Below are positions 1 through 64,000 of a stretch of DNA of 64,000 nt, in pieces. The position numbers and the translations under genes are program-made. This DNA comes from Alphaproteobacteria bacterium (GTDB lineage: Bacteria > Pseudomonadota > Alphaproteobacteria > ATCC43930 > CGMCC-115725), in contig JAJPHB010000162.1 in NCBI GenBank assembly GCA_021325525.1, positions 1 to 64,000 of the forward strand. The letters are read 5' to 3'. Under the pieces are notes generated by a model, which did not search any database, was not told where the DNA came from, and saw nothing but the letters and a program-made list of their open reading frames with translations. Position 1 is the first letter of the stretch. Each line of letters opens with the position of its first letter.

Positions 1-543
1 GGTCTCGACCGGCGTAAAGCGGTCGGAGGCGCGCGCGAGGAGGGCGGCGAAATCCGCGGCTCGGCTCTCGCCGCCGCCGACGAGGAAGACATGGCGGAGA
101 TCGGGCAGGCGGTCGCGGATCGCCGCCACCTTCTCATAGCCCGTGCGATCGGTGACGAGCGCCCGGGCGCCGCTGTCGGCAAGGCGGTAAGCGAGCGCGT
201 CCTCGCCGAAAAGCGTGAAGAGCGGCACGGCGATGAGCCCCGCTTTGTAGGCGGCGACATGGGCGATCGCCGTCTCGGGCGCCTGCGGCAGCAGGATGCC
301 GATGCGCTCGCCGCGCGCGAGGCCGTGCGCTGCAAGAACATTGGCAAAGCGATTCGACTGCGCCTTGACGTCGTCGAAGCTGAAGCGCTGAACGGCGCCG
401 CTGTCGTCGAGGAAGACGAGAGCGAGACGCCCGTCGCCCGTCGCATGCCGGTCGCAGACATCGGCGCCGATATTGTAGCGCCGCGGCACCGCCCAGCGGA
501 ACCCGCCCGTCAGCGCCGCATAGCTTTGCGCCGGCTGCAACAT
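1..543 (-). CDS. Acyl-CoA synthetase / AMP-dependent ligase, N-terminal part (cut by left edge)
   Basis: The minus-strand frame opens with ATG at 543 and stays open to the window edge, giving 181 residues of the N-terminal half of an AMP-forming acyl-CoA ligase. Visible family features are a stretch like FSFDDVKAQSNRFANVL, then LARGERIGILLPQAPETAIA and AAYKAGLIAVPLFTLFGED, the usual first subdomain of ANL ligases. The ATP-binding P-loop and the catalytic C-terminal lid lie outside the window, so the acid substrate cannot be guessed. It diverges from the molybdopterin oxidoreductase at 793, and the gap carries a palindromic repeat pair. The family call is firm; the substrate is unknown. Confidence 0.85.
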   Translation of the reverse strand, partial: MLQPAQSYAALTGGFRWAVPRRYNIGADVCDRHATGDGRLALVFLDDSGAVQRFSFDDVKAQSNRFANVLAAHGLARGERIGILLPQAPETAIAHVAAYKAGLIAVPLFTLFGEDALAYRLADSGARALVTDRTGYEKVAAIRDRLPDLRHVFLVGGGESRAADFAALLARASDRFTPVET

Positions 544-561
544 GCGATGTCCTCCTCGCAT

Positions 562-697
562 CCCCTCTCCCCTCGGGGAGAGGGAGGAGCCCACGCGCAG
601 CGCGGGAGGGTGAGGGGGACGCGCCGCGCGTTCGTCGGAAGCCGCGCTCACGCCGCGGCTCCCCCTCACCTTGATCCTCTCCCCGCTGGGTAGAGGA
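562..697. repeat. Palindromic intergenic repeat pair (BIME-like), copy 1
   Basis: A perfect 10-bp stem CCCTCTCCCC (563-572) pairs with GGGGAGAGGG (575-584) across a 2-base loop and is followed by a GGGTGAGGGG tail near 610. A second, degenerate stem (676-696) lies in the opposite orientation, preceded by CCCCCTCACC. The whole forms an inward-facing pair. The same layout recurs near 8.2, 20.0 and 28.7 kb. It fills most of the 544-792 gap, in which I see no gene. Confidence 0.8.
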
Positions 698-792
698 AAT
701 CAATGGCGGTGACAGAACGGGCGAGGCGAATTTGCCGGCGGGGCCGGTGACGTTGTATCGTCGCCGGCGACCGCAGCAGCTCAAGGTGTGCC

Positions 793-2853
793 GTGCCGCT
801 CGACATTCTGCCTTCGGTTTGCCCGCATGATTGCCCCAGCACCTGCGCTCTCGAAGTGGAGCGCGTCGATGCGCGCACTATCGGCCGCATCCGCGGGGCC
901 CGCGACAACAGCTACACGGCGGGCGTCGTCTGCGCCAAGGTCGGACGCTATGCCGAACGGCAGCATCACCCCGATCGCCTCGCCGTGCCGCTCCGCCGCG
1001 TCGGCGAGAAGGGGACGGATCGGGCGGCCTATGAGGAAATCTCCTGGGATGCGGCGCTCGACGCCGTTGCAGAAGCGTTCCTTCGCGCGGCGCAGCGCTA
1101 CGGCAGCGAGACGGTCTGGCCCTATTATTACGCCGGCACCATGGGATTGGTGCAGCGCGACGGCATCAACCGCCTGCGCCATGCGATGCGCTACGCCCGG
1201 CAGATCTCGACGATCTGCGTCGCCTGCGCCGATGCCGGCTGGCTGGCCGGCGTCGGGGTCAAGCGCGGCGTCGACAGCCGCGAGATCGCCGAGTCCGACC
1301 TCGTCGTCATGTGGGGCGGCAATCCGGTCTCGACGCAAGTCAATGTGATGACGCACATCACCCGGGCGCGCAAGGAGCGCGGCGCGCCTTTCGTCGTCAT
1401 CGATCCCTACCGTACGCCCACGGCCGAGGTCGCCGACATCCACCTCGCCGTCCGGCCCGGCACCGACGGCGCGCTCGCCTGCGGCGTCATGCATGTCCTC
1501 TTCAAGGAAGGCTATGCCGACCGCGCCTATATGGCGAAATACACCGATGCGCCGGCGGCGCTGGAAGCGCATCTTAAAAGCCGCGATCCCGCCTGGGCCG
1601 CGCGCATCACCGGCTTGTCCGAGCAGGAGATCGTCGATTTCGCGCGGCTCTACGGCCGCACCAAGCGCAGCTTCCTGCGCATCGGCTACGGCTTCTCGCG
1701 CTCGCGCAATGGCAGCGCCCAGCTCTTCGCCGCGACCTGCCTGCCAGCGGTGACGGGCGCCTGGCAGTATCGCGGCGGCGGCGCCCTCTTCGCCGGCGCC
1801 GCCCTCTATCCGCTCGACCGCTCGCTCATCGAAGGGCTCGACGTGCTCGATCCGGCGACGCGCAGCCTCGACATGTCGCGCATCGGGCCGGTGCTGACCG
1901 GCGACAAGACCGATCTCGGCGACGGCCCGCCAGTGACGGCGATGCTGATCCAGAACACCAATCCCGCGGTCGTCGCGCCGGAATCGCTGAAGGTGCGGGC
2001 GGGCTTCCTGCGCCCCGACCTCTTCACCTGCGTCCACGAGCAGTTCTTCACCGAGACCGCCGCCTATGCCGATATCGTGCTGCCGGCGACGACCTTCCTC
2101 GAGCATGACGACATTTACACTTCGGGCGGGCACACCCACCTTCAGCTCGCCCGCAAGGTGGTCGAGCCCTATGCCGAGGCGCGACCCAACCACTTCGTCA
2201 TCTGCGAACTGGCGAAGCGCCTCGGCGCCCGGCATCCCGGCTTCGCCATGAGCGAGTGGGAGATCATCGAGAAGACGCTGGCGATGTCGGGATTACCGAG
2301 CCCCGACCAATTCGACGGCGGGCGCTGGCTCGACATGGCGCTGCCCTTCGAGACCGCGCATTTCCTTGACGGCTTCGGCCATGCCGACAAACGCTTCCAT
2401 TTCCGCGCGAACTGGCCGGCGGTCGGGCCCTTCCACGAGGGCCTTCCCGACCTGCCGGACCACGCCGAGGTGATCGACGTCGCAACGGCGGAGCACCCCT
2501 TCCGCATGGTGGTGCCGCCGGCGCGCTCCTTCCTCAACACGACCTTCAACAACACGCCGGGCGGCGTCGCCCGCGAGGGCCGGCCGGTCGTGCGCATCCA
2601 TCCCGACGATCTCGCCGCGCTCGGCGCCGGCGAGGGCGATCGCGTCCGCCTCGGCAATCGCCAGGGCAGCGTCGTCCTCCATGCGAAACGGGGCGAGGGG
2701 CAGCAGCGCGGCGTCCTCATCGTCGAAGGGATCTGGCCGAACCACGCCTTCGAGGAAGGAATGGGCATCAACGTCCTCACAAGCGCCGATCCCGGCCGCC
2801 CGAACCGCGGCGCCGTCTTCCACGACACGGCGGTGTGGCTGCGCAAGGCTTGA
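793..2853 (+). CDS. Molybdopterin-dependent oxidoreductase with N-terminal 4Fe-4S site
   Basis: This 686-residue protein belongs to the DMSO-reductase (BisC/formate dehydrogenase-like) superfamily. The N-terminus carries a 4Fe-4S motif with Cys10, Cys14, Cys18 and Cys47 (SVCPHDCPSTC, then GVVCAKV). The central molybdopterin oxidoreductase domain runs to about residue 550 and includes VVMWGGNPVSTQ and MLIQNTNPAVVAPE. A C-terminal dinucleotide-binding domain starts around FRMVVPPARSFLNTTFNN. There is no twin-arginine signal, so it is probably cytoplasmic. The start is GTG at 793. No electron-transfer partner subunit is adjacent, and the physiological substrate cannot be deduced. The family call is firm. 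Confidence 0.9.
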   Translation: MPLDILPSVCPHDCPSTCALEVERVDARTIGRIRGARDNSYTAGVVCAKVGRYAERQHHPDRLAVPLRRVGEKGTDRAAYEEISWDAALDAVAEAFLRAAQRYGSETVWPYYYAGTMGLVQRDGINRLRHAMRYARQISTICVACADAGWLAGVGVKRGVDSREIAESDLVVMWGGNPVSTQVNVMTHITRARKERGAPFVVIDPYRTPTAEVADIHLAVRPGTDGALACGVMHVLFKEGYADRAYMAKYTDAPAALEAHLKSRDPAWAARITGLSEQEIVDFARLYGRTKRSFLRIGYGFSRSRNGSAQLFAATCLPAVTGAWQYRGGGALFAGAALYPLDRSLIEGLDVLDPATRSLDMSRIGPVLTGDKTDLGDGPPVTAMLIQNTNPAVVAPESLKVRAGFLRPDLFTCVHEQFFTETAAYADIVLPATTFLEHDDIYTSGGHTHLQLARKVVEPYAEARPNHFVICELAKRLGARHPGFAMSEWEIIEKTLAMSGLPSPDQFDGGRWLDMALPFETAHFLDGFGHADKRFHFRANWPAVGPFHEGLPDLPDHAEVIDVATAEHPFRMVVPPARSFLNTTFNNTPGGVAREGRPVVRIHPDDLAALGAGEGDRVRLGNRQGSVVLHAKRGEGQQRGVLIVEGIWPNHAFEEGMGINVLTSADPGRPNRGAVFHDTAVWLRKA

Positions 2854-2919
2854 ATCCCATCCGGATGCGCCCAGACTCTGGGAGTGGGTCTCCGATACCG
2901 ACTGTCACGACTTCGGCGA

Positions 2920-3041
2920 TATCCTTCGACTGCGGGCTTCGCCTGCTGCTCAGGATGAGGGGATTTGTTCAAGCATTTGAACGCAACTGGAAAACTTACC
3001 TCATCCTGAGCGTAGGCCGCGAGGCCGAAGTCGAAGGATAA
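2920..3041. repeat. Second-type inverted intergenic repeat pair
   Basis: ATCCTTCGACT (from about 2920) reading into CTCAGGATGAGG (to about 2960) is repeated in reverse as CCTCATCCTGAG (from about 2999) reading into AGTCGAAGGAT (to about 3040). Together they form a long inverted repeat with a loop of about 40 bases. The pair fills most of the space between the molybdopterin oxidoreductase and the lhr gene. It differs in sequence from the CCCTCTCCCC family. A fold-back terminator role is possible but not shown. Confidence 0.7.
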
Positions 3042-3066
3042 GGTGCGAGATTCGGCCAGGATCCCC

Positions 3067-6000
3067 ATGACCACCCCCTCGCTCTTCCACCCCGCGGTCG
3101 CCGCCTGGTTTGATCGCAACTTCGCCGGCCCGACGCCGGCGCAGGCGGAGGCGTGGCCGGCGATCAAATCCGGCGAGCATGTGCTGATCGCGGCGCCGAC
3201 CGGCTCCGGCAAGACGCTCGCCGCCTTTCTCGCGGCCATCGACGGGCTGGTGCGCGAGGCGCTCGCCGGTACGCTCGGTGAGGAGACGCGGATCGTCTAT
3301 GTATCGCCGCTGAAGGCGCTCTCGAACGACATCCAGAAGAACCTCGAAGCCCCGCTCGCCGGCATCCGCGAGACGCTGCGTGCGCAGGGTCTGCCCGACA
3401 TCGCCATCCGGAGCTGGGTGCGCACCGGCGACACGCCGCCGGGCGAGCGCGACCGCATGCGCCGCTCGCCGCCGCATATCGTCGTCACGACACCGGAATC
3501 GCTCTACATCCTCCTCGGCTCGCAGTCGGGCCGCGCCATGCTGTCGACGACGCGGACGGTGATCGTCGACGAAATCCATGCGGTAGCGCCCAACAAGCGC
3601 GGCTCGCATCTCGCGCTCTCGCTGGAGCGTCTCGCCGCGCTCTGCCGCGGCCCGCTGCTGCGCATCGGCCTCTCGGCGACGCAGCGTCCGATCGAGGCCG
3701 TGGCCCGCTTTCTCGTCGGCCTCGATGAAAGCGGCCAACCCCGCCCGTGCCGCATCATCGACACCGGCCATGTCCGGGCGCGCGATCTTGCCGTCGCGGT
3801 GCCCGGCGCGCCGCTCGAAGCGGTCATGTCGGGCGATGTCTGGAAGGAGGTCTACGACCGCCTCGCCGCGCTCATCTCGGAGCATCGGACGACGCTCATC
3901 TTCGTCAACACCCGGCGCATGGTCGAGCGGGCGACGCGGGCGCTCTCGGAGCGGCTCGGCGAGCAGCAGGTCGCCGCCCATCACGGCAGCCTCGCCAAGG
4001 AGCAGCGCCTCGATTCCGAGCAGCGCCTCAAAGAAGGGCGGCTGCGCGCCCTCATCGCCACCGCCTCGCTTGAGCTCGGCATCGATATCGGCGATATCGA
4101 CCTCGTCTGCCAGCTCGGCTCGCCGCGCTCGATCGCCGCCTTCCTCCAGCGCGTCGGGCGCTCGGGGCACGCGGTCGGCGCCGTGCCCAAGGGCCGGCTC
4201 TTTCCGCTGTCGCGCGACGACCTCGTCGAATGCGCGGCGCTGCTCGACAGCGTCCAGCGCGGCGAGCTCGACCGCCTCGCCATTCCCGAGCGCGCGCTCG
4301 ATGTGCTGGCGCAGCAGATCGTCGCCGAGGTGGCGGCGCGCGAATGGAGCGAGGACGCGCTCTTCGCGCTGCTCCGCCGCACTTGGCCCTACCGTGACTT
4401 GCCGCGTGAGGATTTCGCGGCCGTCCTCACCATGCTGGCGGAAGGCTATGCGAGCCGGCGCGGCCGGCGCGGCGCGCTCATCCATCACGACGCCGTCAAT
4501 CATCTGCTGCGCGGCCGGCGTGGTGCGCGCCTCACGGCGCTCACCTCGGGCGGCACCATCCCCGACACCGCCGATTACCAGGTCCTGCTCGAGCCCGAGA
4601 ACCAGTTCATCGGCACGGTCAATGAGGATTTCGCCGTCGAGAGCCTCGCCGGCGACATCTTCCAGCTCGGCAACGCCGCCTACCGCATCCTCCGGACCGA
4701 GCGCGGCGTCGTCCGCGTCGAGGACGCGACGGGAATGCCGCCTACCATTCCCTTCTGGCTCGGCGAGGCGCCGGGTCGCAGCGACGAGCTCTCGCGCTCC
4801 GTCTCGCGGCTGCGCGCTGAGGCGGCTGTCTCGCTCCAGCGCGACCCCGGCGGCAGCGGCGTCGCGCGCGAGCTCGCCCGCACGGCCGGGCTCGACGAGG
4901 CGGCGGCGCGCCAGCTCGCGGAGTATCTCGCCTCGGGTCGGGCGGCGCTCGGCTGCCTGCCGACGCAGGAGACGATCGTCTTCGAGCGCTTCTTCGACGA
5001 GGCGGGCGGCATGCAGCTCGTCATCCACTCGCCCTATGGCAGCCGCATCAACCGGGCATGGGGATTGGCGCTCCGCAAGCGCTTCTGCCGCAAGTTCAAT
5101 TTCGAGCTGCAGGCGGCCGCGACCGAGGACAATATCGTGCTGTCGCTGACGACGGCGCACAGCTTCGATCTCGCCGAGGTCGCGCGCTACCTCCATGCGG
5201 CGAGCGTCCGCTCGCTCCTGACGCAGGCGCTGCTCGACGCGCCGATGTTCATCACGCGCTGGCGCTGGGTGGCGGGCGTGTCGCTGGCGCTGCCGCGCTT
5301 TCGCGGCGGCAAGAAGCTGCCGCCCCAGCTCGCCCGGATGAACGCCGAGGACCTCATCGCCGCGATTTTCCCCGACCAGATCGCCTGCGCCGAGAATCTC
5401 GTCGGTGAGCGCGAAATCCCGGACCATCCGCTCATTCGCCAGACCATCGCCGATTGCCTCGAAGAGGCGATGGACTGCGCCGGCCTCGAGCGCCTTCTCG
5501 CGCGTCTCGAAGCTGGCGAGATCAAGGTGGTGGCGCGCGATTTGACCGAGCCCTCGCCGCTTGCTCTCGAAGTCCTGTCGGCGCGTCCCTATGCCTATCT
5601 CGACGACGCGCCTCTCGAAGAGCGCCGGACGCAGGCGGTCATGAGCCGGCGCTGGCTGGCGCCGGAGGATGCGGCCGATCTCGGCCGCCTCGACGGCGAG
5701 GCGATCGCGCGGGTGCGCGCCGAAGCCTGGCCTGAGGCCGGCAATGCCGACGAACTCCACGACGCTCTGGTCTGGCTCGGCTTCATCGCCGCCGACGAGG
5801 CCGAGGCGCAGCCCGGCTGGAGCCTCTGGCTCGCCGCCCTCGCGCGCGACCGGCGCGCTGCCTTGCTAAGGCGCGCGGACGCCGCGATCTGGATCGCTGC
5901 CGAGCGCTTGCCGCTCTTCGAAGCGCTGTGGCCCGAGGCGAGGCTCGACCCGGCGATCGTCGCGCCGGACTCTCATCGCCGAGCGGAGCTCGCGCCGGAG

Positions 6001-7395
6001 GAGGCGCTGGCCGAGATCCTGCGCGGCCGACTCGAAGGGCTGGGGCCCGTCACCGCGACGGCGCTGGCGGCGCCGCTCGATCTCGCCGCGCGCGACCTCG
6101 CGGCGCCGCTCGCCGCTCTCGAAAGCGAGGGGTTCGCCATGCGCGGGCGCTTCACGCCGGGAGCGGCGGCGGAAGAGTGGTGCGACCGCCGGCTTCTCGC
6201 CCGCATTCATCGCTACACGGTGAAGCGCCTGCGCGCCGAGATCGAGCCGGTGGCGGCGCGCGACTTCCTGCGCTTCCTCCTCACTTGGCAGAAAGTCGAG
6301 GCGGAGAGCCGCATGAAGGGTCCGGACGCGCTCGAAGCCGTCATCGCTCAGCTCGAAGGCTTCGAGGCGCCAGCCGGCGCCTGGGAAAGCGAAATCCTGC
6401 CGGCGCGTCTCGCGGGCTACGAGCCGGCTTGGCTCGACGATCTCTGCCTTGCCGGGCGCGTCGTCTGGGCGCGGCTGAAGCCGCGCGAGCCGCGCCTCGC
6501 CGGCCCGCAGCGGAGCGCGGCGCCGGTCCGGACGACGCCGATCACCTTTCTCGCGCGGCGGCATGCGCCGCTCTGGGCGGCGCTCTCGCCCGCCCGAGAG
6601 GAGAGCGTGCCCAGTCCCCGTGCCCAGGCTGTCCTCGACTGCATCCGCGAGCAGGGCGCCCTGTTCTTTGACGAGATCGTCGACGGCGCCGGCCTGCTGC
6701 GGCCGCAGGTCTAGGAGGCCTTGGGCGAGCTCGTCGCTCTCGGCCTCGTCAATGCCGACAGCTTCGCCGGGCTGCGCGCGCTCCTCGTGCCGGCCGAGAA
6801 GCGCCGAACCCTGGCGCAGCGCCGCTCGCGCGCTCTCGGCTTCGGCATGGAGGATGCCGGACGATGGACGCTCGCGCGCCGCGCCCGCCAGCGCGGCCCG
6901 CTGCCGGGCGAGGCCGAGGCGACCGAGCATCTGGCGCGCTGCCTCTTGCGCCGTTACGGCGTCGTCTTCTGGCGCCTCCTCGAGCGTGAAGCCGGCTGGC
7001 TGCCGCCCTGGCGCGACTTGCTGCGCGTCTACCGGCGCCTTGAGGCGCGCGGCGATATTCGCGGCGGCCGCTTCGTCGCCGGTTTCTCCGGCGAGCAATT
7101 CGCCTTGCCGGAAGCGGTCGGGCTTCTGCGCGACGTCCGGCGCCGCCCCGAGGCGGGCGCGCTCCTCTCGCTCTCGGGGGCCGACCCGCTCAACCTCGTC
7201 GGCATTCTGACGCCGGGCCCGAAACTGGCGGCGCTGACGGGCAATCGTCTGCTCTTCCGCGACGGCCTGCCCCTCGCCCTGCTCTCCGGCGGCGAGGTGA
7301 AATTCCTGGAGAACGTGCCGGCTGCTGACGAATGGGCCGCGCGCAAGGCATTGCGGCGCGGCGCGGTGCCACGAGGGCTGGTCGGCATCGCCTGA
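3067..7395 (+). pseudogene. lhr: Lhr-family ATP-dependent DNA helicase, interrupted by an in-frame TAG
   Basis: The gene encodes a large Lhr-type superfamily 2 helicase, a DNA-repair helicase family. The N-terminal RecA domains show APTGSGKT (Walker A), VDEIHAV (DEAH-like box), SATQRP and [10 protein letters not shown]; winged-helix and Lhr C-terminal regions follow. ATG 3067 is used because the helicase homology begins there. The frame stops at TAG 6712-6714, just after GAGLLRPQV, and continues in the same frame with EALGELVALGLVNADSFAGL to a natural TGA at 7393-7395. Family members have a Glu at the stop position, so a single GAG-to-TAG change explains it. Without the stop the product is about 1,442 residues, normal for the family. 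The first 1,215 residues could still be made as a truncated helicase lacking the C-terminal domain. The cause may be mutation or sequencing error. Confidence 0.88.
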
Positions 7396-7423
7396 GGCGG
7401 GCGCGGTGCCCGTTGCTGCGGGT

Positions 7424-8092
7424 TCAGGCGGCGCGCAGCGGCACTTCGAGATAGCAGCCGAACTCGCTCACGAAGTCGACCGAGATGCAGGCATGGACGC
7501 GGCCCTGCTTGTCGTCGAAGGCGGCGTGCGCCGCGAGCGGGAACATCGGCTGATGCCAGACGCCGGGATCAATATGGATGCCGAAGGAGCCGTCGCAGTA
7601 GAAGGCGCGAAAATCCTCCGGCCGCACGTCGTCGCCGGGCTTCGCGAGAAGGGCGATGAAGGGGGCGCCGGCACGGGGGAAGAAGACTTGCCCGCCATCC
7701 GGGTGGTAGTTCGCCTCATGCGTGAAGAGGCGGTTCGTCTCGGCCGGCTGACGCGCTTCCGAAGCCGTTGCCGGATCGGCGAACCAGCCCGTGATGTAGC
7801 TGCGCCCGACGGCGTGGTTGACGGCGTGCTGGATCTCGCCGCGCCGCACCATCTCGAAGCTGTCGACGACGATCCCGCCTTCATTGCCGGTGCCGGGCAC
7901 GACGGGCCGCCAGCCCGGCTGCGGCCAGGTGACGATCGTGACCTCGGCGGCGGCGAAGCTCGCGACGATGCGGCCATAGCCGCGCAGCGTCTCGGCATCG
8001 GCGGCGACGAGCGGCACGGGAAGGGCGCGCGCCTCGCCGCGCGCGATCGACGGCATCGCGGCAAGGTCGAGCCCGGCGAAATTCGAGAACAT
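7424..8092 (-). CDS. Ureidoglycolate lyase family protein
   Basis: This 222-residue protein matches the ureidoglycolate lyase/hydrolase (AllA-type cupin) family. Diagnostic stretches are WPQPGWRPVVPGTGNEGG, ANYHPDGGQVFFPRAGAPF, LAKPGDDVRPEDFRAFY, IHIDPGVWHQPMFPLA and DKQGRVHACISVDFVSEFG, with conserved His residues suited to metal binding. Characterised members split ureidoglycolate to glyoxylate and urea. No other allantoin or purine genes lie nearby, so a related reaction in the divergent galD/galB operon is equally possible. The start is ATG at 8092. It converges on lhr (28 bases) and diverges from galD (about 210 bases). Confidence 0.8.
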   Translation of the reverse strand: MFSNFAGLDLAAMPSIARGEARALPVPLVAADAETLRGYGRIVASFAAAEVTIVTWPQPGWRPVVPGTGNEGGIVVDSFEMVRRGEIQHAVNHAVGRSYITGWFADPATASEARQPAETNRLFTHEANYHPDGGQVFFPRAGAPFIALLAKPGDDVRPEDFRAFYCDGSFGIHIDPGVWHQPMFPLAAHAAFDDKQGRVHACISVDFVSEFGCYLEVPLRAA

Positions 8093-8146
8093 GCGGCCTC
8101 TCCTCCTCGGCCCGCGATCATGCCCCCCGCCGCAGCGATCGCCAAG

Positions 8147-8230
8147 GCCCTCACCCCGGCCCGACCCTCTTCCGCAAGCCGAGATCTTTTCACAATCCTC
8201 TCCCCTCCGGGGAGAGGGCAGGGTGAGGGC
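8147..8230. repeat. Palindromic intergenic repeat pair, copy 2
   Basis: A stem CCTCTCCCC (8197-8205) pairs with GGGGAGAGG (8209-8217) and is followed by GCAGGGTGAGGGC. A degenerate partner lies at 8147-8178 in the opposite orientation (CCCTCACCCCGG, then CCCTCTTCCGC). It sits directly upstream of the galD promoter region and may insulate that operon from the divergent ureidoglycolate-lyase-like gene. Confidence 0.75.
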
Positions 8231-8242
8231 AATCCGGAAGAC

Positions 8243-8281
8243 TTGACGCGCGTCCGCAGACGATAAAACATACGTTTGTTT
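8243..8281 (+). promoter_or_regulatory. Candidate promoter with palindromic operator upstream of galD
   Basis: A TTGACG (8243-8248) could serve as a -35 box. Seventeen bases downstream begins AAACATACGTTTGTTT (8266-8281), a 16-bp palindrome with one mismatched pair that would cover the -10 region. Its size and ACATACGTTTGT-like core resemble operators of TetR-family repressors, and a TetR gene is the third gene of the operon. The binding is inferred. Confidence 0.5.
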
Positions 8282-8303
8282 CGATCGAGCGGAATGGTGT
8301 CCG

Positions 8304-9419
8304 ATGCAGACCCGCATTCCCTGCGTGCTGATGCGCGGCGGCACCTCCAAGGGGCCGTTCTTCCGGGCGGCGGATCTGCCGGCCGATCCCGCGCTCCGCG
8401 ACAAGGTGCTGCTCGCGGTGATGGGCTCGCCGGATCTGAGGCAGATCGACGGAATCGGCGGCGCCGATCCGCTGACGAGCAAGGTCGCCATCGTCTCGCC
8501 GGCGGCGAGCCCGGGCGCCGATATCGATTTCCTCTTCGCGCAGGTGCTGCTCGACGAGGCTCGCGTCGATACGACGCCCAATTGCGGCAATATGCTGGCG
8601 GGAGTCGGCCCCTTCGCAATCGAGTGCGGCATGGTGCCGGCGCGGCCGGGCGAGACCGTGCTCAAGATCCGGACGCTCAACACCGGGATGATCGCCGCGG
8701 CGACCGTGCAGACGCCGGATGGCGTCGTCACCTATGAAGGCGAGGCGCGGATCGACGGCGTGCCCGGCAGCGCCGCGCCGGTGGCGCTCGATTTCCTCGA
8801 TGTCGCGGGCTCGCTCTGCGGCGCGCTGCTGCCGACGGGCCGCGCCGTCGACGAGATCGCCGGTGTCGCGGTCACCTGCATCGACAACGGCATGCCGGTC
8901 GTCGTGCTGGAGGCGGCCGCGCTCGGCCGCACGGGCTACGAATCGCCGGCGCAGCTCAACGCGGATACGGAGCTGAAGAGCCGTCTCGAAGCGATCCGCC
9001 TTGCCGCGGGGCCGCTCATGAATCTCGGCGATGTCAGGAAAAAGGTCGTGCCGAAGATGTGCCTCGTCGCGCCCCCGCGCGCCGGCGGCAGCATCTCGAC
9101 GCGCACCTTCATCCCGCATCGCTGCCATGAGGCCGTGGGCGTCCTCGGCGCGCTCACGGTGGCTACTGCCTGCGCCTTGCCGCAATCGCCGGCGGCGCGC
9201 GTCGCCGTGCTGCCGCCGGGTCCCCGCAAGCGCATCTCGGTCGAGCATCCGAGCGGCGAGTTCTCGATCGACCTCGAGGCCGAGCTCGGGCCCGAGGGAC
9301 ATTTCACGCTGCGCCGCGCCGCCCTCCTGCGCACGGCGCGGCGGCTCTTCGAGGGCCATGTTCTCATTCCGGCGCGGATCTGGGAGGGCCGACGCGCGCT
9401 CCCGGCCGTAGCGCAATAG
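8304..9419 (+). CDS. galD: 4-oxalomesaconate tautomerase-like protein (PrpF family)
   Basis: This 371-residue protein of the PrpF/GalD isomerase family opens with the typical MQTRIPCVLMRGGTSKGPFF. It also has IDGIGGADPLTSKVA and DTTPNCGNMLAGVGPFA, where the Cys is a likely catalytic residue of this diaminopimelate-epimerase fold. In gallate catabolism GalD interconverts the keto and enol forms of 4-oxalomesaconate. The adjacent galB-like gene, 11 bases downstream, supports that role over a PrpF methylcitrate role, since no methylcitrate genes are present. The ring-cleavage dioxygenase and final aldolase are absent from the window. The start is ATG 8304. Confidence 0.8.
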   Translation: MQTRIPCVLMRGGTSKGPFFRAADLPADPALRDKVLLAVMGSPDLRQIDGIGGADPLTSKVAIVSPAASPGADIDFLFAQVLLDEARVDTTPNCGNMLAGVGPFAIECGMVPARPGETVLKIRTLNTGMIAAATVQTPDGVVTYEGEARIDGVPGSAAPVALDFLDVAGSLCGALLPTGRAVDEIAGVAVTCIDNGMPVVVLEAAALGRTGYESPAQLNADTELKSRLEAIRLAAGPLMNLGDVRKKVVPKMCLVAPPRAGGSISTRTFIPHRCHEAVGVLGALTVATACALPQSPAARVAVLPPGPRKRISVEHPSGEFSIDLEAELGPEGHFTLRRAALLRTARRLFEGHVLIPARIWEGRRALPAVAQ

Positions 9420-9430
9420 CGAGGAACCGC

Positions 9431-10156
9431 ATGCCCGGCAGCAAAGACACGAAGACGGCCCTCGTCGTCAGCGCGCATTCCGCCGATTTCGTCTGGCGCG
9501 CCGGCGGCGCCATCGCGCTCTATGCGCGGCGCGGCTATGCCGTGACGATCGCCTGCCTCTCCTATGGCGAGCGCGGCGAATCGGCGAAGCTGTGGAAGTC
9601 CCCGGGCGCGAGCCTCGAAGGCGTCAAGGCGGCGCGGCGCCAAGAGGCAGAGGCGGCGGCGCGCATCCTCGGCGGCACGCCGGTCTTCTTCGACGCGGGC
9701 GACTATCCGCTCCGTCCGACGGAGCAGCTCCTCGACGGCTTGGTCAATCTCTACCGCAGCCTCCAGCCGGAGTTCGTGCTGACCCACTCGCTGCACGATC
9801 CCTACAATTTCGATCATCCCGAGGCGGCGCGTCTTGCCCAGGAGGCGCGCATCGTCGCCCAGGCGCATGGCCATCCCGGCGGCAAGGTGCTGGGGGCGCC
9901 GCCGGTCTTCCTCTTCGAGCCGCACCAGCCCGAGCAATGCGGCTGGAAGCCCGAGCTGCTGCTCCCCATCGACGAGGTCTGGGAGGTAAAGCGGCGCGCC
10001 TTCGAATGCATGGCGGCCCAGGAGCATCTCTGGGAGTACTATACGCGCGTCGCCCTGCAGCGCGGCGCCCAGGCGACGCGCAATTCGAACCGCAAGGTGA
10101 CCTACGCCGAGGGCTATCAGCGCATCTTCCCGCAAGTCGCCGATGATTTCTCCTGA
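9431..10156 (+). CDS. galB: PIG-L family hydrolase, probable 4-oxalomesaconate hydratase
   Basis: This 241-residue protein belongs to the zinc-dependent PIG-L/LmbE superfamily. The metal site is visible as VVSAHSADFVWRAGGA near the N-terminus and the later YNFDHPEAARL His. The SAHSADF variant of the usual AHPDD motif is the form seen in GalB, which hydrates 4-oxalomesaconate to 4-carboxy-4-hydroxy-2-oxoadipate. Pairing with galD supports this assignment. Its last 14 bases overlap the next gene, which indicates translational coupling. Confidence 0.75.
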   Translation: MPGSKDTKTALVVSAHSADFVWRAGGAIALYARRGYAVTIACLSYGERGESAKLWKSPGASLEGVKAARRQEAEAAARILGGTPVFFDAGDYPLRPTEQLLDGLVNLYRSLQPEFVLTHSLHDPYNFDHPEAARLAQEARIVAQAHGHPGGKVLGAPPVFLFEPHQPEQCGWKPELLLPIDEVWEVKRRAFECMAAQEHLWEYYTRVALQRGAQATRNSNRKVTYAEGYQRIFPQVADDFS

Positions 10157-10958
10157 CGGCGCCGTCGAACGAGCGGCCGAGAGCGAGGCCGCCCGCTCCT
10201 CCGCGGAGGAACCCGCGCGCAGGCGTCTCCTCCGCGTCGCCGAACAGCTCTTCGCCGAGCACGGCTTCAAGGGCGTGTCGGTGCGCGCGCTGACCGCCGC
10301 GGCGGGGGTCAACCTCGCCGGGGTCAATTACTATTTCGGCTCGAAGGAAGGTCTCCTCGCCGCCATCTTCGATGCGCATTGCCGGCCGATGGCGGAGGAG
10401 CGCCTGGCGCGCCTCGCGCTCTGCGCCGAGCGCCCGGGTGCGCCGCCGCTCCTCGAGCAGATCATCGCCGCCTTCATCGGCCCAGCGCTCGCTTCCGCTG
10501 CCGACGGCTCTGGCGGCGGCGCCAGCTTCACCCGGCTGCGCGCCGTCCTCGCGCATGAGAACAATGGGCTCGCGAAGCGCCTCATCGCCGAGCATTTCGA
10601 TGCGACCAGCCGGCGCTTCATCGACGCGCTTGCCGGGGCGGCGCCGCATCTCGATCGCGCCGAGGTGTTCTGGCGCTTCCAGTTCCTTCTGGGCGCGCTC
10701 TACTACACGATGATGACGCCCGACCGCATCCGCCACCTTTCGGAGGGCGTTTGCGATCCCGCCGAGGTCGCTCGCGCCGAGGACGAGATGGTGCGTTTCC
10801 TCGCCGCCGGCTTCCGCGCGCCGGCGGGCCTGCCGCAGGGTATGGCGAATGACAGGCTCCTCCCTCTCCCCGCGAGCAGGGACGGGGCCGGAATGAGGCG
10901 CCATCGTTCGCGAGCCTCTGGAAAGGGAAGGGCCGCGAGCGACGGATCGAGCTCATGA
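10143..10958 (+). CDS. TetR/AcrR family transcriptional regulator
   Basis: This 271-residue regulator has an N-terminal TetR helix-turn-helix at about residues 20-70 (AEQLFAEHGFKGVSVRALTA, then GVNYYFGSKEGLLAAIFDAH). A helical ligand and dimer domain follows to about residue 225. The last 35 or so residues are basic and low in complexity; they are encoded by a sequence resembling the palindromic repeats (10855-10935), which suggests a C-terminal extension gained from repeat DNA. It overlaps galB by 14 bases and the aminotransferase by 4, so it is co-transcribed with the catabolic genes and probably autoregulated through the 8266-8281 palindrome. Confidence 0.85.
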   Translation: MISPDGAVERAAESEAARSSAEEPARRRLLRVAEQLFAEHGFKGVSVRALTAAAGVNLAGVNYYFGSKEGLLAAIFDAHCRPMAEERLARLALCAERPGAPPLLEQIIAAFIGPALASAADGSGGGASFTRLRAVLAHENNGLAKRLIAEHFDATSRRFIDALAGAAPHLDRAEVFWRFQFLLGALYYTMMTPDRIRHLSEGVCDPAEVARAEDEMVRFLAAGFRAPAGLPQGMANDRLLPLPASRDGAGMRRHRSRASGKGRAASDGSSS

Positions 10959-12160
10959 ACGACGCCATCTCCTCGCCTCGCCTTGCGGCGCGCGTTTGCG
11001 GCCTCGCCGGCTCGGCGACGGTCGAGATGTCGGAGCGCATCCGCCAGGCGCAGGCGGCCGGGGCCGAGGTGTTGCCGCTCGCCAGCGGCGATCCCAACCT
11101 GCCGACCCATCCCGAGATCATCGCCGCGGCGCATCGCGCGCTGCAGGAAGGGCAGACGCGCTACGGCCCGGCGGCGGGCCTTCCGGCTCTGCGCACGGCG
11201 CTCGCCCGGCGTCTCTCGGCGCGCGGTGGCGCCGGGTACTCGGCCGACGAGCTGCTGGTGACGCCGGGCGGCAAGTTCGCCGTCTTCGCCGCGATGATGG
11301 CGGTCGTCGAACCGGGCGACGAGGTCATTCATTTCGATCCCTGCTGGGTCAGCTATCGCGCCTGCGTGCGGCTTTGCGGCGGCGTCCCGGTCGCGGTGCC
11401 GGCTCTGGGGACGATCGATGCGGGGCGCGTCGCCGCCGCCGTCACACCGCGAACGCGCATGATCGTCGTCAACTCGCCGGTCAATCCGACGGGTGCAGTG
11501 CTGTCGCGCGACGAGCTGGCGGCGCTCCTCGCCATCGCCGAGCGGCACGATCTCTGGCTGCTTTTCGATCAGGTCTATGCCGAGCTCGTCTTCGCGCCGG
11601 ATGGCTTCGTGCCGCTCCAGAGCCTCCCCGGGGCGAAGCGCCGGACCTTCATCGCCGACAGCCTTTCCAAGACCTATGGCATGACCGGGTGGCGGCTCGG
11701 ATGCCTTGCCGCGCCCGAGGCGGCGGCGAAGGCGGTGCTGAAGGTGATTCAGCACTCGATCTATTGCGTGCCGCCCTTCATCCAGGCCGCAGCTCTGGCG
11801 GCGCTGGCCTTGCCCGAGAGCATCGTCGAGCGTCACCGCGAGCGGTTTCGCCGCCGCCGCGACGTGGCCGCCGCGGCGCTCGGTGCGCTTCCGGGGATAA
11901 GCTGCGCGGCGCCGCCCGCGACTTTCTACCTCTTTCCGAAGGTCGGCGGCGACGACAAGGCGGTCGCCGCCGAGTGGCTGGAGAAGCTCGCCATCGCCGT
12001 GCTGCCGGGCAGCGCTTTCGGCGCCGCCGGGGCCGGCCATCTCCGGCTCTCGCTCGCCTGCTCGGACGAGGTTCTCGACGAGGCGCTCGCCCGCCTGCGC
12101 CGGCACTATCTCGCCAATTCGCGCGACAAGGACGAAATCAAAACAGGGAGCACCGCATGA
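10955..12160 (+). CDS. Pyridoxal-phosphate aminotransferase, class I/II (aspartate aminotransferase-like)
   Basis: This 401-residue fold-type I aminotransferase has the PLP lysine in DSLSKTYGMTGWRLG, the NSPVNPTGAV motif, and a C-terminal LRLSLACSDE containing the carboxylate-binding Arg. The N-terminal LASGDPNLPTHPEI is typical of the aspartate/aromatic aminotransferase group. It starts with an ATGA overlap on the TetR stop and ends with an ATGA overlap on the binding-protein gene. That links amine removal tightly to uptake. The substrate is unknown. Confidence 0.9.
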   Translation: MNDAISSPRLAARVCGLAGSATVEMSERIRQAQAAGAEVLPLASGDPNLPTHPEIIAAAHRALQEGQTRYGPAAGLPALRTALARRLSARGGAGYSADELLVTPGGKFAVFAAMMAVVEPGDEVIHFDPCWVSYRACVRLCGGVPVAVPALGTIDAGRVAAAVTPRTRMIVVNSPVNPTGAVLSRDELAALLAIAERHDLWLLFDQVYAELVFAPDGFVPLQSLPGAKRRTFIADSLSKTYGMTGWRLGCLAAPEAAAKAVLKVIQHSIYCVPPFIQAAALAALALPESIVERHRERFRRRRDVAAAALGALPGISCAAPPATFYLFPKVGGDDKAVAAEWLEKLAIAVLPGSAFGAAGAGHLRLSLACSDEVLDEALARLRRHYLANSRDKDEIKTGSTA

Positions 12161-12945
12161 GGAGAGGATTCTTCGGGGGGCTGGCCGTGGCGCTGGTTCT
12201 CTTCGCCTTGGCCGTTCCGGCGCATGCCGATGCGCTCGCCAACATCAAGAGCCGCGGCAAGCTGCTCGCCGGCGTCAAATACGACACGCCGCCTTTCGGC
12301 TTCGTCGACAGCGCGAACCAGCTCGGCGGCTTCGATATCGACCTCGTCCGCGAGATCGCGAAGTCGATCGGCGTTTCCGTCGACTTCGTCAAAGTGACCT
12401 CGCCGACGCGCATTCCGCTGCTCGTCGCCGGCAATGTCGATCTCGTCGCCGCATCGATGACGAACACGCCGGAGCGGGCGCAGGTCATCGATTTCAGCAT
12501 CACCTATTACACCGGCGCGCAACGGCTCGTCGTGCCGGTGGGCTCGCCCATCCACGGCCCGAAGGATCTCGACGGGAAGATCGTCGCGGTGCAGCAAGGG
12601 ACGACGCTGGAGCGCAATCTCGCCCAGGTGGCGCCCGGCGCAAAGGCGCTGCCGTTTCGCGACTACAACAGCGCCTGGCTCGCCTTGCGCGAGCACCGCG
12701 CCGATGCGCTCACCGGTTCCGCCGACATTCTGCGCGGCTTCATCAAGAACGCGCCCGGCTTCACCCTCGTCGGCGAACGCTTCAGCGTCGAGCCCTTCGG
12801 CATGGGCGTGCGCAAGGGCGAGACGGCGCTGCGGCAGGTGATCGACGACACCTTGCGCCGCCTCTGGAAATCCGGACGCTACCAGGAGCTTTACCGCAAA
12901 TGGTTCGGCGTCGATCCCGAGATTCCGATCGCGTCCGCCGGCTGA
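12157..12945 (+). CDS. ABC transporter substrate-binding protein, polar amino-acid type
   Basis: This 262-residue periplasmic binding protein (SBP_bac_3 family) begins with a signal peptide of about 23 residues ending PAHA. The mature part has LLAGVKYDTPPFGFVD, QLGGFDIDLVREIAKSIGV, DLVAASMTNTPERAQVIDFS and a C-terminal YQELYRKWFG. It probably captures an amino acid or amino-acid-like compound. The ATG overlaps the aminotransferase stop by 4 bases. Two permease genes follow. Confidence 0.92.
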   Translation: MRRGFFGGLAVALVLFALAVPAHADALANIKSRGKLLAGVKYDTPPFGFVDSANQLGGFDIDLVREIAKSIGVSVDFVKVTSPTRIPLLVAGNVDLVAASMTNTPERAQVIDFSITYYTGAQRLVVPVGSPIHGPKDLDGKIVAVQQGTTLERNLAQVAPGAKALPFRDYNSAWLALREHRADALTGSADILRGFIKNAPGFTLVGERFSVEPFGMGVRKGETALRQVIDDTLRRLWKSGRYQELYRKWFGVDPEIPIASAG

Positions 12946-12979
12946 GCACGGGGCGACGGCTCCGCGGAGCGCCGCTCGC

Positions 12980-13648
12980 GTGTCCTACCATTTCGACTGG
13001 AGCGTCCTCTGGACCTTTCGCGGCGCGCTGCTCCAGGGCGCGGCGCTCACGCTGCTGCTGTCGCTCGCGGGCCTCGCCGGCGCCGTCTTTCTCGGGGCCA
13101 TCGCCGGCGCCGTCAGCACGGCGCAGGCGCGGCTGCCGCGGCTTGCCGCGGCGAGCTATGTCGAGACGGCGCGCAACGTGCCGCTGCTCGTCCATATCTA
13201 TTTCTGGTACCTCGGGCTTTCGAGCCTGCGGCTTCCCGCCTTCTGGTGCGCCAGCCTCGCCCTCATGGTCTATTGCGGCGCCTTCGTCGCCGAGATCGTG
13301 CGCGCGGGCATTCAGAGCGTGCCGGCCGGCCAGGCCGCAGCGGCGCAAGCTCTGGGGCTTACGCGGCAGCAGACCCTCGTCAAGATCGTCTACCCGCAGG
13401 CGCTCCGCATCATCGCGCCCTCGCTCGCCGGCGTCTTCTCGCAGCTCATCAAGGACTCCTCGCTCGCCTCCGTCGTCTCGGTCGGCGAGCTCACCTTCCA
13501 GGCCGGCGAGATCGAAGGCGTCACCTTCCGCACCTTCGAGGCCTATATCGGCATCACCCTCGTCTACCTCGTCATCGTGACCGCGGTGACGCGCGGCACG
13601 ATCCTGCTGCTGCGCGGACGGGCGCCGTCCTTCCTCGAGCCGAGCTGA
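12980..13648 (+). CDS. ABC transporter permease, polar amino-acid type (first)
   Basis: This 222-residue inner-membrane protein of the HisM/GltJ family has about five membrane helices. The conserved ATPase-contact loop is visible as VPAGQAAAAQALGLTRQQTL followed by IVYPQALRIIAPSL. The N-terminal SYVETARNVPLLVHIYFWY is typical. GTG at 12980 is the best start, 34 bases after the binding protein. No ATPase gene follows, so the transporter must use one encoded elsewhere. Confidence 0.92.
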   Translation: MSYHFDWSVLWTFRGALLQGAALTLLLSLAGLAGAVFLGAIAGAVSTAQARLPRLAAASYVETARNVPLLVHIYFWYLGLSSLRLPAFWCASLALMVYCGAFVAEIVRAGIQSVPAGQAAAAQALGLTRQQTLVKIVYPQALRIIAPSLAGVFSQLIKDSSLASVVSVGELTFQAGEIEGVTFRTFEAYIGITLVYLVIVTAVTRGTILLLRGRAPSFLEPS

Positions 13649-13655
13649 CGCCCGC

Positions 13656-14309
13656 ATGGACGTCGCGGTCATCTGGAACAACCTGCCCTATCTCGCGATG
13701 GGCCTCGCGGTGACGTTGCAGACGGCAGCGCTGGTGATCGTCGCCGGCTCGGTCTTCGGCCTCGCGCTCGGATTGCTGCGCAGCGTCGGGCCGCGTCCCC
13801 TGCGAGTCGCGGCGATGCTCTATATCGAGTTCATCCGCGGCACGCCGCTGCTCGTCGTCCTCTTCATCATCTATTTCGCCGTGCCGGCCCTCATCGGTTT
13901 CCGCTTCACCGCTTACACGGCTGCGGTCATCGGCTTCGTCGCCTTCATCGGGGCTTATATTGCCGAGGATTGCCGATCCGGCCTCGCCTCGGTGCCGAAG
14001 GGCCAGGCCGAGGCCGGCCTCGCCAGCGGGTTGACGCGCGGTCAGGTCATGCGCCTCATCATCCTCCCGCAGGCGATCCGGCGGATGCTGCCGGCGCTCT
14101 TCGGCCAGTTCGTGCGGCTCGTCAAATTCACCTCGGTCGCCTCGGTGATCGGCGTCACCGAGCTGACCGGCGCCGCGCTGACCGTGAACGCCCGCGAATT
14201 CCGCCCGCTCGAAATCATCATCTTCCTCGGATTTGCCTATTTCGTCCTCTGCCTCCTGCTTTCGCAGCTCGGCCGCTGGCTCAACCGGCGCTACGCGATT
14301 CCGCAGTAG
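13656..14309 (+). CDS. ABC transporter permease, polar amino-acid type (second)
   Basis: This 217-residue partner permease (GltK/HisQ-like) has the coupling-loop motif VPKGQAEAGLASGLTRGQVM followed by LIILPQAIRRMLPAL, and EFIRGTPLLVVLFIIYF near residue 55. It begins 7 bases after the first permease and closes the operon. The next gene, a VWA protein, is unrelated. Confidence 0.92.
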   Translation: MDVAVIWNNLPYLAMGLAVTLQTAALVIVAGSVFGLALGLLRSVGPRPLRVAAMLYIEFIRGTPLLVVLFIIYFAVPALIGFRFTAYTAAVIGFVAFIGAYIAEDCRSGLASVPKGQAEAGLASGLTRGQVMRLIILPQAIRRMLPALFGQFVRLVKFTSVASVIGVTELTGAALTVNAREFRPLEIIIFLGFAYFVLCLLLSQLGRWLNRRYAIPQ

Positions 14310-14343
14310 AGCGTTCCTCGCTCGCCATCCCCATATTCCTCGC

Positions 14344-15057
14344 ATGAGCGATGAGAAGCGCAACTTGCCGGAAGCCGGCACGCGCAGCGACGTCGACGCC
14401 TTCATTCGCGAGGTCGAGGCGCGACCGCAGATACGGGCCGGGCCCGGCCGCGGCCGGCTCATCTTCGCCATAGACGCGACGGCGAGTCGCGAACCCTCCT
14501 GGGACCGCGCCTGCCGCATCCAAGGCGAGATGTTCGAGGCGACGGCGGCCCTGGGCGGCCTCGATGTCCAGCTCGTCTTCTATCGCGGCTTCCACGAGTG
14601 CAAGGCGAGCCGCTGGCTCGGCACGGCCGAGGCCCTCCACCGGGCCATGCGCGCCGTCTCCTGCGTCGGCGGCGAGACGCAGATCGGGAGGGTTCTCGAC
14701 CATGCGCTGAAGATGGCGCGGGCCTATCGCGTCGGCGCCCTCGTCTTCGTCGGCGATGCGATAGAGGAGAATCCCGACACGCTCTGCGGCAAGGCGGGCG
14801 AGCTCGGCCTCCTCGGCGTCCCGGTCTTCGTCTTCCACGAGGGCGGAGACGCCGCGGCCGGCCGGACCTTCCGCGAGATCGCGCGGCTCAGCAAAGGCGC
14901 CTATTGCGCCTTCGACGGCGCGAGCGCGCAGCAGCTCAGGGCGCTGCTCGGCGCCGTCGCCGCCTATGCGGCCGGCGGGCGGCGCGCCCTCGAAGATTAC
15001 GGGAAGCGGCAGGGCGGCGAGGCGCTGCGCCTTTTGAGCCGGCTCGGCGAGGGCTGA
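14344..15057 (+). CDS. VWA-domain protein
   Basis: This 237-residue protein has a von Willebrand A fold. LIFAIDATASREPSW carries a DxTxS variant of the metal-ion-dependent adhesion motif, GGETQIGRVLDHAL provides the second metal threonine, and GALVFVGDAIEE the third. There is no signal peptide, so it is probably cytosolic. It is followed 19 bases later by a J-domain membrane protein, so the two may act together. The role is unknown. Confidence 0.75.
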   Translation: MSDEKRNLPEAGTRSDVDAFIREVEARPQIRAGPGRGRLIFAIDATASREPSWDRACRIQGEMFEATAALGGLDVQLVFYRGFHECKASRWLGTAEALHRAMRAVSCVGGETQIGRVLDHALKMARAYRVGALVFVGDAIEENPDTLCGKAGELGLLGVPVFVFHEGGDAAAGRTFREIARLSKGAYCAFDGASAQQLRALLGAVAAYAAGGRRALEDYGKRQGGEALRLLSRLGEG

Positions 15058-15076
15058 GGGCGGCGCGGAGCGGGGG

Positions 15077-15781
15077 ATGCCGTATGTCGCGCTCGGCCTG
15101 CTTGCGCTTCTCGCGGTCTACGTGCTCGGCCGACTGTTCCTCGCCGCCAATCCGGCGACCCTCGCCGGTGGCTTGCGGTGGGCGCTCGGCATCCTCGCCG
15201 GGATTGCCGTCGTGTTTCTGCTCGCCACGGACCGGTTGGCGCCGGCGCTCGGCCTTCTCGGCGGCGCCCTCACCGTCGCGCTCCGCGGACATGCACTTTG
15301 GAGCCATTTCCGTGCGGCATCGGGTCCGCAACCGGGCAAGGTGTCCGAGGTCGAAACCGATTACCTTCGGATGACCCTCGATCACGACACCGGCACGATG
15401 CCCGGCATCATCCGCCGCGGCCGGTACCAGGGCCGCGATCTGTCCGAGCTTGCGACCGCCGATCTCGTCGCCCTGTGGCGGGAATGGCGAGCCGAGGACG
15501 AAGCCTCGGCGCGGCTCCTCGCAACCTATCTCGACCGCGCCGCGCCCGGCTGGCGCGAGGCGGATACGACGGAAGGCGCGGCGGGACCGCAAGCCGCCCG
15601 CTCCGGCGCGATGACGCGCGAGGAAGCTTACGAGATCCTCGGTCTCGCCCCCGGCGCCAGCGCCGAGGAGGTGAAGGCGGCGCATCGGCGGCTCATGATG
15701 AAGCTCCACCCGGACCAGGGCGGCTCGACCTATCTCGCGGCCCGCGTCAATCATGCCCGCGACCTGCTGCTCGGTGGCTGA
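15077..15781 (+). CDS. Membrane-anchored J-domain (DnaJ-like) protein
   Basis: This 234-residue protein has two or three N-terminal membrane helices (residues 3-70) and a C-terminal J domain (about 178-234). The J domain includes EEAYEILGLAPGASAEEVKA and the HPD tripeptide in LHPDQGGS, needed to stimulate DnaK. The layout resembles TIM14/DjlA-like co-chaperones with an N-terminal anchor. It ends just before a GC-rich hairpin. Confidence 0.88.
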   Translation: MPYVALGLLALLAVYVLGRLFLAANPATLAGGLRWALGILAGIAVVFLLATDRLAPALGLLGGALTVALRGHALWSHFRAASGPQPGKVSEVETDYLRMTLDHDTGTMPGIIRRGRYQGRDLSELATADLVALWREWRAEDEASARLLATYLDRAAPGWREADTTEGAAGPQAARSGAMTREEAYEILGLAPGASAEEVKAAHRRLMMKLHPDQGGSTYLAARVNHARDLLLGG

Positions 15782-15792
15782 CAAAGCTCCTC

Positions 15793-15814
15793 GCCGGCGG
15801 TGCCTTGCGCCGGC
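15793..15814 (+). terminator. Possible hairpin terminator after the J-domain gene
   Basis: GCCGGCG (15793-15799) pairs perfectly with CGCCGGC (15808-15814) across an 8-base loop, 11 bases after the stop codon. No T-run follows, so it may only slow transcription or be chance in GC-rich DNA. The rest of the gap to galU at 15939 holds no gene that I can see. Confidence 0.3.
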
Positions 15815-15938
15815 AAAGCGCGCTGTGGCAAAAAGCCGGTAAACAGGGGAAAGCGGGAACGAGAGCGGGCGATCTTCGTTATCGGCGTGCTTTGACGCAC
15901 CCCATCGGCCCGCCCGGGCTGGATCCGAAAGAGACAAG

Positions 15939-16811
15939 ATGAAGAGACCCGTACGCAAAGCCGTCTTTCCTGTCGGCGGCCTCGGTACGCGCTTTTTGCC
16001 CGCGACCAAGGCCATTCCGAAGGAGATGCTGCCCGTCCTCGACAAGCCCTTGATCCAGCACGCCGTCGAAGAGGCGAGGGCGGCCGGGATCGAGGAGATG
16101 ATTTTCGTCACCGGCCGCGGCAAGGCCGCGCTCGAAGATCATTTCGACCATTCCTTCGAGCTCGAGGCGACTTTGAAGGAGCGGGGGAAATCGGCCGAGC
16201 TCGCGGCGGTCACGGCGCCCATGGCGAAGGCCGGCCGGATCAGCTATACGCGCCAGCAGCAGCCGCTCGGCCTCGGCCATGCCGTCTGGTGCGCCCGCAA
16301 CCTCGTCGGCGACGAGCCTTTCGCCGTGCTGCTGCCCGACGACCTCATTCTCGGCGAGGTGCCGTGCCTCCGGCAAATGGTCGATGTCTATGCCGAGACG
16401 GAGGGCAATGTCGTCGCCGTCATGGACGTGCCGCGCGAGCAGACGCAGCGCTACGGCGTCCTCGACGTCGCCTCCGATGACGGCCGGTTGGCGACGGTGC
16501 GTGGTCTCGTCGAGAAGCCGAAGCCGGAAGCCGCGCCGTCGACGCTCAGCATCATCGGGCGCTACATCCTGCAGCCGGAGGTCTTCGCCCATCTGGAGTG
16601 CACGCCGCGCGGCGCCGGGGGCGAGATTCAGCTGACCGACGCCCTCGTCAAGCTGATCGATGGGGACAGGCCCTTCCACGGCCTGCGCTTTGCCGGGCGG
16701 CGCTTCGATTGCGGCGACAAGCTGGGTTGGCTCGAGGCCAATCTCGCCTTCGCCATGGCGCGGCCCGATCTCGCGCCGGCGCTGCGGCGCTTTCTTGCCG
16801 AATATCGCTGA
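15939..16811 (+). CDS. galU: UTP-glucose-1-phosphate uridylyltransferase
   Basis: This 290-residue enzyme makes UDP-glucose from UTP and glucose 1-phosphate, the precursor for surface polysaccharides. The N-terminus has the nucleotidyltransferase signature KAVFPVGGLGTRFLPATKA and IPKEMLPVLDKPLIQ. Further on are LLPDDLILGE, LVEKPKPEAAPS and GAGGEIQLTDAL. Length and motifs are complete. The phosphosugar mutase gene follows after 11 bases, giving a two-step route from hexose 6-phosphate to a nucleotide sugar. Confidence 0.96.
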   Translation: MKRPVRKAVFPVGGLGTRFLPATKAIPKEMLPVLDKPLIQHAVEEARAAGIEEMIFVTGRGKAALEDHFDHSFELEATLKERGKSAELAAVTAPMAKAGRISYTRQQQPLGLGHAVWCARNLVGDEPFAVLLPDDLILGEVPCLRQMVDVYAETEGNVVAVMDVPREQTQRYGVLDVASDDGRLATVRGLVEKPKPEAAPSTLSIIGRYILQPEVFAHLECTPRGAGGEIQLTDALVKLIDGDRPFHGLRFAGRRFDCGDKLGWLEANLAFAMARPDLAPALRRFLAEYR

Positions 16812-16822
16812 AGGGATTGCCG

Positions 16823-18217
16823 ATGCGCGATCAAAGAGAGGGCGGCCACCGCTTCGATTCGACGGTGCTGCGCGAATATGACATCCGCGGGATCGTCGGC
16901 AAGACCTTGGGCGAGGCGGACGCGCACGCGATCGGCCGCGCCTACGCCACCATCCTCGCGCGCGGCGGCGCGCGCAGCGTCGCGGTCGGCTATGACGGCC
17001 GGCTGAGCTCGCCCGCGCTCGAAGCCGCCCTCGTCGACGGCTTCGTTGCCGGCGGCATCGATGTCGTCCGCATCGGCCTCGGACCGACGCCGATGCTCTA
17101 TTTCGCCGCATCGACGCTGCCCGTCGACGGCGGCGTCATGATCACCGGGTCGCACAACCCGGCCGATTACAACGGCTTCAAGATGATGATCGGGAAGAAG
17201 TCGTTCTTCGGCCAGGATATCCAGGAGCTGGGCCGCATCGCCGCGTCGGGCGATTTCAGCGCCGGCCAGGGGAAGGTGTCGAAGCGCCGCGTTCTCGAAG
17301 ACTACGTGGCGCGGCTGCTGAAGGATTTCTCCGGGACGCGCCGCCTCAAAGTCGCCTGGGACGCCGGCAACGGCGCCACGGGCGAGGCGCTCGTCAAGCT
17401 GACGGCGGGCCTGCCCGGCCAGCACATCCTCTTGAACGAGGCGATCGACGGCCGCTTTCCGGCACATCACCCGGACCCGACCGAGCCCAAGAATTTGGCG
17501 CAGCTCCAAGAGACTGTGCGGCGCGAGCGCTGCGACCTCGGCATCGCCTTCGACGGGGACGGCGACCGCATCGGCGTCGTCGATGGCGAGGGGCGGATCC
17601 TCTGGGGCGATCAGCTCATGGTGATTCTCGCCGGCGAGGTGGTGGCGGCGCGGCCCGGCGCCACCATCATCGCCGATGTGAAGGCGAGCCAGGTCCTCTT
17701 CGACGAGATCGCGCGCATGGGGGGCACGCCCCTGATGTGGCGGACCGGCCATTCGCTCATTAAGAGCAAAATGGCCGAGACGAAGGCGCCGCTCGCCGGC
17801 GAGATGAGCGGCCACATTTTCTTCGGCGACCGCTATTACGGCTATGACGACGCGCTCTATGCGGCGGTGCGTCTCCTCGGCATCCTCGCGCGCTCCGGCG
17901 ACAGCATCGCCGCCTTGCGCGACCGCCTGCCGGCTGTCGTCAACACGCCGGAGCTCCGCTTCCCGTGCGCCGAGACGCGGAAATTTGCGGTCATCGACGA
18001 GGTTCGCGACCGCTTGAAGCGGGCAGGGGCGGAGATGTCGGACATCGACGGCGTCCGCGTGCGCACGGCGGAGGGATGGTGGCTCCTGCGCGCTTCGAAC
18101 ACGCAGGGCGTGCTGGTGGCCCGCGCCGAGGCACGCGACGAGGCCGGGCTCGGCCGCCTCAAATCGCGCATCGTCGAGCAGCTTGCGGCGAGCGGCATCG
18201 AGCCGCCGCGGTTCTGA
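16823..18217 (+). CDS. Phosphomannomutase / phosphoglucomutase
   Basis: This 464-residue alpha-D-phosphohexomutase carries the phosphoserine loop MITGSHNPADYNGFKM, the magnesium loop FDGDGDRIGVVD, the sugar loop GEMSGHIFF, and a C-terminal phosphate-binding stretch near RASNTQGVLVARAEA. It moves phosphate between C6 and C1 of glucose or mannose. It lies between galU and greB in one transcription direction. Bifunctional use (PMM/PGM) is common in this group; specificity cannot be read from sequence. Confidence 0.92.
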   Translation: MRDQREGGHRFDSTVLREYDIRGIVGKTLGEADAHAIGRAYATILARGGARSVAVGYDGRLSSPALEAALVDGFVAGGIDVVRIGLGPTPMLYFAASTLPVDGGVMITGSHNPADYNGFKMMIGKKSFFGQDIQELGRIAASGDFSAGQGKVSKRRVLEDYVARLLKDFSGTRRLKVAWDAGNGATGEALVKLTAGLPGQHILLNEAIDGRFPAHHPDPTEPKNLAQLQETVRRERCDLGIAFDGDGDRIGVVDGEGRILWGDQLMVILAGEVVAARPGATIIADVKASQVLFDEIARMGGTPLMWRTGHSLIKSKMAETKAPLAGEMSGHIFFGDRYYGYDDALYAAVRLLGILARSGDSIAALRDRLPAVVNTPELRFPCAETRKFAVIDEVRDRLKRAGAEMSDIDGVRVRTAEGWWLLRASNTQGVLVARAEARDEAGLGRLKSRIVEQLAASGIEPPRF

Positions 18218-18231
18218 GCGCGGAGCCCCTT

Positions 18232-18756
18232 GTGGCCGCGGCGGAAGACGATGACGCGGCGGGCCCCGAGCTGCCGGCGGGCGTCCGCAACTACATGACG
18301 CCGCGTGGCTTCGCACGGATGGAGGCGGAACTGCGGCAGCTCGTCCGCGAGGAGCGCCCGAAGATCGTCGACATCGTCTCCTGGGCCGCCGGCAATGGCG
18401 ACCGCTCGGAAAACGGCGACTACATCTACGGCAAGCGGCGGCTGCGCGAGATCGACCGCCGCATCCGCTTCCTGACCAAGCGCCTCGAGAGCGCCGAGAT
18501 CGTCGACCCGACGCGGCAGACCCGGCGCGACCAGGTCTTCTTCGGCGCCACGGTCACCTATCTGAATGCGCGCGGCGCCGAGATGACGGTGACGATCGTC
18601 GGCGTCGACGAAGCCGATCTCGACAAAGGTCAGGTGAGCTGGGTATCGCCCATCGCCCGGGCGCTTCTGAAAGCCCGCGAGGGTGACGTCGTCGAGCTGC
18701 GCACCCCGGCCGGCCCCGAGGCGATCGAGGTCGTGGCGATTCGCTACGGCGACTGA
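18232..18756 (+). CDS. greB: Transcription elongation factor GreB
   Basis: This protein of about 174 residues has an N-terminal coiled coil, GDRSENGDYIYGKRRLREID, that reaches into the RNA polymerase secondary channel. A C-terminal FKBP-like domain follows (VSWVSPIARALLKAREGDVV). It stimulates cleavage of backtracked RNA. GTG 18232 is chosen because alphaproteobacterial GreB proteins carry an acidic N-terminal tail before NYMTP; ATG 18295 is the shorter alternative. The start lies 14 bases after the mutase stop. Confidence 0.93.
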   Translation: MAAAEDDDAAGPELPAGVRNYMTPRGFARMEAELRQLVREERPKIVDIVSWAAGNGDRSENGDYIYGKRRLREIDRRIRFLTKRLESAEIVDPTRQTRRDQVFFGATVTYLNARGAEMTVTIVGVDEADLDKGQVSWVSPIARALLKAREGDVVELRTPAGPEAIEVVAIRYGD

Positions 18757-18853
18757 CCCAGAACTGAATCGAGGAGGGCGAGAGTTGCGCGGCGGCGCTG
18801 CGCCGAATAGCTTGTGCCCCGCAGGAAGGCTGCGGAGCCAATTGGCATCGCGG

Positions 18854-18867
18854 GCGCCTCGAGGCGC
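18854..18867. repeat. Perfect 14-bp palindrome in an intergenic repeat-like segment
   Basis: GCGCCTCGAGGCGC is a perfect palindrome, flanked by a segment (about 18835-18888) that looks like a dispersed intergenic repeat rather than coding DNA. It argues against extending the next gene upstream to the GTG at 18814. Confidence 0.4.
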
Positions 18868-18894
18868 ATCACTCGCAACGACAAGGATGGAATC

Positions 18895-19965
18895 GTGGAG
18901 ACTCGATACAAGACGCTGATCATGGGCGCGTCCTACGGATCGCTGCTGGGAGCGAAGCTGCTGCTTGCCGGGCATGAGGTCAAATTGGCCTGTCTTCCGG
19001 CCGAAGCCGAGATCATCAACAAGGAAGGCATCCGCGTCCGCCTTCCCGTGAAGGGCAGGGCCGCGCCGGTCGAGATCGATTCGCGACAGCTGCCGGGCCG
19101 GCTCTCGGCGGATGTTCCCGCCGCGATCGACCCCGCCGGTTTCGACCTCGTCGCGCTCGCGATGCAGGAGCCGCAATATGGTGCGCCCGGCGTGCGCGAG
19201 CTCCTCGACCGGGTGGCGCGGTCGCGGCGGCCCTGCATGTCGATCATGAACATGCCGCCGCTTCCCTACCTCGCGCGCATTCCTGGGCTGGCGACCGACG
19301 CTCTGAAGCCCGCCTTTACCGATGCGAGCGTCTGGCAGAGTTTCGATCCTGATCTCGTCACCCTGTGCAGTCCCGATCCGCAGGCGTTCCGCCCGCCCGA
19401 AGAGAAGGCGAACGTGCTGCAGGTGACGCTGCCGACCAACTTCAAGGTTGCGCGCTTCCCCGCGGATTCCCATACCGCCATGCTGCGGCGGATGCAGGCG
19501 GATATCGAAGCGGTTCGCTACGATACGGGCACCGGCGCGATCGAACTGCCGGTCAAGCTCAAGGTGCACGATTCCGTCTTCGTGCCGCTCGCGAAATGGG
19601 CGATGCTGCTGACCGGCAACTATCGCTGCGTCCAGAAGGATGCCGCGCGCTCGATTCGCGAGGCGGTGCACAGCGACCTCGCGGCCTCGCGCGCCATGTA
19701 TCAGTGGGTTCGCGAGCTCTGCATCGAGCTCGGGGCCTCGCCCGAGGATCTCGTGCCTTTCGAGAAATATGCGGCGGCCGCCGAGGGGCTGACGCGCCCC
19801 TCCTCGGCGGCGCGCGCGCTCTTCGCCGGCGCGCCCAATATCGAGCGGGTGGACCGCCTTGTCCAGGCCATCGCGGCGCAGAAGGGCAGAAGGTCGGCGG
19901 CGCTCGACGAGATCGTCGCGCTTGTCGATGCGCGGCTGGCGCTCAATCGCAAGAAAGTCGCCTGA
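18895..19965 (+). CDS. Ketopantoate reductase-like Rossmann-fold dehydrogenase
   Basis: This protein of about 356 residues has an N-terminal NAD(P)-binding fold beginning TLIMGASYGSLLGAKLLLAG and a helical C-terminal half. The arrangement matches the ApbA/PanE and opine-dehydrogenase-like superfamily. The glycine motif (GxSYGS) departs from the usual GxGxxG, and no partner biosynthetic gene is adjacent, so I do not assign pantoate synthesis. GTG 18895 is preferred over GTG 18814 because the upstream stretch reads through repeat-like DNA. Confidence 0.65.
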   Translation: METRYKTLIMGASYGSLLGAKLLLAGHEVKLACLPAEAEIINKEGIRVRLPVKGRAAPVEIDSRQLPGRLSADVPAAIDPAGFDLVALAMQEPQYGAPGVRELLDRVARSRRPCMSIMNMPPLPYLARIPGLATDALKPAFTDASVWQSFDPDLVTLCSPDPQAFRPPEEKANVLQVTLPTNFKVARFPADSHTAMLRRMQADIEAVRYDTGTGAIELPVKLKVHDSVFVPLAKWAMLLTGNYRCVQKDAARSIREAVHSDLAASRAMYQWVRELCIELGASPEDLVPFEKYAAAAEGLTRPSSAARALFAGAPNIERVDRLVQAIAAQKGRRSAALDEIVALVDARLALNRKKVA

Positions 19966-19999
19966 CCGGCCCCCCTCGCACGCCGAGCGTTTTCGAAAA

Positions 20000-20086
20000 C
20001 CCTCTCCCCGACGGGGAGAGGGCAGGGTGCAGTCGCGGCGGACCACAACTTGCCCTCACCCTGACCCTCTCCCGTAAACGGGAGAG
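20000..20086. repeat. Palindromic intergenic repeat pair, copy 3
   Basis: The stem CCCTCTCCCC (20000-20009) pairs with GGGGAGAGGG (20013-20022) and is followed by CAGGGTG. A second stem CTCTCCCG (20067-20074) pairs with CGGGAGAG (20079-20086) and is preceded by CCCTCACCCTGA. The two face inward. The pair lies between the convergent ketopantoate-reductase-like and carboxypeptidase genes, where it could act as a two-way terminator. Confidence 0.85.
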
Positions 20087-20105
20087 AGATATTGCCGGCT
20101 CTTAC

Positions 20106-21383
20106 TTAACTGCTCGCCACGCGAGTGGGGCTCGGCGCCACAACAGTGCATTTCAGGTGCTTGCGGTGCAGCACCGAGCAGGCGTGGTCGGCATCGTGCT
20201 TGTCGAAGCTGACGATGCGGGCGCGATAGAGGCGCTCCTTGTCGGCCTTGCCCGGCGCCAGAACCTCGACCGTCTTGCCGGAAGCCGACAGCTTCGCCAA
20301 GGCGGCGCGGGCGGCCTTCTCCGCCGAGCTGTGCCGGGAGAAGGCGCCGACCTGAATGCTCCACCTTTCGGCTGAGCGCGCGCTCGCCTTGTGCGGCGCC
20401 GCCATCGCCGCCGCCTCGGCATGGCCGATCGGCGACAGCGCGGCGACGGCGCTCGGAGCGTCCTCGGCCGTATCGTCGGCGGCTTCGGCGGTCGGCGAAT
20501 CGGTGGCGGGTTGCGTCTCGGCCTTAGCCACCATGACCCTCGGCCCGCGCTCCTCCATCGCGAAACCGGCATTGAGGAGCTGCGCCATCTCCTTGTCGCG
20601 CGCCCGCGCCGATTGGCCCCCCATGACGACGCCGATCAGGCGATGATTGTTGCGCACGGCGGAGGCGGCGAGGTTGAAGCCGGAGGCATTGATGTAGCCG
20701 GTCTTGATCCCGTCCATCCCCGGATAGGAGTTCATGAGGTGGTTGTGATTGGTGAGGATGACTCCGTGGTAGTTGTATTCGCGCGTCGCGAACACATGGT
20801 AGTGGCTGGGGAAATCCCGGTAGAGCGCCCGCGCCAGCGTCGCGAGGTCCCGTGCCGTCGTGCGGTTGGGCTGCCGGTCGGGGAGGCCCGAGGCATTGTG
20901 GAAGACGGTGTTCCTCATGCCGAGCTTGCGCGCCTTCTGCGTCATGCGCTCGGCGAAGGCGCTTTCGCTGCCGGCAAGGCCTTCGGCGACGACGGAGGCG
21001 GCGTCATTGGCGGATTTGGTCACGATCGCATAGATGAGATCGCGCACCGCGATGGTCTCGCCAGGGACGAGGCCGAGCTTCGAGGGCGCCCGGCTGGCGG
21101 CATGGGCGGAAACCGGGAATTGCTGGTCGAGCTTCACCTGCCCGTTGTCGAGCGCCTCGAAGAGCAGGTAGAGCGTCATCATCTTGGTCAGCGACGCCGG
21201 ATAGTTCAGATCGTCGGCGTTCACTTGGTGCAGGACCTCGCCGGTATCCGCGTCAATAATGATGGAGGCGTATTTTGCCTGCGCCTCCGGCGCCAGCGAG
21301 AGAATGAGAGCCGCCAACGCGGCGGCGAGAAATTTACCGAACCCGAATCTTGACGAATGCGCGCGCTGCCTCGAGCCCTGCAC
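20106..21383 (-). CDS. D-alanyl-D-alanine carboxypeptidase (penicillin-binding protein) with C-terminal SPOR domain
   Basis: This 425-residue envelope enzyme trims the terminal D-Ala of peptidoglycan stem peptides. It has a signal peptide ending APEAQA, then the three penicillin-binding motifs in order: SLTK (active Ser), SAN and KTG (in GIKTGYINASG). The region up to about residue 345 is an Ala/Pro-rich linker. The C-terminal SPOR domain (RWSIQVGAFSRHSSAEKAA) binds denuded glycan at division sites. GTG 21383 is chosen because a GGGGAGGGGG ribosome site precedes it and the signal peptide follows; the frame is open further upstream to 21542. Confidence 0.92.
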   Translation of the reverse strand: MQGSRQRAHSSRFGFGKFLAAALAALILSLAPEAQAKYASIIIDADTGEVLHQVNADDLNYPASLTKMMTLYLLFEALDNGQVKLDQQFPVSAHAASRAPSKLGLVPGETIAVRDLIYAIVTKSANDAASVVAEGLAGSESAFAERMTQKARKLGMRNTVFHNASGLPDRQPNRTTARDLATLARALYRDFPSHYHVFATREYNYHGVILTNHNHLMNSYPGMDGIKTGYINASGFNLAASAVRNNHRLIGVVMGGQSARARDKEMAQLLNAGFAMEERGPRVMVAKAETQPATDSPTAEAADDTAEDAPSAVAALSPIGHAEAAAMAAPHKASARSAERWSIQVGAFSRHSSAEKAARAALAKLSASGKTVEVLAPGKADKERLYRARIVSFDKHDADHACSVLHRKHLKCTVVAPSPTRVASS

Positions 21384-21544
21384 GATCGAACCCCCTCCCC
21401 GAAAAGCGATTCCCCAACGACTCAACTTGAAAGAGATTAAGAAATGTTGGATTCCGTGTCCACGATATCTTTGCCTCTTTTTCTTCACAGCCCGGCCGGT
21501 TCCCTGCCCCCGCAGTTGAACGCGGAGATCGGGAAGATTCATCC

Positions 21545-22225
21545 ATGACGCGCGCGCTTCTCCTCGCTTTTCTCCTCATGGGCTGCGCCAGCCTCGGCGC
21601 GAGCTCGCTGCCCATGCTCCGCAGCCTCGGCTGGTTCGACTACCTCGACGGCGCCGATATCCGCAGCGCCTGCGCCCAAGGCAGCCCCGATCGCTACCGC
21701 CTCACCTACAATGCGGTGTGGGGTCAGCAGGTGCGCATCTACGAGGTCACCGGCGACGCGGCCGCCGGGACGGCGCGCCTCGCGGCTCGGGTGTTGTTCC
21801 CGGAGGCGCCGAGCGAGATAGACCTCCGCGACCCGCTCCGAACCTTCCGCGGCCAGCGCGGCACGATCGCCCTGACACCGTCCGAATGGCGCGTCTTCGC
21901 CGACGACCTTTGGGCCAGCGGCTTCGGCGAACCCGCGCCCATTGGCCTCGTCTTGCCCTCCGATGGTTACTACTGGGTCGCGGCAGCCTGCGAGAACGGC
22001 GCCTATCACTTCAATGCATGGCGCTATCCCTCGCGGCGATTCGCCGCGCTGCGCTTTCCGGGCTTTCTCTTCGCCCACGACCCGACCGGCGTCCCGGTGC
22101 AGCCGCCCGGCCCCTCGGCGCCGCGCGGGCCGAAGAATCGCGTGACGATCGAGACCCGCGCCTATTCCATCTTCGATCTCGAAGTCGGGCGGGACGGGCT
22201 TGTCGGCGTTCCCGGGCTGCCGTGA
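21545..22225 (+). CDS. Putative lipoprotein of unknown function
   Basis: This 226-residue protein starts with a short hydrophobic signal and a lipobox (LLMGC, Cys14), so it is probably lipid-anchored. The mature part is rich in aromatic residues (GYYWVAAACENGAYHFNAW) and ends with a segment containing NRVTIETRAYSIFDLEV. I do not recognise a named family. It diverges from the carboxypeptidase gene with a short shared upstream region. Confidence 0.6.
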   Translation: MTRALLLAFLLMGCASLGASSLPMLRSLGWFDYLDGADIRSACAQGSPDRYRLTYNAVWGQQVRIYEVTGDAAAGTARLAARVLFPEAPSEIDLRDPLRTFRGQRGTIALTPSEWRVFADDLWASGFGEPAPIGLVLPSDGYYWVAAACENGAYHFNAWRYPSRRFAALRFPGFLFAHDPTGVPVQPPGPSAPRGPKNRVTIETRAYSIFDLEVGRDGLVGVPGLP

Positions 22226-22265
22226 GCGGAAGGCCGCCGATGCTGATGCTGCGCCGCACCTAAAC

Positions 22266-22315
22266 TTGACACGGACCGGCTGCCTTCATAAGTACCGCCA
22301 TATTGCAATGCAACA
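22266..22315 (+). promoter_or_regulatory. Candidate promoter and PhaR-like site before the phasin gene
   Basis: TTGACA (22266-22271) is a perfect -35 box, and CATAAG (22287-22292) is a weak -10 at a short 15-base spacing. Just downstream TGCAATGCAACA (22304-22315) resembles the TGC-rich operators of the polyhydroxyalkanoate repressor PhaR described for alphaproteobacterial phasin genes. The gene context makes this plausible; binding is inferred. Confidence 0.45.
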
Positions 22316-22358
22316 AAAGAGCGCGGTGGGTAGGGCGCCGCGAGGCAAGGAGCGAGGT

Positions 22359-22859
22359 ATGACGATCAGCCGAAAGAAGAAGACCGGCGCTGCCACAGGT
22401 AAGAGCGCCGCCACCAGCGCAAGGCGTGCCGCCGCCGCGGCGAGGAGCCGCGCCGATACGGCGCGAAGCGTGGCCGTCACGCGTGAGCCCGAGAGCGAAC
22501 TGGCCAGCGACACGGCCCTGGGGAAGCGGGACGGCGGCGCCTCGGCGGCGCCGGGCGGCATTTCCTTCGGCGGCGACAATTTCGCGGCCGTGGCCGCCGC
22601 GAATGCCGCGTTGATGAACGGATTCGAGGAGGCGGGACGGGAGATCGCAAATCAGGCGCGCCGGGCCGTCGAGGGTGCCGTCAAGACGACTCGGGCGCTG
22701 CTCTCGGCACGCGATGCCGCCGAGCTGTTCTCCGTCAACCGCAGCATCGCGCAAAATGCCTTCGAAGAGTTCCTCGCCAATTCGGCACGGCTCTCGGAGA
22801 TCGGCATCCGGACGGCGATGCGCGCTTTCGCTCCATTCGGCGATGCTCCGGCACGATGA
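22359..22859 (+). CDS. Phasin family protein
   Basis: This 166-residue protein has a Lys/Ala-rich N-terminal half and an amphipathic helical C-terminal half (FAAVAAANAALMNGFEEAGR, then FSVNRSIAQNAFEEFLANSA). That layout fits phasins, which coat polyhydroxyalkanoate granules. ATG 22359 follows an AAGGAG ribosome site by about 7 bases. The organism therefore probably stores PHA. No synthase gene lies in the window. Confidence 0.75.
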   Translation: MTISRKKKTGAATGKSAATSARRAAAAARSRADTARSVAVTREPESELASDTALGKRDGGASAAPGGISFGGDNFAAVAAANAALMNGFEEAGREIANQARRAVEGAVKTTRALLSARDAAELFSVNRSIAQNAFEEFLANSARLSEIGIRTAMRAFAPFGDAPAR

Positions 22860-23098
22860 GCGCGGCGCCGCACAGAATTGATTAACTGACGCGCGCGTAG
22901 GGTCGATGCGGCGCGAGCGGCCTGGCGGCATCGCCGGGCCGCTCGGCATTTGGAGCCGAGCCGGGCTTCGTGCCTTCTCTCGGCGACAAGCAGTTCCCGA
23001 GCCGATGGCGAATCGGCCGGCCGGCAAAAGGGGCTTTTCGGGACGCCCTTCGACCCAATATCATGCTGTGGCAAACGCGCGCTGAAGTTCGAACGGAG

Positions 23099-23425
23099 AT
23101 GAGCGGCATCGAGAAGCGGGGCGATGAGGGACCGGCGACCGGCATCGTCGTCAAGGCCAAGCCGAAGACGAAGAAGCCCTCGATGTACAAGGTCCTGATG
23201 CTGAACGACGACTACACGCCGATGGAGTTCGTCGTCCATATCCTCGAACGGTTTTTCGCGAAGAGCCGCGAGGAGGCGACCCGGATCATGCTGCATGTCC
23301 ACCGGCGCGGCGTCGGAATCTGTGGCGTTTACACCTATGAGGTGGCGGAGACCAAGGTGACCCAGGTGATGGATTTCGCAAGGCAGCATCAGCACCCGCT
23401 GCAATGCACCTTGGAAAAGGAATGA
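23099..23425 (+). CDS. clpS: ATP-dependent Clp protease adaptor ClpS
   Basis: This 108-residue adaptor delivers N-degron substrates to ClpAP. The core shows [39 protein letters not shown], and the residues that line the N-end pocket. ATG 23099 gives the usual length; an ATG at 23063 would add 12 residues. It precedes clpA by 33 bases, as is common in Proteobacteria. Confidence 0.95.
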
Positions 23426-23458
23426 CGGTGGCATTCGGCAGGAAAGGGACGGAAAGGC

Positions 23459-25762
23459 GTGCTCTCGCGCAATCTTGAGAAGACCCTGCACCGGGCGCTG
23501 GCTCACGCCAATGAGCGGCGCCATGAATACGCCACGCTCGAGCATCTCTTGCTGGCGCTGACCGAGGACCAGGACGCGGTGGCTGTGCTGCGCGCCTGCT
23601 CGGTCGATCTCGACAAGCTCCGTCGCGACCTCGCGAACTATATCGACAACGAGCTGTCGAACCTCATCTCGACGCATATCGAGGATGCGAAGCCGACGGC
23701 GAGCTTCCAGCGCGTGCTGCAGCGGGCCGCCATCCATGTCCAGTCCTCGGGCCGCGAGGAGGTGACGGGCGCCAATGTCCTCGTCGCCATGTTCGCCGAG
23801 CGCGAGAGCCATGCGATCTTCTACCTGCAAGAGCAGGACATGACGCGCTTCGATGCCGTCAACTACATCTCGCACGGCATTGCCAAGGCGCCCGGCCGCT
23901 CCGAGTCGCGCCGCGTCCAGGGCGCGGAGGAGGAAGAGCGGAGCGGCGAGAAATCGAAGAAGGGCGGCCACGACGCGCTCGACGCCTATTGCGTCAACCT
24001 CAACAAGAAGGCCAAGAACGGCAAGATCGACCCGCTCATCGGCCGCGAGAGCGAGGTCGACCGCACCATCCAGATCCTGTGCCGGCGCTCGAAGAACAAC
24101 CCGCTTTATGTTGGCGACCCCGGCGTCGGCAAGACGGCGATCGCCGAGGGCCTCGCCCGTCGGATCGTTCAGCGCGAGGTGCCCGAGGTGCTGATGGGCG
24201 CCACCATCTTCGCGCTCGATATGGGTGCCCTCCTCGCCGGCACGCGCTATCGCGGCGATTTCGAGGAGCGCCTCAAAGCGGTCCTTTCCGAACTCGAAGC
24301 GCATCCGGGCGCGGTGCTCTTCATCGACGAGATTCATACGGTGATCGGCGCCGGCGCCACCTCGGGCGGCGCCATGGACGCGTCCAACCTCTTGAAGCCG
24401 GCGCTTGCCAGCGGCACGATCCGCTGCATCGGCTCTACCACCTATAAGGAATACCGCAACTATTTCGAGAAAGACCGCGCCCTCGTCCGCCGTTTCCAGA
24501 AGATCGACGTGAACGAGCCTACGGTCGAGGATTCGGTCAAGATCCTGCGCGGCCTCAAACCCTATTACGAGCGCCATCACAAGGTGCGCTACACGGCCGA
24601 CGCGCTGCGCGCCGCCGTCGAGCTCTCGCACCGCTACATCAACGACCGCAAGCTTCCGGACAAGGCGATCGACGTCATCGACGAGACCGGCGCGGCGCAG
24701 ATGCTGGTGCCGGAGAACCGCCGGCGCAAGACGATCACGGCGAAGGAGGTCGAGACCGTCATCGCGACGATGGCGCGCATTCCTCCGAAGAGCGTCAGCC
24801 GCGACGACAAGGAGGTTCTGAAGAACCTCGAGCGCGACCTGAAGACCATGGTGTTCGGCCAGGACCAGGCGATTTCCGCGCTCACCAGCGCGATCAAGCT
24901 GGCGCGCGCCGGGCTGCGCGATCCGGAGAAGCCGATTGGCTCCTATCTCTTCTCCGGCCCGACCGGCGTCGGCAAGACCGAGGTGGCGCGCCAGCTCGCC
25001 CGCACGCTCGGCATCGAGATGACACGCTTCGACATGTCGGAATATATGGAGCGGCACACCGTCTCGCGCCTCATCGGCGCGCCGCCCGGCTATGTCGGCT
25101 TCGACCAGGGCGGGCTCCTCACCGACGCCGTCGACCAGCATCCGCATTGCGTGCTGCTGCTCGACGAGATCGAGAAGGCCCATCCCGACCTCTTCAACAT
25201 CCTCCTGCAAGTCATGGATTACGGGAAGCTGACCGACCACAACGGCAAGTCGGTCGATTTCCGCAACGTCATCCTCATCATGACGACGAATGCCGGCGCG
25301 GCCGATCTCGCGAAGCCGGCGATCGGTTTCGGCAGCGAGGTCCGGCAGGGCGACGACCATGAGGCGGTGAACCGGCTCTTCACGCCGGAATTCCGCAACC
25401 GCCTCGACGCGATCATCTCCTTCAAGGCGCTGGGCCCCGAGACGATCGGCCGCGTCGTCGACAAGTTCGTCCTCCAGCTCGAGGAACAGCTCGCCGACCG
25501 CAACGTCACGATCGAGCTCTCGGCCGAGGCGCGCAAATGGCTCGCCGAGAAGGGCTACGACCATCTCTTCGGCGCCCGGCCTCTGGCGCGCATCATCCAG
25601 GAGCACATCAAGAAGCCCCTGGCCGAGGAGCTCTTGTTCGGCCGTCTTGCCAAGGGTGGCATCGTTCGCGTCGAGCGCTCGGCGGAGGACAAGCTCACCT
25701 TCGAGTTCCGCGACCGGCCCGCGCCGGCGACGCCGCCGAAGGAGCCGGCTCTGGTCGAGTAG
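23459..25762 (+). CDS. clpA: ATP-dependent Clp protease ATP-binding subunit ClpA
   Basis: This 767-residue AAA+ unfoldase has an N-terminal Clp_N domain (HEYATLEHLLLALTEDQDA). The first ATPase has GDPGVGKTAIAEGLA and the second GPTGVGKTEVARQLART. The C-terminal D2-small domain has FGARPLARIIQEHIKKPL. It feeds unfolded proteins into ClpP. The start is GTG 23459, matching the family N-terminus, after a GGAAAGG ribosome site. Confidence 0.97.
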   Translation: MLSRNLEKTLHRALAHANERRHEYATLEHLLLALTEDQDAVAVLRACSVDLDKLRRDLANYIDNELSNLISTHIEDAKPTASFQRVLQRAAIHVQSSGREEVTGANVLVAMFAERESHAIFYLQEQDMTRFDAVNYISHGIAKAPGRSESRRVQGAEEEERSGEKSKKGGHDALDAYCVNLNKKAKNGKIDPLIGRESEVDRTIQILCRRSKNNPLYVGDPGVGKTAIAEGLARRIVQREVPEVLMGATIFALDMGALLAGTRYRGDFEERLKAVLSELEAHPGAVLFIDEIHTVIGAGATSGGAMDASNLLKPALASGTIRCIGSTTYKEYRNYFEKDRALVRRFQKIDVNEPTVEDSVKILRGLKPYYERHHKVRYTADALRAAVELSHRYINDRKLPDKAIDVIDETGAAQMLVPENRRRKTITAKEVETVIATMARIPPKSVSRDDKEVLKNLERDLKTMVFGQDQAISALTSAIKLARAGLRDPEKPIGSYLFSGPTGVGKTEVARQLARTLGIEMTRFDMSEYMERHTVSRLIGAPPGYVGFDQGGLLTDAVDQHPHCVLLLDEIEKAHPDLFNILLQVMDYGKLTDHNGKSVDFRNVILIMTTNAGAADLAKPAIGFGSEVRQGDDHEAVNRLFTPEFRNRLDAIISFKALGPETIGRVVDKFVLQLEEQLADRNVTIELSAEARKWLAEKGYDHLFGARPLARIIQEHIKKPLAEELLFGRLAKGGIVRVERSAEDKLTFEFRDRPAPATPPKEPALVE

Positions 25763-25770
25763 GAGGAGCG

Positions 25771-25788
25771 GGCGGCGCCGCGGCCGCC
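25771..25788. terminator. Possible bidirectional hairpin between clpA and rlmH
   Basis: GGCGGC (25771-25776) pairs with GCCGCC (25783-25788) in the 43-base gap between these convergent genes. There is no clear T-run. The position favours a terminator for both, but the stem is short. Confidence 0.35.
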
Positions 25789-25805
25789 TGCTTCGACGCC
25801 GGCCG

Positions 25806-26261
25806 CTATTTCCGGTGGTAGGGATGGCCGGCCATGATCTGCTGAGCGCGGTAGAGTTGCTCCAGCAAGAGGCCGCGAACGAGGAGATGCGGCCAGGTCA
25901 TGGGCCCGAGCGCGAGACGGAACTGCGCTCGCGCAAGCACCGCCTCGTCGAGGCCGTCGGCGCCGCCGATCAGAAAGGCGATTTGGCCGCCTCCCGCGTC
26001 GCGCCACTTGGCGAGTGCCCCCGGCAGCGCGGCGCTCGCCAATGACGTTCCGTGCTCATCGAGGGCCACGATGGCGGCCCGCTCGGGCAGCGCTGCGAGC
26101 AGAAGTGCGCCTTCGCGCCGACACCGCTCAGCGGCGGGCAGGGGACGCCGCTCCTCGACCTCGACGATCGACAGCGGCCAATGAATGCGTTGGGCGTAGT
26201 GCTGCTGGAGGGCCAGATGCGGCCCCTTGGCGCGTCCCACCGCCGCGATGAGGACGCGCAT
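25806..26261 (-). CDS. rlmH: 23S rRNA (pseudouridine1915-N3)-methyltransferase RlmH
   Basis: This 151-residue SPOUT methyltransferase modifies helix 69 of 23S rRNA. It shows ALDEHGTSLAS, the knot motif IAFLIGGADGLDE, LALGPMTWPHLLVRGLLLEQ and the terminal YHRK. Length is exactly typical. It ends the rplU-to-rlmH gene run, 20 bases after rsfS. Confidence 0.96.
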   Translation of the reverse strand: MRVLIAAVGRAKGPHLALQQHYAQRIHWPLSIVEVEERRPLPAAERCRREGALLLAALPERAAIVALDEHGTSLASAALPGALAKWRDAGGGQIAFLIGGADGLDEAVLARAQFRLALGPMTWPHLLVRGLLLEQLYRAQQIMAGHPYHRK

Positions 26262-26281
26262 TCAGCCTCTCGCGCGCGCCG

Positions 26282-26689
26282 TCAGGCGCGCAAAGGCTCG
26301 GACTGCTCGGCGGCCCCGTCCGGCGAATCCGCGCCCCACATCTTTTCGAGGTTGTAATAGGCGCGCACCTCCGGGCGGAAGAGGTGGACGATGACGTCGC
26401 CGGCGTCGATCAGCACCCAATCGCCTTGCGGCAGGCCTTCGAGCGACGGCCGCGGCCGCCCGCGGTCGAGCTCGTCGCGCAACCGCTCGGCCAAGGCAAC
26501 GACCTGCCGCTGCGAGCGCCCGGTGGCAATGACCATGAAATCGGCGATGCTGGACTTGCCTTCGAGGCCGATGGTGACGATGTCCTCGGCCTTGCCGTCA
26601 TCGAGCGACTTCTCGATCCGCTCGAGAAGCGCCTTGGCTGGCGCCGCGTCTTGGCGCGGCGCGGAAGTGGCATGAACTATGACGCTCAC
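26282..26689 (-). CDS. rsfS: Ribosomal silencing factor RsfS
   Basis: This 135-residue protein of the RsfS/Iojap family blocks joining of ribosomal subunits by binding L14. Motifs visible are DIVTIGLEGKSSIADFMVIA, GRSQRQVVALAERL, GDWVLIDAGDVIVHLFRPE and YYNLEKMWGAD. It begins one base after the nadD stop, as in most alphaproteobacteria. Confidence 0.95.
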   Translation of the reverse strand: MSVIVHATSAPRQDAAPAKALLERIEKSLDDGKAEDIVTIGLEGKSSIADFMVIATGRSQRQVVALAERLRDELDRGRPRPSLEGLPQGDWVLIDAGDVIVHLFRPEVRAYYNLEKMWGADSPDGAAEQSEPLRA

Positions 26690-26690
26690 C

Positions 26691-27380
26691 TCACGCGTTG
26701 ACCGTCCCGCCTCGGCCTTGCCCGGCGGCGAGGCGGGACCGGATTTCCGTCGCCGACCGAGAATCGAGGCGCGACGGAAAGAAGACCCAGGCTGGCGCCG
26801 CGAATTCGGCGAGGTTCCGTGCCGCTTCGACCGGAACCCGCCGCCGGGCGAATCGCTGCGCCGCCCTTTGCGACAATGCCCTTAAAGAATAGGAAGGGCG
26901 AGCGAAGACCGCAATGGGCACGGCGCGAAAGATGTCTTCCCACCGCTCCCAATGATCCATCTGCCCGAGATTGTCGGCGCCCATCAGCCAGACAAAGCGG
27001 GTCGCGGGAAAGCGTCGCCGCAGCACGGCGATCGTATCGGCCGTAAAGCGCGTCCCGAGGCGCGCCTCGATGTCGCTCACCTTGATCTGGCGGCCGCGTG
27101 CCGCGGCTGCGGCCCTGGCCAGACGCTCGCGAAAGGGAGCCATGCCGCGCGCCGGCTTCAGCGGATTCTGTGGCGAGACGAGCCACCAGACTTCGTCGAG
27201 ATCGAGGCTCTTCAGCGCTTCGCGGCTGAGATGGAGGTGGCCGCCATGAGCCGGGTTGAAGGAGCCGCCGAGGAGCCCGATCCGCCGCCTGTCGCGGCGG
27301 GCGAGGCTCGGCGGCAGGCGGAGAAGGGGAGAGCAGGCGGCGTCTTGGGCCGTCGCTTCTCTTGCGGCCCTGTCGCTCAG
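26691..27380 (-). CDS. nadD: Nicotinate-nucleotide adenylyltransferase
   Basis: The enzyme makes nicotinate adenine dinucleotide in NAD synthesis. The nucleotidyltransferase signature [45 protein letters not shown] and [10 protein letters not shown] are all present, so the domain is complete. The start is unclear. Between proA codons far upstream and RIGLLGG there is no ATG, GTG or TTG in frame. CTG at 27378-27380 overlaps the proA stop as CTGA and is my best guess (229 residues). A second CTG 10 codons before RIGLLGG is the other option. Confidence 0.85.
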
Positions 27381-28762
27381 GGGCGCACCTGGCCGTTGCC
27401 GCGGACGAGATATTTGTAAGTCGTGAGCTGCTCGGCGCCGACCGGCCCGCGGGCGTGGAGGCGACCCGTCGAGATGCCGATCTCGGCGCCCATGCCGAAC
27501 TCGCCGCCATCGGCGAATTGCGTCGAGGCGTTCACCATGACGATGGCGCTGTCGACCTCGGCGAGGAAGCGCTCGGCCGCGACGGCATCCTCCGTCACAA
27601 TGGCATCGGTGTGATGCGAGCCGTAGCGGTTGATGTGGTCGATGGCGCCGCCCACCCCGTCGACGATGCGCACCGACAGAATGGCATCCAGATACTCCGT
27701 CCTCCAATCGGCCTCGCTCGCCGGTTCGACGGAAGGATCGAGGGCACGGCAGGCGGCATCGCCGCGCAAGGCGCAGCCGGCTTGCCGCAGATCGGCGAGA
27801 ATGGGCCGCAGATGACTCGCAGCGACGGCAGCATCGACGAGCAGCGTCTCGGCCGCCCCGCAAATGCCCGTCCGGCGCATCTTGGCATTGAGGACCACGG
27901 CGCGCGCCTTGGCGAGGTCGGCGGCCTTGTCGACATAGACATGGCAGATGCCGTCGAGATGGGCGAGGACCGGGATGCGGCTCTCGCGCTGCACCCGCTC
28001 GATGAGCGAGCGCCCGCCGCGCGGCACGATGATATCGATCCATTCCGGCATGGTGAGCATCAGCCCGACGGCGGCGCGGTCGGTCGTCGGCACGAGCTGG
28101 ATGGCGTTTTCCGGAAGTCCGGCGGTCGCCAGCCCACGCCGCAGGCAGGCGACGATCGCCGCCGAGGAGTGAAAGCTCTCCGAGCCGCCGCGCAGGATCG
28201 CGGCATTGCCCGATTTGAGGCAGAGGCCGCCCGCATCGGCCGTCACATTCGGGCGGGATTCGTAAATGATTCCAATGACGCCCAGCGGAACGCTCACACG
28301 CTCGATCAAGAGGCCGTTGGGCCGCGTCCGCCTCTCGAGGAGGCGGCCGACGGGCTCGTGCAGCGCCGCGACCGCTTCGAGCCCCTGCGCCATCGCCTCG
28401 ATGCGCCTCTCGTCGAGGACGAGGCGGTCGCGCATGGCTGGCGAGAGGTCGCGGGCCGCTGAAAGGTCCTGGGCATTCGCCGCGAGAAGCTCGCGAGTAG
28501 CTTCGCGCAGTGCCGCAGCAGAGTCCTGCAAGGCTTTGATCTTGCGTTCAGATGTCGCCGTCGCCAATTGCCGCGCTGCGCTCCGGGCCGCTGCGCCGAT
28601 CGAGGCCATCTGCCGAACCAAACCCAGTTCCGGCCCTCTCCCGCTTGCGGAAGAGCGCAGGGTGAGGGCGTCTCGAAGTGAGTCCGCAGCGCTGCCCTCA
28701 CCCCGACCCTCTCCCGCAAGCGGGAGAGGGGGGAGGATTGTGCCGCTGGCCGCCTTCGCCAT
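27377..28762 (-). CDS. proA: Glutamate-5-semialdehyde dehydrogenase (gamma-glutamyl phosphate reductase)
   Basis: This is the second step of proline synthesis, reducing glutamyl 5-phosphate with NADPH. The catalytic Cys lies in [33 protein letters not shown] and [20 protein letters not shown] are also typical. The full frame gives 461 residues, about 45 more than usual. The excess (roughly residues 10-50) is encoded by a palindromic repeat pair read in frame. Starting at ATG 28609 ([14 protein letters not shown]) gives a normal 410 residues. ATG 28762 lies 3 bases after proB, so it is probably the ancestral start with the repeat inserted behind it. Confidence 0.92.
28634..28730. repeat. Palindromic repeat pair inside the 5' end of proA, copy 4
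   Basis: A perfect 11-bp stem CCCTCTCCCGC (28707-28717) pairs with its complement (28720-28730) over a 2-base loop. An imperfect partner at 28634-28656 points the other way. GGGTGAGGG and CCCTCACCC tails lie between them. The element is read in frame by proA as residues like [17 protein letters not shown]. Confidence 0.85.
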
Positions 28763-28765
28763 CTC

Positions 28766-30954
<2,189 letters not shown>

Positions 30955-30968
30955 TCAAACCGGAAAGC

Positions 30969-31019
30969 GACAGGGGGGATGTCGCCATCCCCCCTGTCAC
31001 GGCTGGGCGCTCTGCGCCC
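30969..31019 (-). terminator. Tandem hairpins between rpmA and obgE
   Basis: A perfect 13-bp stem (30969-30981 with 30986-30998) has a 4-base loop. Close by, GGGCGC (31005-31010) pairs with GCGCCC (31014-31019). Reading from rpmA to obgE, the shorter hairpin comes first. No T-run follows, so these may be a partial terminator, an attenuator or an mRNA-processing site that lowers obgE relative to the ribosomal proteins. Confidence 0.6.
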
Positions 31020-31034
31020 GGATGCGAGGAGGGG

Positions 31035-31313
31035 CTATTCGGCGGCCTCCGCCGGCGCCGCGGCCGGCTCGATCGAGATATAGATGCGGTCGCCGCGCCC
31101 GCCATGGAACTTCACCGCGCCCCGGGTCTTGGCGAAGATCGTGTGGTCGCGCCCCATGCCGACATGGGCGCCGGGGTGAAATTTCGTGCCGCGCTGGCGG
31201 ACGATGATGTTGCCGGGGACGACGATCTCGCCGCCGAATTTCTTCACGCCGAGGCGGCGACCGGCGGAATCGCGGCCGTTGCGCGACGAGCCGCCTGCTT
31301 TCTTATGGGCCAT
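31035..31313 (-). CDS. rpmA: 50S ribosomal protein L27
   Basis: This 92-residue protein begins [20 protein letters not shown] and contains [20 protein letters not shown] and [18 protein letters not shown], all standard for L27, which lies near the peptidyl transferase centre. It starts 15 bases after rplU. The C-terminal tail is Ala/Glu-rich as in other alphaproteobacteria. Confidence 0.98.
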
Positions 31314-31328
31314 GACGAATGCTCCCGC

Positions 31329-31646
31329 TCAGCCCGCGCTGATCGCATCGATCCGCAGAACGGTGATCGCCTGGCGATGGCCGTTCTTGCGGCGGTAGTT
31401 GTGGCGCCGGCGCTTCTTGAAGACGATGATCTTCTCGCCGCGCTTCTGCTCGACCACGGTCGCGCTGACGGAGGCGCCCGGCACGGTCGGCGTCCCGGTC
31501 TTGGCGGCGGCGCCTTCATCGCCGACGGCGAGGACATCGGCGATCTCGATCCTCGAGCCCGGCTCGCCGGCCAGCTTCTCGACGGCGATCACATCGTCCT
31601 TCACGACCCGGTACTGCTTTCCGCCGGTGCGGATCACTGCGAACAT
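31329..31646 (-). CDS. rplU: 50S ribosomal protein L21
   Basis: This 105-residue protein starts [20 protein letters not shown] and contains [20 protein letters not shown], typical of L21, which binds 23S rRNA. ATG 31646 is chosen over the longer open frame to 31706 because it matches the universal N-terminus. It is the first gene of the rplU-rpmA-obgE run. Confidence 0.98.
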
Positions 31647-31704
31647 GGGCAAATTCTTCGCGCTGGAATGCGTCAGGGCGGGGTATCCCCGTCCAGGGAG
31701 GCGC

Positions 31705-31732
31705 ACTATAGCGGCGATGCCCGAGGTGTCAA
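31705..31732 (-). promoter_or_regulatory. Sigma-70-type promoter of rplU-rpmA
   Basis: On the minus strand TTGACA (31727-31732, a perfect -35) is followed after 16 bases by TATAGT (31705-31710, five of six -10 bases). Transcription should begin near 31698, giving a leader of about 50 bases before rplU. This is the clearest promoter in the window. Confidence 0.8.
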
Positions 31733-31766
31733 TCGTTTTGCCCGGCGGGCTTGCGTCGGTGCCGCA

Positions 31767-32624
31767 TCACTGGGCCAAGCCGAGGCGGCCGTTGTTGAGG
31801 ACGATGGCGTCGCGCTCGAGGACGCGGGCGCGGAAGGAGACGACGGCGCCGTCGGACCACATTTCGGTGCGGATGGTTTCGCCGGGATAAACCGGCGCCG
31901 AGAAACGCACGGCGAGGGTCCCGAAGCGCGCCGGATCATAGTTGCAGACGCCGCGCAACAGGGCGTGGCCGGCGATGCCGAGCGTGCACAGCCCGTGCAG
32001 GATGGGTCGCTCGAAGCCCGCGGCACGCGCGAGATCGGGGTCGGCGTGGATGGGGTTGAGGTCGCCGTTGAGGCGGTAGAGCAGGGCCTGCTGCGGCAGG
32101 GTCGGAAGATCGCAGATCCGGTCGGGCGTTCGCTCCGGAAGAGGGTGGACCGGCCAGGCAGGACCCGAGGGACCGCCGAAACCGCCATCGCCACGGCAGA
32201 AGGCGCTCTGCTCGACCGTGGCGTAGGGCGTGCCTGTCGCGCCGTCGACGATCTCGCGCGTCGAGTAAATGATGGCGCCCTTCCCCGGCCCCTTGTCGAC
32301 GATGCCGGCGACGCGAGTGCGGCCGATGATCTCGCCTTCGACGGGCAGCGGCCGGTGGATCGCCAGGCGCTGCTCGCCGTGGACGATGCGCAGCCAGTCG
32401 ACCCCGCAATCCGCGTCCTTGAGCCAGAAGCCGGGATAGGCCAGCACCGCCGCCATGGTGGGCAGCGCCTGCAAACCTTCCTCATAGAGAAAGCGCAGCT
32501 GCGCTGCATTGCAGGGATCGCCGCCGAGCCCGACGCCCAATGCATAAAGGATACAGTCCCGCTTGGTCAGCGTCTGGCGGACCGGCGGGAAGTGCCGGTT
32601 CATGAGCCGTTCGTAGTCGATCAC
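31767..32624 (-). CDS. MaoC-family enoyl-CoA hydratase
   Basis: This protein of about 285 residues has two hot-dog halves, as in hydratase 2 enzymes that hydrate trans-2-enoyl-CoA to (R)-3-hydroxyacyl-CoA. The N-terminal half starts IDYERLMNRHFPPVRQTLTK and includes YALGVGLGGDPCNAAQLRFL. The catalytic half carries the DxxxxH-type motif in NGDLNPIHADPDLARAAGF followed by PILHGLCTLGIAGHALL. GTG 32624 overlaps the ligase stop as GTGA, so the two are coupled. Confidence 0.88.
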   Translation of the reverse strand: MIDYERLMNRHFPPVRQTLTKRDCILYALGVGLGGDPCNAAQLRFLYEEGLQALPTMAAVLAYPGFWLKDADCGVDWLRIVHGEQRLAIHRPLPVEGEIIGRTRVAGIVDKGPGKGAIIYSTREIVDGATGTPYATVEQSAFCRGDGGFGGPSGPAWPVHPLPERTPDRICDLPTLPQQALLYRLNGDLNPIHADPDLARAAGFERPILHGLCTLGIAGHALLRGVCNYDPARFGTLAVRFSAPVYPGETIRTEMWSDGAVVSFRARVLERDAIVLNNGRLGLAQ

Positions 32625-34240
32625 GGCGGCGAAGGCCGAGAGGAGGCAGCAACCGCCTCCGCCGCCATCTGGCGGAGCTTCACGCGCTGGATCTTGGTGC
32701 CGTTGGCGCTGGGCGTCGTCGGGAACGCGTCGAGGGCGAGGATGCGCTCGGGAACTTTGAACCGGGCAAGGCCCTCGGCGCAGTGCTGCCGCAGCGTCGC
32801 CTCGTCGAAGGCGGCGCCGGCGCGGAGCGTGACGAAGGCGACGGCGGCGGGCCGACCGCCGGCGGTGACGCCCACAACTTGGCAGCCATCGATCGCGGGA
32901 TGGCGCTGGAGATGCGCTTCGATCTCGGCCGGCGCCACGAGATAGCCGCCGAGGCGCAGCACGTCCCCCATCCGCGTCTCGAAGACGAAGCCGCCATCGC
33001 CGGTCAGGCGTCCGAGGTCGCCGCTCCTTACCCAGCCGTCTTCGGTGATGGCCGACGCCGTCGCCTCGGGGTTGCCGAAATAACCGGCCATGAGGCTCGC
33101 GCCCTTGAGCTCGATCTCGCCGCTCTCGCCTGCTGGCAGCAGGCGGCCGCTCTCGGGATCGCGGATGCGGACGGCGTAGTCCTCGGCGACCGGCACCCCT
33201 CCGGCAAGGCCGCGCCGCGCGGCGGGCGCGTCGAGCGGCTGGAGCGCGAAGAGCGCCTGCACCTCGCTCGCGCCATAGAGGCCGACGAGGCGCAGCCCGC
33301 GCGCCTCCGCCGTTTCGACGATATCGCCGAGCCCCGGATTGAAGGCGGCGAAACCGCAGAAGCGGAGGGTGGGGAAGGGCACGGGTTCCGAGCATGCCGC
33401 GAGGAGCCGCGCGACCATCTCGTCGCTGCCGTTGAACTGCGTAACCGCGTGGCGGCGGATGAGGCGGGTCGACTCCTCCGCCTCGAAGCGCGCCGGCATG
33501 ACGAGGGGGGCGCCGGCGGCGATTGCCGCCATCGCCTGGGCGAAGCCGAAGACGCCGCAAAGCGGCAATGCCTGGAGGATGGTGCTGCCCGGCGCGTCGT
33601 AGCCGAAGCGGCGGGCGACGTGGCGGGCGTGGCTGACGACGCTGTAATGATCATGGAGCACGAATTTCGGCGCTTTCGTCGTGCCCGAGGTGGTGAAGAT
33701 GATGCTGCCGACCGGCCCCGCGCCGCGGTCGCCCTCATAGGACGCGGCGGCGCGGAGGCTCTCATAGGCGAGGACCGGCTTGCCGGGGATCGTCGGCGCC
33801 GCGCCGCCGCCATAGGCGATGATGCGCTCGAGGCGACACAGCGCCCCGGGATCGAGCGCCGCCAGGGTGGCGGGGAAATCGGCTCCGCCGAAGCTCGGCC
33901 AGAAGACGAGAAGCCGGGCGCCGGAGCGATCCAGGATGTCGGCGATCTCGGCGCTGCGGAAGCGCGTGTTGACGGCGACGATAATGGCGCCGAGCCGGGC
34001 GCAGGCGAAATAGAGAGCGAGCCAGGCGGGCGCGTTCGGCAGCCAGAGAGCGACGCGGTCGCCGGCGCCGATGCCGAGATCGGCGAGGCCGCGCGCAACC
34101 CGCCGGCTCTCCTCGTCAAGGGCCTGATAGCTCCAGCTCCGGCCCTCGCAGATGAGCGCCGCAGCATCGGGCGTCGCCTCGGCGCGCATCGCCAGGAACC
34201 GGCCGAGGCTGTCCGATTGTCGTGACCCAGGAACCGACAC
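32621..34240 (-). CDS. AMP-dependent acyl-CoA synthetase
   Basis: This ANL-superfamily ligase of about 539 residues carries the P-loop-like IIFTTSGTTKAPKFVLHD, GLYGASEVQALFAL, GWVRSGDLGRLTGDGGFVFE and the C-terminal lid with GTKIQRVKLRQM containing the adenylation Lys. GTG 34240 is preferred because a GAGGGA ribosome site precedes it; TTG 34258 is the longer option. Coupled to a MaoC hydratase, it probably activates a carboxylic acid for beta-oxidation-like steps. The substrate is unknown. Confidence 0.9.
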   Translation of the reverse strand: MSVPGSRQSDSLGRFLAMRAEATPDAAALICEGRSWSYQALDEESRRVARGLADLGIGAGDRVALWLPNAPAWLALYFACARLGAIIVAVNTRFRSAEIADILDRSGARLLVFWPSFGGADFPATLAALDPGALCRLERIIAYGGGAAPTIPGKPVLAYESLRAAASYEGDRGAGPVGSIIFTTSGTTKAPKFVLHDHYSVVSHARHVARRFGYDAPGSTILQALPLCGVFGFAQAMAAIAAGAPLVMPARFEAEESTRLIRRHAVTQFNGSDEMVARLLAACSEPVPFPTLRFCGFAAFNPGLGDIVETAEARGLRLVGLYGASEVQALFALQPLDAPAARRGLAGGVPVAEDYAVRIRDPESGRLLPAGESGEIELKGASLMAGYFGNPEATASAITEDGWVRSGDLGRLTGDGGFVFETRMGDVLRLGGYLVAPAEIEAHLQRHPAIDGCQVVGVTAGGRPAAVAFVTLRAGAAFDEATLRQHCAEGLARFKVPERILALDAFPTTPSANGTKIQRVKLRQMAAEAVAASSRPSPP

Positions 34241-34561
34241 CTCTCCCTCTTGCCTCAACTGGCGCGATCCGCCGATCTTGCCATCATATGGCGCGACCCT
34301 CCCGTACCGGAAGGCGAGACGTCCGGGCGATTGGAATATCGCCCCGTTTTGCAGCGCGTCCTCTGCGCGCGATATTCGGCAGAGACTATTTCCGCTGGAT
34401 GCAAGGACTGTCGGTAGATTTTACAGATTTGCGAGATGGTCGGGAGATGAGCGGGCTAAGGTCTTGTGAGGGCTTGATCGCGGGAGCTGGTACGGAATTT
34501 GCAAAGCTCTGTTGAGCAGCTTCTGCAAGCTGCATCGGGGATTTTGTCAAGGGAGTCGCAA
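34241..34561. other. Intergenic region before the PEP-CTERM gene
   Basis: This is about 320 bases between divergent genes. It is less GC-rich than the flanks, especially at 34370-34560. An AGGGAG ribosome site lies at the right end, 8 bases before ATG 34562. I see no convincing coding frame and no clear -35/-10 pair. Confidence 0.5.
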
Positions 34562-35302
34562 ATGAGAATCTTCCGGCGGCGTCTCGGCATGGGCGGCCTG
34601 GCGACAGCCGCGGCAGGCTTCGGCGCAGCGCTCACTCTTCTCGCACCGTCGTCTGGCGCGACGACCTTCGACACGACCCCGTCCTGGGACGGGTCTGCCT
34701 TCATCTCTTCTTGGGGGCCGGGTGGTACTCAAACATATGGCGAGACCTTTATCGCGCCATCCGACAGCACTTTGCAGAGCTTCACCTTCTATCTTCGCTC
34801 GGACTCCGGGACGACCACCTTCCAGGCCGATGTCTACGCATGGTCGGGCAATCTGAAGGGCGGCAACTCGCCGCAAGGCGCGACGGGACCAGCGCTCTTC
34901 ACCAGCCCCAATATGTCACTCACCGCGAACGGAAGCTTTCAGACGGTGACCGTGAACACGGGCGGCGTCAGCTTGACGCCGGGGCATGCCTATGTGGCGC
35001 TGCTCACGACCTCGGATCCCGCCTCGATCCTGGCCAATACGGGAAGCTTTCAGAGCTGGGAGTGGGGCGACACTCAGCTTACCCATGTCGCCAATGATGG
35101 CGGCGGTGGTTTCAATTTTTACAACAACGCGACCTCGTCCGAGCTCAACACGACGAGCTGGGACGATTTCAGCGATTTCGGCGACCTCGCCTGGAAGGCC
35201 GTGTTCGGCCCGTCCGTGGCGGTTCCCGAGCCCACGGCGCTCAGCATCATCCTTGTCGGGCTCGCCGGCCTCGGTTTCGCTCGTCGCCGCAAGAGCGTTT
35301 AG
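34562..35302 (+). CDS. Secreted PEP-CTERM sorting-domain protein
   Basis: This 246-residue protein has an N-terminal signal peptide (residues 1-33, with LATAAAGFGAALTLLAPSSG). The mature domain is Ser/Thr/Gly-rich and of beta-sandwich type. The C-terminal sorting signal is complete: a VPEPTALS motif, a hydrophobic segment (IILVGLAGLGF) and a basic tail (ARRRKSV). Such proteins are cut and processed by exosortase at the inner membrane and travel to the surface in EPS-forming bacteria. An exosortase gene lies about 17.5 kb away but is broken by a stop codon. It has its own strong terminator, so it is probably monocistronic. Confidence 0.88.
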   Translation: MRIFRRRLGMGGLATAAAGFGAALTLLAPSSGATTFDTTPSWDGSAFISSWGPGGTQTYGETFIAPSDSTLQSFTFYLRSDSGTTTFQADVYAWSGNLKGGNSPQGATGPALFTSPNMSLTANGSFQTVTVNTGGVSLTPGHAYVALLTTSDPASILANTGSFQSWEWGDTQLTHVANDGGGGFNFYNNATSSELNTTSWDDFSDFGDLAWKAVFGPSVAVPEPTALSIILVGLAGLGFARRRKSV

Positions 35303-35325
35303 GCTTAGATCTTACGGTCATTGCG

Positions 35326-35352
35326 ACGGCGGCCCTTCGGGGCCGCCGTTTC
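35326..35352 (+). terminator. Rho-independent terminator of the PEP-CTERM gene
   Basis: ACGGCGGCCC (35326-35335) pairs perfectly with GGGCCGCCGT (35340-35349) over a stable TTCG tetraloop, followed by TTCGTT. It lies 23 bases after the stop codon and faces the convergent cyclase gene. Confidence 0.85.
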
Positions 35353-35369
35353 GTTGCCCAGATCGGGGC

Positions 35370-36419
35370 TTACACCGTCGCGACCGGCGTCACCGGCGAG
35401 CCGACGGCGCCCGGCAGGCGGAGCGGCGGGGCGGTCAGGAGGAAGCGCGAGCGCCGGTGCTGGCGCAGCCAGTCGGCGAGCTCCGAGAGATACCAGAGTT
35501 CGCCGAGATTGACGCCGAGGCGGAAGAGGCAATGGGCGTGGAGCGGCAGGGCGGCGCAGCTCGGCCCGTCGCAATCGCGCGAGGGATGCGCCTCGACCGC
35601 GTAATTGTCCGAGATGAGCGCGACAAGGCCGCTCTCCGTCACCCATTGCTGCAGCTTCTCGTCGCGGCCGTCGAGGACGGCGCAGGAATTGGCGAGCCGC
35701 TCGGGATCGGGCCGGCGGTTCATCTCGAGGATGACGCGGTCGAAGCCGGTGCGCAGGCAGACGAGATCGCCCGGCTCGACGACGACCCCGTCCGCCGCTA
35801 TGACGGCCATCAGCGTGTCATGATCGACCCATTTCCGTTCGCGGCCGAAATGCGCTTCGAGGTCGATCATGACGCCGCGTCCCTGGATGCAGCTTCGCGC
35901 CATGTTCTCGATCCCGAGCGCCCTTGCCCCCGAGGTAGCATTGCACGGCGCCTCGCCTCCGCCGCTATAGTCGACGGGTCCTATCACGTCCCTGCCCGCG
36001 CGGTAGCCGTTGTAATAGACCATCTCGGCAACGCCGTCGCCATCGGCGTCGAAGAGCTGCCCGACATGGGCGAGGCTGTCCCACTGCGTCGAATATTGCA
36101 GCGTGATGACCGCGACATCGTCGCTGATGACGTCGGTATGGCGCGGGTCGTGCCGGCTCAGCGGATAGTTCATCACCGGCTTGCCCTCGCGCCGCGTCGG
36201 TTCGAGGCGGGGCGGATGGCGGCGCGGGTTGAGAAGATTGCCGCCCGGGTAGTCGAGCGGCAGGCTGAGGCAGAAGCTCCGCCCCTCGCGAACCTCGGCG
36301 ACGCCCTCCAGCACCTTGATAGGCGTCAGCAGGTTGAGCCGGCCCAATTGGTCGTCCGGCCCGAAATCGCCCCAGTTCGATCCTGGCGGGCGCTCCTTCC
36401 ATCGTGGGCTTCGGTTCAT
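35370..36419 (-). CDS. Cyclase family protein (kynurenine formamidase-like fold)
   Basis: This 349-residue protein of the metal-dependent cyclase family has a central metal site in TQWDSLAHVGQLFDADGDG, resembling the HxGTHxDxxxH region although written differently. It also has GRGVMIDLEAHF, VEPGDLVCLRTGF and DNYAVEAHPSRD. Members include arylformamidases and many uncharacterised hydrolases; the substrate is unknown. ATG 36419 follows a GAGGGGAG ribosome site. No tryptophan catabolic gene is nearby. Confidence 0.8.
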   Translation of the reverse strand: MNRSPRWKERPPGSNWGDFGPDDQLGRLNLLTPIKVLEGVAEVREGRSFCLSLPLDYPGGNLLNPRRHPPRLEPTRREGKPVMNYPLSRHDPRHTDVISDDVAVITLQYSTQWDSLAHVGQLFDADGDGVAEMVYYNGYRAGRDVIGPVDYSGGGEAPCNATSGARALGIENMARSCIQGRGVMIDLEAHFGRERKWVDHDTLMAVIAADGVVVEPGDLVCLRTGFDRVILEMNRRPDPERLANSCAVLDGRDEKLQQWVTESGLVALISDNYAVEAHPSRDCDGPSCAALPLHAHCLFRLGVNLGELWYLSELADWLRQHRRSRFLLTAPPLRLPGAVGSPVTPVATV

Positions 36420-36574
36420 GCCGTCACTCCCCTCGATCCCTGTCGCGGATTTCATCTGGCTGCAAGCCCGAGTTCATCATCCGGACCCATCTCTCACTCG
36501 TAAGGTGGCCCGGACCGCCTCTTTGTCGTGCATGGCGCGGGCCGCCTCCGTCAATCGCGAAGAGGAGATGGATT

Positions 36575-36892
36575 ATGAATCGCATCGGATTGACAGCTAT
36601 CAGCGCAGCCTTCCTCATCGGCGCCGTCGGCAGCGCTATGGCGGCCGGGACGACGTCGGCGAGCGGCAACTCGGCGCCCGCGACGATGATGCAGCATCGA
36701 GCCGATCGTTACCGCGACACTGCCGGCGATCGCTATACTCAAGCATTGAACCTGCTCGAGGCCAAGGGCTATACGGGCATCGAGAATTTCGCGGCGAAGG
36801 GGCAGGGGTTCACGGCCTACGCCTGGCATAACGGAAAGCGTGTCGCGGTGTCGGTCGATCCGACGACCGGGCAGATTCAAAGCGGGACCTGA
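36575..36892 (+). CDS. Small secreted PepSY-like protein
   Basis: This 105-residue protein has a cleavable signal peptide ending GSAMAAG. The C-terminal part resembles one PepSY/YpeB repeat (YTQALNLLEAKGYTGIENF, then GKRVAVSVDPTTGQIQ). An AGAGGAGA ribosome site precedes ATG 36575. Such proteins are periplasmic and often of unknown role. A palindromic hairpin at 36948-36974 may end the transcript. Confidence 0.7.
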   Translation: MNRIGLTAISAAFLIGAVGSAMAAGTTSASGNSAPATMMQHRADRYRDTAGDRYTQALNLLEAKGYTGIENFAAKGQGFTAYAWHNGKRVAVSVDPTTGQIQSGT

Positions 36893-36947
36893 AGACGCCG
36901 CGCCGCGATGGCCTGAGGGCCCTTCCGAGCGCAAGCCCGAGCACCGA

Positions 36948-36974
36948 GCCCCTCCTCCCGCGAGGGGGAGGGGC
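36948..36974. repeat. Short palindromic repeat, copy 5 (single)
   Basis: GCCCCTCCTCCC folds against GGGGGAGGGGC around a short GCGA loop. It looks like a single member of the CCCTCTCCCC family and may end transcription of the PepSY-like gene. Confidence 0.55.
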
Positions 36975-37069
36975 AACGATGCGGCCGCAGCGATCGCTGA
37001 TGCCGCGCCGCCCGATGTCCGTTATTCTCATGCGCGCGTGCAAGAGGCGGGACAGGAGGGGAGGGCGCG

Positions 37070-37288
37070 GTGAAGCCATCGGAAGTGGCGCGTTTGCAGC
37101 GGTATCTGCGCGACAAGTTCGGCACGGAGCGGATCGTTCTCGGCCCGAAGACCCGCAAGGACGGGTCGGTCGAGGTCAGCCTCGGCGGCGAGTTCATCGG
37201 CATCATCTATCGCGACGAAGAGGATGGCGAGGTCTCCTACGCCTTCCACATGGCGATCATGGAGATGGACCTTCCGCCAGCGGCATGA
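37070..37288 (+). CDS. DUF3126 family protein
   Basis: This 72-residue protein (MKPSEVARLQRYLRDKFGTE, IIYRDEEDGEVSYAFHMAIM) matches a small conserved family found almost only in alphaproteobacteria. No function is known. The start is GTG 37070 with an AGGAGGGGAGGG ribosome site close upstream. It lies 33 bases before the YdcF-like gene. Confidence 0.85.
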   Translation: MKPSEVARLQRYLRDKFGTERIVLGPKTRKDGSVEVSLGGEFIGIIYRDEEDGEVSYAFHMAIMEMDLPPAA

Positions 37289-37321
37289 GCGGCGCGCCCT
37301 CGGCGGCAGGCTCATGAGCCG

Positions 37322-38152
37322 ATGAGCCTTCGCTATCTTGTCTGGTCGGCGCTGGCGCCGGGCAACCTCCTCGCCCTTGCCTTGGCCGTGGGCGCGCTGC
37401 TGGCCCTGTCGGGGCGCCGCCGCGCCGGGCGCATCCTCATCGGCATTGCAACGCTCGGATTCGTGCTCTTCCTTGTTCTCCCCCTCGGCCGCTGGGCGAT
37501 GGCGCCGCTGGAGAACCGTTTTGCCGCGCCGCGCCTGTCGCAGCCGGCGGACGGCATCTTGCTGCTGACGGGCGCCATCAATGTCGGCGAGACGCTTGCC
37601 CGTGATCAGCCGGTCTTCTGGGGATATGCCGAGCGGATCACGATGACCGCCGCGCTCGCGCGCCGCTTTCCGAAAGCGACGATCCTGATCAGCGGCGGCT
37701 CCAATCATCGGGGCTGGCCGAGCGAAGCTTCGGTCCATCGCGATCTGCTGGCCGCCATCGGCGTCGATCCCGGCCGCATCCGCCTCGAGGAGCGATCCCG
37801 TAACACCTGCGAAAGCGCGATCGAAAGCAAGCGCGCCGCTGAGGGGGCGGCGGGCCAGCGTTGGCTGCTCGTGACCTCCGCCTTTCATTTGCCGCGCGCC
37901 GTCGCCTGTTTCCGCCATGCCGGCTGGACGATCATTCCTTATCCGGCCGGCTATGAGGTGAAGGGAAGCGGCGGCTTGCCGTCGCTGGCCGACAACCTGC
38001 ATCTCTTCCACCTCGCGCTGCATGAATGGAGCGGCCTTCTCGCCTATCGCCTGATGGGCATGACCGACGAGATCTTTCCGGCGCCGCTGTCGGCGGCGGG
38101 CGCGTCGCCGGCCGCCACTCCGATCGCCGCCGCGCCGCAAAGTCCGGGCTGA
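37322..38152 (+). CDS. YdcF/ElyC-type membrane protein (DUF218)
   Basis: This 276-residue protein has two N-terminal membrane helices (about 8-60) and a DUF218 domain: DGILLLTGAINVGETLARDQ, ATILISGGSNHR, EERSRNTCESAIESKRAAE and LLVTSAFHLPRAVACFRHAG. Members such as ElyC and SanA act in envelope and lipid-carrier homeostasis. The C-terminus is Ala/Pro-rich. It precedes a lipid-linked sugar transferase gene, in keeping with an envelope role. Confidence 0.88.
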   Translation: MSLRYLVWSALAPGNLLALALAVGALLALSGRRRAGRILIGIATLGFVLFLVLPLGRWAMAPLENRFAAPRLSQPADGILLLTGAINVGETLARDQPVFWGYAERITMTAALARRFPKATILISGGSNHRGWPSEASVHRDLLAAIGVDPGRIRLEERSRNTCESAIESKRAAEGAAGQRWLLVTSAFHLPRAVACFRHAGWTIIPYPAGYEVKGSGGLPSLADNLHLFHLALHEWSGLLAYRLMGMTDEIFPAPLSAAGASPAATPIAAAPQSPG

Positions 38153-38235
38153 GCGCCCGCGCCCTTCGCGTGGTTGAAAACCGGCGGGCGAGGGCGTATC
38201 GATGGCCGCATCGCGAAGGAAAGGCAGGCATCTTC

Positions 38236-39423
38236 TTGCGCGCCAGCGTTCAAACTCAGATCGAGCCCGAGCCTCCGCGCGGCATCAGGCTGGACCTCCC
38301 CGCCAGCCCGGCCGCGCCGGCATCCTCGCGCAGAGCCGCGGCCGAGCTCTGCGTCGTCATTCCGACCCTCAACGAGCGCGACAACATCGGGCCGATGATC
38401 GAGCGTCTCGATGCCGCCCTCGCCGGCATCGAATGGGAGGCCATTTTCGTCGACGATGATTCGGACGACGGCACGGCCGAGCGGATTCGCGCGGCAGCCG
38501 CCGCCGATCGCCGCATCCGCGGCATTCAGCGGATCGGCCGGCGCGGCCTCTCCTCGGCCTGCATCGAAGGCGCGTTGGCGAGCGCCGCGCCTTTCATCGC
38601 CGTCATCGACGCCGATTTGCAGCACGATGAAACGCTGCTGCCGACGATGCTCGCCGCGTTGAAAGCCGAGCCGCTCGACGTCGTCGTCGGCAGCCGCTAC
38701 GCGGCGGGAGGGGGAATCGAGGCGTGGAGCGGCGGGCGCGCGGAGGTGAGCCGCGTCGCGACGCGGCTGAGCCGCCTCGTCCTCAAGGCCGACATCGCCG
38801 ATCCGATGAGCGGCTTCTTCATGATCCGCCGCGATGCCTTCGACGGCGCGGTGCGGCGCCTCTCGGCGGTCGGCTTCAAGATCCTGCTCGATCTCTTCGC
38901 CTCCTCGCCGAGGCCGCTGCGCTTCAAAGAGCTGCCCTACCGCTTCCGCCCGCGGGCGCATGGCACGAGCAAGCTCGATACGCTCGTCGCCTGGGAATAT
39001 TTGATGCTGATCGCCGACAAGCTGATCGGCCACATCGTCCCGGTGCGTTTTGCCCTCTTCGCGGCGGTGGGCGGCGTCGGGCTCCTCGTCCATCTTGCCA
39101 CGTTGTGGTCGGGGCTGCGCCTCGCCGGGCTCGATTTCACCGCCGCCCAGGCGGTGGCGACGGTGGTTGCGATGATCGGCAATTTCGCGCTCAACAACGT
39201 CTTCACCTATCGCGACCGGCGCCTGCGCGGCCTCGCCTTCCTGCGCGGTCTCCTAACCTTCTCGGCCGTGTGCGGCCTCGGCGCGATCGCGAATGTCGGC
39301 GTCGCCTCGGTACTGTTCGGCAACCGCCGCGCCTGGTGGGTCGCCGGCATCGCCGGCGCCGTCGTCGGCTCGGTCTGGAATTACGCGGTCACCTCCGTCG
39401 TGACTTGGCAGAAGGGCCGATGA
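38236..39423 (+). CDS. Polyprenol-phosphate glycosyltransferase fused to a GtrA membrane domain
   Basis: This protein of about 395 residues has an N-terminal GT2 domain of the dolichol-phosphate-mannose synthase type (LCVVIPTLNERDNIGPMIER, FVDDDSDDGT, VIDADLQHDETLLP, DPMSGFFMIRR). A C-terminal GtrA domain follows with four membrane helices (about 270-395, including NFALNNVFTYRDRR). It should load a sugar onto the lipid carrier, with the GtrA part anchoring or flipping it. TTG 38236 is the likely start; GTG 38170 is the longer option. The next gene overlaps by 4 bases. Confidence 0.88.
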   Translation: MRASVQTQIEPEPPRGIRLDLPASPAAPASSRRAAAELCVVIPTLNERDNIGPMIERLDAALAGIEWEAIFVDDDSDDGTAERIRAAAAADRRIRGIQRIGRRGLSSACIEGALASAAPFIAVIDADLQHDETLLPTMLAALKAEPLDVVVGSRYAAGGGIEAWSGGRAEVSRVATRLSRLVLKADIADPMSGFFMIRRDAFDGAVRRLSAVGFKILLDLFASSPRPLRFKELPYRFRPRAHGTSKLDTLVAWEYLMLIADKLIGHIVPVRFALFAAVGGVGLLVHLATLWSGLRLAGLDFTAAQAVATVVAMIGNFALNNVFTYRDRRLRGLAFLRGLLTFSAVCGLGAIANVGVASVLFGNRRAWWVAGIAGAVVGSVWNYAVTSVVTWQKGR

Positions 39424-39959
39424 GGCCGGCGCCGCGATCGAGGCTTTTGACGGCATCCCGCGAATGCGCGAGGGGGAGCGCGAGCTGCTCGATGCCTGCC
39501 ATAGGCTTTCTCCTGCGGCTCGTGGCCCTGGCGCTGAGCGCCATGCTGGGCATCGCGGGTGACCCGGCGCATGGCCAGCAGACCGCGCCATCCGGTGAGA
39601 CGCCGGCGCTACCGCCCGTGTCGAAGGTCGGGCGACTTCATCGCGACGCCACGGGGAAGCTCGTGGTCGCGCCGGCGGCTCCAGAGCCGGTCGACAGGGC
39701 GACGGCGTCGCCGCCTGCCCCCTCGCCCGTGGCGTCCGCGCATCAGCATCCCGCGGCTCCCTCGCCGCCGAACTCTGCGGCACCGCCCCTTCCAGCGCGG
39801 CACGATGTCGCGGCAGCGGCCGGTCCCGATCAGCTTGATGAAGCATCCTGTCGCGCCTATGCCTGGCAGCCCGGGATGACCCTCGATGGATGCCGGCGCG
39901 AGCTCAGAGCCGCGCGCCAGCGGGCTCAGGAGCATCTGCGGAATTCGGCGGGCGGTTGA
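39420..39959 (+). CDS. Proline/alanine-rich exported protein of unknown function
   Basis: The frame gives 179 residues from an ATGA overlap with the preceding gene. An alternative ATG at 39492 starts directly at a signal peptide (MPAIGFLLRLVALALSAMLG). The mature chain is Pro/Ala-rich and unstructured, with two Cys residues in the last 40 (EASCRAYAWQPGMTLDGCRR). I recognise no family. Its stop abuts the stop of wecB on the other strand. Confidence 0.6.
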   Translation: MRPAPRSRLLTASRECARGSASCSMPAIGFLLRLVALALSAMLGIAGDPAHGQQTAPSGETPALPPVSKVGRLHRDATGKLVVAPAAPEPVDRATASPPAPSPVASAHQHPAAPSPPNSAAPPLPARHDVAAAAGPDQLDEASCRAYAWQPGMTLDGCRRELRAARQRAQEHLRNSAGG

Positions 39960-41081
39960 TTAGTTTCTTGCGACTCCGACCTCGCGTGCCGTATGCCGGC
40001 GCAGGCTGGCGGCTACCCGTTCGGCGGTGCGCCCGTCCCACAGCGCGGGGCGCCGCCCATGCGGCCAGTCGCCGGCGAGCGCGCTCGCAACGGAGGTGGC
40101 GAGGGCATTTGGTGCAATGAGGCGGTTCGTCCCTTGTGTAAGGGTGATGGGGCGTTCGGTCGTGTCACGCAAGGTGAGGCATGGGATGTCGAGATAGGTC
40201 GTCTCCTCCTGCACGCCGCCCGAATCCGTGATGACGAGGCGCGCCTTCCGAACCAGCGCCATGAAGTTGATGTAGCCCAGCGGCTCGATGATGGTGATGC
40301 CGGGACATTCGGTTATCCGCGGCAGAAGGCCGAATTCCTCGAGCCGTTTGCGTGTGCGGGGATGCACGGCGAAGACGAGGCGGAGCGAGTGTGAGACGAG
40401 AGAGAGCTCGCCGACGATGCGCGACAGGATCGCTGGGTCGTCGACATTGGCCGGGCGGTGCAGCGTGACGACGCCGAATTCGCCCGCCCGGAGGCCCAGC
40501 CGATCCGGCGTCGGATCGGCCTCGATGCGGTCGCGGACCAGCTCGTAGGAATCGATCATGATGTTGCCGACGCGCTCGATTCGCTCGGCCTGGACACCCT
40601 CGCCCCGGAGGTTTTCGTCGGCATCGGGCGAGGGCGTCCAGAGGAGATCGGCGATCGCATCGGTCACGATGCGGTTGATTTCCTCCGGCATGGTGCGGTC
40701 ACGGCTGCGCAGCCCGGCTTCGAGATGGGCCAATGGGAGACAGAGCTTCTTCGCGACGAGGGCGCAGGCAAGGGTGGAATTGACGTCGCCGACGACGACG
40801 ACCCAATCGGGGGCGCGGGCGAGGCACAGCTTCTCATAGGCGATCATGACGCCGCCCGTCTGCTCGGCGTGGCTGCCGCTGCCGATTTCGAGATTGACGT
40901 GGGGTGCGGGGAGGCGGAGGTCGGCGAAGAAGGCGTCCGACATGTTGGGATCGTAATGCTGTCCGGTATGGACGATGACGGGATCGGCCCAGTCGCGCAC
41001 CTTGTCGAGCGCGTGGTAGAGCGGCGCCACCTTCATAAAGTTCGGCCGGGCGGCCGCGATGAGATGAATCGTCTTCGCCAC
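39960..41081 (-). CDS. wecB: UDP-N-acetylglucosamine 2-epimerase (non-hydrolysing)
   Basis: This 373-residue enzyme interconverts UDP-GlcNAc and UDP-ManNAc. Family motifs are present: ARPNFMKVAPLYHALDK, VVVGDVNSTLA, HLEAGLRSRDRTMPEEINR, and ITDSGGVQEETTYLDIPCLT. GTG 41081 is the start. With the 4-epimerase and dehydrogenase genes upstream it forms a minus-strand nucleotide-sugar set for the EPS locus. Confidence 0.93.
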   Translation of the reverse strand: MAKTIHLIAAARPNFMKVAPLYHALDKVRDWADPVIVHTGQHYDPNMSDAFFADLRLPAPHVNLEIGSGSHAEQTGGVMIAYEKLCLARAPDWVVVVGDVNSTLACALVAKKLCLPLAHLEAGLRSRDRTMPEEINRIVTDAIADLLWTPSPDADENLRGEGVQAERIERVGNIMIDSYELVRDRIEADPTPDRLGLRAGEFGVVTLHRPANVDDPAILSRIVGELSLVSHSLRLVFAVHPRTRKRLEEFGLLPRITECPGITIIEPLGYINFMALVRKARLVITDSGGVQEETTYLDIPCLTLRDTTERPITLTQGTNRLIAPNALATSVASALAGDWPHGRRPALWDGRTAERVAASLRRHTAREVGVARN

Positions 41082-41102
41082 GCGGGGGTCTCGAAGTTCG
41101 GG

Positions 41103-42086
41103 CTAGGGGATGCGGTGATAGTCCTTGAACCAGGCGATGAAGCGCGGCAGCCCCTCGCTGATCGGCGTCTTCGGCTCGAAGCCGAGGTCGCGGCGCGAGG
41201 CGTCGATATCGGCAAAGCTCTCCGGCACGTCGCCAGGCTGCAATGGCAGCAGCTTCAGCTCCGCCTTGCGGCCGAGCGCCCGCTCGATGACGGCGATGAA
41301 ATCGAGCAGCTTCTCGGGGCGATGATTGCCGAGATTGTAGATGCGGTGGCGGACGCCCGCCGCATCCGCCGGCGGCGGGCGGTCGAGCGCCGCCACGGTG
41401 CCCGCCACGATGTCGTCGATATAGGTGAAGTCGCGCGCCATGCGGCCCTCGTTGAAGACCTCGATCGGCCGTCCGGCGAGGATCGATTGCGTGAAGATGT
41501 AGGCCGCCATATCGGGGCGCCCCCAGGGCCCATAGACCGTGAAGAAGCGCAGGCCGATGCAGGGGAGGCGGTAGAGGTGGCTGTAGCTCTGTGCCATCAG
41601 CTCGCAGGCGCGCTTCGTCACCGCGTAAAGCGAAACCGGCCGGTCGACGGGGTCATCGACGCTGAAGGGCTGCTTGGTGTTGCCGCCATAGACGGAGGAC
41701 GAGCTCGCATAGACGAAGCAGCTGATGCGCTCGAGCCGGCGCGCGGCTTCGAGCAGCGTCAGCTGGCCGGTGACGTTCGAATCGACATAGGCGTAGGGGT
41801 TGACGAGTGAGTAGCGGACGCCCGCCTGCGCCGCGAGATGGATGACGCCGGTGATCTCGGGATGGCGGGCGAAGACGCCGGCTACGGCGTCGCGGTCGGC
41901 GATGTCGATGCGGTGGAAGGTGAAGCCGCGGCGCGCCGCGAGCTGGGCGAGGCGCGCTTCCTTCAGGGCGGTGCTGTAATAATCGTTGACGTTGTCGATG
42001 CCGATGACAGCCTCGCCGCGCGCCAGCAGCGTCATTGCGACGTGGAAGCCGATAAATCCGGCGCAGCCGGTGACGACGATGGTCAT
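41103..42086 (-). CDS. UDP-uronate 4-epimerase (SDR family)
   Basis: This 327-residue extended short-chain dehydrogenase/reductase has the NAD motif VTGCAGFIGFHVA, the catalytic Ser region YASSSSVYGGN and the YxxxK pair in SLYAVTKRACE. Overall it resembles UDP-glucuronate 4-epimerase and the Vi-antigen enzyme TviC. The neighbouring tviB-like dehydrogenase could supply a uronic acid substrate, so it may make UDP-GalA or UDP-GalNAcA. Confidence 0.88.
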   Translation of the reverse strand: MTIVVTGCAGFIGFHVAMTLLARGEAVIGIDNVNDYYSTALKEARLAQLAARRGFTFHRIDIADRDAVAGVFARHPEITGVIHLAAQAGVRYSLVNPYAYVDSNVTGQLTLLEAARRLERISCFVYASSSSVYGGNTKQPFSVDDPVDRPVSLYAVTKRACELMAQSYSHLYRLPCIGLRFFTVYGPWGRPDMAAYIFTQSILAGRPIEVFNEGRMARDFTYIDDIVAGTVAALDRPPPADAAGVRHRIYNLGNHRPEKLLDFIAVIERALGRKAELKLLPLQPGDVPESFADIDASRRDLGFEPKTPISEGLPRFIAWFKDYHRIP

Positions 42087-42153
42087 GGCGAGCTCATGCG
42101 GTGTGGCGGCGCGGGGCCGGCTGAAGTTTCGCTCGGTCCCGGCGCAGCACTGC

Positions 42154-43434
<1,281 letters not shown>

Positions 43435-43658
43435 CAGCGATTGGCTCCATGCAATTCAGAGCGGCTTCGTCTATCTTAGAGCGGCCGCACCGGCAACGGC
43501 ACCCGGTTCATGACTTTGCCGGCGCGAACAGGCAGGCATATTATGGGGCGGTGATCCTAACTGATTGTTTACGCTTCGCCGATTTATCGTCTGAAATTCA
43601 TTCGCCAGCAGTGACCCAGCAGCGGACCGCATTTGTGTCGTGACATACCAGGGCCGGA

Positions 43659-46450
43659 GTGTTTGACATTTTGCTCTGGAGCAGTCGTAAGCCTCGTGGA
43701 CATATCCCAAAAATAGGAACAGATGTCCTGCAAAGGGAACGGTCCGATAGCCGGCTTGACATTCTGCGGGAACGGGCCGAACGATTGCCGTCTCGCCGCT
43801 CTGCACGGATCACAGGCCTTATTGCATTGGGTCTGCTCACCGTTCTCACCGCGACCACTAGCCCTGCGGCGGCGGATCGTCTCGTTGTTTCTGAACGGGC
43901 GGGGATTATCGAAGCAATTTACCAGCTTGCGCAACCGAAAACGGGATGGGCAACGCTCTCGGCCGATTGGACCGATTCGCTCGGGCGTCTGGTCGATCAT
44001 TCCGTGTGGCGGGTCAAACTCAACCAGCGCTCCCTCATCAAGTGGCCGCTCGACAAAAGGCGCGCCGTCACGGAACGGAATTTTCTGCGCGTGCGCCTCT
44101 TCTTCGACCGTGCGGGTGCACGCGGCGCTAAGATTCGCGCGGCACGCGAAGAGCGTACGTCGTTCACGATCATCCCGCTGCGGGATCCTTGGACGGACTA
44201 CCAACTCATCATGTGGCATGCGAGAACCGCGCGATCCTACGAGGTTCTTCGCGAACACGGCTTTACCTCCGGGAAAATATATGGCGTAAGCCGATCCGGA
44301 GGCGCGCCGTCCGACACCGAAGCCGCGGCGCTCCTCGACAGCAACTTGCGCTGGTACGTCGAGAACATTGCGACGGATTTCTATTCAGCTTATCACCGGT
44401 GGACGCCCGGCCGCCCAAAGAATTGGCTCTTCCTGGCGGCCAAGCAGCTCTACAAGGAAAAACCGAACTCATCCGCTGCGTTCATCCGGCAGCCGAGCCT
44501 TGCAGATCCGCTTTGGTTAAGGGAAATCAGCCGGCGTCTTCATCGCGTCGTGACTTCGCAACGTGCGTTTCACCCGCTTTATTACAGTCTCGGGGACGAG
44601 ACAGGGATCGCCGACCTCACCGCGTTTTGGGATTTCGATCTTTCCGGTTATTCGCTGCAGGATATGCGCAGCTGGCTGCGCCAGCGCTACGGCAGTCTCC
44701 GGTCCCTGAACGCGGAATGGGGATCGCATTTTCGCCATTGGCAAGCCGTTACTCCAATGATGACGTCCGAGGCCTTCCTGCGGGTAGATGAAAATTTCGC
44801 TGCTTGGTCGGATTTCAAAGAGTGGATGGACGTCGCGTTCTCCCGCGCGCTGAGAATCGGCACAGACGCCATCCATCGAGCCGATCCGAACGCTCTCTCC
44901 GCGATAGAAGGAGCGCAGATTCCCGGCTGGGGCGGTTACGATTATTCGCGGCTTGCGGGCGCCGTCGATCTGATGGAACTCGACGATCTCGACGGCTCCG
45001 TCGAGGTCTCGCAATTGCAGAATCCAAAGATCGTGCTGATTTCGACCCTCTTTCAAGGCGCTCCAGAGCAGGGGCGCGCCATTTGGCGCGAATTGCTCCG
45101 TGGATTCCGCGGCGTGATCATTTGGGATCCGAAGCAGGAATTTATCGACGACGATGGACGGCTCGGGAAATGGGGCCGCACCACTCTTCCGGACCTCGAA
45201 GAGATTCGCCGAGGCGTCGGCGCCCTGCTGATCAACAGTCGTCGCAAGCCCGATGGTGTGGCTATCCTCTACTCGCAGGCGAGCATGCGCATCGGATGGC
45301 TGCTCGACCGGCGGTCGGAGGGAGTGTCCTGGATTGACCGCGATGCCGAGTCCGAAACGAAGGACAACAGCATCCGATCCGCGATCCGACACGATGTTCG
45401 CCTAGCTCATGGGGCCGGATTCCAACCACGCTTCCTTCCCGCATCGTCCATAGCGCGTGGCGCGCTTCGCTCCGGACAGTATTCGATATTGTTCCTTCCG
45501 CACGCCATCGCGCTTGCGCGAAATGAAGGGGATGAAATCCGCCACTTCGCGGAGCGCGGCGGCACTGTCGTCGCCGATGTCCGGCCTGGTATTTTCGATG
45601 AGCATGGACGCAAATATCAGCATCCGCCGCTGGGCGATCTGTTCGGCAAAGGGGCGAGCGCGGCCCCAATCCGCACTCGTCTCGGCCATGGGCGCGCGAT
45701 CCTTCTCGGCGCGAACTCGTCCGATGCCGTGCAGGGCCTGGCGGCGGAAGAGCAGCTCGTCTTTGGTGACCGGTCGCGCCCCATATTTCCCGTGACCGAT
45801 CCTTCGGGATCGCCTCTAAGAGGCATTGAATTTTATCGCTACCGGAATGGGCGCGTCACTTTGCTGGCGCTGCAGCGGAACGATTCGCGACAAGCGGCGG
45901 ACCTATCGGAAACCGTTTCGTCGGAGTCCTCGACGGTCGAGAAGGCTATTCTTCACTTGCCCTCGACGGCGTTCGCCTACGACATCCGCACGGGCGAGGC
46001 GCTTGGCCGCGGCGAGCAAGTCGATTTGCGCCTCGATCCGAGTCGCCCGACGCTTCTCGCAGTGTCGCCCGCACGATTGAGTGCGCCATGCCTCTCTGTT
46101 CCGCACAAAGCAATTGTTGGCGATCTGGTGCCGATCCGCATAGAGCTTCGCGACCGTCTCGCCGAAGCTCGGGTGGTTCATCTCGATGTCATCGATCCAC
46201 GCGGCAGGATCGTCTCTATTCCGGCAACATCGTGGGGCACGGCAGGGCGATCACGCGCTGGTTGCCTTTCGCGTTTAACGAGGTGCCTGGAACTTGGACC
46301 ATCGTGGTCCGCGATGTCTTGTCTGGGCAGATCGCCGCGACGCGTCTCGAGCTGATTGCCCGATCTCTTGAAGTTGCGGTACCGCAGCCTTTCGCTTGGC
46401 GGCAGGACCAGCTTCATCATGATCTCCGGAGGAAAGCGTGCGGTGGTTAG
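43659..46450 (+). pseudogene. Secreted GH42-like glycoside hydrolase, frameshifted near the 3' end
   Basis: The frame opens at GTG 43659, but the signal peptide (ITGLIALGLLTVLTATTSPA) begins about 50 residues in, so a later start is possible. The body resembles beta-galactosidase-type GH42 enzymes, with YYSLGDETGIADLTAFWDFD (candidate acid/base Glu) and SLRSLNAEWGSHFRHW. At about 46213-46220, after DPRGRIV, the protein jumps to a meaningless tail ending at 46355. The sensible continuation, YSGNIVGHGRAITRWLPFAF and GTWTIVVRDVLSGQIAA, is in another frame to TAG 46450. A one-base deletion after GTC fits. Only the terminal beta-sandwich is lost, so the enzyme may still work. It may trim the EPS. 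Confidence 0.72.
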
Positions 46451-47460
46451 CGCGCATCGCCGGTGACGAGACCGTCCCCTTGTCCGTGCTCCGGGTTGTC
46501 GCCGCGCTTCTGACGTTTGGCCTTGCACTTGGCACCGCAATCGCACGCGCCGAGAAGGCCCCACATCGCGAGATCGTGCAGAAAGGATGTGCGACAGGCG
46601 CCGTCTGTGTTGGTCCGAACGGGGCTTATGCTAGCCTCGCGGCGGCCTTGTCGGCAGCCAAGCCGGGGCAAGTGGTCGAGATCGAAACCGGTCGCTACCG
46701 CGAAAGCGTTCGCATTGCCGTGCCGGGGCTCACTGTCCGCGGCCTTGAAAAAGGTGCGCATATTGACTGTGCGGGAATCGCTCTTGTGCGAAAGGAGGCA
46801 TGCTTGCTCATTGCAGCGCCGGGCATCGTCCTAGAAAATCTAGAAATTAGCGGAGCAGTCCTGTCGGCAGCCGACGATGCGAATGGCGCCTGTATCCGCA
46901 ATGAGCATGGCGCAAGCTTCACGTTGCGTAAGATCGTGTGCCACTCCTCGCAGGACGGTCTGCTCGCTTCCGGCGGTGAAGTGATAATCGAAAGTTCCGA
47001 GTTCTACGACAACGGCTGGGACGGGCTGACTCATAACGTCTACCTGGGCGATTGCTCGAAAGTCACCGTCCGCGACTCGGTCTTCCGCGATGCTCGAGTC
47101 GGACATGAGTTCAAATCCCGGTGCCGGAAAACCGCGATCTATGACTCTGTCTTTGTCGCGCGACACGGGTCGCGTGCGCTCGACTTGCCTGATGGCGGAG
47201 ATGTGATTGTAGAAGGGGGAACCATTTTTCAGGGAGAGGCGGTTCAAAACGAGAACCTGATCGGCTACGCGGCCGAATCGTGCAAGTACCCGGGAGGCAT
47301 GATTCTGCGCGGCGTCCATATTGTGAGCCGTAACCCCAACGGGTCTATCAGGAACTACGGCCGGTGCTCTGGTGCGGTCATTACGCTGATCGGAGTGACG
47401 TATGAAGGCCCGCCACTTCATCTGATCGGCGAGATCAGAACGCTCCCGCTACCCCGCTGA
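46438..47460 (+). CDS. Secreted right-handed beta-helix protein
   Basis: This 340-residue protein has an N-terminal hydrophobic signal (about 15-38) and a Pfam beta-helix-like body. It includes AYASLAAALSAAKPGQVVEI, SSQDGLLASGGEVIIESSEF and NGWDGLTHNVYLGDCSKVTV, with paired Cys residues. The fold is that of pectate lyases and alginate epimerases, which act on acidic polysaccharides. GTG 46438 follows a strong GGAGGAAA ribosome site and overlaps the preceding frame's end by 13 bases. It probably modifies or cleaves the EPS. No activity can be assigned. Confidence 0.78.
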   Translation: MRWLARIAGDETVPLSVLRVVAALLTFGLALGTAIARAEKAPHREIVQKGCATGAVCVGPNGAYASLAAALSAAKPGQVVEIETGRYRESVRIAVPGLTVRGLEKGAHIDCAGIALVRKEACLLIAAPGIVLENLEISGAVLSAADDANGACIRNEHGASFTLRKIVCHSSQDGLLASGGEVIIESSEFYDNGWDGLTHNVYLGDCSKVTVRDSVFRDARVGHEFKSRCRKTAIYDSVFVARHGSRALDLPDGGDVIVEGGTIFQGEAVQNENLIGYAAESCKYPGGMILRGVHIVSRNPNGSIRNYGRCSGAVITLIGVTYEGPPLHLIGEIRTLPLPR

Positions 47461-47473
47461 CATGTTAGACTAC

Positions 47474-49381
47474 TTAACAGAGGTCCCGGGAAATTATCCC
47501 AAGCTCGACGAGACGTGCGATGATCAGCTCCGCCGCGGCTTCGGCCGGTGTAGTTGTGGTATTGATATGGATATCTGGAGCGAGCGGTGGTTCGTAGGGC
47601 GAATCGATTCCGGTGAAATTCTTGATCTCCCCGCGCCGCGCTCTTCTATACAGCCCCTTGGGGTCGCGTGCTTCGGCGACGGCGAGCGGCGTATCGACAA
47701 AGATCTCAAAAAATTCGCCGTCTTCCAGCAGATCCCGCGCCATTCGTCGCTCCGCGCGGAAGGGCGAAATGAAGGACACAAGGACGATGAGACCCGCGTC
47801 CACCATCAGCTTGGCGATCTCCGCGGCGCGGCGGATGTTCTCCACCCGATCAGCAATGGTGAAGCCAAGATCGCGGTTAAGACCCAAGCGCAAATTGTCG
47901 CCGTCGAGAAGATAGCAATGCCGACGCAAGGCATAGAGCCGCCGTTCGACGAGGTTGGCAATCGTTGACTTGCCAGCACCGGAAAGACCGGTAAACCATA
48001 GAACGCAAGGCTTTTGAGCCTTAAGCGCCGCCTGCGCATGTTTATCGATCTCGACCGCTTGGTGGAACAGGTTCTGGGCGCGTCGTAGGCCGAAATGTAG
48101 TAGTCCGGCTCCGGCTGTACGGTTCGTGATGCGATCGATGAGGATGAAGCCGCCAGTATCACGATTTTCAGCGTAAGGGTCGAACGCTACCGGCCGGTCG
48201 AGGCTGATCGTACAAACGCCGATCTCGTTGAGCGCCAGCGTACGGCCAGCCAGATGCTCCATGGTATTGATGTTGAGCTTGTATTTGATGGTTGACACGG
48301 AGCCAGTGACCGTCGCCGTGCCAACTCTTACGTAATATGAGCGGCCCGGGAGGAGCGGGTCATCATCCATCCAGATGACGGTCGCCTCGAATTGCTCGGA
48401 AACGCCGGCCGGCGCTGAAAGCGGAGAGACGAGATCGCCGCGGCTAACATCGACCTCATCGGTCAAGGTAAGCGTGACCGCCTGTCCAGCAACGGCTTCT
48501 GCGAGATCGCCCTCAAAGGTGACCAGGCGGGCGATGCGGCTGCGCCGTCCAGAGGGTTGCACGACGATCTCGTCGCCCTGTCGCACGCGCCCGCTGACGA
48601 TCGTTCCGCAGAAGCCGCGGAAATGGGCGTGCGGTCGATTGACCCATTGAACCGGCATGCGGAATGGTGCGGTTCGCAGGCGATCCTCGACCTCGACATT
48701 CTCTAGATAATCCAGCAATGTCGGCCCTGCGTACCACGGCATCTTCGTGCTCGGCGCCGCGACATTGTCGCCCTTCAAGGCCGAGACCGGGATCGCGGTA
48801 ACATCCGCAATTCCGTGGCTTTGCGCGAAGCTGTGATACTCCGCTGCAATCGCGCGAAATGGCGCCTCGGCAAAGTCGAGCAGATCCATCTTGTTGATGG
48901 CGAGCGCGACGTGCCTGATGCCAAGAAGGGCACAAATATAACTGTGCCGACGCGTCTGCGTCAGCACGCCTTTGCGCGCGTCGATGAGGATTACGGCGAC
49001 GTCGGCATTCGAGGCGCCCGTCACCATGTTCCGCGTATACTGTTCGTGCCCTGGCGTGTCGGCGATGATGAATTTGCGCCGATCAGTGGCAAAGAAGCGG
49101 AACGCCACGTCGATAGTGATGCCCTGTTCGCGCTCGGCCACTAGCCCATCGAGCAGAAAAGCGAATTCGGTGCTGCTTCCGGCATCACCGGTTGCGCTGG
49201 CGCGGATGATTTCGGCGAGCTGGTCTTCAGGTACGACCTTTGTCTCATAGAGCAGCCGCCCAATAAGCGTGCTCTTGCCATCATCGACGCTGCCGCACGT
49301 GATGAAGCGCAGGAGGTCCCTTGGCTCTCGATGGAGTTGTGCCGTCGGAACCGATGCGTTGGCGAAGGGTACGCGATTCAT
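47474..49381 (-). CDS. cysNC: Bifunctional sulfate adenylyltransferase large subunit / APS kinase (CysN-CysC, NodQ-like)
   Basis: This 635-residue fusion has an N-terminal CysN GTPase ([42 protein letters not shown]) to about 430. A C-terminal APS kinase follows ([35 protein letters not shown]). With CysD it makes APS and then PAPS, the sulfate donor. The fused form is typical of sulfation loci such as nodPQ. It begins 2 bases after cysD. The lower GC than core genes and the EPS context suggest a role in EPS sulfation rather than cysteine synthesis alone. Confidence 0.95.
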
Positions 49382-49383
49382 CC

Positions 49384-50283
49384 TCAGAAATATCCTTCCT
49401 GCTTCTTCTTTTCCATCGACGCGACACTGTCCCTATCAATGACACGGCCTTGACGTTCGGAGATCCTCGATGTCGTCAATTCGTCGATGATGGCCGAGAC
49501 AGTGGCAGCGCTGCTCTCGATGGCGCCGGTCAGCGGGTAGCAACCGAGCGTGCGGAAGCGGATCTGGCGCATCGTCGGCTTTTCGCCGGATTGGAGCGGC
49601 ATGCGATCATCATCCACCATGATGAGGGCGCCATCGCGCTCAACGACGGGACGAGTCTTGGCGAAATATAGGGGGACGACGGGGATGTTCTCCCTATGGA
49701 TGTAGCGCCAAACGTCGAGCTCGGTCCAGTTTGACAGTGGGAAGACGCGGATGCTCTCGCGTCTTTGAATGCGGAGGTTATAAAGCCGCCAGAGCTCGGG
49801 CCGTTGCTTCTTCGGGTCCCACTGATGCTGCGCCGTCCGGAACGAGAAAATCCGCTCCTTGGCGCGCGACTTCTCCTCGTCTCGGCGCGCACCACCCACG
49901 ACGAAGTCAAACCCGTGCTCGTCGAGGGCCTGTTTCAGGGCTTGGGTCTTCATAACATCTGTGTGGATCGCCGAGCCGTGGCTGAAGGGACTGATGCCCA
50001 TGCGCAGTCCCTCGCGATTGATATGCACCAGGAGACGGAAGCCGAGCTGTGCAGCGATACGATCGCGAAACTCGATCATTTCGCGGAACTTCCATGTCGT
50101 ATCGACGTGGAGCAGCGGAATGGGCGCTTTTGCAGGATGAAAAGCCTTCAGTGCGAGGTGTAGAAGGACGGAGCTGTCTTTGCCAATCGAATAGAGAATC
50201 ACCGGATTGCGGGCCTCGGCGATGACTTCGCGGAGAATGTGGATACTCTCGGCCTCGAGCCGCTGGAGATGATCGAGGGTCAT
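49384..50283 (-). CDS. cysD: Sulfate adenylyltransferase small subunit (CysD/NodP)
   Basis: This 299-residue PP-loop ATPase-type subunit has [56 protein letters not shown] and [20 protein letters not shown]. It adenylates sulfate, driven by the CysN GTPase. ATG 50283 gives the standard N-terminus ([18 protein letters not shown]); TTG 50304 is a longer option. No cysH or other reduction gene accompanies it, which favours use in PAPS supply. Confidence 0.96.
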
Positions 50284-50484
50284 CGCCGCATCCCACCCTG
50301 ACAAGCTACCGGCCGACTATTCATTTCGGTGACGTGTCTTGCGACGGAATTTGCCGAGACTTGGGAAAGAGCGGGCATTTTAACGAGTTTCCTTGACGGT
50401 CTGAGAAAAACTAAGCATCGACTTCGCACCCATTGCCATTGTCCATCGGACCGATGATCCAGGTGTCCGTACTGGTTAAAGGCC

Positions 50485-51774
50485 TTACGACCTCCTGCAT
50501 TCAGGTTCCGGAGATCGCGAGGAGGGTGCGTGGCTCGGCGTGCTGACCGCCGACGGCTCTAAGAGTGCCGACACGTCCGCAGACTCGAAATGGTCGGCCG
50601 GCCCGCGATCGAGCGCGCTGGTCTTGCCGCGAAGTCGAAGGACGAGTTCAGCCACGAGTTGCGCGTTCTTAGTCCAAGTAAAGCCACGTCGCTCGATGGT
50701 TGCGCGAGCTGCCGCTCCCAATTTCTCGCGCCGTGCCTCGTCCCGACTGAGACTTCCTATGGCAGCAGCGAGTTGCTCGGGACTGTCCGGATCGACCAGC
50801 ACCGCATCGGCGCCGTTGGTCAGGATTTCGCGGATATTCATGCTATCCGGTGCAATGATCGCCAGCCCAGCCGCCATGTACTCGAAGAGTTTGAGAGGCG
50901 ACGCGTACGGCGTCACTCCGGGCTGCAGCGCGATATCGAAGGCTGCGATATGGCTGACGATCGCCTCCCGCGCAACAATGCCTGTTACTGTCAGACGATC
51001 GCGAACGCCTAGTCGTTGCGCACGTGCTTCGAGCTCGGCGCGCGCCGGACCGTCCCCAACGAGCAGCAAGTGGATGGTCGGGTCTGATTCGGGGCCGGCC
51101 ATGAAATCGATGACCCGTTCGAGGCTGTTCCAAGCTCGGACGAATCCGGTAAAGCCCAGCACCATTCGACCGTCGAGGCCAAGGCGCCGTTTAGCGACGT
51201 CGCGGCGCGGGAGCTCCGCGAATTTGCGTTCGTCGATCCCGTTGGGCACGACGATGATGCGCCGCTCGTCGACGCCGGCGCGACGAACATAGTCAGCCAA
51301 TACATGGGTGACGGGTAGTACGTAGTCGGCGCTCCGCCAGACCATTTTCTCGCTCCAGGCCGCGACTCGCTTCAGACCGATGCCATCCACCTTCGCCCTT
51401 TCCTCACAGAGCGGCGCATTGACCTCGATCAGCAGCGGCACGTGATTCAGCCGCGCAAGGATGGCACCAGAGATCGCGAAGAGATTATACCGCTCGTAGA
51501 CGGCATCGGGGCGATGGCGCCGGATTGCGAGCCATAACCGAGGCAGCGCGATCAAATTATAGGCCAGCTCCAGCATCTCGTAGATCGCGCGCGGCAGCGT
51601 TCGCTTGAGAAATCCGACGACGCCGGCATCCCCACCGAACTGCAGCCGTGCGGTCCGCGCCGGTCCGACGAGAATGATTTCGTGACCCAGCCGTGCCAGG
51701 GCAGCGCAAAGCTCATCCATGTGTACGGCCTGGCCATCACGGGACGCAATCCTGTGGTGAAACAACAGTCTCAT
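50485..51774 (-). CDS. Family 4 glycosyltransferase
   Basis: This 429-residue GT-B enzyme has an N-terminal acceptor domain (LLFHHRIASRDGQAVHMDEL) and a C-terminal nucleotide-sugar domain with MVLGFTGFVRAWNSLERVID, LLLVGDGPARAELE and SPLKLFEYMAAGLAII carrying the Glu pair. It should add a sugar during EPS repeat-unit assembly. ATG 51774 is the start. The upstream gap to 52100 separates it from the divergent exosortase. Confidence 0.88.
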   Translation of the reverse strand: MRLLFHHRIASRDGQAVHMDELCAALARLGHEIILVGPARTARLQFGGDAGVVGFLKRTLPRAIYEMLELAYNLIALPRLWLAIRRHRPDAVYERYNLFAISGAILARLNHVPLLIEVNAPLCEERAKVDGIGLKRVAAWSEKMVWRSADYVLPVTHVLADYVRRAGVDERRIIVVPNGIDERKFAELPRRDVAKRRLGLDGRMVLGFTGFVRAWNSLERVIDFMAGPESDPTIHLLLVGDGPARAELEARAQRLGVRDRLTVTGIVAREAIVSHIAAFDIALQPGVTPYASPLKLFEYMAAGLAIIAPDSMNIREILTNGADAVLVDPDSPEQLAAAIGSLSRDEARREKLGAAARATIERRGFTWTKNAQLVAELVLRLRGKTSALDRGPADHFESADVSALLEPSAVSTPSHAPSSRSPEPECRRS

Positions 51775-52016
51775 TGGCAATATCGCGACGGATCTTTTTC
51801 TGCCGAAGTGGGAGTAAGCACAGGCACGAGGCGCGAGGATCGGAGCCCGGGACGAGCGAGCGCAGTGTGAAGACGTTCTGCGCGACCTCAGGCCTTACCC
51901 GATCTATCCACGTCAATCATCAAGATAGCGTTAACCAGTCGTTTTCCATCCTCCACGATCTTGTGCCATTCGGGCACGCGTTATCACCCGGATTTCGCGA
52001 GGTTGCCGGGTTACGC

Positions 52017-52022
52017 TATAGT
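52017..52022 (+). promoter_or_regulatory. Candidate -10 box before the exosortase
   Basis: TATAGT lies about 80 bases before ATG 52101. A matching -35 at the right distance (TTCGCG near 51994) is poor. The surrounding gap (51775-52100) is AT-richer than the core genome and holds a short GTGCC/GGCAC hairpin near 51963. I see no gene in it. Confidence 0.35.
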
Positions 52023-52100
52023 CAGAGCTGCACCTCTACCACCGTTGATCACTGAGATCATTCAATCAACCGCTCGCTCGGAGCCGAGGAAGTAACTCAG

Positions 52101-53660
52101 ATGGATATCAAGACCGCCGAGTTGATCGCGTCTCCAAAGACTCGTGCGGTGGTGTCACGTTCCGCATTTCCTCGGGTTCACTTGGCCATTGCGTGCATCG
52201 TGATCTTGCACACCGCCCTCCTCGGGCTTTATTGGCGGCCAGTGGTGGCCGCCGTACAGGTCTGGTACGATTCGTGATCATATAATCATGGCTTTCTGAT
52301 TATTCCGATTACGCTCTACCTGGTGTGGGAGCGCCGGGCGCAGCTGCGCGTATCGCAGCCTCAGGCCTATTGGCCGGCGTTGTTCCTGCTCGCCTTATCC
52401 GGTGCCGCGTGGCTTGTTGCCGAGATGATGGGAATAATGGAAGCGGAGCAGTTCGCGATTCTCTTTGGGATACAGGGCATTCTGCTTTCGATCCTCGGTA
52501 AGGCCATTTACCGCACGCTCCTCTTTCCGTTTCTCTACTTGTTCTTTCTTGTTCCGACTGGTGACTTTCTCACGCCATCGCTACAGAATTTTACCGCAAA
52601 CTTCATCGTGTACGGTCTAAAGTTGGTGGGTATTCCGGTCTACTCTGATGGCATCTTCATCTCTATTCCCACCGGAAATTTCGAAGTTGCCGAAGCTTGC
52701 GCCGGGCTCCGATTCCTGACCGCCACGCTCGCCTATGGGTTGGTCTTTGCCGATTTTGCCTATACTTCATTGAGGAAGAAGTTGGTTTTCTGCGCGCTTT
52801 GCTTCGTCACGCCGATCATCGCGAACGGCCTACGCGCTTACGGCATTGTACTCATCGCATATCTCAGTAACAACGAGCTCGCGACAGGTATCGATCACAT
52901 TGTCTATGGATGGATTTTCTTTTCGTTCGTGATGCTTATGCTGACGGGAATCGGCATGCTCTTTCGCGACACGAGGGAGCTACCGCGGCGATCCACCGCT
53001 CCGGCCGCGGCCGGCTCGGTCGCTGCCTTGGCAGCCATCGTAGTCGGCGCGCTCATCCTGATAGCGCTACCGCGGGCTTACGCCGCCTATTTGGACAGGC
53101 CGGATGCGATCCGCTCGACACATGCGCTCACTCTCCCCGCGGTGAATGAAGCCTGGTCGAGCATAAGTGGGACCGCCTCTGACTGGCAGCCGAGCTTAGC
53201 TGGACCAGATCGCTATGCGGAGGGCACCTATGTGAGCGCCGTCGGGAAGGTCGATCTCTTCGTGGGCTATTACGATTATCAGACGCATGGTAAGAAATTG
53301 GTGAGCAGCGCCAATCGCGTCGCAGATGCGCCCGGCTGGACGAGCGGGCGCTGGTTCACGAGCGAAGTCACGGTGGACGGCCGGCGCGTCCGCGCCGCGG
53401 CCACGCAAGTGTTCGACGGCGGCCGCAAGAGACTTGTCCTCTCATGGTACTGGGTCGATCACCACTTCGTCGGCAATCCGTTCATGGCTAAGCTTTTACG
53501 CATAAAGGGACAGCTGTTCGATTCCTGGCGCCCCGCCGCAGTCATTGCGGTATCGACCGAGATAGGGGACTCGACTGAGGCAGCCGAGGAGCGTCTGGCC
53601 CGCTTTGTTACGGATTTGCCGGGACTCGACGCGCTATTGACGGCAGCGGCCGATCGCTAA
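52101..53660 (+). pseudogene. xrtA: Exosortase with C-terminal EpsI domain, interrupted by an in-frame TGA
   Basis: An intact frame would give 519 residues: an eight-helix exosortase and a C-terminal EpsI domain (from about 330, with GTYVSAVGKVDLFVGYYDYQ). The catalytic triad is present: Cys in AEACAGLRFL, Arg in NGLRAYGIVL, His in GIDHIVYGW. ATG 52101 has a GAGGAAG ribosome site 8 bases upstream. The frame stops at TGA 52275-52277, between VWYDS and SYNHGFLIIPITLYLVW, which is the conserved N-terminal exosortase motif. One C-to-T change in a CGA Arg codon would explain it. Re-initiation at GTG 52323 would lose the first helices and the NHGF motif. Exosortases process PEP-CTERM proteins such as the one at 34562. 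The lesion may be real or a sequencing error. Confidence 0.85.
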
Positions 53661-53749
53661 CGGTCTCCTGGTTCTTCGTTTGCAGCTCGGCCTCTCGCCG
53701 ACATCTGCTTTCTTGGGCGCAGGGTGTCGCGCCTGCAGGGAGGACTGAA

Positions 53750-55696
53750 ATGTGCGGTATCGTCGGGATCATTGACTGGCAAGGGCGGCGGCCGATCGAT
53801 TCCGAGCTTGTGCGGCGGATGACGGAGAGCCTCGCCCATCGCGGTCCCGACGGGAGCGGCTATTATTACGGCCCAGGTGTCGCAATGGGTCATCGGCGTC
53901 TTGCCATTATCGATGTCGCGCACGGCCAACAGCCGCTCTTCAACGAAGACCGAACCGTCGTGGTGTCGTTCAACGGCCAGATCTACAACTATCGCGAGTT
54001 GATGCGCGACTTACAAGCTGCCGGCCATCATTTCGCGACGCATTCAGACACCGAAGTGATCGTTCACGCTTGGGAGGAGTGGGGGCAGCGTTGCGTCGAG
54101 CGATTTCGCGGTATGTTTGCTTTCGCGCTCTGGGACGAGAATCGACAGGAGATGTTTCTCGCTCGGGACCGCCTGGGCAAAAAGCCGCTCTACTACGCCG
54201 AGATTGGGGGCGGGTTTGTTCTCTTCGCATCCGAGCTGAAGGCGCTGCTCATCGATCCTCGTATCGAGCGCAAGCTCGATCCGACCGCCATCGAGGATTA
54301 TCTCGCCTATGGCTATGTTCCCGAGACGAAATCGATCTATTACAGCGTGAAAAAGCTGCCGCCGGCGCATTCCATGACAATCAGGCGCGGTCGCGGCGTG
54401 TCCCGAGCCCGGGCATATTGGGACATCAGCTTCGGTACTCGCTCGAGAACCGATCTCAACGACGCCTGCGAGGAACTCGTCGGACGCCTCGGCGACGCGG
54501 TGGAGATGCGGCTGATCTCCGAGGTCCCGCTCGGCGGCTTTCTATCGGGCGGCGTTGATTCGAGCGCCGTTATCTCACTGATGGCCGAGCGCTCGGGCCA
54601 ACCTGTCAATTCGTTTGCGATCGGGTTCAAGCAGACGGCATATGACGAATCGCGCTATGCTGAGGCCGTTGCCGCGCGCTGGGCCACGCGGCACCGGTCT
54701 TCGTTGGTGGATGCCGAAGACTTCGCCCTCGTGGACCGCCTTGCCCGCGTCTTCGACGAGCCATTCGCCGATTCTTCGGCCATCCCCACATACCAGCTGT
54801 GCAGTGTGGCGCGTCGGGAGGTCACAGTTGCCTTGTCCGGGGACGGCGGCGACGAGCTCTTTGCCGGATATCGGCGATATCGATGGCATGCGGCAGAGGA
54901 ACGCGTGCGACAGCTCCTTCCAGGTCGGCTGCGGTCAGCCATTCTCGGTCCGCTCGCCCATGCCTATCCGCAGCTCGACTGGGCTCCGCGGCCGTTGAGG
55001 CTGCGGGCGACCTTAGGCGAGCTGGCGGTCGATTCTCTCGATGGGTACTTCCATAACGTGTCGGTGCTCGACGATGAGATTCGACGGCGTCTGTGTGCAC
55101 CAGCATTCCGCCGCGAGTTGCAGGGCTATCATGCCAAGGAATACCTCGCCGCCTATTATAATGCAGCCCCTGCCGACGACCCGGTCGGACGCGCGCAATA
55201 TACCGACCTCAAGACATACTTGCCGGGCGATATCCTGACAAAAGTCGATCGCACCAGCATGGCTTCTTCACTCGAGGTGCGCGCCCCCATCCTTGATCAT
55301 GTGTTCGTCGAGTGGGCGGCGGGGTTGCCGGCATCGTTCAAGCTGCGCGGGGCGGTCGGCAAGTATGTGCTAAAAAGAGCTCTGGAGCCGCGGCTGCCTC
55401 GGGACATTCTCTATCGGCCCAAGCAGGGCTTCTCGGTTCCCCTCGCGGACTGGTTCCGGGGTCCCTTGCGACGGCGCGTCAGGGAGGCGCTCAACGCGCC
55501 TCGACTGCATGCGATGGGATGGTTTGACCTCGATTACCTCAGGCACGCATTCGAGGAGCATGCCAGCGGCCGGCGCGACTATGCCTCCCTCATCTGGTCG
55601 ATGCTGATGCTCGACGCGTTTTTGCGCGACGTGCATGAGAGCGCGCCGGCAGCGCCGCCGACAGCGGAGGTCAGTCTTGCGAGCGCCGGGTCATAA
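53750..55696 (+). CDS. asnB: Asparagine synthase-type amidotransferase (exosortase-locus type)
   Basis: This 648-residue enzyme has an N-terminal class II glutaminase domain starting MCGIVGI with catalytic Cys2, plus AHRGPDGSGYY and SFNGQIYNYRELM. A synthetase domain with FLSGGVDSSAVISLMAE follows at about residue 267. It should transfer ammonia from glutamine to an acceptor carboxylate. Members of this length next to exosortase form a known subfamily (exosortase A-associated amidotransferase), thought to amidate the EPS or its uronic acids. The gene ends overlapping the convergent FemAB-like gene by 26 bases. Confidence 0.9.
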   Translation: MCGIVGIIDWQGRRPIDSELVRRMTESLAHRGPDGSGYYYGPGVAMGHRRLAIIDVAHGQQPLFNEDRTVVVSFNGQIYNYRELMRDLQAAGHHFATHSDTEVIVHAWEEWGQRCVERFRGMFAFALWDENRQEMFLARDRLGKKPLYYAEIGGGFVLFASELKALLIDPRIERKLDPTAIEDYLAYGYVPETKSIYYSVKKLPPAHSMTIRRGRGVSRARAYWDISFGTRSRTDLNDACEELVGRLGDAVEMRLISEVPLGGFLSGGVDSSAVISLMAERSGQPVNSFAIGFKQTAYDESRYAEAVAARWATRHRSSLVDAEDFALVDRLARVFDEPFADSSAIPTYQLCSVARREVTVALSGDGGDELFAGYRRYRWHAAEERVRQLLPGRLRSAILGPLAHAYPQLDWAPRPLRLRATLGELAVDSLDGYFHNVSVLDDEIRRRLCAPAFRRELQGYHAKEYLAAYYNAAPADDPVGRAQYTDLKTYLPGDILTKVDRTSMASSLEVRAPILDHVFVEWAAGLPASFKLRGAVGKYVLKRALEPRLPRDILYRPKQGFSVPLADWFRGPLRRRVREALNAPRLHAMGWFDLDYLRHAFEEHASGRRDYASLIWSMLMLDAFLRDVHESAPAAPPTAEVSLASAGS

Positions 55697-56738
55697 ATCG
55701 CCTCGCCGCGCCAGCTCGCTGCCGCAACGCGGCGACAAACCCGCGTGGCGTGCGCCAATTTACCGCGATGATGCCCCACCGCTCGGTTCTGTGAGGTAAC
55801 CACAACCGTTTGTATGCATCATCGCCGCGTCCGAAATCTACGCGCTGCGGGCGATCGTCATCGAGCACCCGTTCCATCATGCGCATTGTCAGCAGGGTGC
55901 CTATGGAAAACCGATCCCACACCTGGTCATGTGCAAGTTTGAAGATGGTCGCCTCACCACGCCAGACGATCCATAGCTGGGCTGCCGCCGGGCGCCCGTC
56001 GACGCTGAGGATGCCGAGCCGCAGCGCACCGAGCCGCGCGCAGAAACGAGCGAGGTTCGCAACGAAGAGCGGATGCGGCTCCGGCTGTTTCCAGCTTTGA
56101 CGATAGATGGCCTCATAGTCGCTGATGGCTTCCTCGAGTCCAGCTCCAATGTGGTAAAGTTTGAACGCGAGAGAGGCCTGCCGTTCGATGCCAGCGAGTT
56201 TGCGCTTGTAAATATTGCGCAATTGCGATGGGCGGCGAGCCAGGAAATCGCGGAACGACATGCCGGCGGTATTTTCGTACCAGGTACCGAACTGGCAGTA
56301 GGTTTCGACGGAGTATCCGCAGCGGGACAAAGCGCTGGCGAGCGGTGCGAAATAGGATTGAAGGGGATCGAGCGCATGGAACATCAGCCGATCCCATTGC
56401 GGCCGTTCACTCGCGATTTTTTCGACAAGCGCCGTAACACTGGCTTCCGGAGCGGGCGTTCTACACAGAAGGTCGTGGCGACAGCTATAGTAATTAGCGA
56501 GGCTTTCCATCATCCGCTCCTTTCCAGGGCGGACAACGAGCGGGATCGCTACGGCCGGCGCAGCGAGGTCGTCCAGATAAAGCCGCGTCTCGCTGTTCGG
56601 CGCGAGCGCAAAATCGGAGAAGACGCTATACCAGCCCGGATGGCTGAAGAAGCCGTCCGAAACGGCAGCCTGTTCGAACAGGGCAAGAAGGCTTGGCGGA
56701 AGATTGGCGAAGTCCGGCGAGCGAATGAAATGCGTCAT
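55671..56738 (-). CDS. FemAB/BioF2-like GNAT protein (exosortase-locus type)
   Basis: This 355-residue protein of the Acetyltransf_6 (CelD/FemAB-like) group has RDFLARRPSQLRNIYKRKLA, LFVANLARFCARLGALRLGI and GRPAAAQLWIVWRGEATIFK. FemAB-like proteins transfer amino acids or acyl groups, and versions next to exosortase are known in PEP-CTERM systems. The acceptor is unknown. Its 3' end overlaps the amidotransferase gene, while the next GNAT-like gene diverges from it. Confidence 0.75.
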   Translation of the reverse strand: MTHFIRSPDFANLPPSLLALFEQAAVSDGFFSHPGWYSVFSDFALAPNSETRLYLDDLAAPAVAIPLVVRPGKERMMESLANYYSCRHDLLCRTPAPEASVTALVEKIASERPQWDRLMFHALDPLQSYFAPLASALSRCGYSVETYCQFGTWYENTAGMSFRDFLARRPSQLRNIYKRKLAGIERQASLAFKLYHIGAGLEEAISDYEAIYRQSWKQPEPHPLFVANLARFCARLGALRLGILSVDGRPAAAQLWIVWRGEATIFKLAHDQVWDRFSIGTLLTMRMMERVLDDDRPQRVDFGRGDDAYKRLWLPHRTERWGIIAVNWRTPRGFVAALRQRAGAARRFMTRRSQD

Positions 56739-56882
56739 CGTTGATCCGGCCGATGCATCCTGCGGTGTCGCGCGCAGCGTGAAGCGGATCGACTGATCCT
56801 GGCTTTCCTTCTGTGCACGGAGGTCTTACACATTGTTGTCCGTCGCCCAGCAGGGCATTCGGCGCATCGGACGGAGAGCATC

Positions 56883-58013
56883 TTGCCGGCGGAAGCTACC
56901 GTCGCCCCCCTCGACCTTCAATATTCTTTGAGTCGGTTAACCGCGATTGCCGCCCTTGAGATGCGCTGGCGCGATCTCGAAGAGCGGTCGGATCCGTCCT
57001 TCTTCCAATCCTGGGGCTGGCTTGGAACCTGGTTGTCGCTGCTACCCGCCGATTCCGAAACGCATATTTTCGAGGCGCGCCTTGCCGCGCAGCCGGTCTG
57101 CCTTGCCATCCTCGTCAAGAAGCGACGCCGGTTCTATGTCGCAGAGACCGGAAATCCCGAACTCGACGCCCTGACGATCGAATATAACGGATTGCTCATC
57201 GACAGGCGACTTGTTCACCTCCTCACCGAGGTCTTCCTGCCGAAGCTGCTATCTCTGCTCCCCTCGGGAACCGAACTCGTCGTCAGCGGCGTGCCCGAGA
57301 GCTATCGTGTCGCCCGTTTGCCGAAGGGTTTTGCGCTGCAGATCGCCGATGCGAAGACCTCGTATCGCATGGAGTTTGTCGGCTCACGCGATCCCATTGG
57401 ATCGATAAGCAAATCGACACAATACAAGCTTCGGCGGGCGAGGCGGCGCTACGCGGCGCTCGGCGCCGTCGTCTTGAGGGTGGCGCGCGACACTGCGGAG
57501 GCGCATCTGTTTCTTGAAGAATTAGTGCGGCTGCATCAACGCTACTGGCGAGCGCGCGGTATGCCCGGGGCCTTCGCCAATCCCTCCTTCTCGCGGTTTC
57601 ACCATCGGCTCATCGACCGGTGCTTTCGAGCTGATGAAATCCGGCTGACTCAACTCGTTGCTGGGACTCGTGCGATCGGCTACCTTTACAACTTCCGATA
57701 TCGGCGGCGCGTCTACGCTTATCAAAGCGGCTTCGATTACGAATGCATCCCGGGTGAGCGGCCGGGGCTGTTGAGCCATTGGGAAGCGATGTGCTGCAGC
57801 CGCGAGGATGGCACTTCGACCTACGATTTCCTTGCCGGAAGCAATCAGATGAAGGAATGCTTGTCCAACCGTACGGAACCGCTCTTCTGGCTGATCTTTC
57901 GGCGGAAGACTTTGTCCCACGCTGTGGAAGCGGCGTTCTCTAGGGGAAAGCAAGCCGTTGGCCGCGCTTTGGCATGGACGCCGCAGCTCCGCTCTTCGCG
58001 GCGAAGGGCGTAA
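56883..58013 (+). CDS. GNAT/FemAB-like acyltransferase (CelD family)
   Basis: This 376-residue protein has the same Acetyltransf_6 fold as its minus-strand neighbour: FFQSWGWLGTWLSLLP near residue 40, STQYKLRRARRRYAALGAVV, LVRLHQRYWRARGMPGAF, and a C-terminal FDYECIPGERPGLLSHWEAM. It may acylate the EPS repeat unit. The start is TTG 56883; no clear alternative fits. The SAM methyltransferase gene starts 1 base after its stop. Confidence 0.72.
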   Translation: MPAEATVAPLDLQYSLSRLTAIAALEMRWRDLEERSDPSFFQSWGWLGTWLSLLPADSETHIFEARLAAQPVCLAILVKKRRRFYVAETGNPELDALTIEYNGLLIDRRLVHLLTEVFLPKLLSLLPSGTELVVSGVPESYRVARLPKGFALQIADAKTSYRMEFVGSRDPIGSISKSTQYKLRRARRRYAALGAVVLRVARDTAEAHLFLEELVRLHQRYWRARGMPGAFANPSFSRFHHRLIDRCFRADEIRLTQLVAGTRAIGYLYNFRYRRRVYAYQSGFDYECIPGERPGLLSHWEAMCCSREDGTSTYDFLAGSNQMKECLSNRTEPLFWLIFRRKTLSHAVEAAFSRGKQAVGRALAWTPQLRSSRRRA

Positions 58014-58014
58014 G

Positions 58015-58860
58015 GTGGTGTTGCGGGAAGCGCCGCCTCCTGGCCGGAGCGTCGATCAGCTGCGGGCGCACTACCTGGTTGAAAAGGAACTCGCGCTTCG
58101 CCTGAAAAATTCACGGCCGGCCGATCGCCTGTCGCTCTATGCGCAGGTCTATGACGAGCTGTTCGAGCGAGTCCGTGAACATCCGCAATTGCGCAAGAAG
58201 GCAAATCCCGACGAGCGCAGGAAGAGAATCGAGGCCGAGCTGGCAGTTCTCAAATGCTTCATGGCGCCATCGACAGTGTTCATGGAGGTTGGGGCAGGCG
58301 ACTGCGCCCTGTCCTTTGCGGCCGCGCAGCATTGCCGATTCGTCTATGCGGTCGACGTTTCAGCGTCGATCGCCGGCGCTCAGCACGCGCCCGCGAACTT
58401 CAGATTCTGCTTGTCGGACGGTACCTCCTTCGACATCCCCGATGGCGCTGTCGACCTCGCCTACAGCAATCAGCTCATGGAGCATCTTCATCCGGATGAT
58501 GCCTTGAATCAGCTATGCGGAATTCACCGTGTACTGGCGCCTCGCGGCAAGTATGTCTGCGTAACTCCGCACCCGTTCAACGGGCCGCACGATATTTCGC
58601 AGTACTTCGACGAGACCGCGACCGGGCTTCATCTGAAAGAATACACTCGATCCGAGCTCGAGCTCCTGTTCCGCCGGGCGGGATTTCGCGAGCTGCGCTT
58701 TCTTGGCCGGTTGAGGGGGACCCCTTTCAGGTTACCGCTTCCCGTCGTTCGGCTCGGCGAAAAGGCTGTCGGACGTCTCCCTCGGCGATTGCGCCGCTTG
58801 CTTGCCGCTCATCTGCCCTGTCGGACCCTGCTCGATGCGATCGTCATCGGCATCAAATAG
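58015..58860 (+). CDS. SAM-dependent methyltransferase, class I
   Basis: This protein of about 281 residues has a SAM motif (VFMEVGAGDCALSFAAA, motif I), FVYAVDVSASIA, DGTSFDIPDGAVDLAYSNQL and HRVLAPRGKYVCVTPHPF. An extra N-terminal helical segment (1-90) precedes it. It probably methylates a sugar or lipid-linked intermediate. GTG 58015 is chosen for the GAAGGG ribosome site 6 bases before it. The neighbours are EPS genes. Confidence 0.8.
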   Translation: MVLREAPPPGRSVDQLRAHYLVEKELALRLKNSRPADRLSLYAQVYDELFERVREHPQLRKKANPDERRKRIEAELAVLKCFMAPSTVFMEVGAGDCALSFAAAQHCRFVYAVDVSASIAGAQHAPANFRFCLSDGTSFDIPDGAVDLAYSNQLMEHLHPDDALNQLCGIHRVLAPRGKYVCVTPHPFNGPHDISQYFDETATGLHLKEYTRSELELLFRRAGFRELRFLGRLRGTPFRLPLPVVRLGEKAVGRLPRRLRRLLAAHLPCRTLLDAIVIGIK

Positions 58861-59031
58861 ACATCGCCATCATCCTGCCATTTCGTCTCGCCCGCGCTTC
58901 GTCATCTAAGCACCTGATTAACCAATTGCCGCTACATGAGTTGACCGCAAGCCCCGGTCCCACCCCGATCGCGGCGCAGGTCCAGCCGCTTCTCGGCAAA
59001 TCCGGTTGGCCGGTCTCGCAGAGGGATTTGC

Positions 59032-60099
59032 ATGACCTCTTCTGCCTTCGAAAAGCCGATCCGTCTCGGGATCGTCGGTTGTGGTGCCGTCGCGCAGATT
59101 TGCCATCTGAAGGCGCTGGTGACGCTGCGCGATTACGACATTCGCTATCTCTGCGATCGCAACTTGCGGACCGCCGAAGCCGCCGCTCAGCTTTATGGCC
59201 TACGCGCCAAGATCACGGACCGGACCGAGGACCTCGCCGGCAATGTCGATGCCGCCATCGTTTGCGTCTGGCCGCGGCAGCATTTGCCGGTGACGCTCGA
59301 CCTCCTGCGGATGGGACTCGATGTATTATGCGAGAAGCCGGTCGCCGCTTCCTCGGCTGATGCTGCCGAAATGGCCACGGCGGCAGAAAGCGCTGGGCGG
59401 ATCGTGGCTGTTGGTCAGTGGTGCCGCTGCCAGAAGAACATGTGGATTTTGCGCAAGCTGCTGGCGCTCGACTTCATCGGCGAAGTCGAGGAGGTCGAAG
59501 CCGAGTTCGGCAATATTTTGGCTTGGCCGATGTCTTCAGGCGCCTATTTCGACCGGAGCATCACTGCCGGCGGGGTCATGTTCGACGGCGGCATCCATGT
59601 CCTCGACCTTGTGGTCTGGCTGTTTGGCGACGTCGCTGTGGTCGAGTACGAGGATGATTCCTTGGGCGGCGTCGAGACAAATGGCGTCATTCGCGGCACG
59701 CTTTCTGTCAATGGTCGGCGTGTCCCATGTCGCATCGCCGCGAGCTGGACGCACGATCTGCGCAACGGAATTCGGATCAGCGGCGGTAAAGGCCGGTTGG
59801 AAGCCCGCTTTACAGAGCGCGACGTCGTGACCATACATCAGGAAATCGGCGGCGAACGATTGGAGAGCCGCATCGGGCCGAACGGGATCGCGATGCCGTT
59901 CCGTGCCGATAATCCGTATGCGGCCCAGCTCGAGGACTTCGCCGAGGCCATTCGCCGCAGGCAGCCTCCGATCACCCCGATCGCCTCGACGCTCTTGCCG
60001 CTCAAGATCATCGAGGCCGCTTATTCCGTGCGCCGTCCCATGCTCCAGCCCTGGGTCGATGCCGGGCCGGTGACAGTATGCGCTGCGGCAAAGTCCTGA
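59032..60099 (+). CDS. Gfo/Idh/MocA family sugar oxidoreductase
   Basis: This 355-residue NAD(P)-dependent enzyme opens IRLGIVGCGAVAQICHLKAL, has LCEKPVAASSADAAEMATAA, and in the C-terminal domain FDGGIHVLDLVVWLFGDVAV. Such enzymes oxidise or epimerise nucleotide sugars or polyols. Its 3' end overlaps the next epimerase gene by 22 bases, so both probably act on one sugar. The 171-base gap upstream (58861-59031) shows nothing clear. Confidence 0.88.
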   Translation: MTSSAFEKPIRLGIVGCGAVAQICHLKALVTLRDYDIRYLCDRNLRTAEAAAQLYGLRAKITDRTEDLAGNVDAAIVCVWPRQHLPVTLDLLRMGLDVLCEKPVAASSADAAEMATAAESAGRIVAVGQWCRCQKNMWILRKLLALDFIGEVEEVEAEFGNILAWPMSSGAYFDRSITAGGVMFDGGIHVLDLVVWLFGDVAVVEYEDDSLGGVETNGVIRGTLSVNGRRVPCRIAASWTHDLRNGIRISGGKGRLEARFTERDVVTIHQEIGGERLESRIGPNGIAMPFRADNPYAAQLEDFAEAIRRRQPPITPIASTLLPLKIIEAAYSVRRPMLQPWVDAGPVTVCAAAKS

Positions 60100-61217
60100 T
60101 CACTGGCGCGACGGGCTTCATCGGCTCGCGTCTCTGCGAGCGATTGTCGCTGCACTATCGCGTGCCGTATCGGGCTCTCGTCCACAATTTCGGAAAGGCG
60201 GCGCGGATCGGGCGTCTCGGGGCCGAGATGGTCGCCGGCGATCTCGACGATAAAGCCAGTCTCTCTTCGGCCCTCTCCGGCTGCGACGGAGTCGTGCACC
60301 TCGCCTATGGCAACAATGCCGGAAGAGCGGAGAAGATCTTGCTCAGCGCGTGCCGGGAAGCCGGGATCAAGCGCTTCGTCCATATCAGCTCGATGGCGGT
60401 GCACGGCCCTAACCCTGGGCCGGAATGCGCGCGCGAGGCAACGGCGACGATCGGCCGCTACGGCGAGCCCTATTCCGATGCCAAGGCCCGGGCGGAGAGG
60501 GTGGTGCAGCGCGCGATCGATGGCGGCATGCCCGGAATCATCCTGCGCCCGACCGTCGTCTACGGGCCCTACAGCCCGTTTGTGACGCGCATCGTGCAGG
60601 ACGCGCGCGCCGGTGCGGTCAGCCTGATCGATGAAGGGAAGGGGGTCTGCAACGCCGTTTATGTGGACGACGTCTGCGATGCGATTTATGCCGCGCTCGA
60701 AACCGATCGCGGCTTGGGCAAGGCATTCTTCGTGAACGCCGATCGCGCCGTGAGCTGGCGCGACTTCAACACGACCTTTGCCGAAATGGTGCGGCCATTA
60801 CCCAGGATCCTCAATGTCAGTGCCGATGCGGCCCGTGCCTATTGGCGTTCGGCGAGGCCGTCGCTGCGATCGAATTTGACGGCGCTGAAGCGGCTCGCGA
60901 TGTCGTCCGACTTCCACGACCAGCTGGCAACGGTTCCCGCCCTCCGCTCGGCCATCCGCTGGACGAAAGTGAATTTGAAAAAGGCGCTTTCGGCCGATCG
61001 GGTGAATGCCCTGAAGAATATCGGAGCGGAACATGCGTCGCCCGCAGCATGGACCGCCTGGCCGGATCAGGGCCGGATCGTCCGCGAGGATTTTCATCTC
61101 GAATTTTCCAACGAGCTTGCGAAAACGCTCCTGGGCTGGCGGCCGGCCTATGATTTTGTTGCGGGCGCGGCAGTGACCCGGAGCTGGCTCGAATTTGCCC
61201 GGATGCTTGAAAGTTGA
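60078..61217 (+). CDS. NAD-dependent epimerase/dehydratase (extended SDR)
   Basis: This 379-residue protein shows the NAD motif LITGATGFIGSRLCERL, SSMAVHGPNPGP, the catalytic Tyr-Lys in GEPYSDAKARAERV, and ILRPTVVYGPYSPFVTRIV. It is longer than simple epimerases, with an extra C-terminal half of about 120 residues. Its partner is the overlapping Gfo/Idh/MocA enzyme. The sugar is unknown. Confidence 0.85.
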   Translation: MRCGKVLITGATGFIGSRLCERLSLHYRVPYRALVHNFGKAARIGRLGAEMVAGDLDDKASLSSALSGCDGVVHLAYGNNAGRAEKILLSACREAGIKRFVHISSMAVHGPNPGPECAREATATIGRYGEPYSDAKARAERVVQRAIDGGMPGIILRPTVVYGPYSPFVTRIVQDARAGAVSLIDEGKGVCNAVYVDDVCDAIYAALETDRGLGKAFFVNADRAVSWRDFNTTFAEMVRPLPRILNVSADAARAYWRSARPSLRSNLTALKRLAMSSDFHDQLATVPALRSAIRWTKVNLKKALSADRVNALKNIGAEHASPAAWTAWPDQGRIVREDFHLEFSNELAKTLLGWRPAYDFVAGAAVTRSWLEFARMLES

Positions 61218-61220
61218 TAA

Positions 61221-62310
61221 TAATGCTGGTTTGAATCAGCAATTACGTACAGAAACATCAGGTTCTTTGCGGCGCTCACTGTATTCGTCGCCCACGTCTC
61301 GGGTTCGCGGTTCACTGGCGGGCTCTTCTGGCAGTTCGAACCATATGGTGATGAGGCCGTCGATGTCTTCTTCGTGCTCTCCGGCTTTGTCATTGCATAT
61401 GTGACCGACCAGCGCGAGACCTCAGCAGCTACATACACTATCTCGCGCTTAGCCCGAGTCTATTCGGTATCTTTGCCGGCAATGATTGCCACATTCACCC
61501 TCGATACAATCGGCCGTACATTGCGGCCCGATCTATATTCTGAGGCCTGGGATTATGTAGCAGAGGACAGATAACTCAATTTCTGACGATTCTAATCTTC
61601 GTCAATCGACTTTGGTGGCGGCATATCACTCAAGGTTCCAATGTATCTTATTGGTCTCTGAGTTACGAGGTTTGGTATTATGTAATATTCGGGCTCATGA
61701 TTTTTGCGCGCGGACGATGGCGGACGATTGCGCCTGTTGCAGCAATGTGCGTCGCTTGATCCAATATTCTTTCCCTTTTTCCGTTGTGGCTGCTCGTAGT
61801 GGCGACTTACCGCCTTTCTGACCGATGCGCAATCGGCAAGACAGCGGGAGCAGGTTTGTGCACAGGCGCGCTGGGCAGCATACGAAGCATGGGCTTGGCA
61901 TCAGCATATGTTCACTGACGCGGTGCCTAGCTCCTGGTTCCACCGATCTCAAATACTTGCAGAAGTACTTAGTATCATTGGCGTTTTCAGCACATCTGGT
62001 TGGCTTCGGAGCCGTTTCATCTCTGTTTGGTCCTGTTTTAAATCGACTTTCCCACTTTATAAGGTGGACCGCAGGAGCGACATTCACTATTTATTTGTTT
62101 CACGTACCCCTGTGCCAGCTCCTTACTGTTCTCGCCCCATGGTCACCATCTTCTTGGTATACGCGCCTGGTTATGTTCCCCGGGGCGCTGGCCATGATGT
62201 TCGTGATCGCCGAACTGACAGAGCGTCGCAAGCAGGTATGGCACCGTCTGTTCTCGGGCCTGTTTGGACTGAAATCGCAACGGGAAGCAGTTGTAACACC
62301 AGTTCAGTAA
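61221..62310 (+). pseudogene. Degenerate acyltransferase-3 gene
   Basis: Pieces of an acyltransferase-3 membrane protein lie in order. The first (from about 61245) has YRNIRFFAALTVFVAHVSGS and FFVLSGFVIAYVTDQRE and stops at about 61574. The second has WSLSYEVWYYVIFGLMIFAR and stops near 61760. The last has HFIRWTAGATFTIYLFHVPL and ends at 62310. No start codon leads the first piece, and at least two stops or shifts separate the rest. It pairs with the intact copy 24 bases downstream, so this is an old or decayed tandem duplicate. Confidence 0.85.
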
Positions 62311-62334
62311 TCTGGCTTTCAACGGTAATCGCTG

Positions 62335-63378
62335 ATGCGACCGACCACTTCCACCTACCTCGATCTACTGCGCTTCAACGCGTCTGGTCTGGTTTTTCTG
62401 TCGCATCTGTCGATCGCGCAATTGAGCGGCGGATTCCTTTGGCAGATCCAGCCCTATGGGCACAGTGCCGTTATCGTGTTCTTCGTGCTTTCCGGTTATG
62501 TGATCAGTTTCACGGCCGCGACGAAGGACAGAACGCTCGAGCAGTATGCGATCAACCGACTAGCCCGGCTCTATTCGGTCGTGATCCCCGCCATAGTCCT
62601 CGCCTTCCTGCTCGATCGCATCGGCATGGCGGCTAGTCCCGATGTCTATCTGCTGGACCGCGAGACCGCGCCCTTATTGCGCGTCGGCGCTGCTGTGAGT
62701 TTCCTCAGCGAGAGCTGGCTCGCTGACATTCCGCTCTTCAGTGACGATGCCTTTTGGTCGCTGCCCTACGAATTTTGGTATTACGTAATCTTCGCTGGGT
62801 TCACTTATTTTGCAGGCAGGCGGCGAGCGCTCGTGTGCGGAGCCGCTATGCTGATTGCCGGGCCTAAAATCCTGCTGCTCTTGCCAACCTGGCTCTTCGG
62901 TGCGGTTGCGTTCCGCATATCGCGATATGTGGTATTGTCTCCTCGCCTCGCTTGGTCGTTGTTCATACTTTCGCTCGGAGCGGCCGTTGCGATCGGGTTG
63001 CGACCGCGCGTGACCGTCAATCTCAACCTATTTCCGCCCAACTACAGCCCATCCGATTATGCTTTGGCCGCCGCGATTGGGGTCAACATCATCGCCGCGA
63101 ACGGGATCGCGCTCTGGTTTGGCGGGGTCGATCGACTGATCCGCTGGACCGCCGGTTTTACGTTTTCGCCCTATCTCTTTCATTTACCTTTGCTGCACCT
63201 TTTCAGTGCGTTCATCCGCTCTGAAAACCCGCTAGTCCGCGGTCCGCTGATCGGCAGCGCTACGGTGATCAGCGTCATTTTCCTGGGATTGGTGACCGAG
63301 CAGAAAAAGCAAGTCGTGAGACGGTGGATCATCCGGTCGGTAACAGTCCTTAAGGGGCGCTTCGCCGCGCTCCACTGA
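62335..63378 (+). CDS. Acyltransferase-3 family membrane protein
   Basis: This intact 347-residue protein has about ten membrane helices. Key stretches are YLDLLRFNASGLVFLSHLSI, FFVLSGYVISFTAATKDR, WSLPYEFWYYVIFAGFTYFA and IRWTAGFTFSPYLFHLPL. Such enzymes add acetyl or other acyl groups to polysaccharides at the membrane. It is the working counterpart of the decayed gene just before it, and would decorate the EPS. Confidence 0.9.
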   Translation: MRPTTSTYLDLLRFNASGLVFLSHLSIAQLSGGFLWQIQPYGHSAVIVFFVLSGYVISFTAATKDRTLEQYAINRLARLYSVVIPAIVLAFLLDRIGMAASPDVYLLDRETAPLLRVGAAVSFLSESWLADIPLFSDDAFWSLPYEFWYYVIFAGFTYFAGRRRALVCGAAMLIAGPKILLLLPTWLFGAVAFRISRYVVLSPRLAWSLFILSLGAAVAIGLRPRVTVNLNLFPPNYSPSDYALAAAIGVNIIAANGIALWFGGVDRLIRWTAGFTFSPYLFHLPLLHLFSAFIRSENPLVRGPLIGSATVISVIFLGLVTEQKKQVVRRWIIRSVTVLKGRFAALH

Positions 63379-63395
63379 CCCGACCTTGACTAGCG

Positions 63396-64000
63396 TCATA
63401 AATGGACCCCCTGCAGCAGATTGCGTCGCCGCAGATATCGGACCGTGCGCCCCAGAAGCGGCGCGACGGTATAGAGGAAGCGGCCCGTGAGGTCGAGCAG
63501 CGGCCGCCATGCCGCACCCGAGAATCGCAGCTCATATCCAAGGTCCTGCAGATCGCGGGAGAGACAAGACTCCATCGCGAAGCATTCGAGTGCGGAGAGC
63601 TTGCTGCGCCAGAGGCCGATCGAATCCTTTGTTACGGGCTGGCCGAGCTTGCCGTGAATGTGCCGCTCCCGGGCTGGAACGAGCTCGATCCCTTCCTGGT
63701 AATCCAGCATTCCCGGCTCGAATTCTTCCCCGAGGAAGCGGCAGATTTTCCGGACCGTCACCTCGAGATCAGCAACTAAGTCTTCGTATTTGATCTCGAT
63801 GATCTGTTGCCAATGAGGCCCTCCGACATAAGCCTGCCGCCTTGCCATCACCGAGGTCCATTCGAAACCGGGCCGTTCGTAGTACCGGTCGTAATTGAGG
63901 TTTATCCAAGAGATCGCGACGTCACGTCCGTCGCGGATCAGATGAATGAACTTGGCCCCCGGATAGAGTGTCGCCAATTGCGGGACGATGTCGAAATAGA
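63396..64000 (-). CDS. Sulfotransferase family protein (cut by right edge)
   Basis: About 201 residues are visible, ending at 63396, with the N-terminus outside the window. The strand order PGAKFIHLIRDGRDVAISW is the 3'-phosphate-binding motif of PAPS-dependent sulfotransferases, followed by IEIKYEDLVADLEVTVRKIC and FLGEEFEPGMLDY. The 5'-PSB P-loop lies beyond the right edge. With cysD/cysNC about 14 kb away it supports sulfation of the polymer. It faces the acyltransferase gene across 17 bases. Confidence 0.85.
   Translation of the reverse strand, partial: YFDIVPQLATLYPGAKFIHLIRDGRDVAISWINLNYDRYYERPGFEWTSVMARRQAYVGGPHWQQIIEIKYEDLVADLEVTVRKICRFLGEEFEPGMLDYQEGIELVPARERHIHGKLGQPVTKDSIGLWRSKLSALECFAMESCLSRDLQDLGYELRFSGAAWRPLLDLTGRFLYTVAPLLGRTVRYLRRRNLLQGVHL

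Follow-up and report, generated by a model that had tools for sequence, protein, structure and literature searches.

The window, a 64,000-nucleotide stretch of an alphaproteobacterial contig, carries an interrupted gene for an exosortase A (XrtA)-EpsI fusion that extends from 52101 to 53660. The frame opens with an ATG at 52101 behind a good ribosome-binding site, GCCGAGGAAGTAACTCAG (core GAGGAAG), and runs to a TAA at 53658-53660 with a single interruption, the TGA at codon 59. The part from codon 75 on scores 263.1 bits against the TIGR03109 exosortase A model (cutoff 208), and the frame downstream of the TGA scores 102 bits against the TIGR02914 EpsI model (cutoff 42.8). The frame and these scores confirm the original prediction of an in-frame TGA in an otherwise exosortase-coding frame with a good ribosome site. 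When the TGA is read through, PF09721 matches the translation with 233 bits over profile positions 3-253, spanning both sides of the TGA, and the relatives align both upstream and downstream of it. The frame is more than a chance occurrence because both the PF09721 match and the relatives' alignment cross the TGA. As it stands, the frame does not encode XrtA as one uninterrupted translatable protein. Table 1 lists the features of the locus.

Table 1. Features of the interrupted xrtA-epsI frame, its partners and other damaged genes on the contig (window coordinates).
Feature	Position	Strand	Evidence
5' part of the xrtA-epsI frame, 58 codons: first transmembrane helix (TM1) and the following helix	52101..52274	+	ATG with GAGG site; predicted (AlphaFold2) helices 20-43 and 45-57
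In-frame TGA (codon 59) in the loop that leads into the YNHGFLI helix	52275..52277	+	Predicted (AlphaFold2) loop; variable alignment column, 0/80 relatives with a stop
Remaining XrtA domain and EpsI domain, open and conserved, ending in TAA	52278..53660	+	TIGR03109, TIGR02914, alignment
First in-frame start after the TGA (GTG), an unlikely restart site	52323..52325	+	Lacks a Shine-Dalgarno-like sequence
PEP-CTERM protein, one of eight likely substrates	34499..35302	+	PF07589, 31.7 bits; tail VAVPEPTALSIILVGLAGLGFARRRKSV
Intact XrtA/PEP-CTERM system amidotransferase, next gene	53750..55696	+	TIGR03108, 958 bits (cutoff 816.9)
lhr-like helicase gene, in-frame TAG at 6712-6714	3043-7395		Same-genus homologue has Glu; 69% identity continues beyond
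Large exported glycosidase-like gene, frameshift near the 3' end (about 46217-46247)	43659..46450	+	Alignment to homologue L112
Acyltransferase-3 pseudogene, frameshifts and in-frame stop	61257..62310	+	Three tblastn pieces in three frames, 9e-42

The alignment shows the catalytic Cys, Arg and His intact and downstream of the TGA, where they had been predicted to lie. Exosortases are marked by the motifs Cys-x-Gly, Asn-x-x-Arg and His-x-x-x-Gly (Haft et al. 2006, PMC1569441), and the corresponding pairs C200/G202, N242/R245 and H266/G270 are invariant in the 43 alignment rows, which include the studied protein. The read-through frame has nine hydrophobic stretches and agrees with the about eight membrane helices of an exosortase only if the TGA is read through. 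For the exosortase domain translated through the TGA, AlphaFold2 gives a confident helical model (pLDDT 90.8), with helices at residues 20-43, 45-57 and 64-76. Codon 59 is predicted to fall in the loop between helices 45-57 and 64-76, adjoining the YNHGFLI motif. Searches for solved structures by sequence and by fold returned no credible relative.

The partners of the enzyme are present. Eight proteins in the genome exceed the PF07589 PEP-CTERM cutoff, equal to the median count reported by Haft et al. 2006 (PMC1569441). Their tails are clean and consist of PEP or A/S-EP followed by a hydrophobic helix and then a cluster of Arg residues. The amidotransferase gene follows xrtA in the same order in a same-genus relative. 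The eight clean tails together with the intact amidotransferase suggest that the PEP-CTERM system was functional until very recently, or still is. The search for a second exosortase that the original prediction had called for was run on the assembly and found none, either with PF09721 or with the broader exosortase/archaeosortase family model TIGR04178. Apart from the interrupted xrtA, the assembly has no gene of the exosortase or archaeosortase family. The original prediction had also held that a dead exosortase would strand the PEP-CTERM protein at 34562. This was understated, as eight such proteins would be affected by the loss of this sole exosortase.

The interruption is peculiar to this genome among the sequences compared. 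The best 80 named relatives, at 31-48% identity, all have a sense codon aligned to the TGA, encoding Thr (38), Ser (14), Glu (9), Asp (5), Lys (4), Ala (4), Pro (4) or Val (2). The column is variable overall (T/S/E/D/P/R and others), and the homologue from the same genus (53% identity) is open with a Pro at this position. A survey that sampled the class evenly (385 genomes) found the family in 52 of them. A stop within the exosortase occurred in one of the 54 survey matches, the studied gene, and the other 53 were open. The relatives are thus open at the site, as expected for a nonsense pseudogene (80/80 named relatives and the 53 other survey matches). The interrupted protein retains all 18 invariant residues and deviates at 3 of 52 conserved columns, a value within the range of its relatives. 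The intact constraint downstream of the TGA therefore means either that the loss is recent or that the base is wrong.

Three other genes on the same contig are damaged: the lhr-like, the glycosidase-like and the acyltransferase genes of Table 1. The alignment of the glycosidase-like gene to its homologue stays in frame 3 to ~46247 and then resumes in frame 2 at 46217-46354 with residues 861-906. The several independent lesions of the acyltransferase remnant cannot be explained by base error, and real decay in the island is concluded on this basis. The remnant directly precedes an intact relative (62335-63378), and the pair looks like a tandem duplicate with one copy dead. The GC content falls from ~0.69 to 0.56-0.63, and GC3 from 0.87 to about 0.70, between window position 43600 and the end of the contig (74.9 kb), over an exopolysaccharide gene island. 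The GC3 of xrtA, 0.69-0.71, equals that of its low-GC island neighbours; towards the left of the window most genes have a GC3 near 0.87.

On balance, the evidence favours the view that xrtA, the sole exosortase gene, is a real null allele of recent origin and that the low-GC exopolysaccharide island around it is decaying; we consider this reading somewhat better than evenly supported. We infer that living cells of the population do carry the TGA. A genuine nonsense mutation would have inactivated the only exosortase of the genome within an exopolysaccharide/PEP-CTERM island that appears to be undergoing gene loss. Recent loss is indicated because the 18 invariant residues are kept, the three deviations lie within the relatives' range and GC3 matches that of the neighbours. 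Translation would yield a 58-residue stub comprising a membrane helix followed by a second, short one, and the exosortase would not be made. According to the exosortase model of Haft et al. 2006 (PMC1569441), unprocessed PEP-CTERM proteins stay anchored in the inner membrane. On this established model, the eight PEP-CTERM proteins would retain their C-terminal membrane anchor and would not be cut and released. The same paper reports that methanolan production in Methylobacillus sp. 12S was unaffected when epsH was disrupted, which argues that loss of an exosortase can be tolerated. The interruption is ordinary in kind: ordinary gene loss is the likeliest cause, a sequence error is less likely, and no new decoding mechanism is called for.

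The leading alternative is that the TGA is a single-base error of sequencing or assembly, or arises from a strain mixture, and that the xrtA of the living cell is intact. We regard this as less likely, though by no means negligible. The assembly is a draft of 172 contigs, scored 100% complete, and xrtA is otherwise without defect and fully constrained, a pattern equally expected from one wrong base. The PEP-CTERM substrates and the TIGR03108 amidotransferase are intact, and the TAG in the conserved lhr-like gene is a second isolated nonsense codon on the same contig, as a low-quality contig might show; some wrong bases on this contig are therefore possible. Against a general error stands a count of stops in domains from other parts of the genome, 150 of ABC transporters and 48 of short-chain dehydrogenases (SDR). 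This count replaced a codon-usage nonsense detector that was run on 361 kb of the genome and proved insensitive (13% and 1% in simulation). None of the 198 domains contained a stop, and the assembly is therefore not riddled with nonsense codons. The domains amount to ~32,000 codons as estimated from coordinates, and the rule of three puts the upper bound of the stop rate at about one in 10,700 codons (95%), which corresponds to a probability of at most about 5% for a chance stop in a given 519-codon gene. The acyltransferase remnant likewise lies beyond what a wrong base could produce.

Low-level read-through of the TGA by a near-cognate tRNA would supply some full-length exosortase and make the allele leaky or even regulatory. 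The intact downstream constraint and the retained substrates are compatible with such a supply, and the product would be a normal protein because the TGA column tolerates many residues, so that the inserted amino acid would be acceptable. However, the stop is conserved in none of the 80 named relatives or the class survey, the RNA following the TGA has no unusual structure (z -0.58), and many neighbouring genes end normally in TGA. Read-through is accordingly improbable. The more specific proposal that a tolerated, leaky TGA throttles the exosortase, with very low and perhaps condition-dependent PEP-CTERM release in a system still under selection, is decidedly more doubtful.

Restart of translation at GTG 52323, yielding an N-terminally shortened working enzyme, is very improbable. 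This GTG (codon 75) is the first in-frame start after the TGA and leaves the three catalytic residues beyond it, but no ribosome site precedes it or any of the next five in-frame starts. The restart product would be devoid of TM1, the next helix and His63 of the NHGFLI motif, which is invariant in the 43 aligned sequences. With His63 upstream of it and no ribosome site, this start is unlikely to yield a working enzyme. The original prediction would have been overturned had all relatives started at 52323, and the comparison showed that none of the 80 named relatives starts there. It had left three fates open for the gene. Recent death is the best supported, a misread base is less likely, and re-initiation is disfavoured by the missing ribosome site and the absence of a relative that starts at the same place.

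Decoding of the TGA as selenocysteine or another residue, through recoding or a changed genetic code, has almost no likelihood: an in-frame TGA as the one defect of a gene might suggest it, but no SelA above cutoff was found in the genome, and of three tRNA-Sec matches over the cutoff the two checked are tRNA-Ser and the third scores the same as one of them. Selenocysteine, which depends on SelA and tRNA-Sec, was rejected as far as a draft scored as complete allows. There is no sign of recoding, since the TGA column is variable and never holds Cys or Trp in the relatives. A code change was rejected because TGA terminates many of the neighbouring genes and the code is therefore standard.

The locus resembles the XrtA (TIGR03109)-EpsI (TIGR02914) PEP-CTERM/EpsH system in its family score above cutoff, its Cys, Arg and His residues and motifs, its adjoining TIGR03108 amidotransferase, the surrounding exopolysaccharide genes and its eight PEP-CTERM proteins. 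It differs in that the frame is cut by a TGA at codon 59, which occurs in no relative examined. The single premature stop, the conserved remainder and the broken genes nearby are those of an ordinary bacterial nonsense pseudogene or recent null allele, whereas the lesion here strikes the only processing enzyme of the system while all substrates remain. Our literature search found no report of an interrupted exosortase with its substrates retained. If the base is right, the genome would represent a natural exosortase knockout with eight unprocessed substrates, observed at an early stage of the system's loss. Such a genome would permit asking what becomes of PEP-CTERM proteins that have lost their sole sorting enzyme, and would bear on the order of decay, with the enzyme lost before its substrates. 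Should the base prove wrong, the case becomes a warning that one draft genome is not enough to declare a sorting system lost.

Two further observations concern other genomes. One genome of the same family has five PEP-CTERM matches and no exosortase found by PF09721; it is a further genome with apparent orphan substrates, or its draft missed the gene. In genus g4, two species (L019 and L020) carry a frame resembling EpsH-EpsI in which a single TAG falls between query residues 2 and 442. These are probably separate epsH and epsI genes that happen to share one frame.
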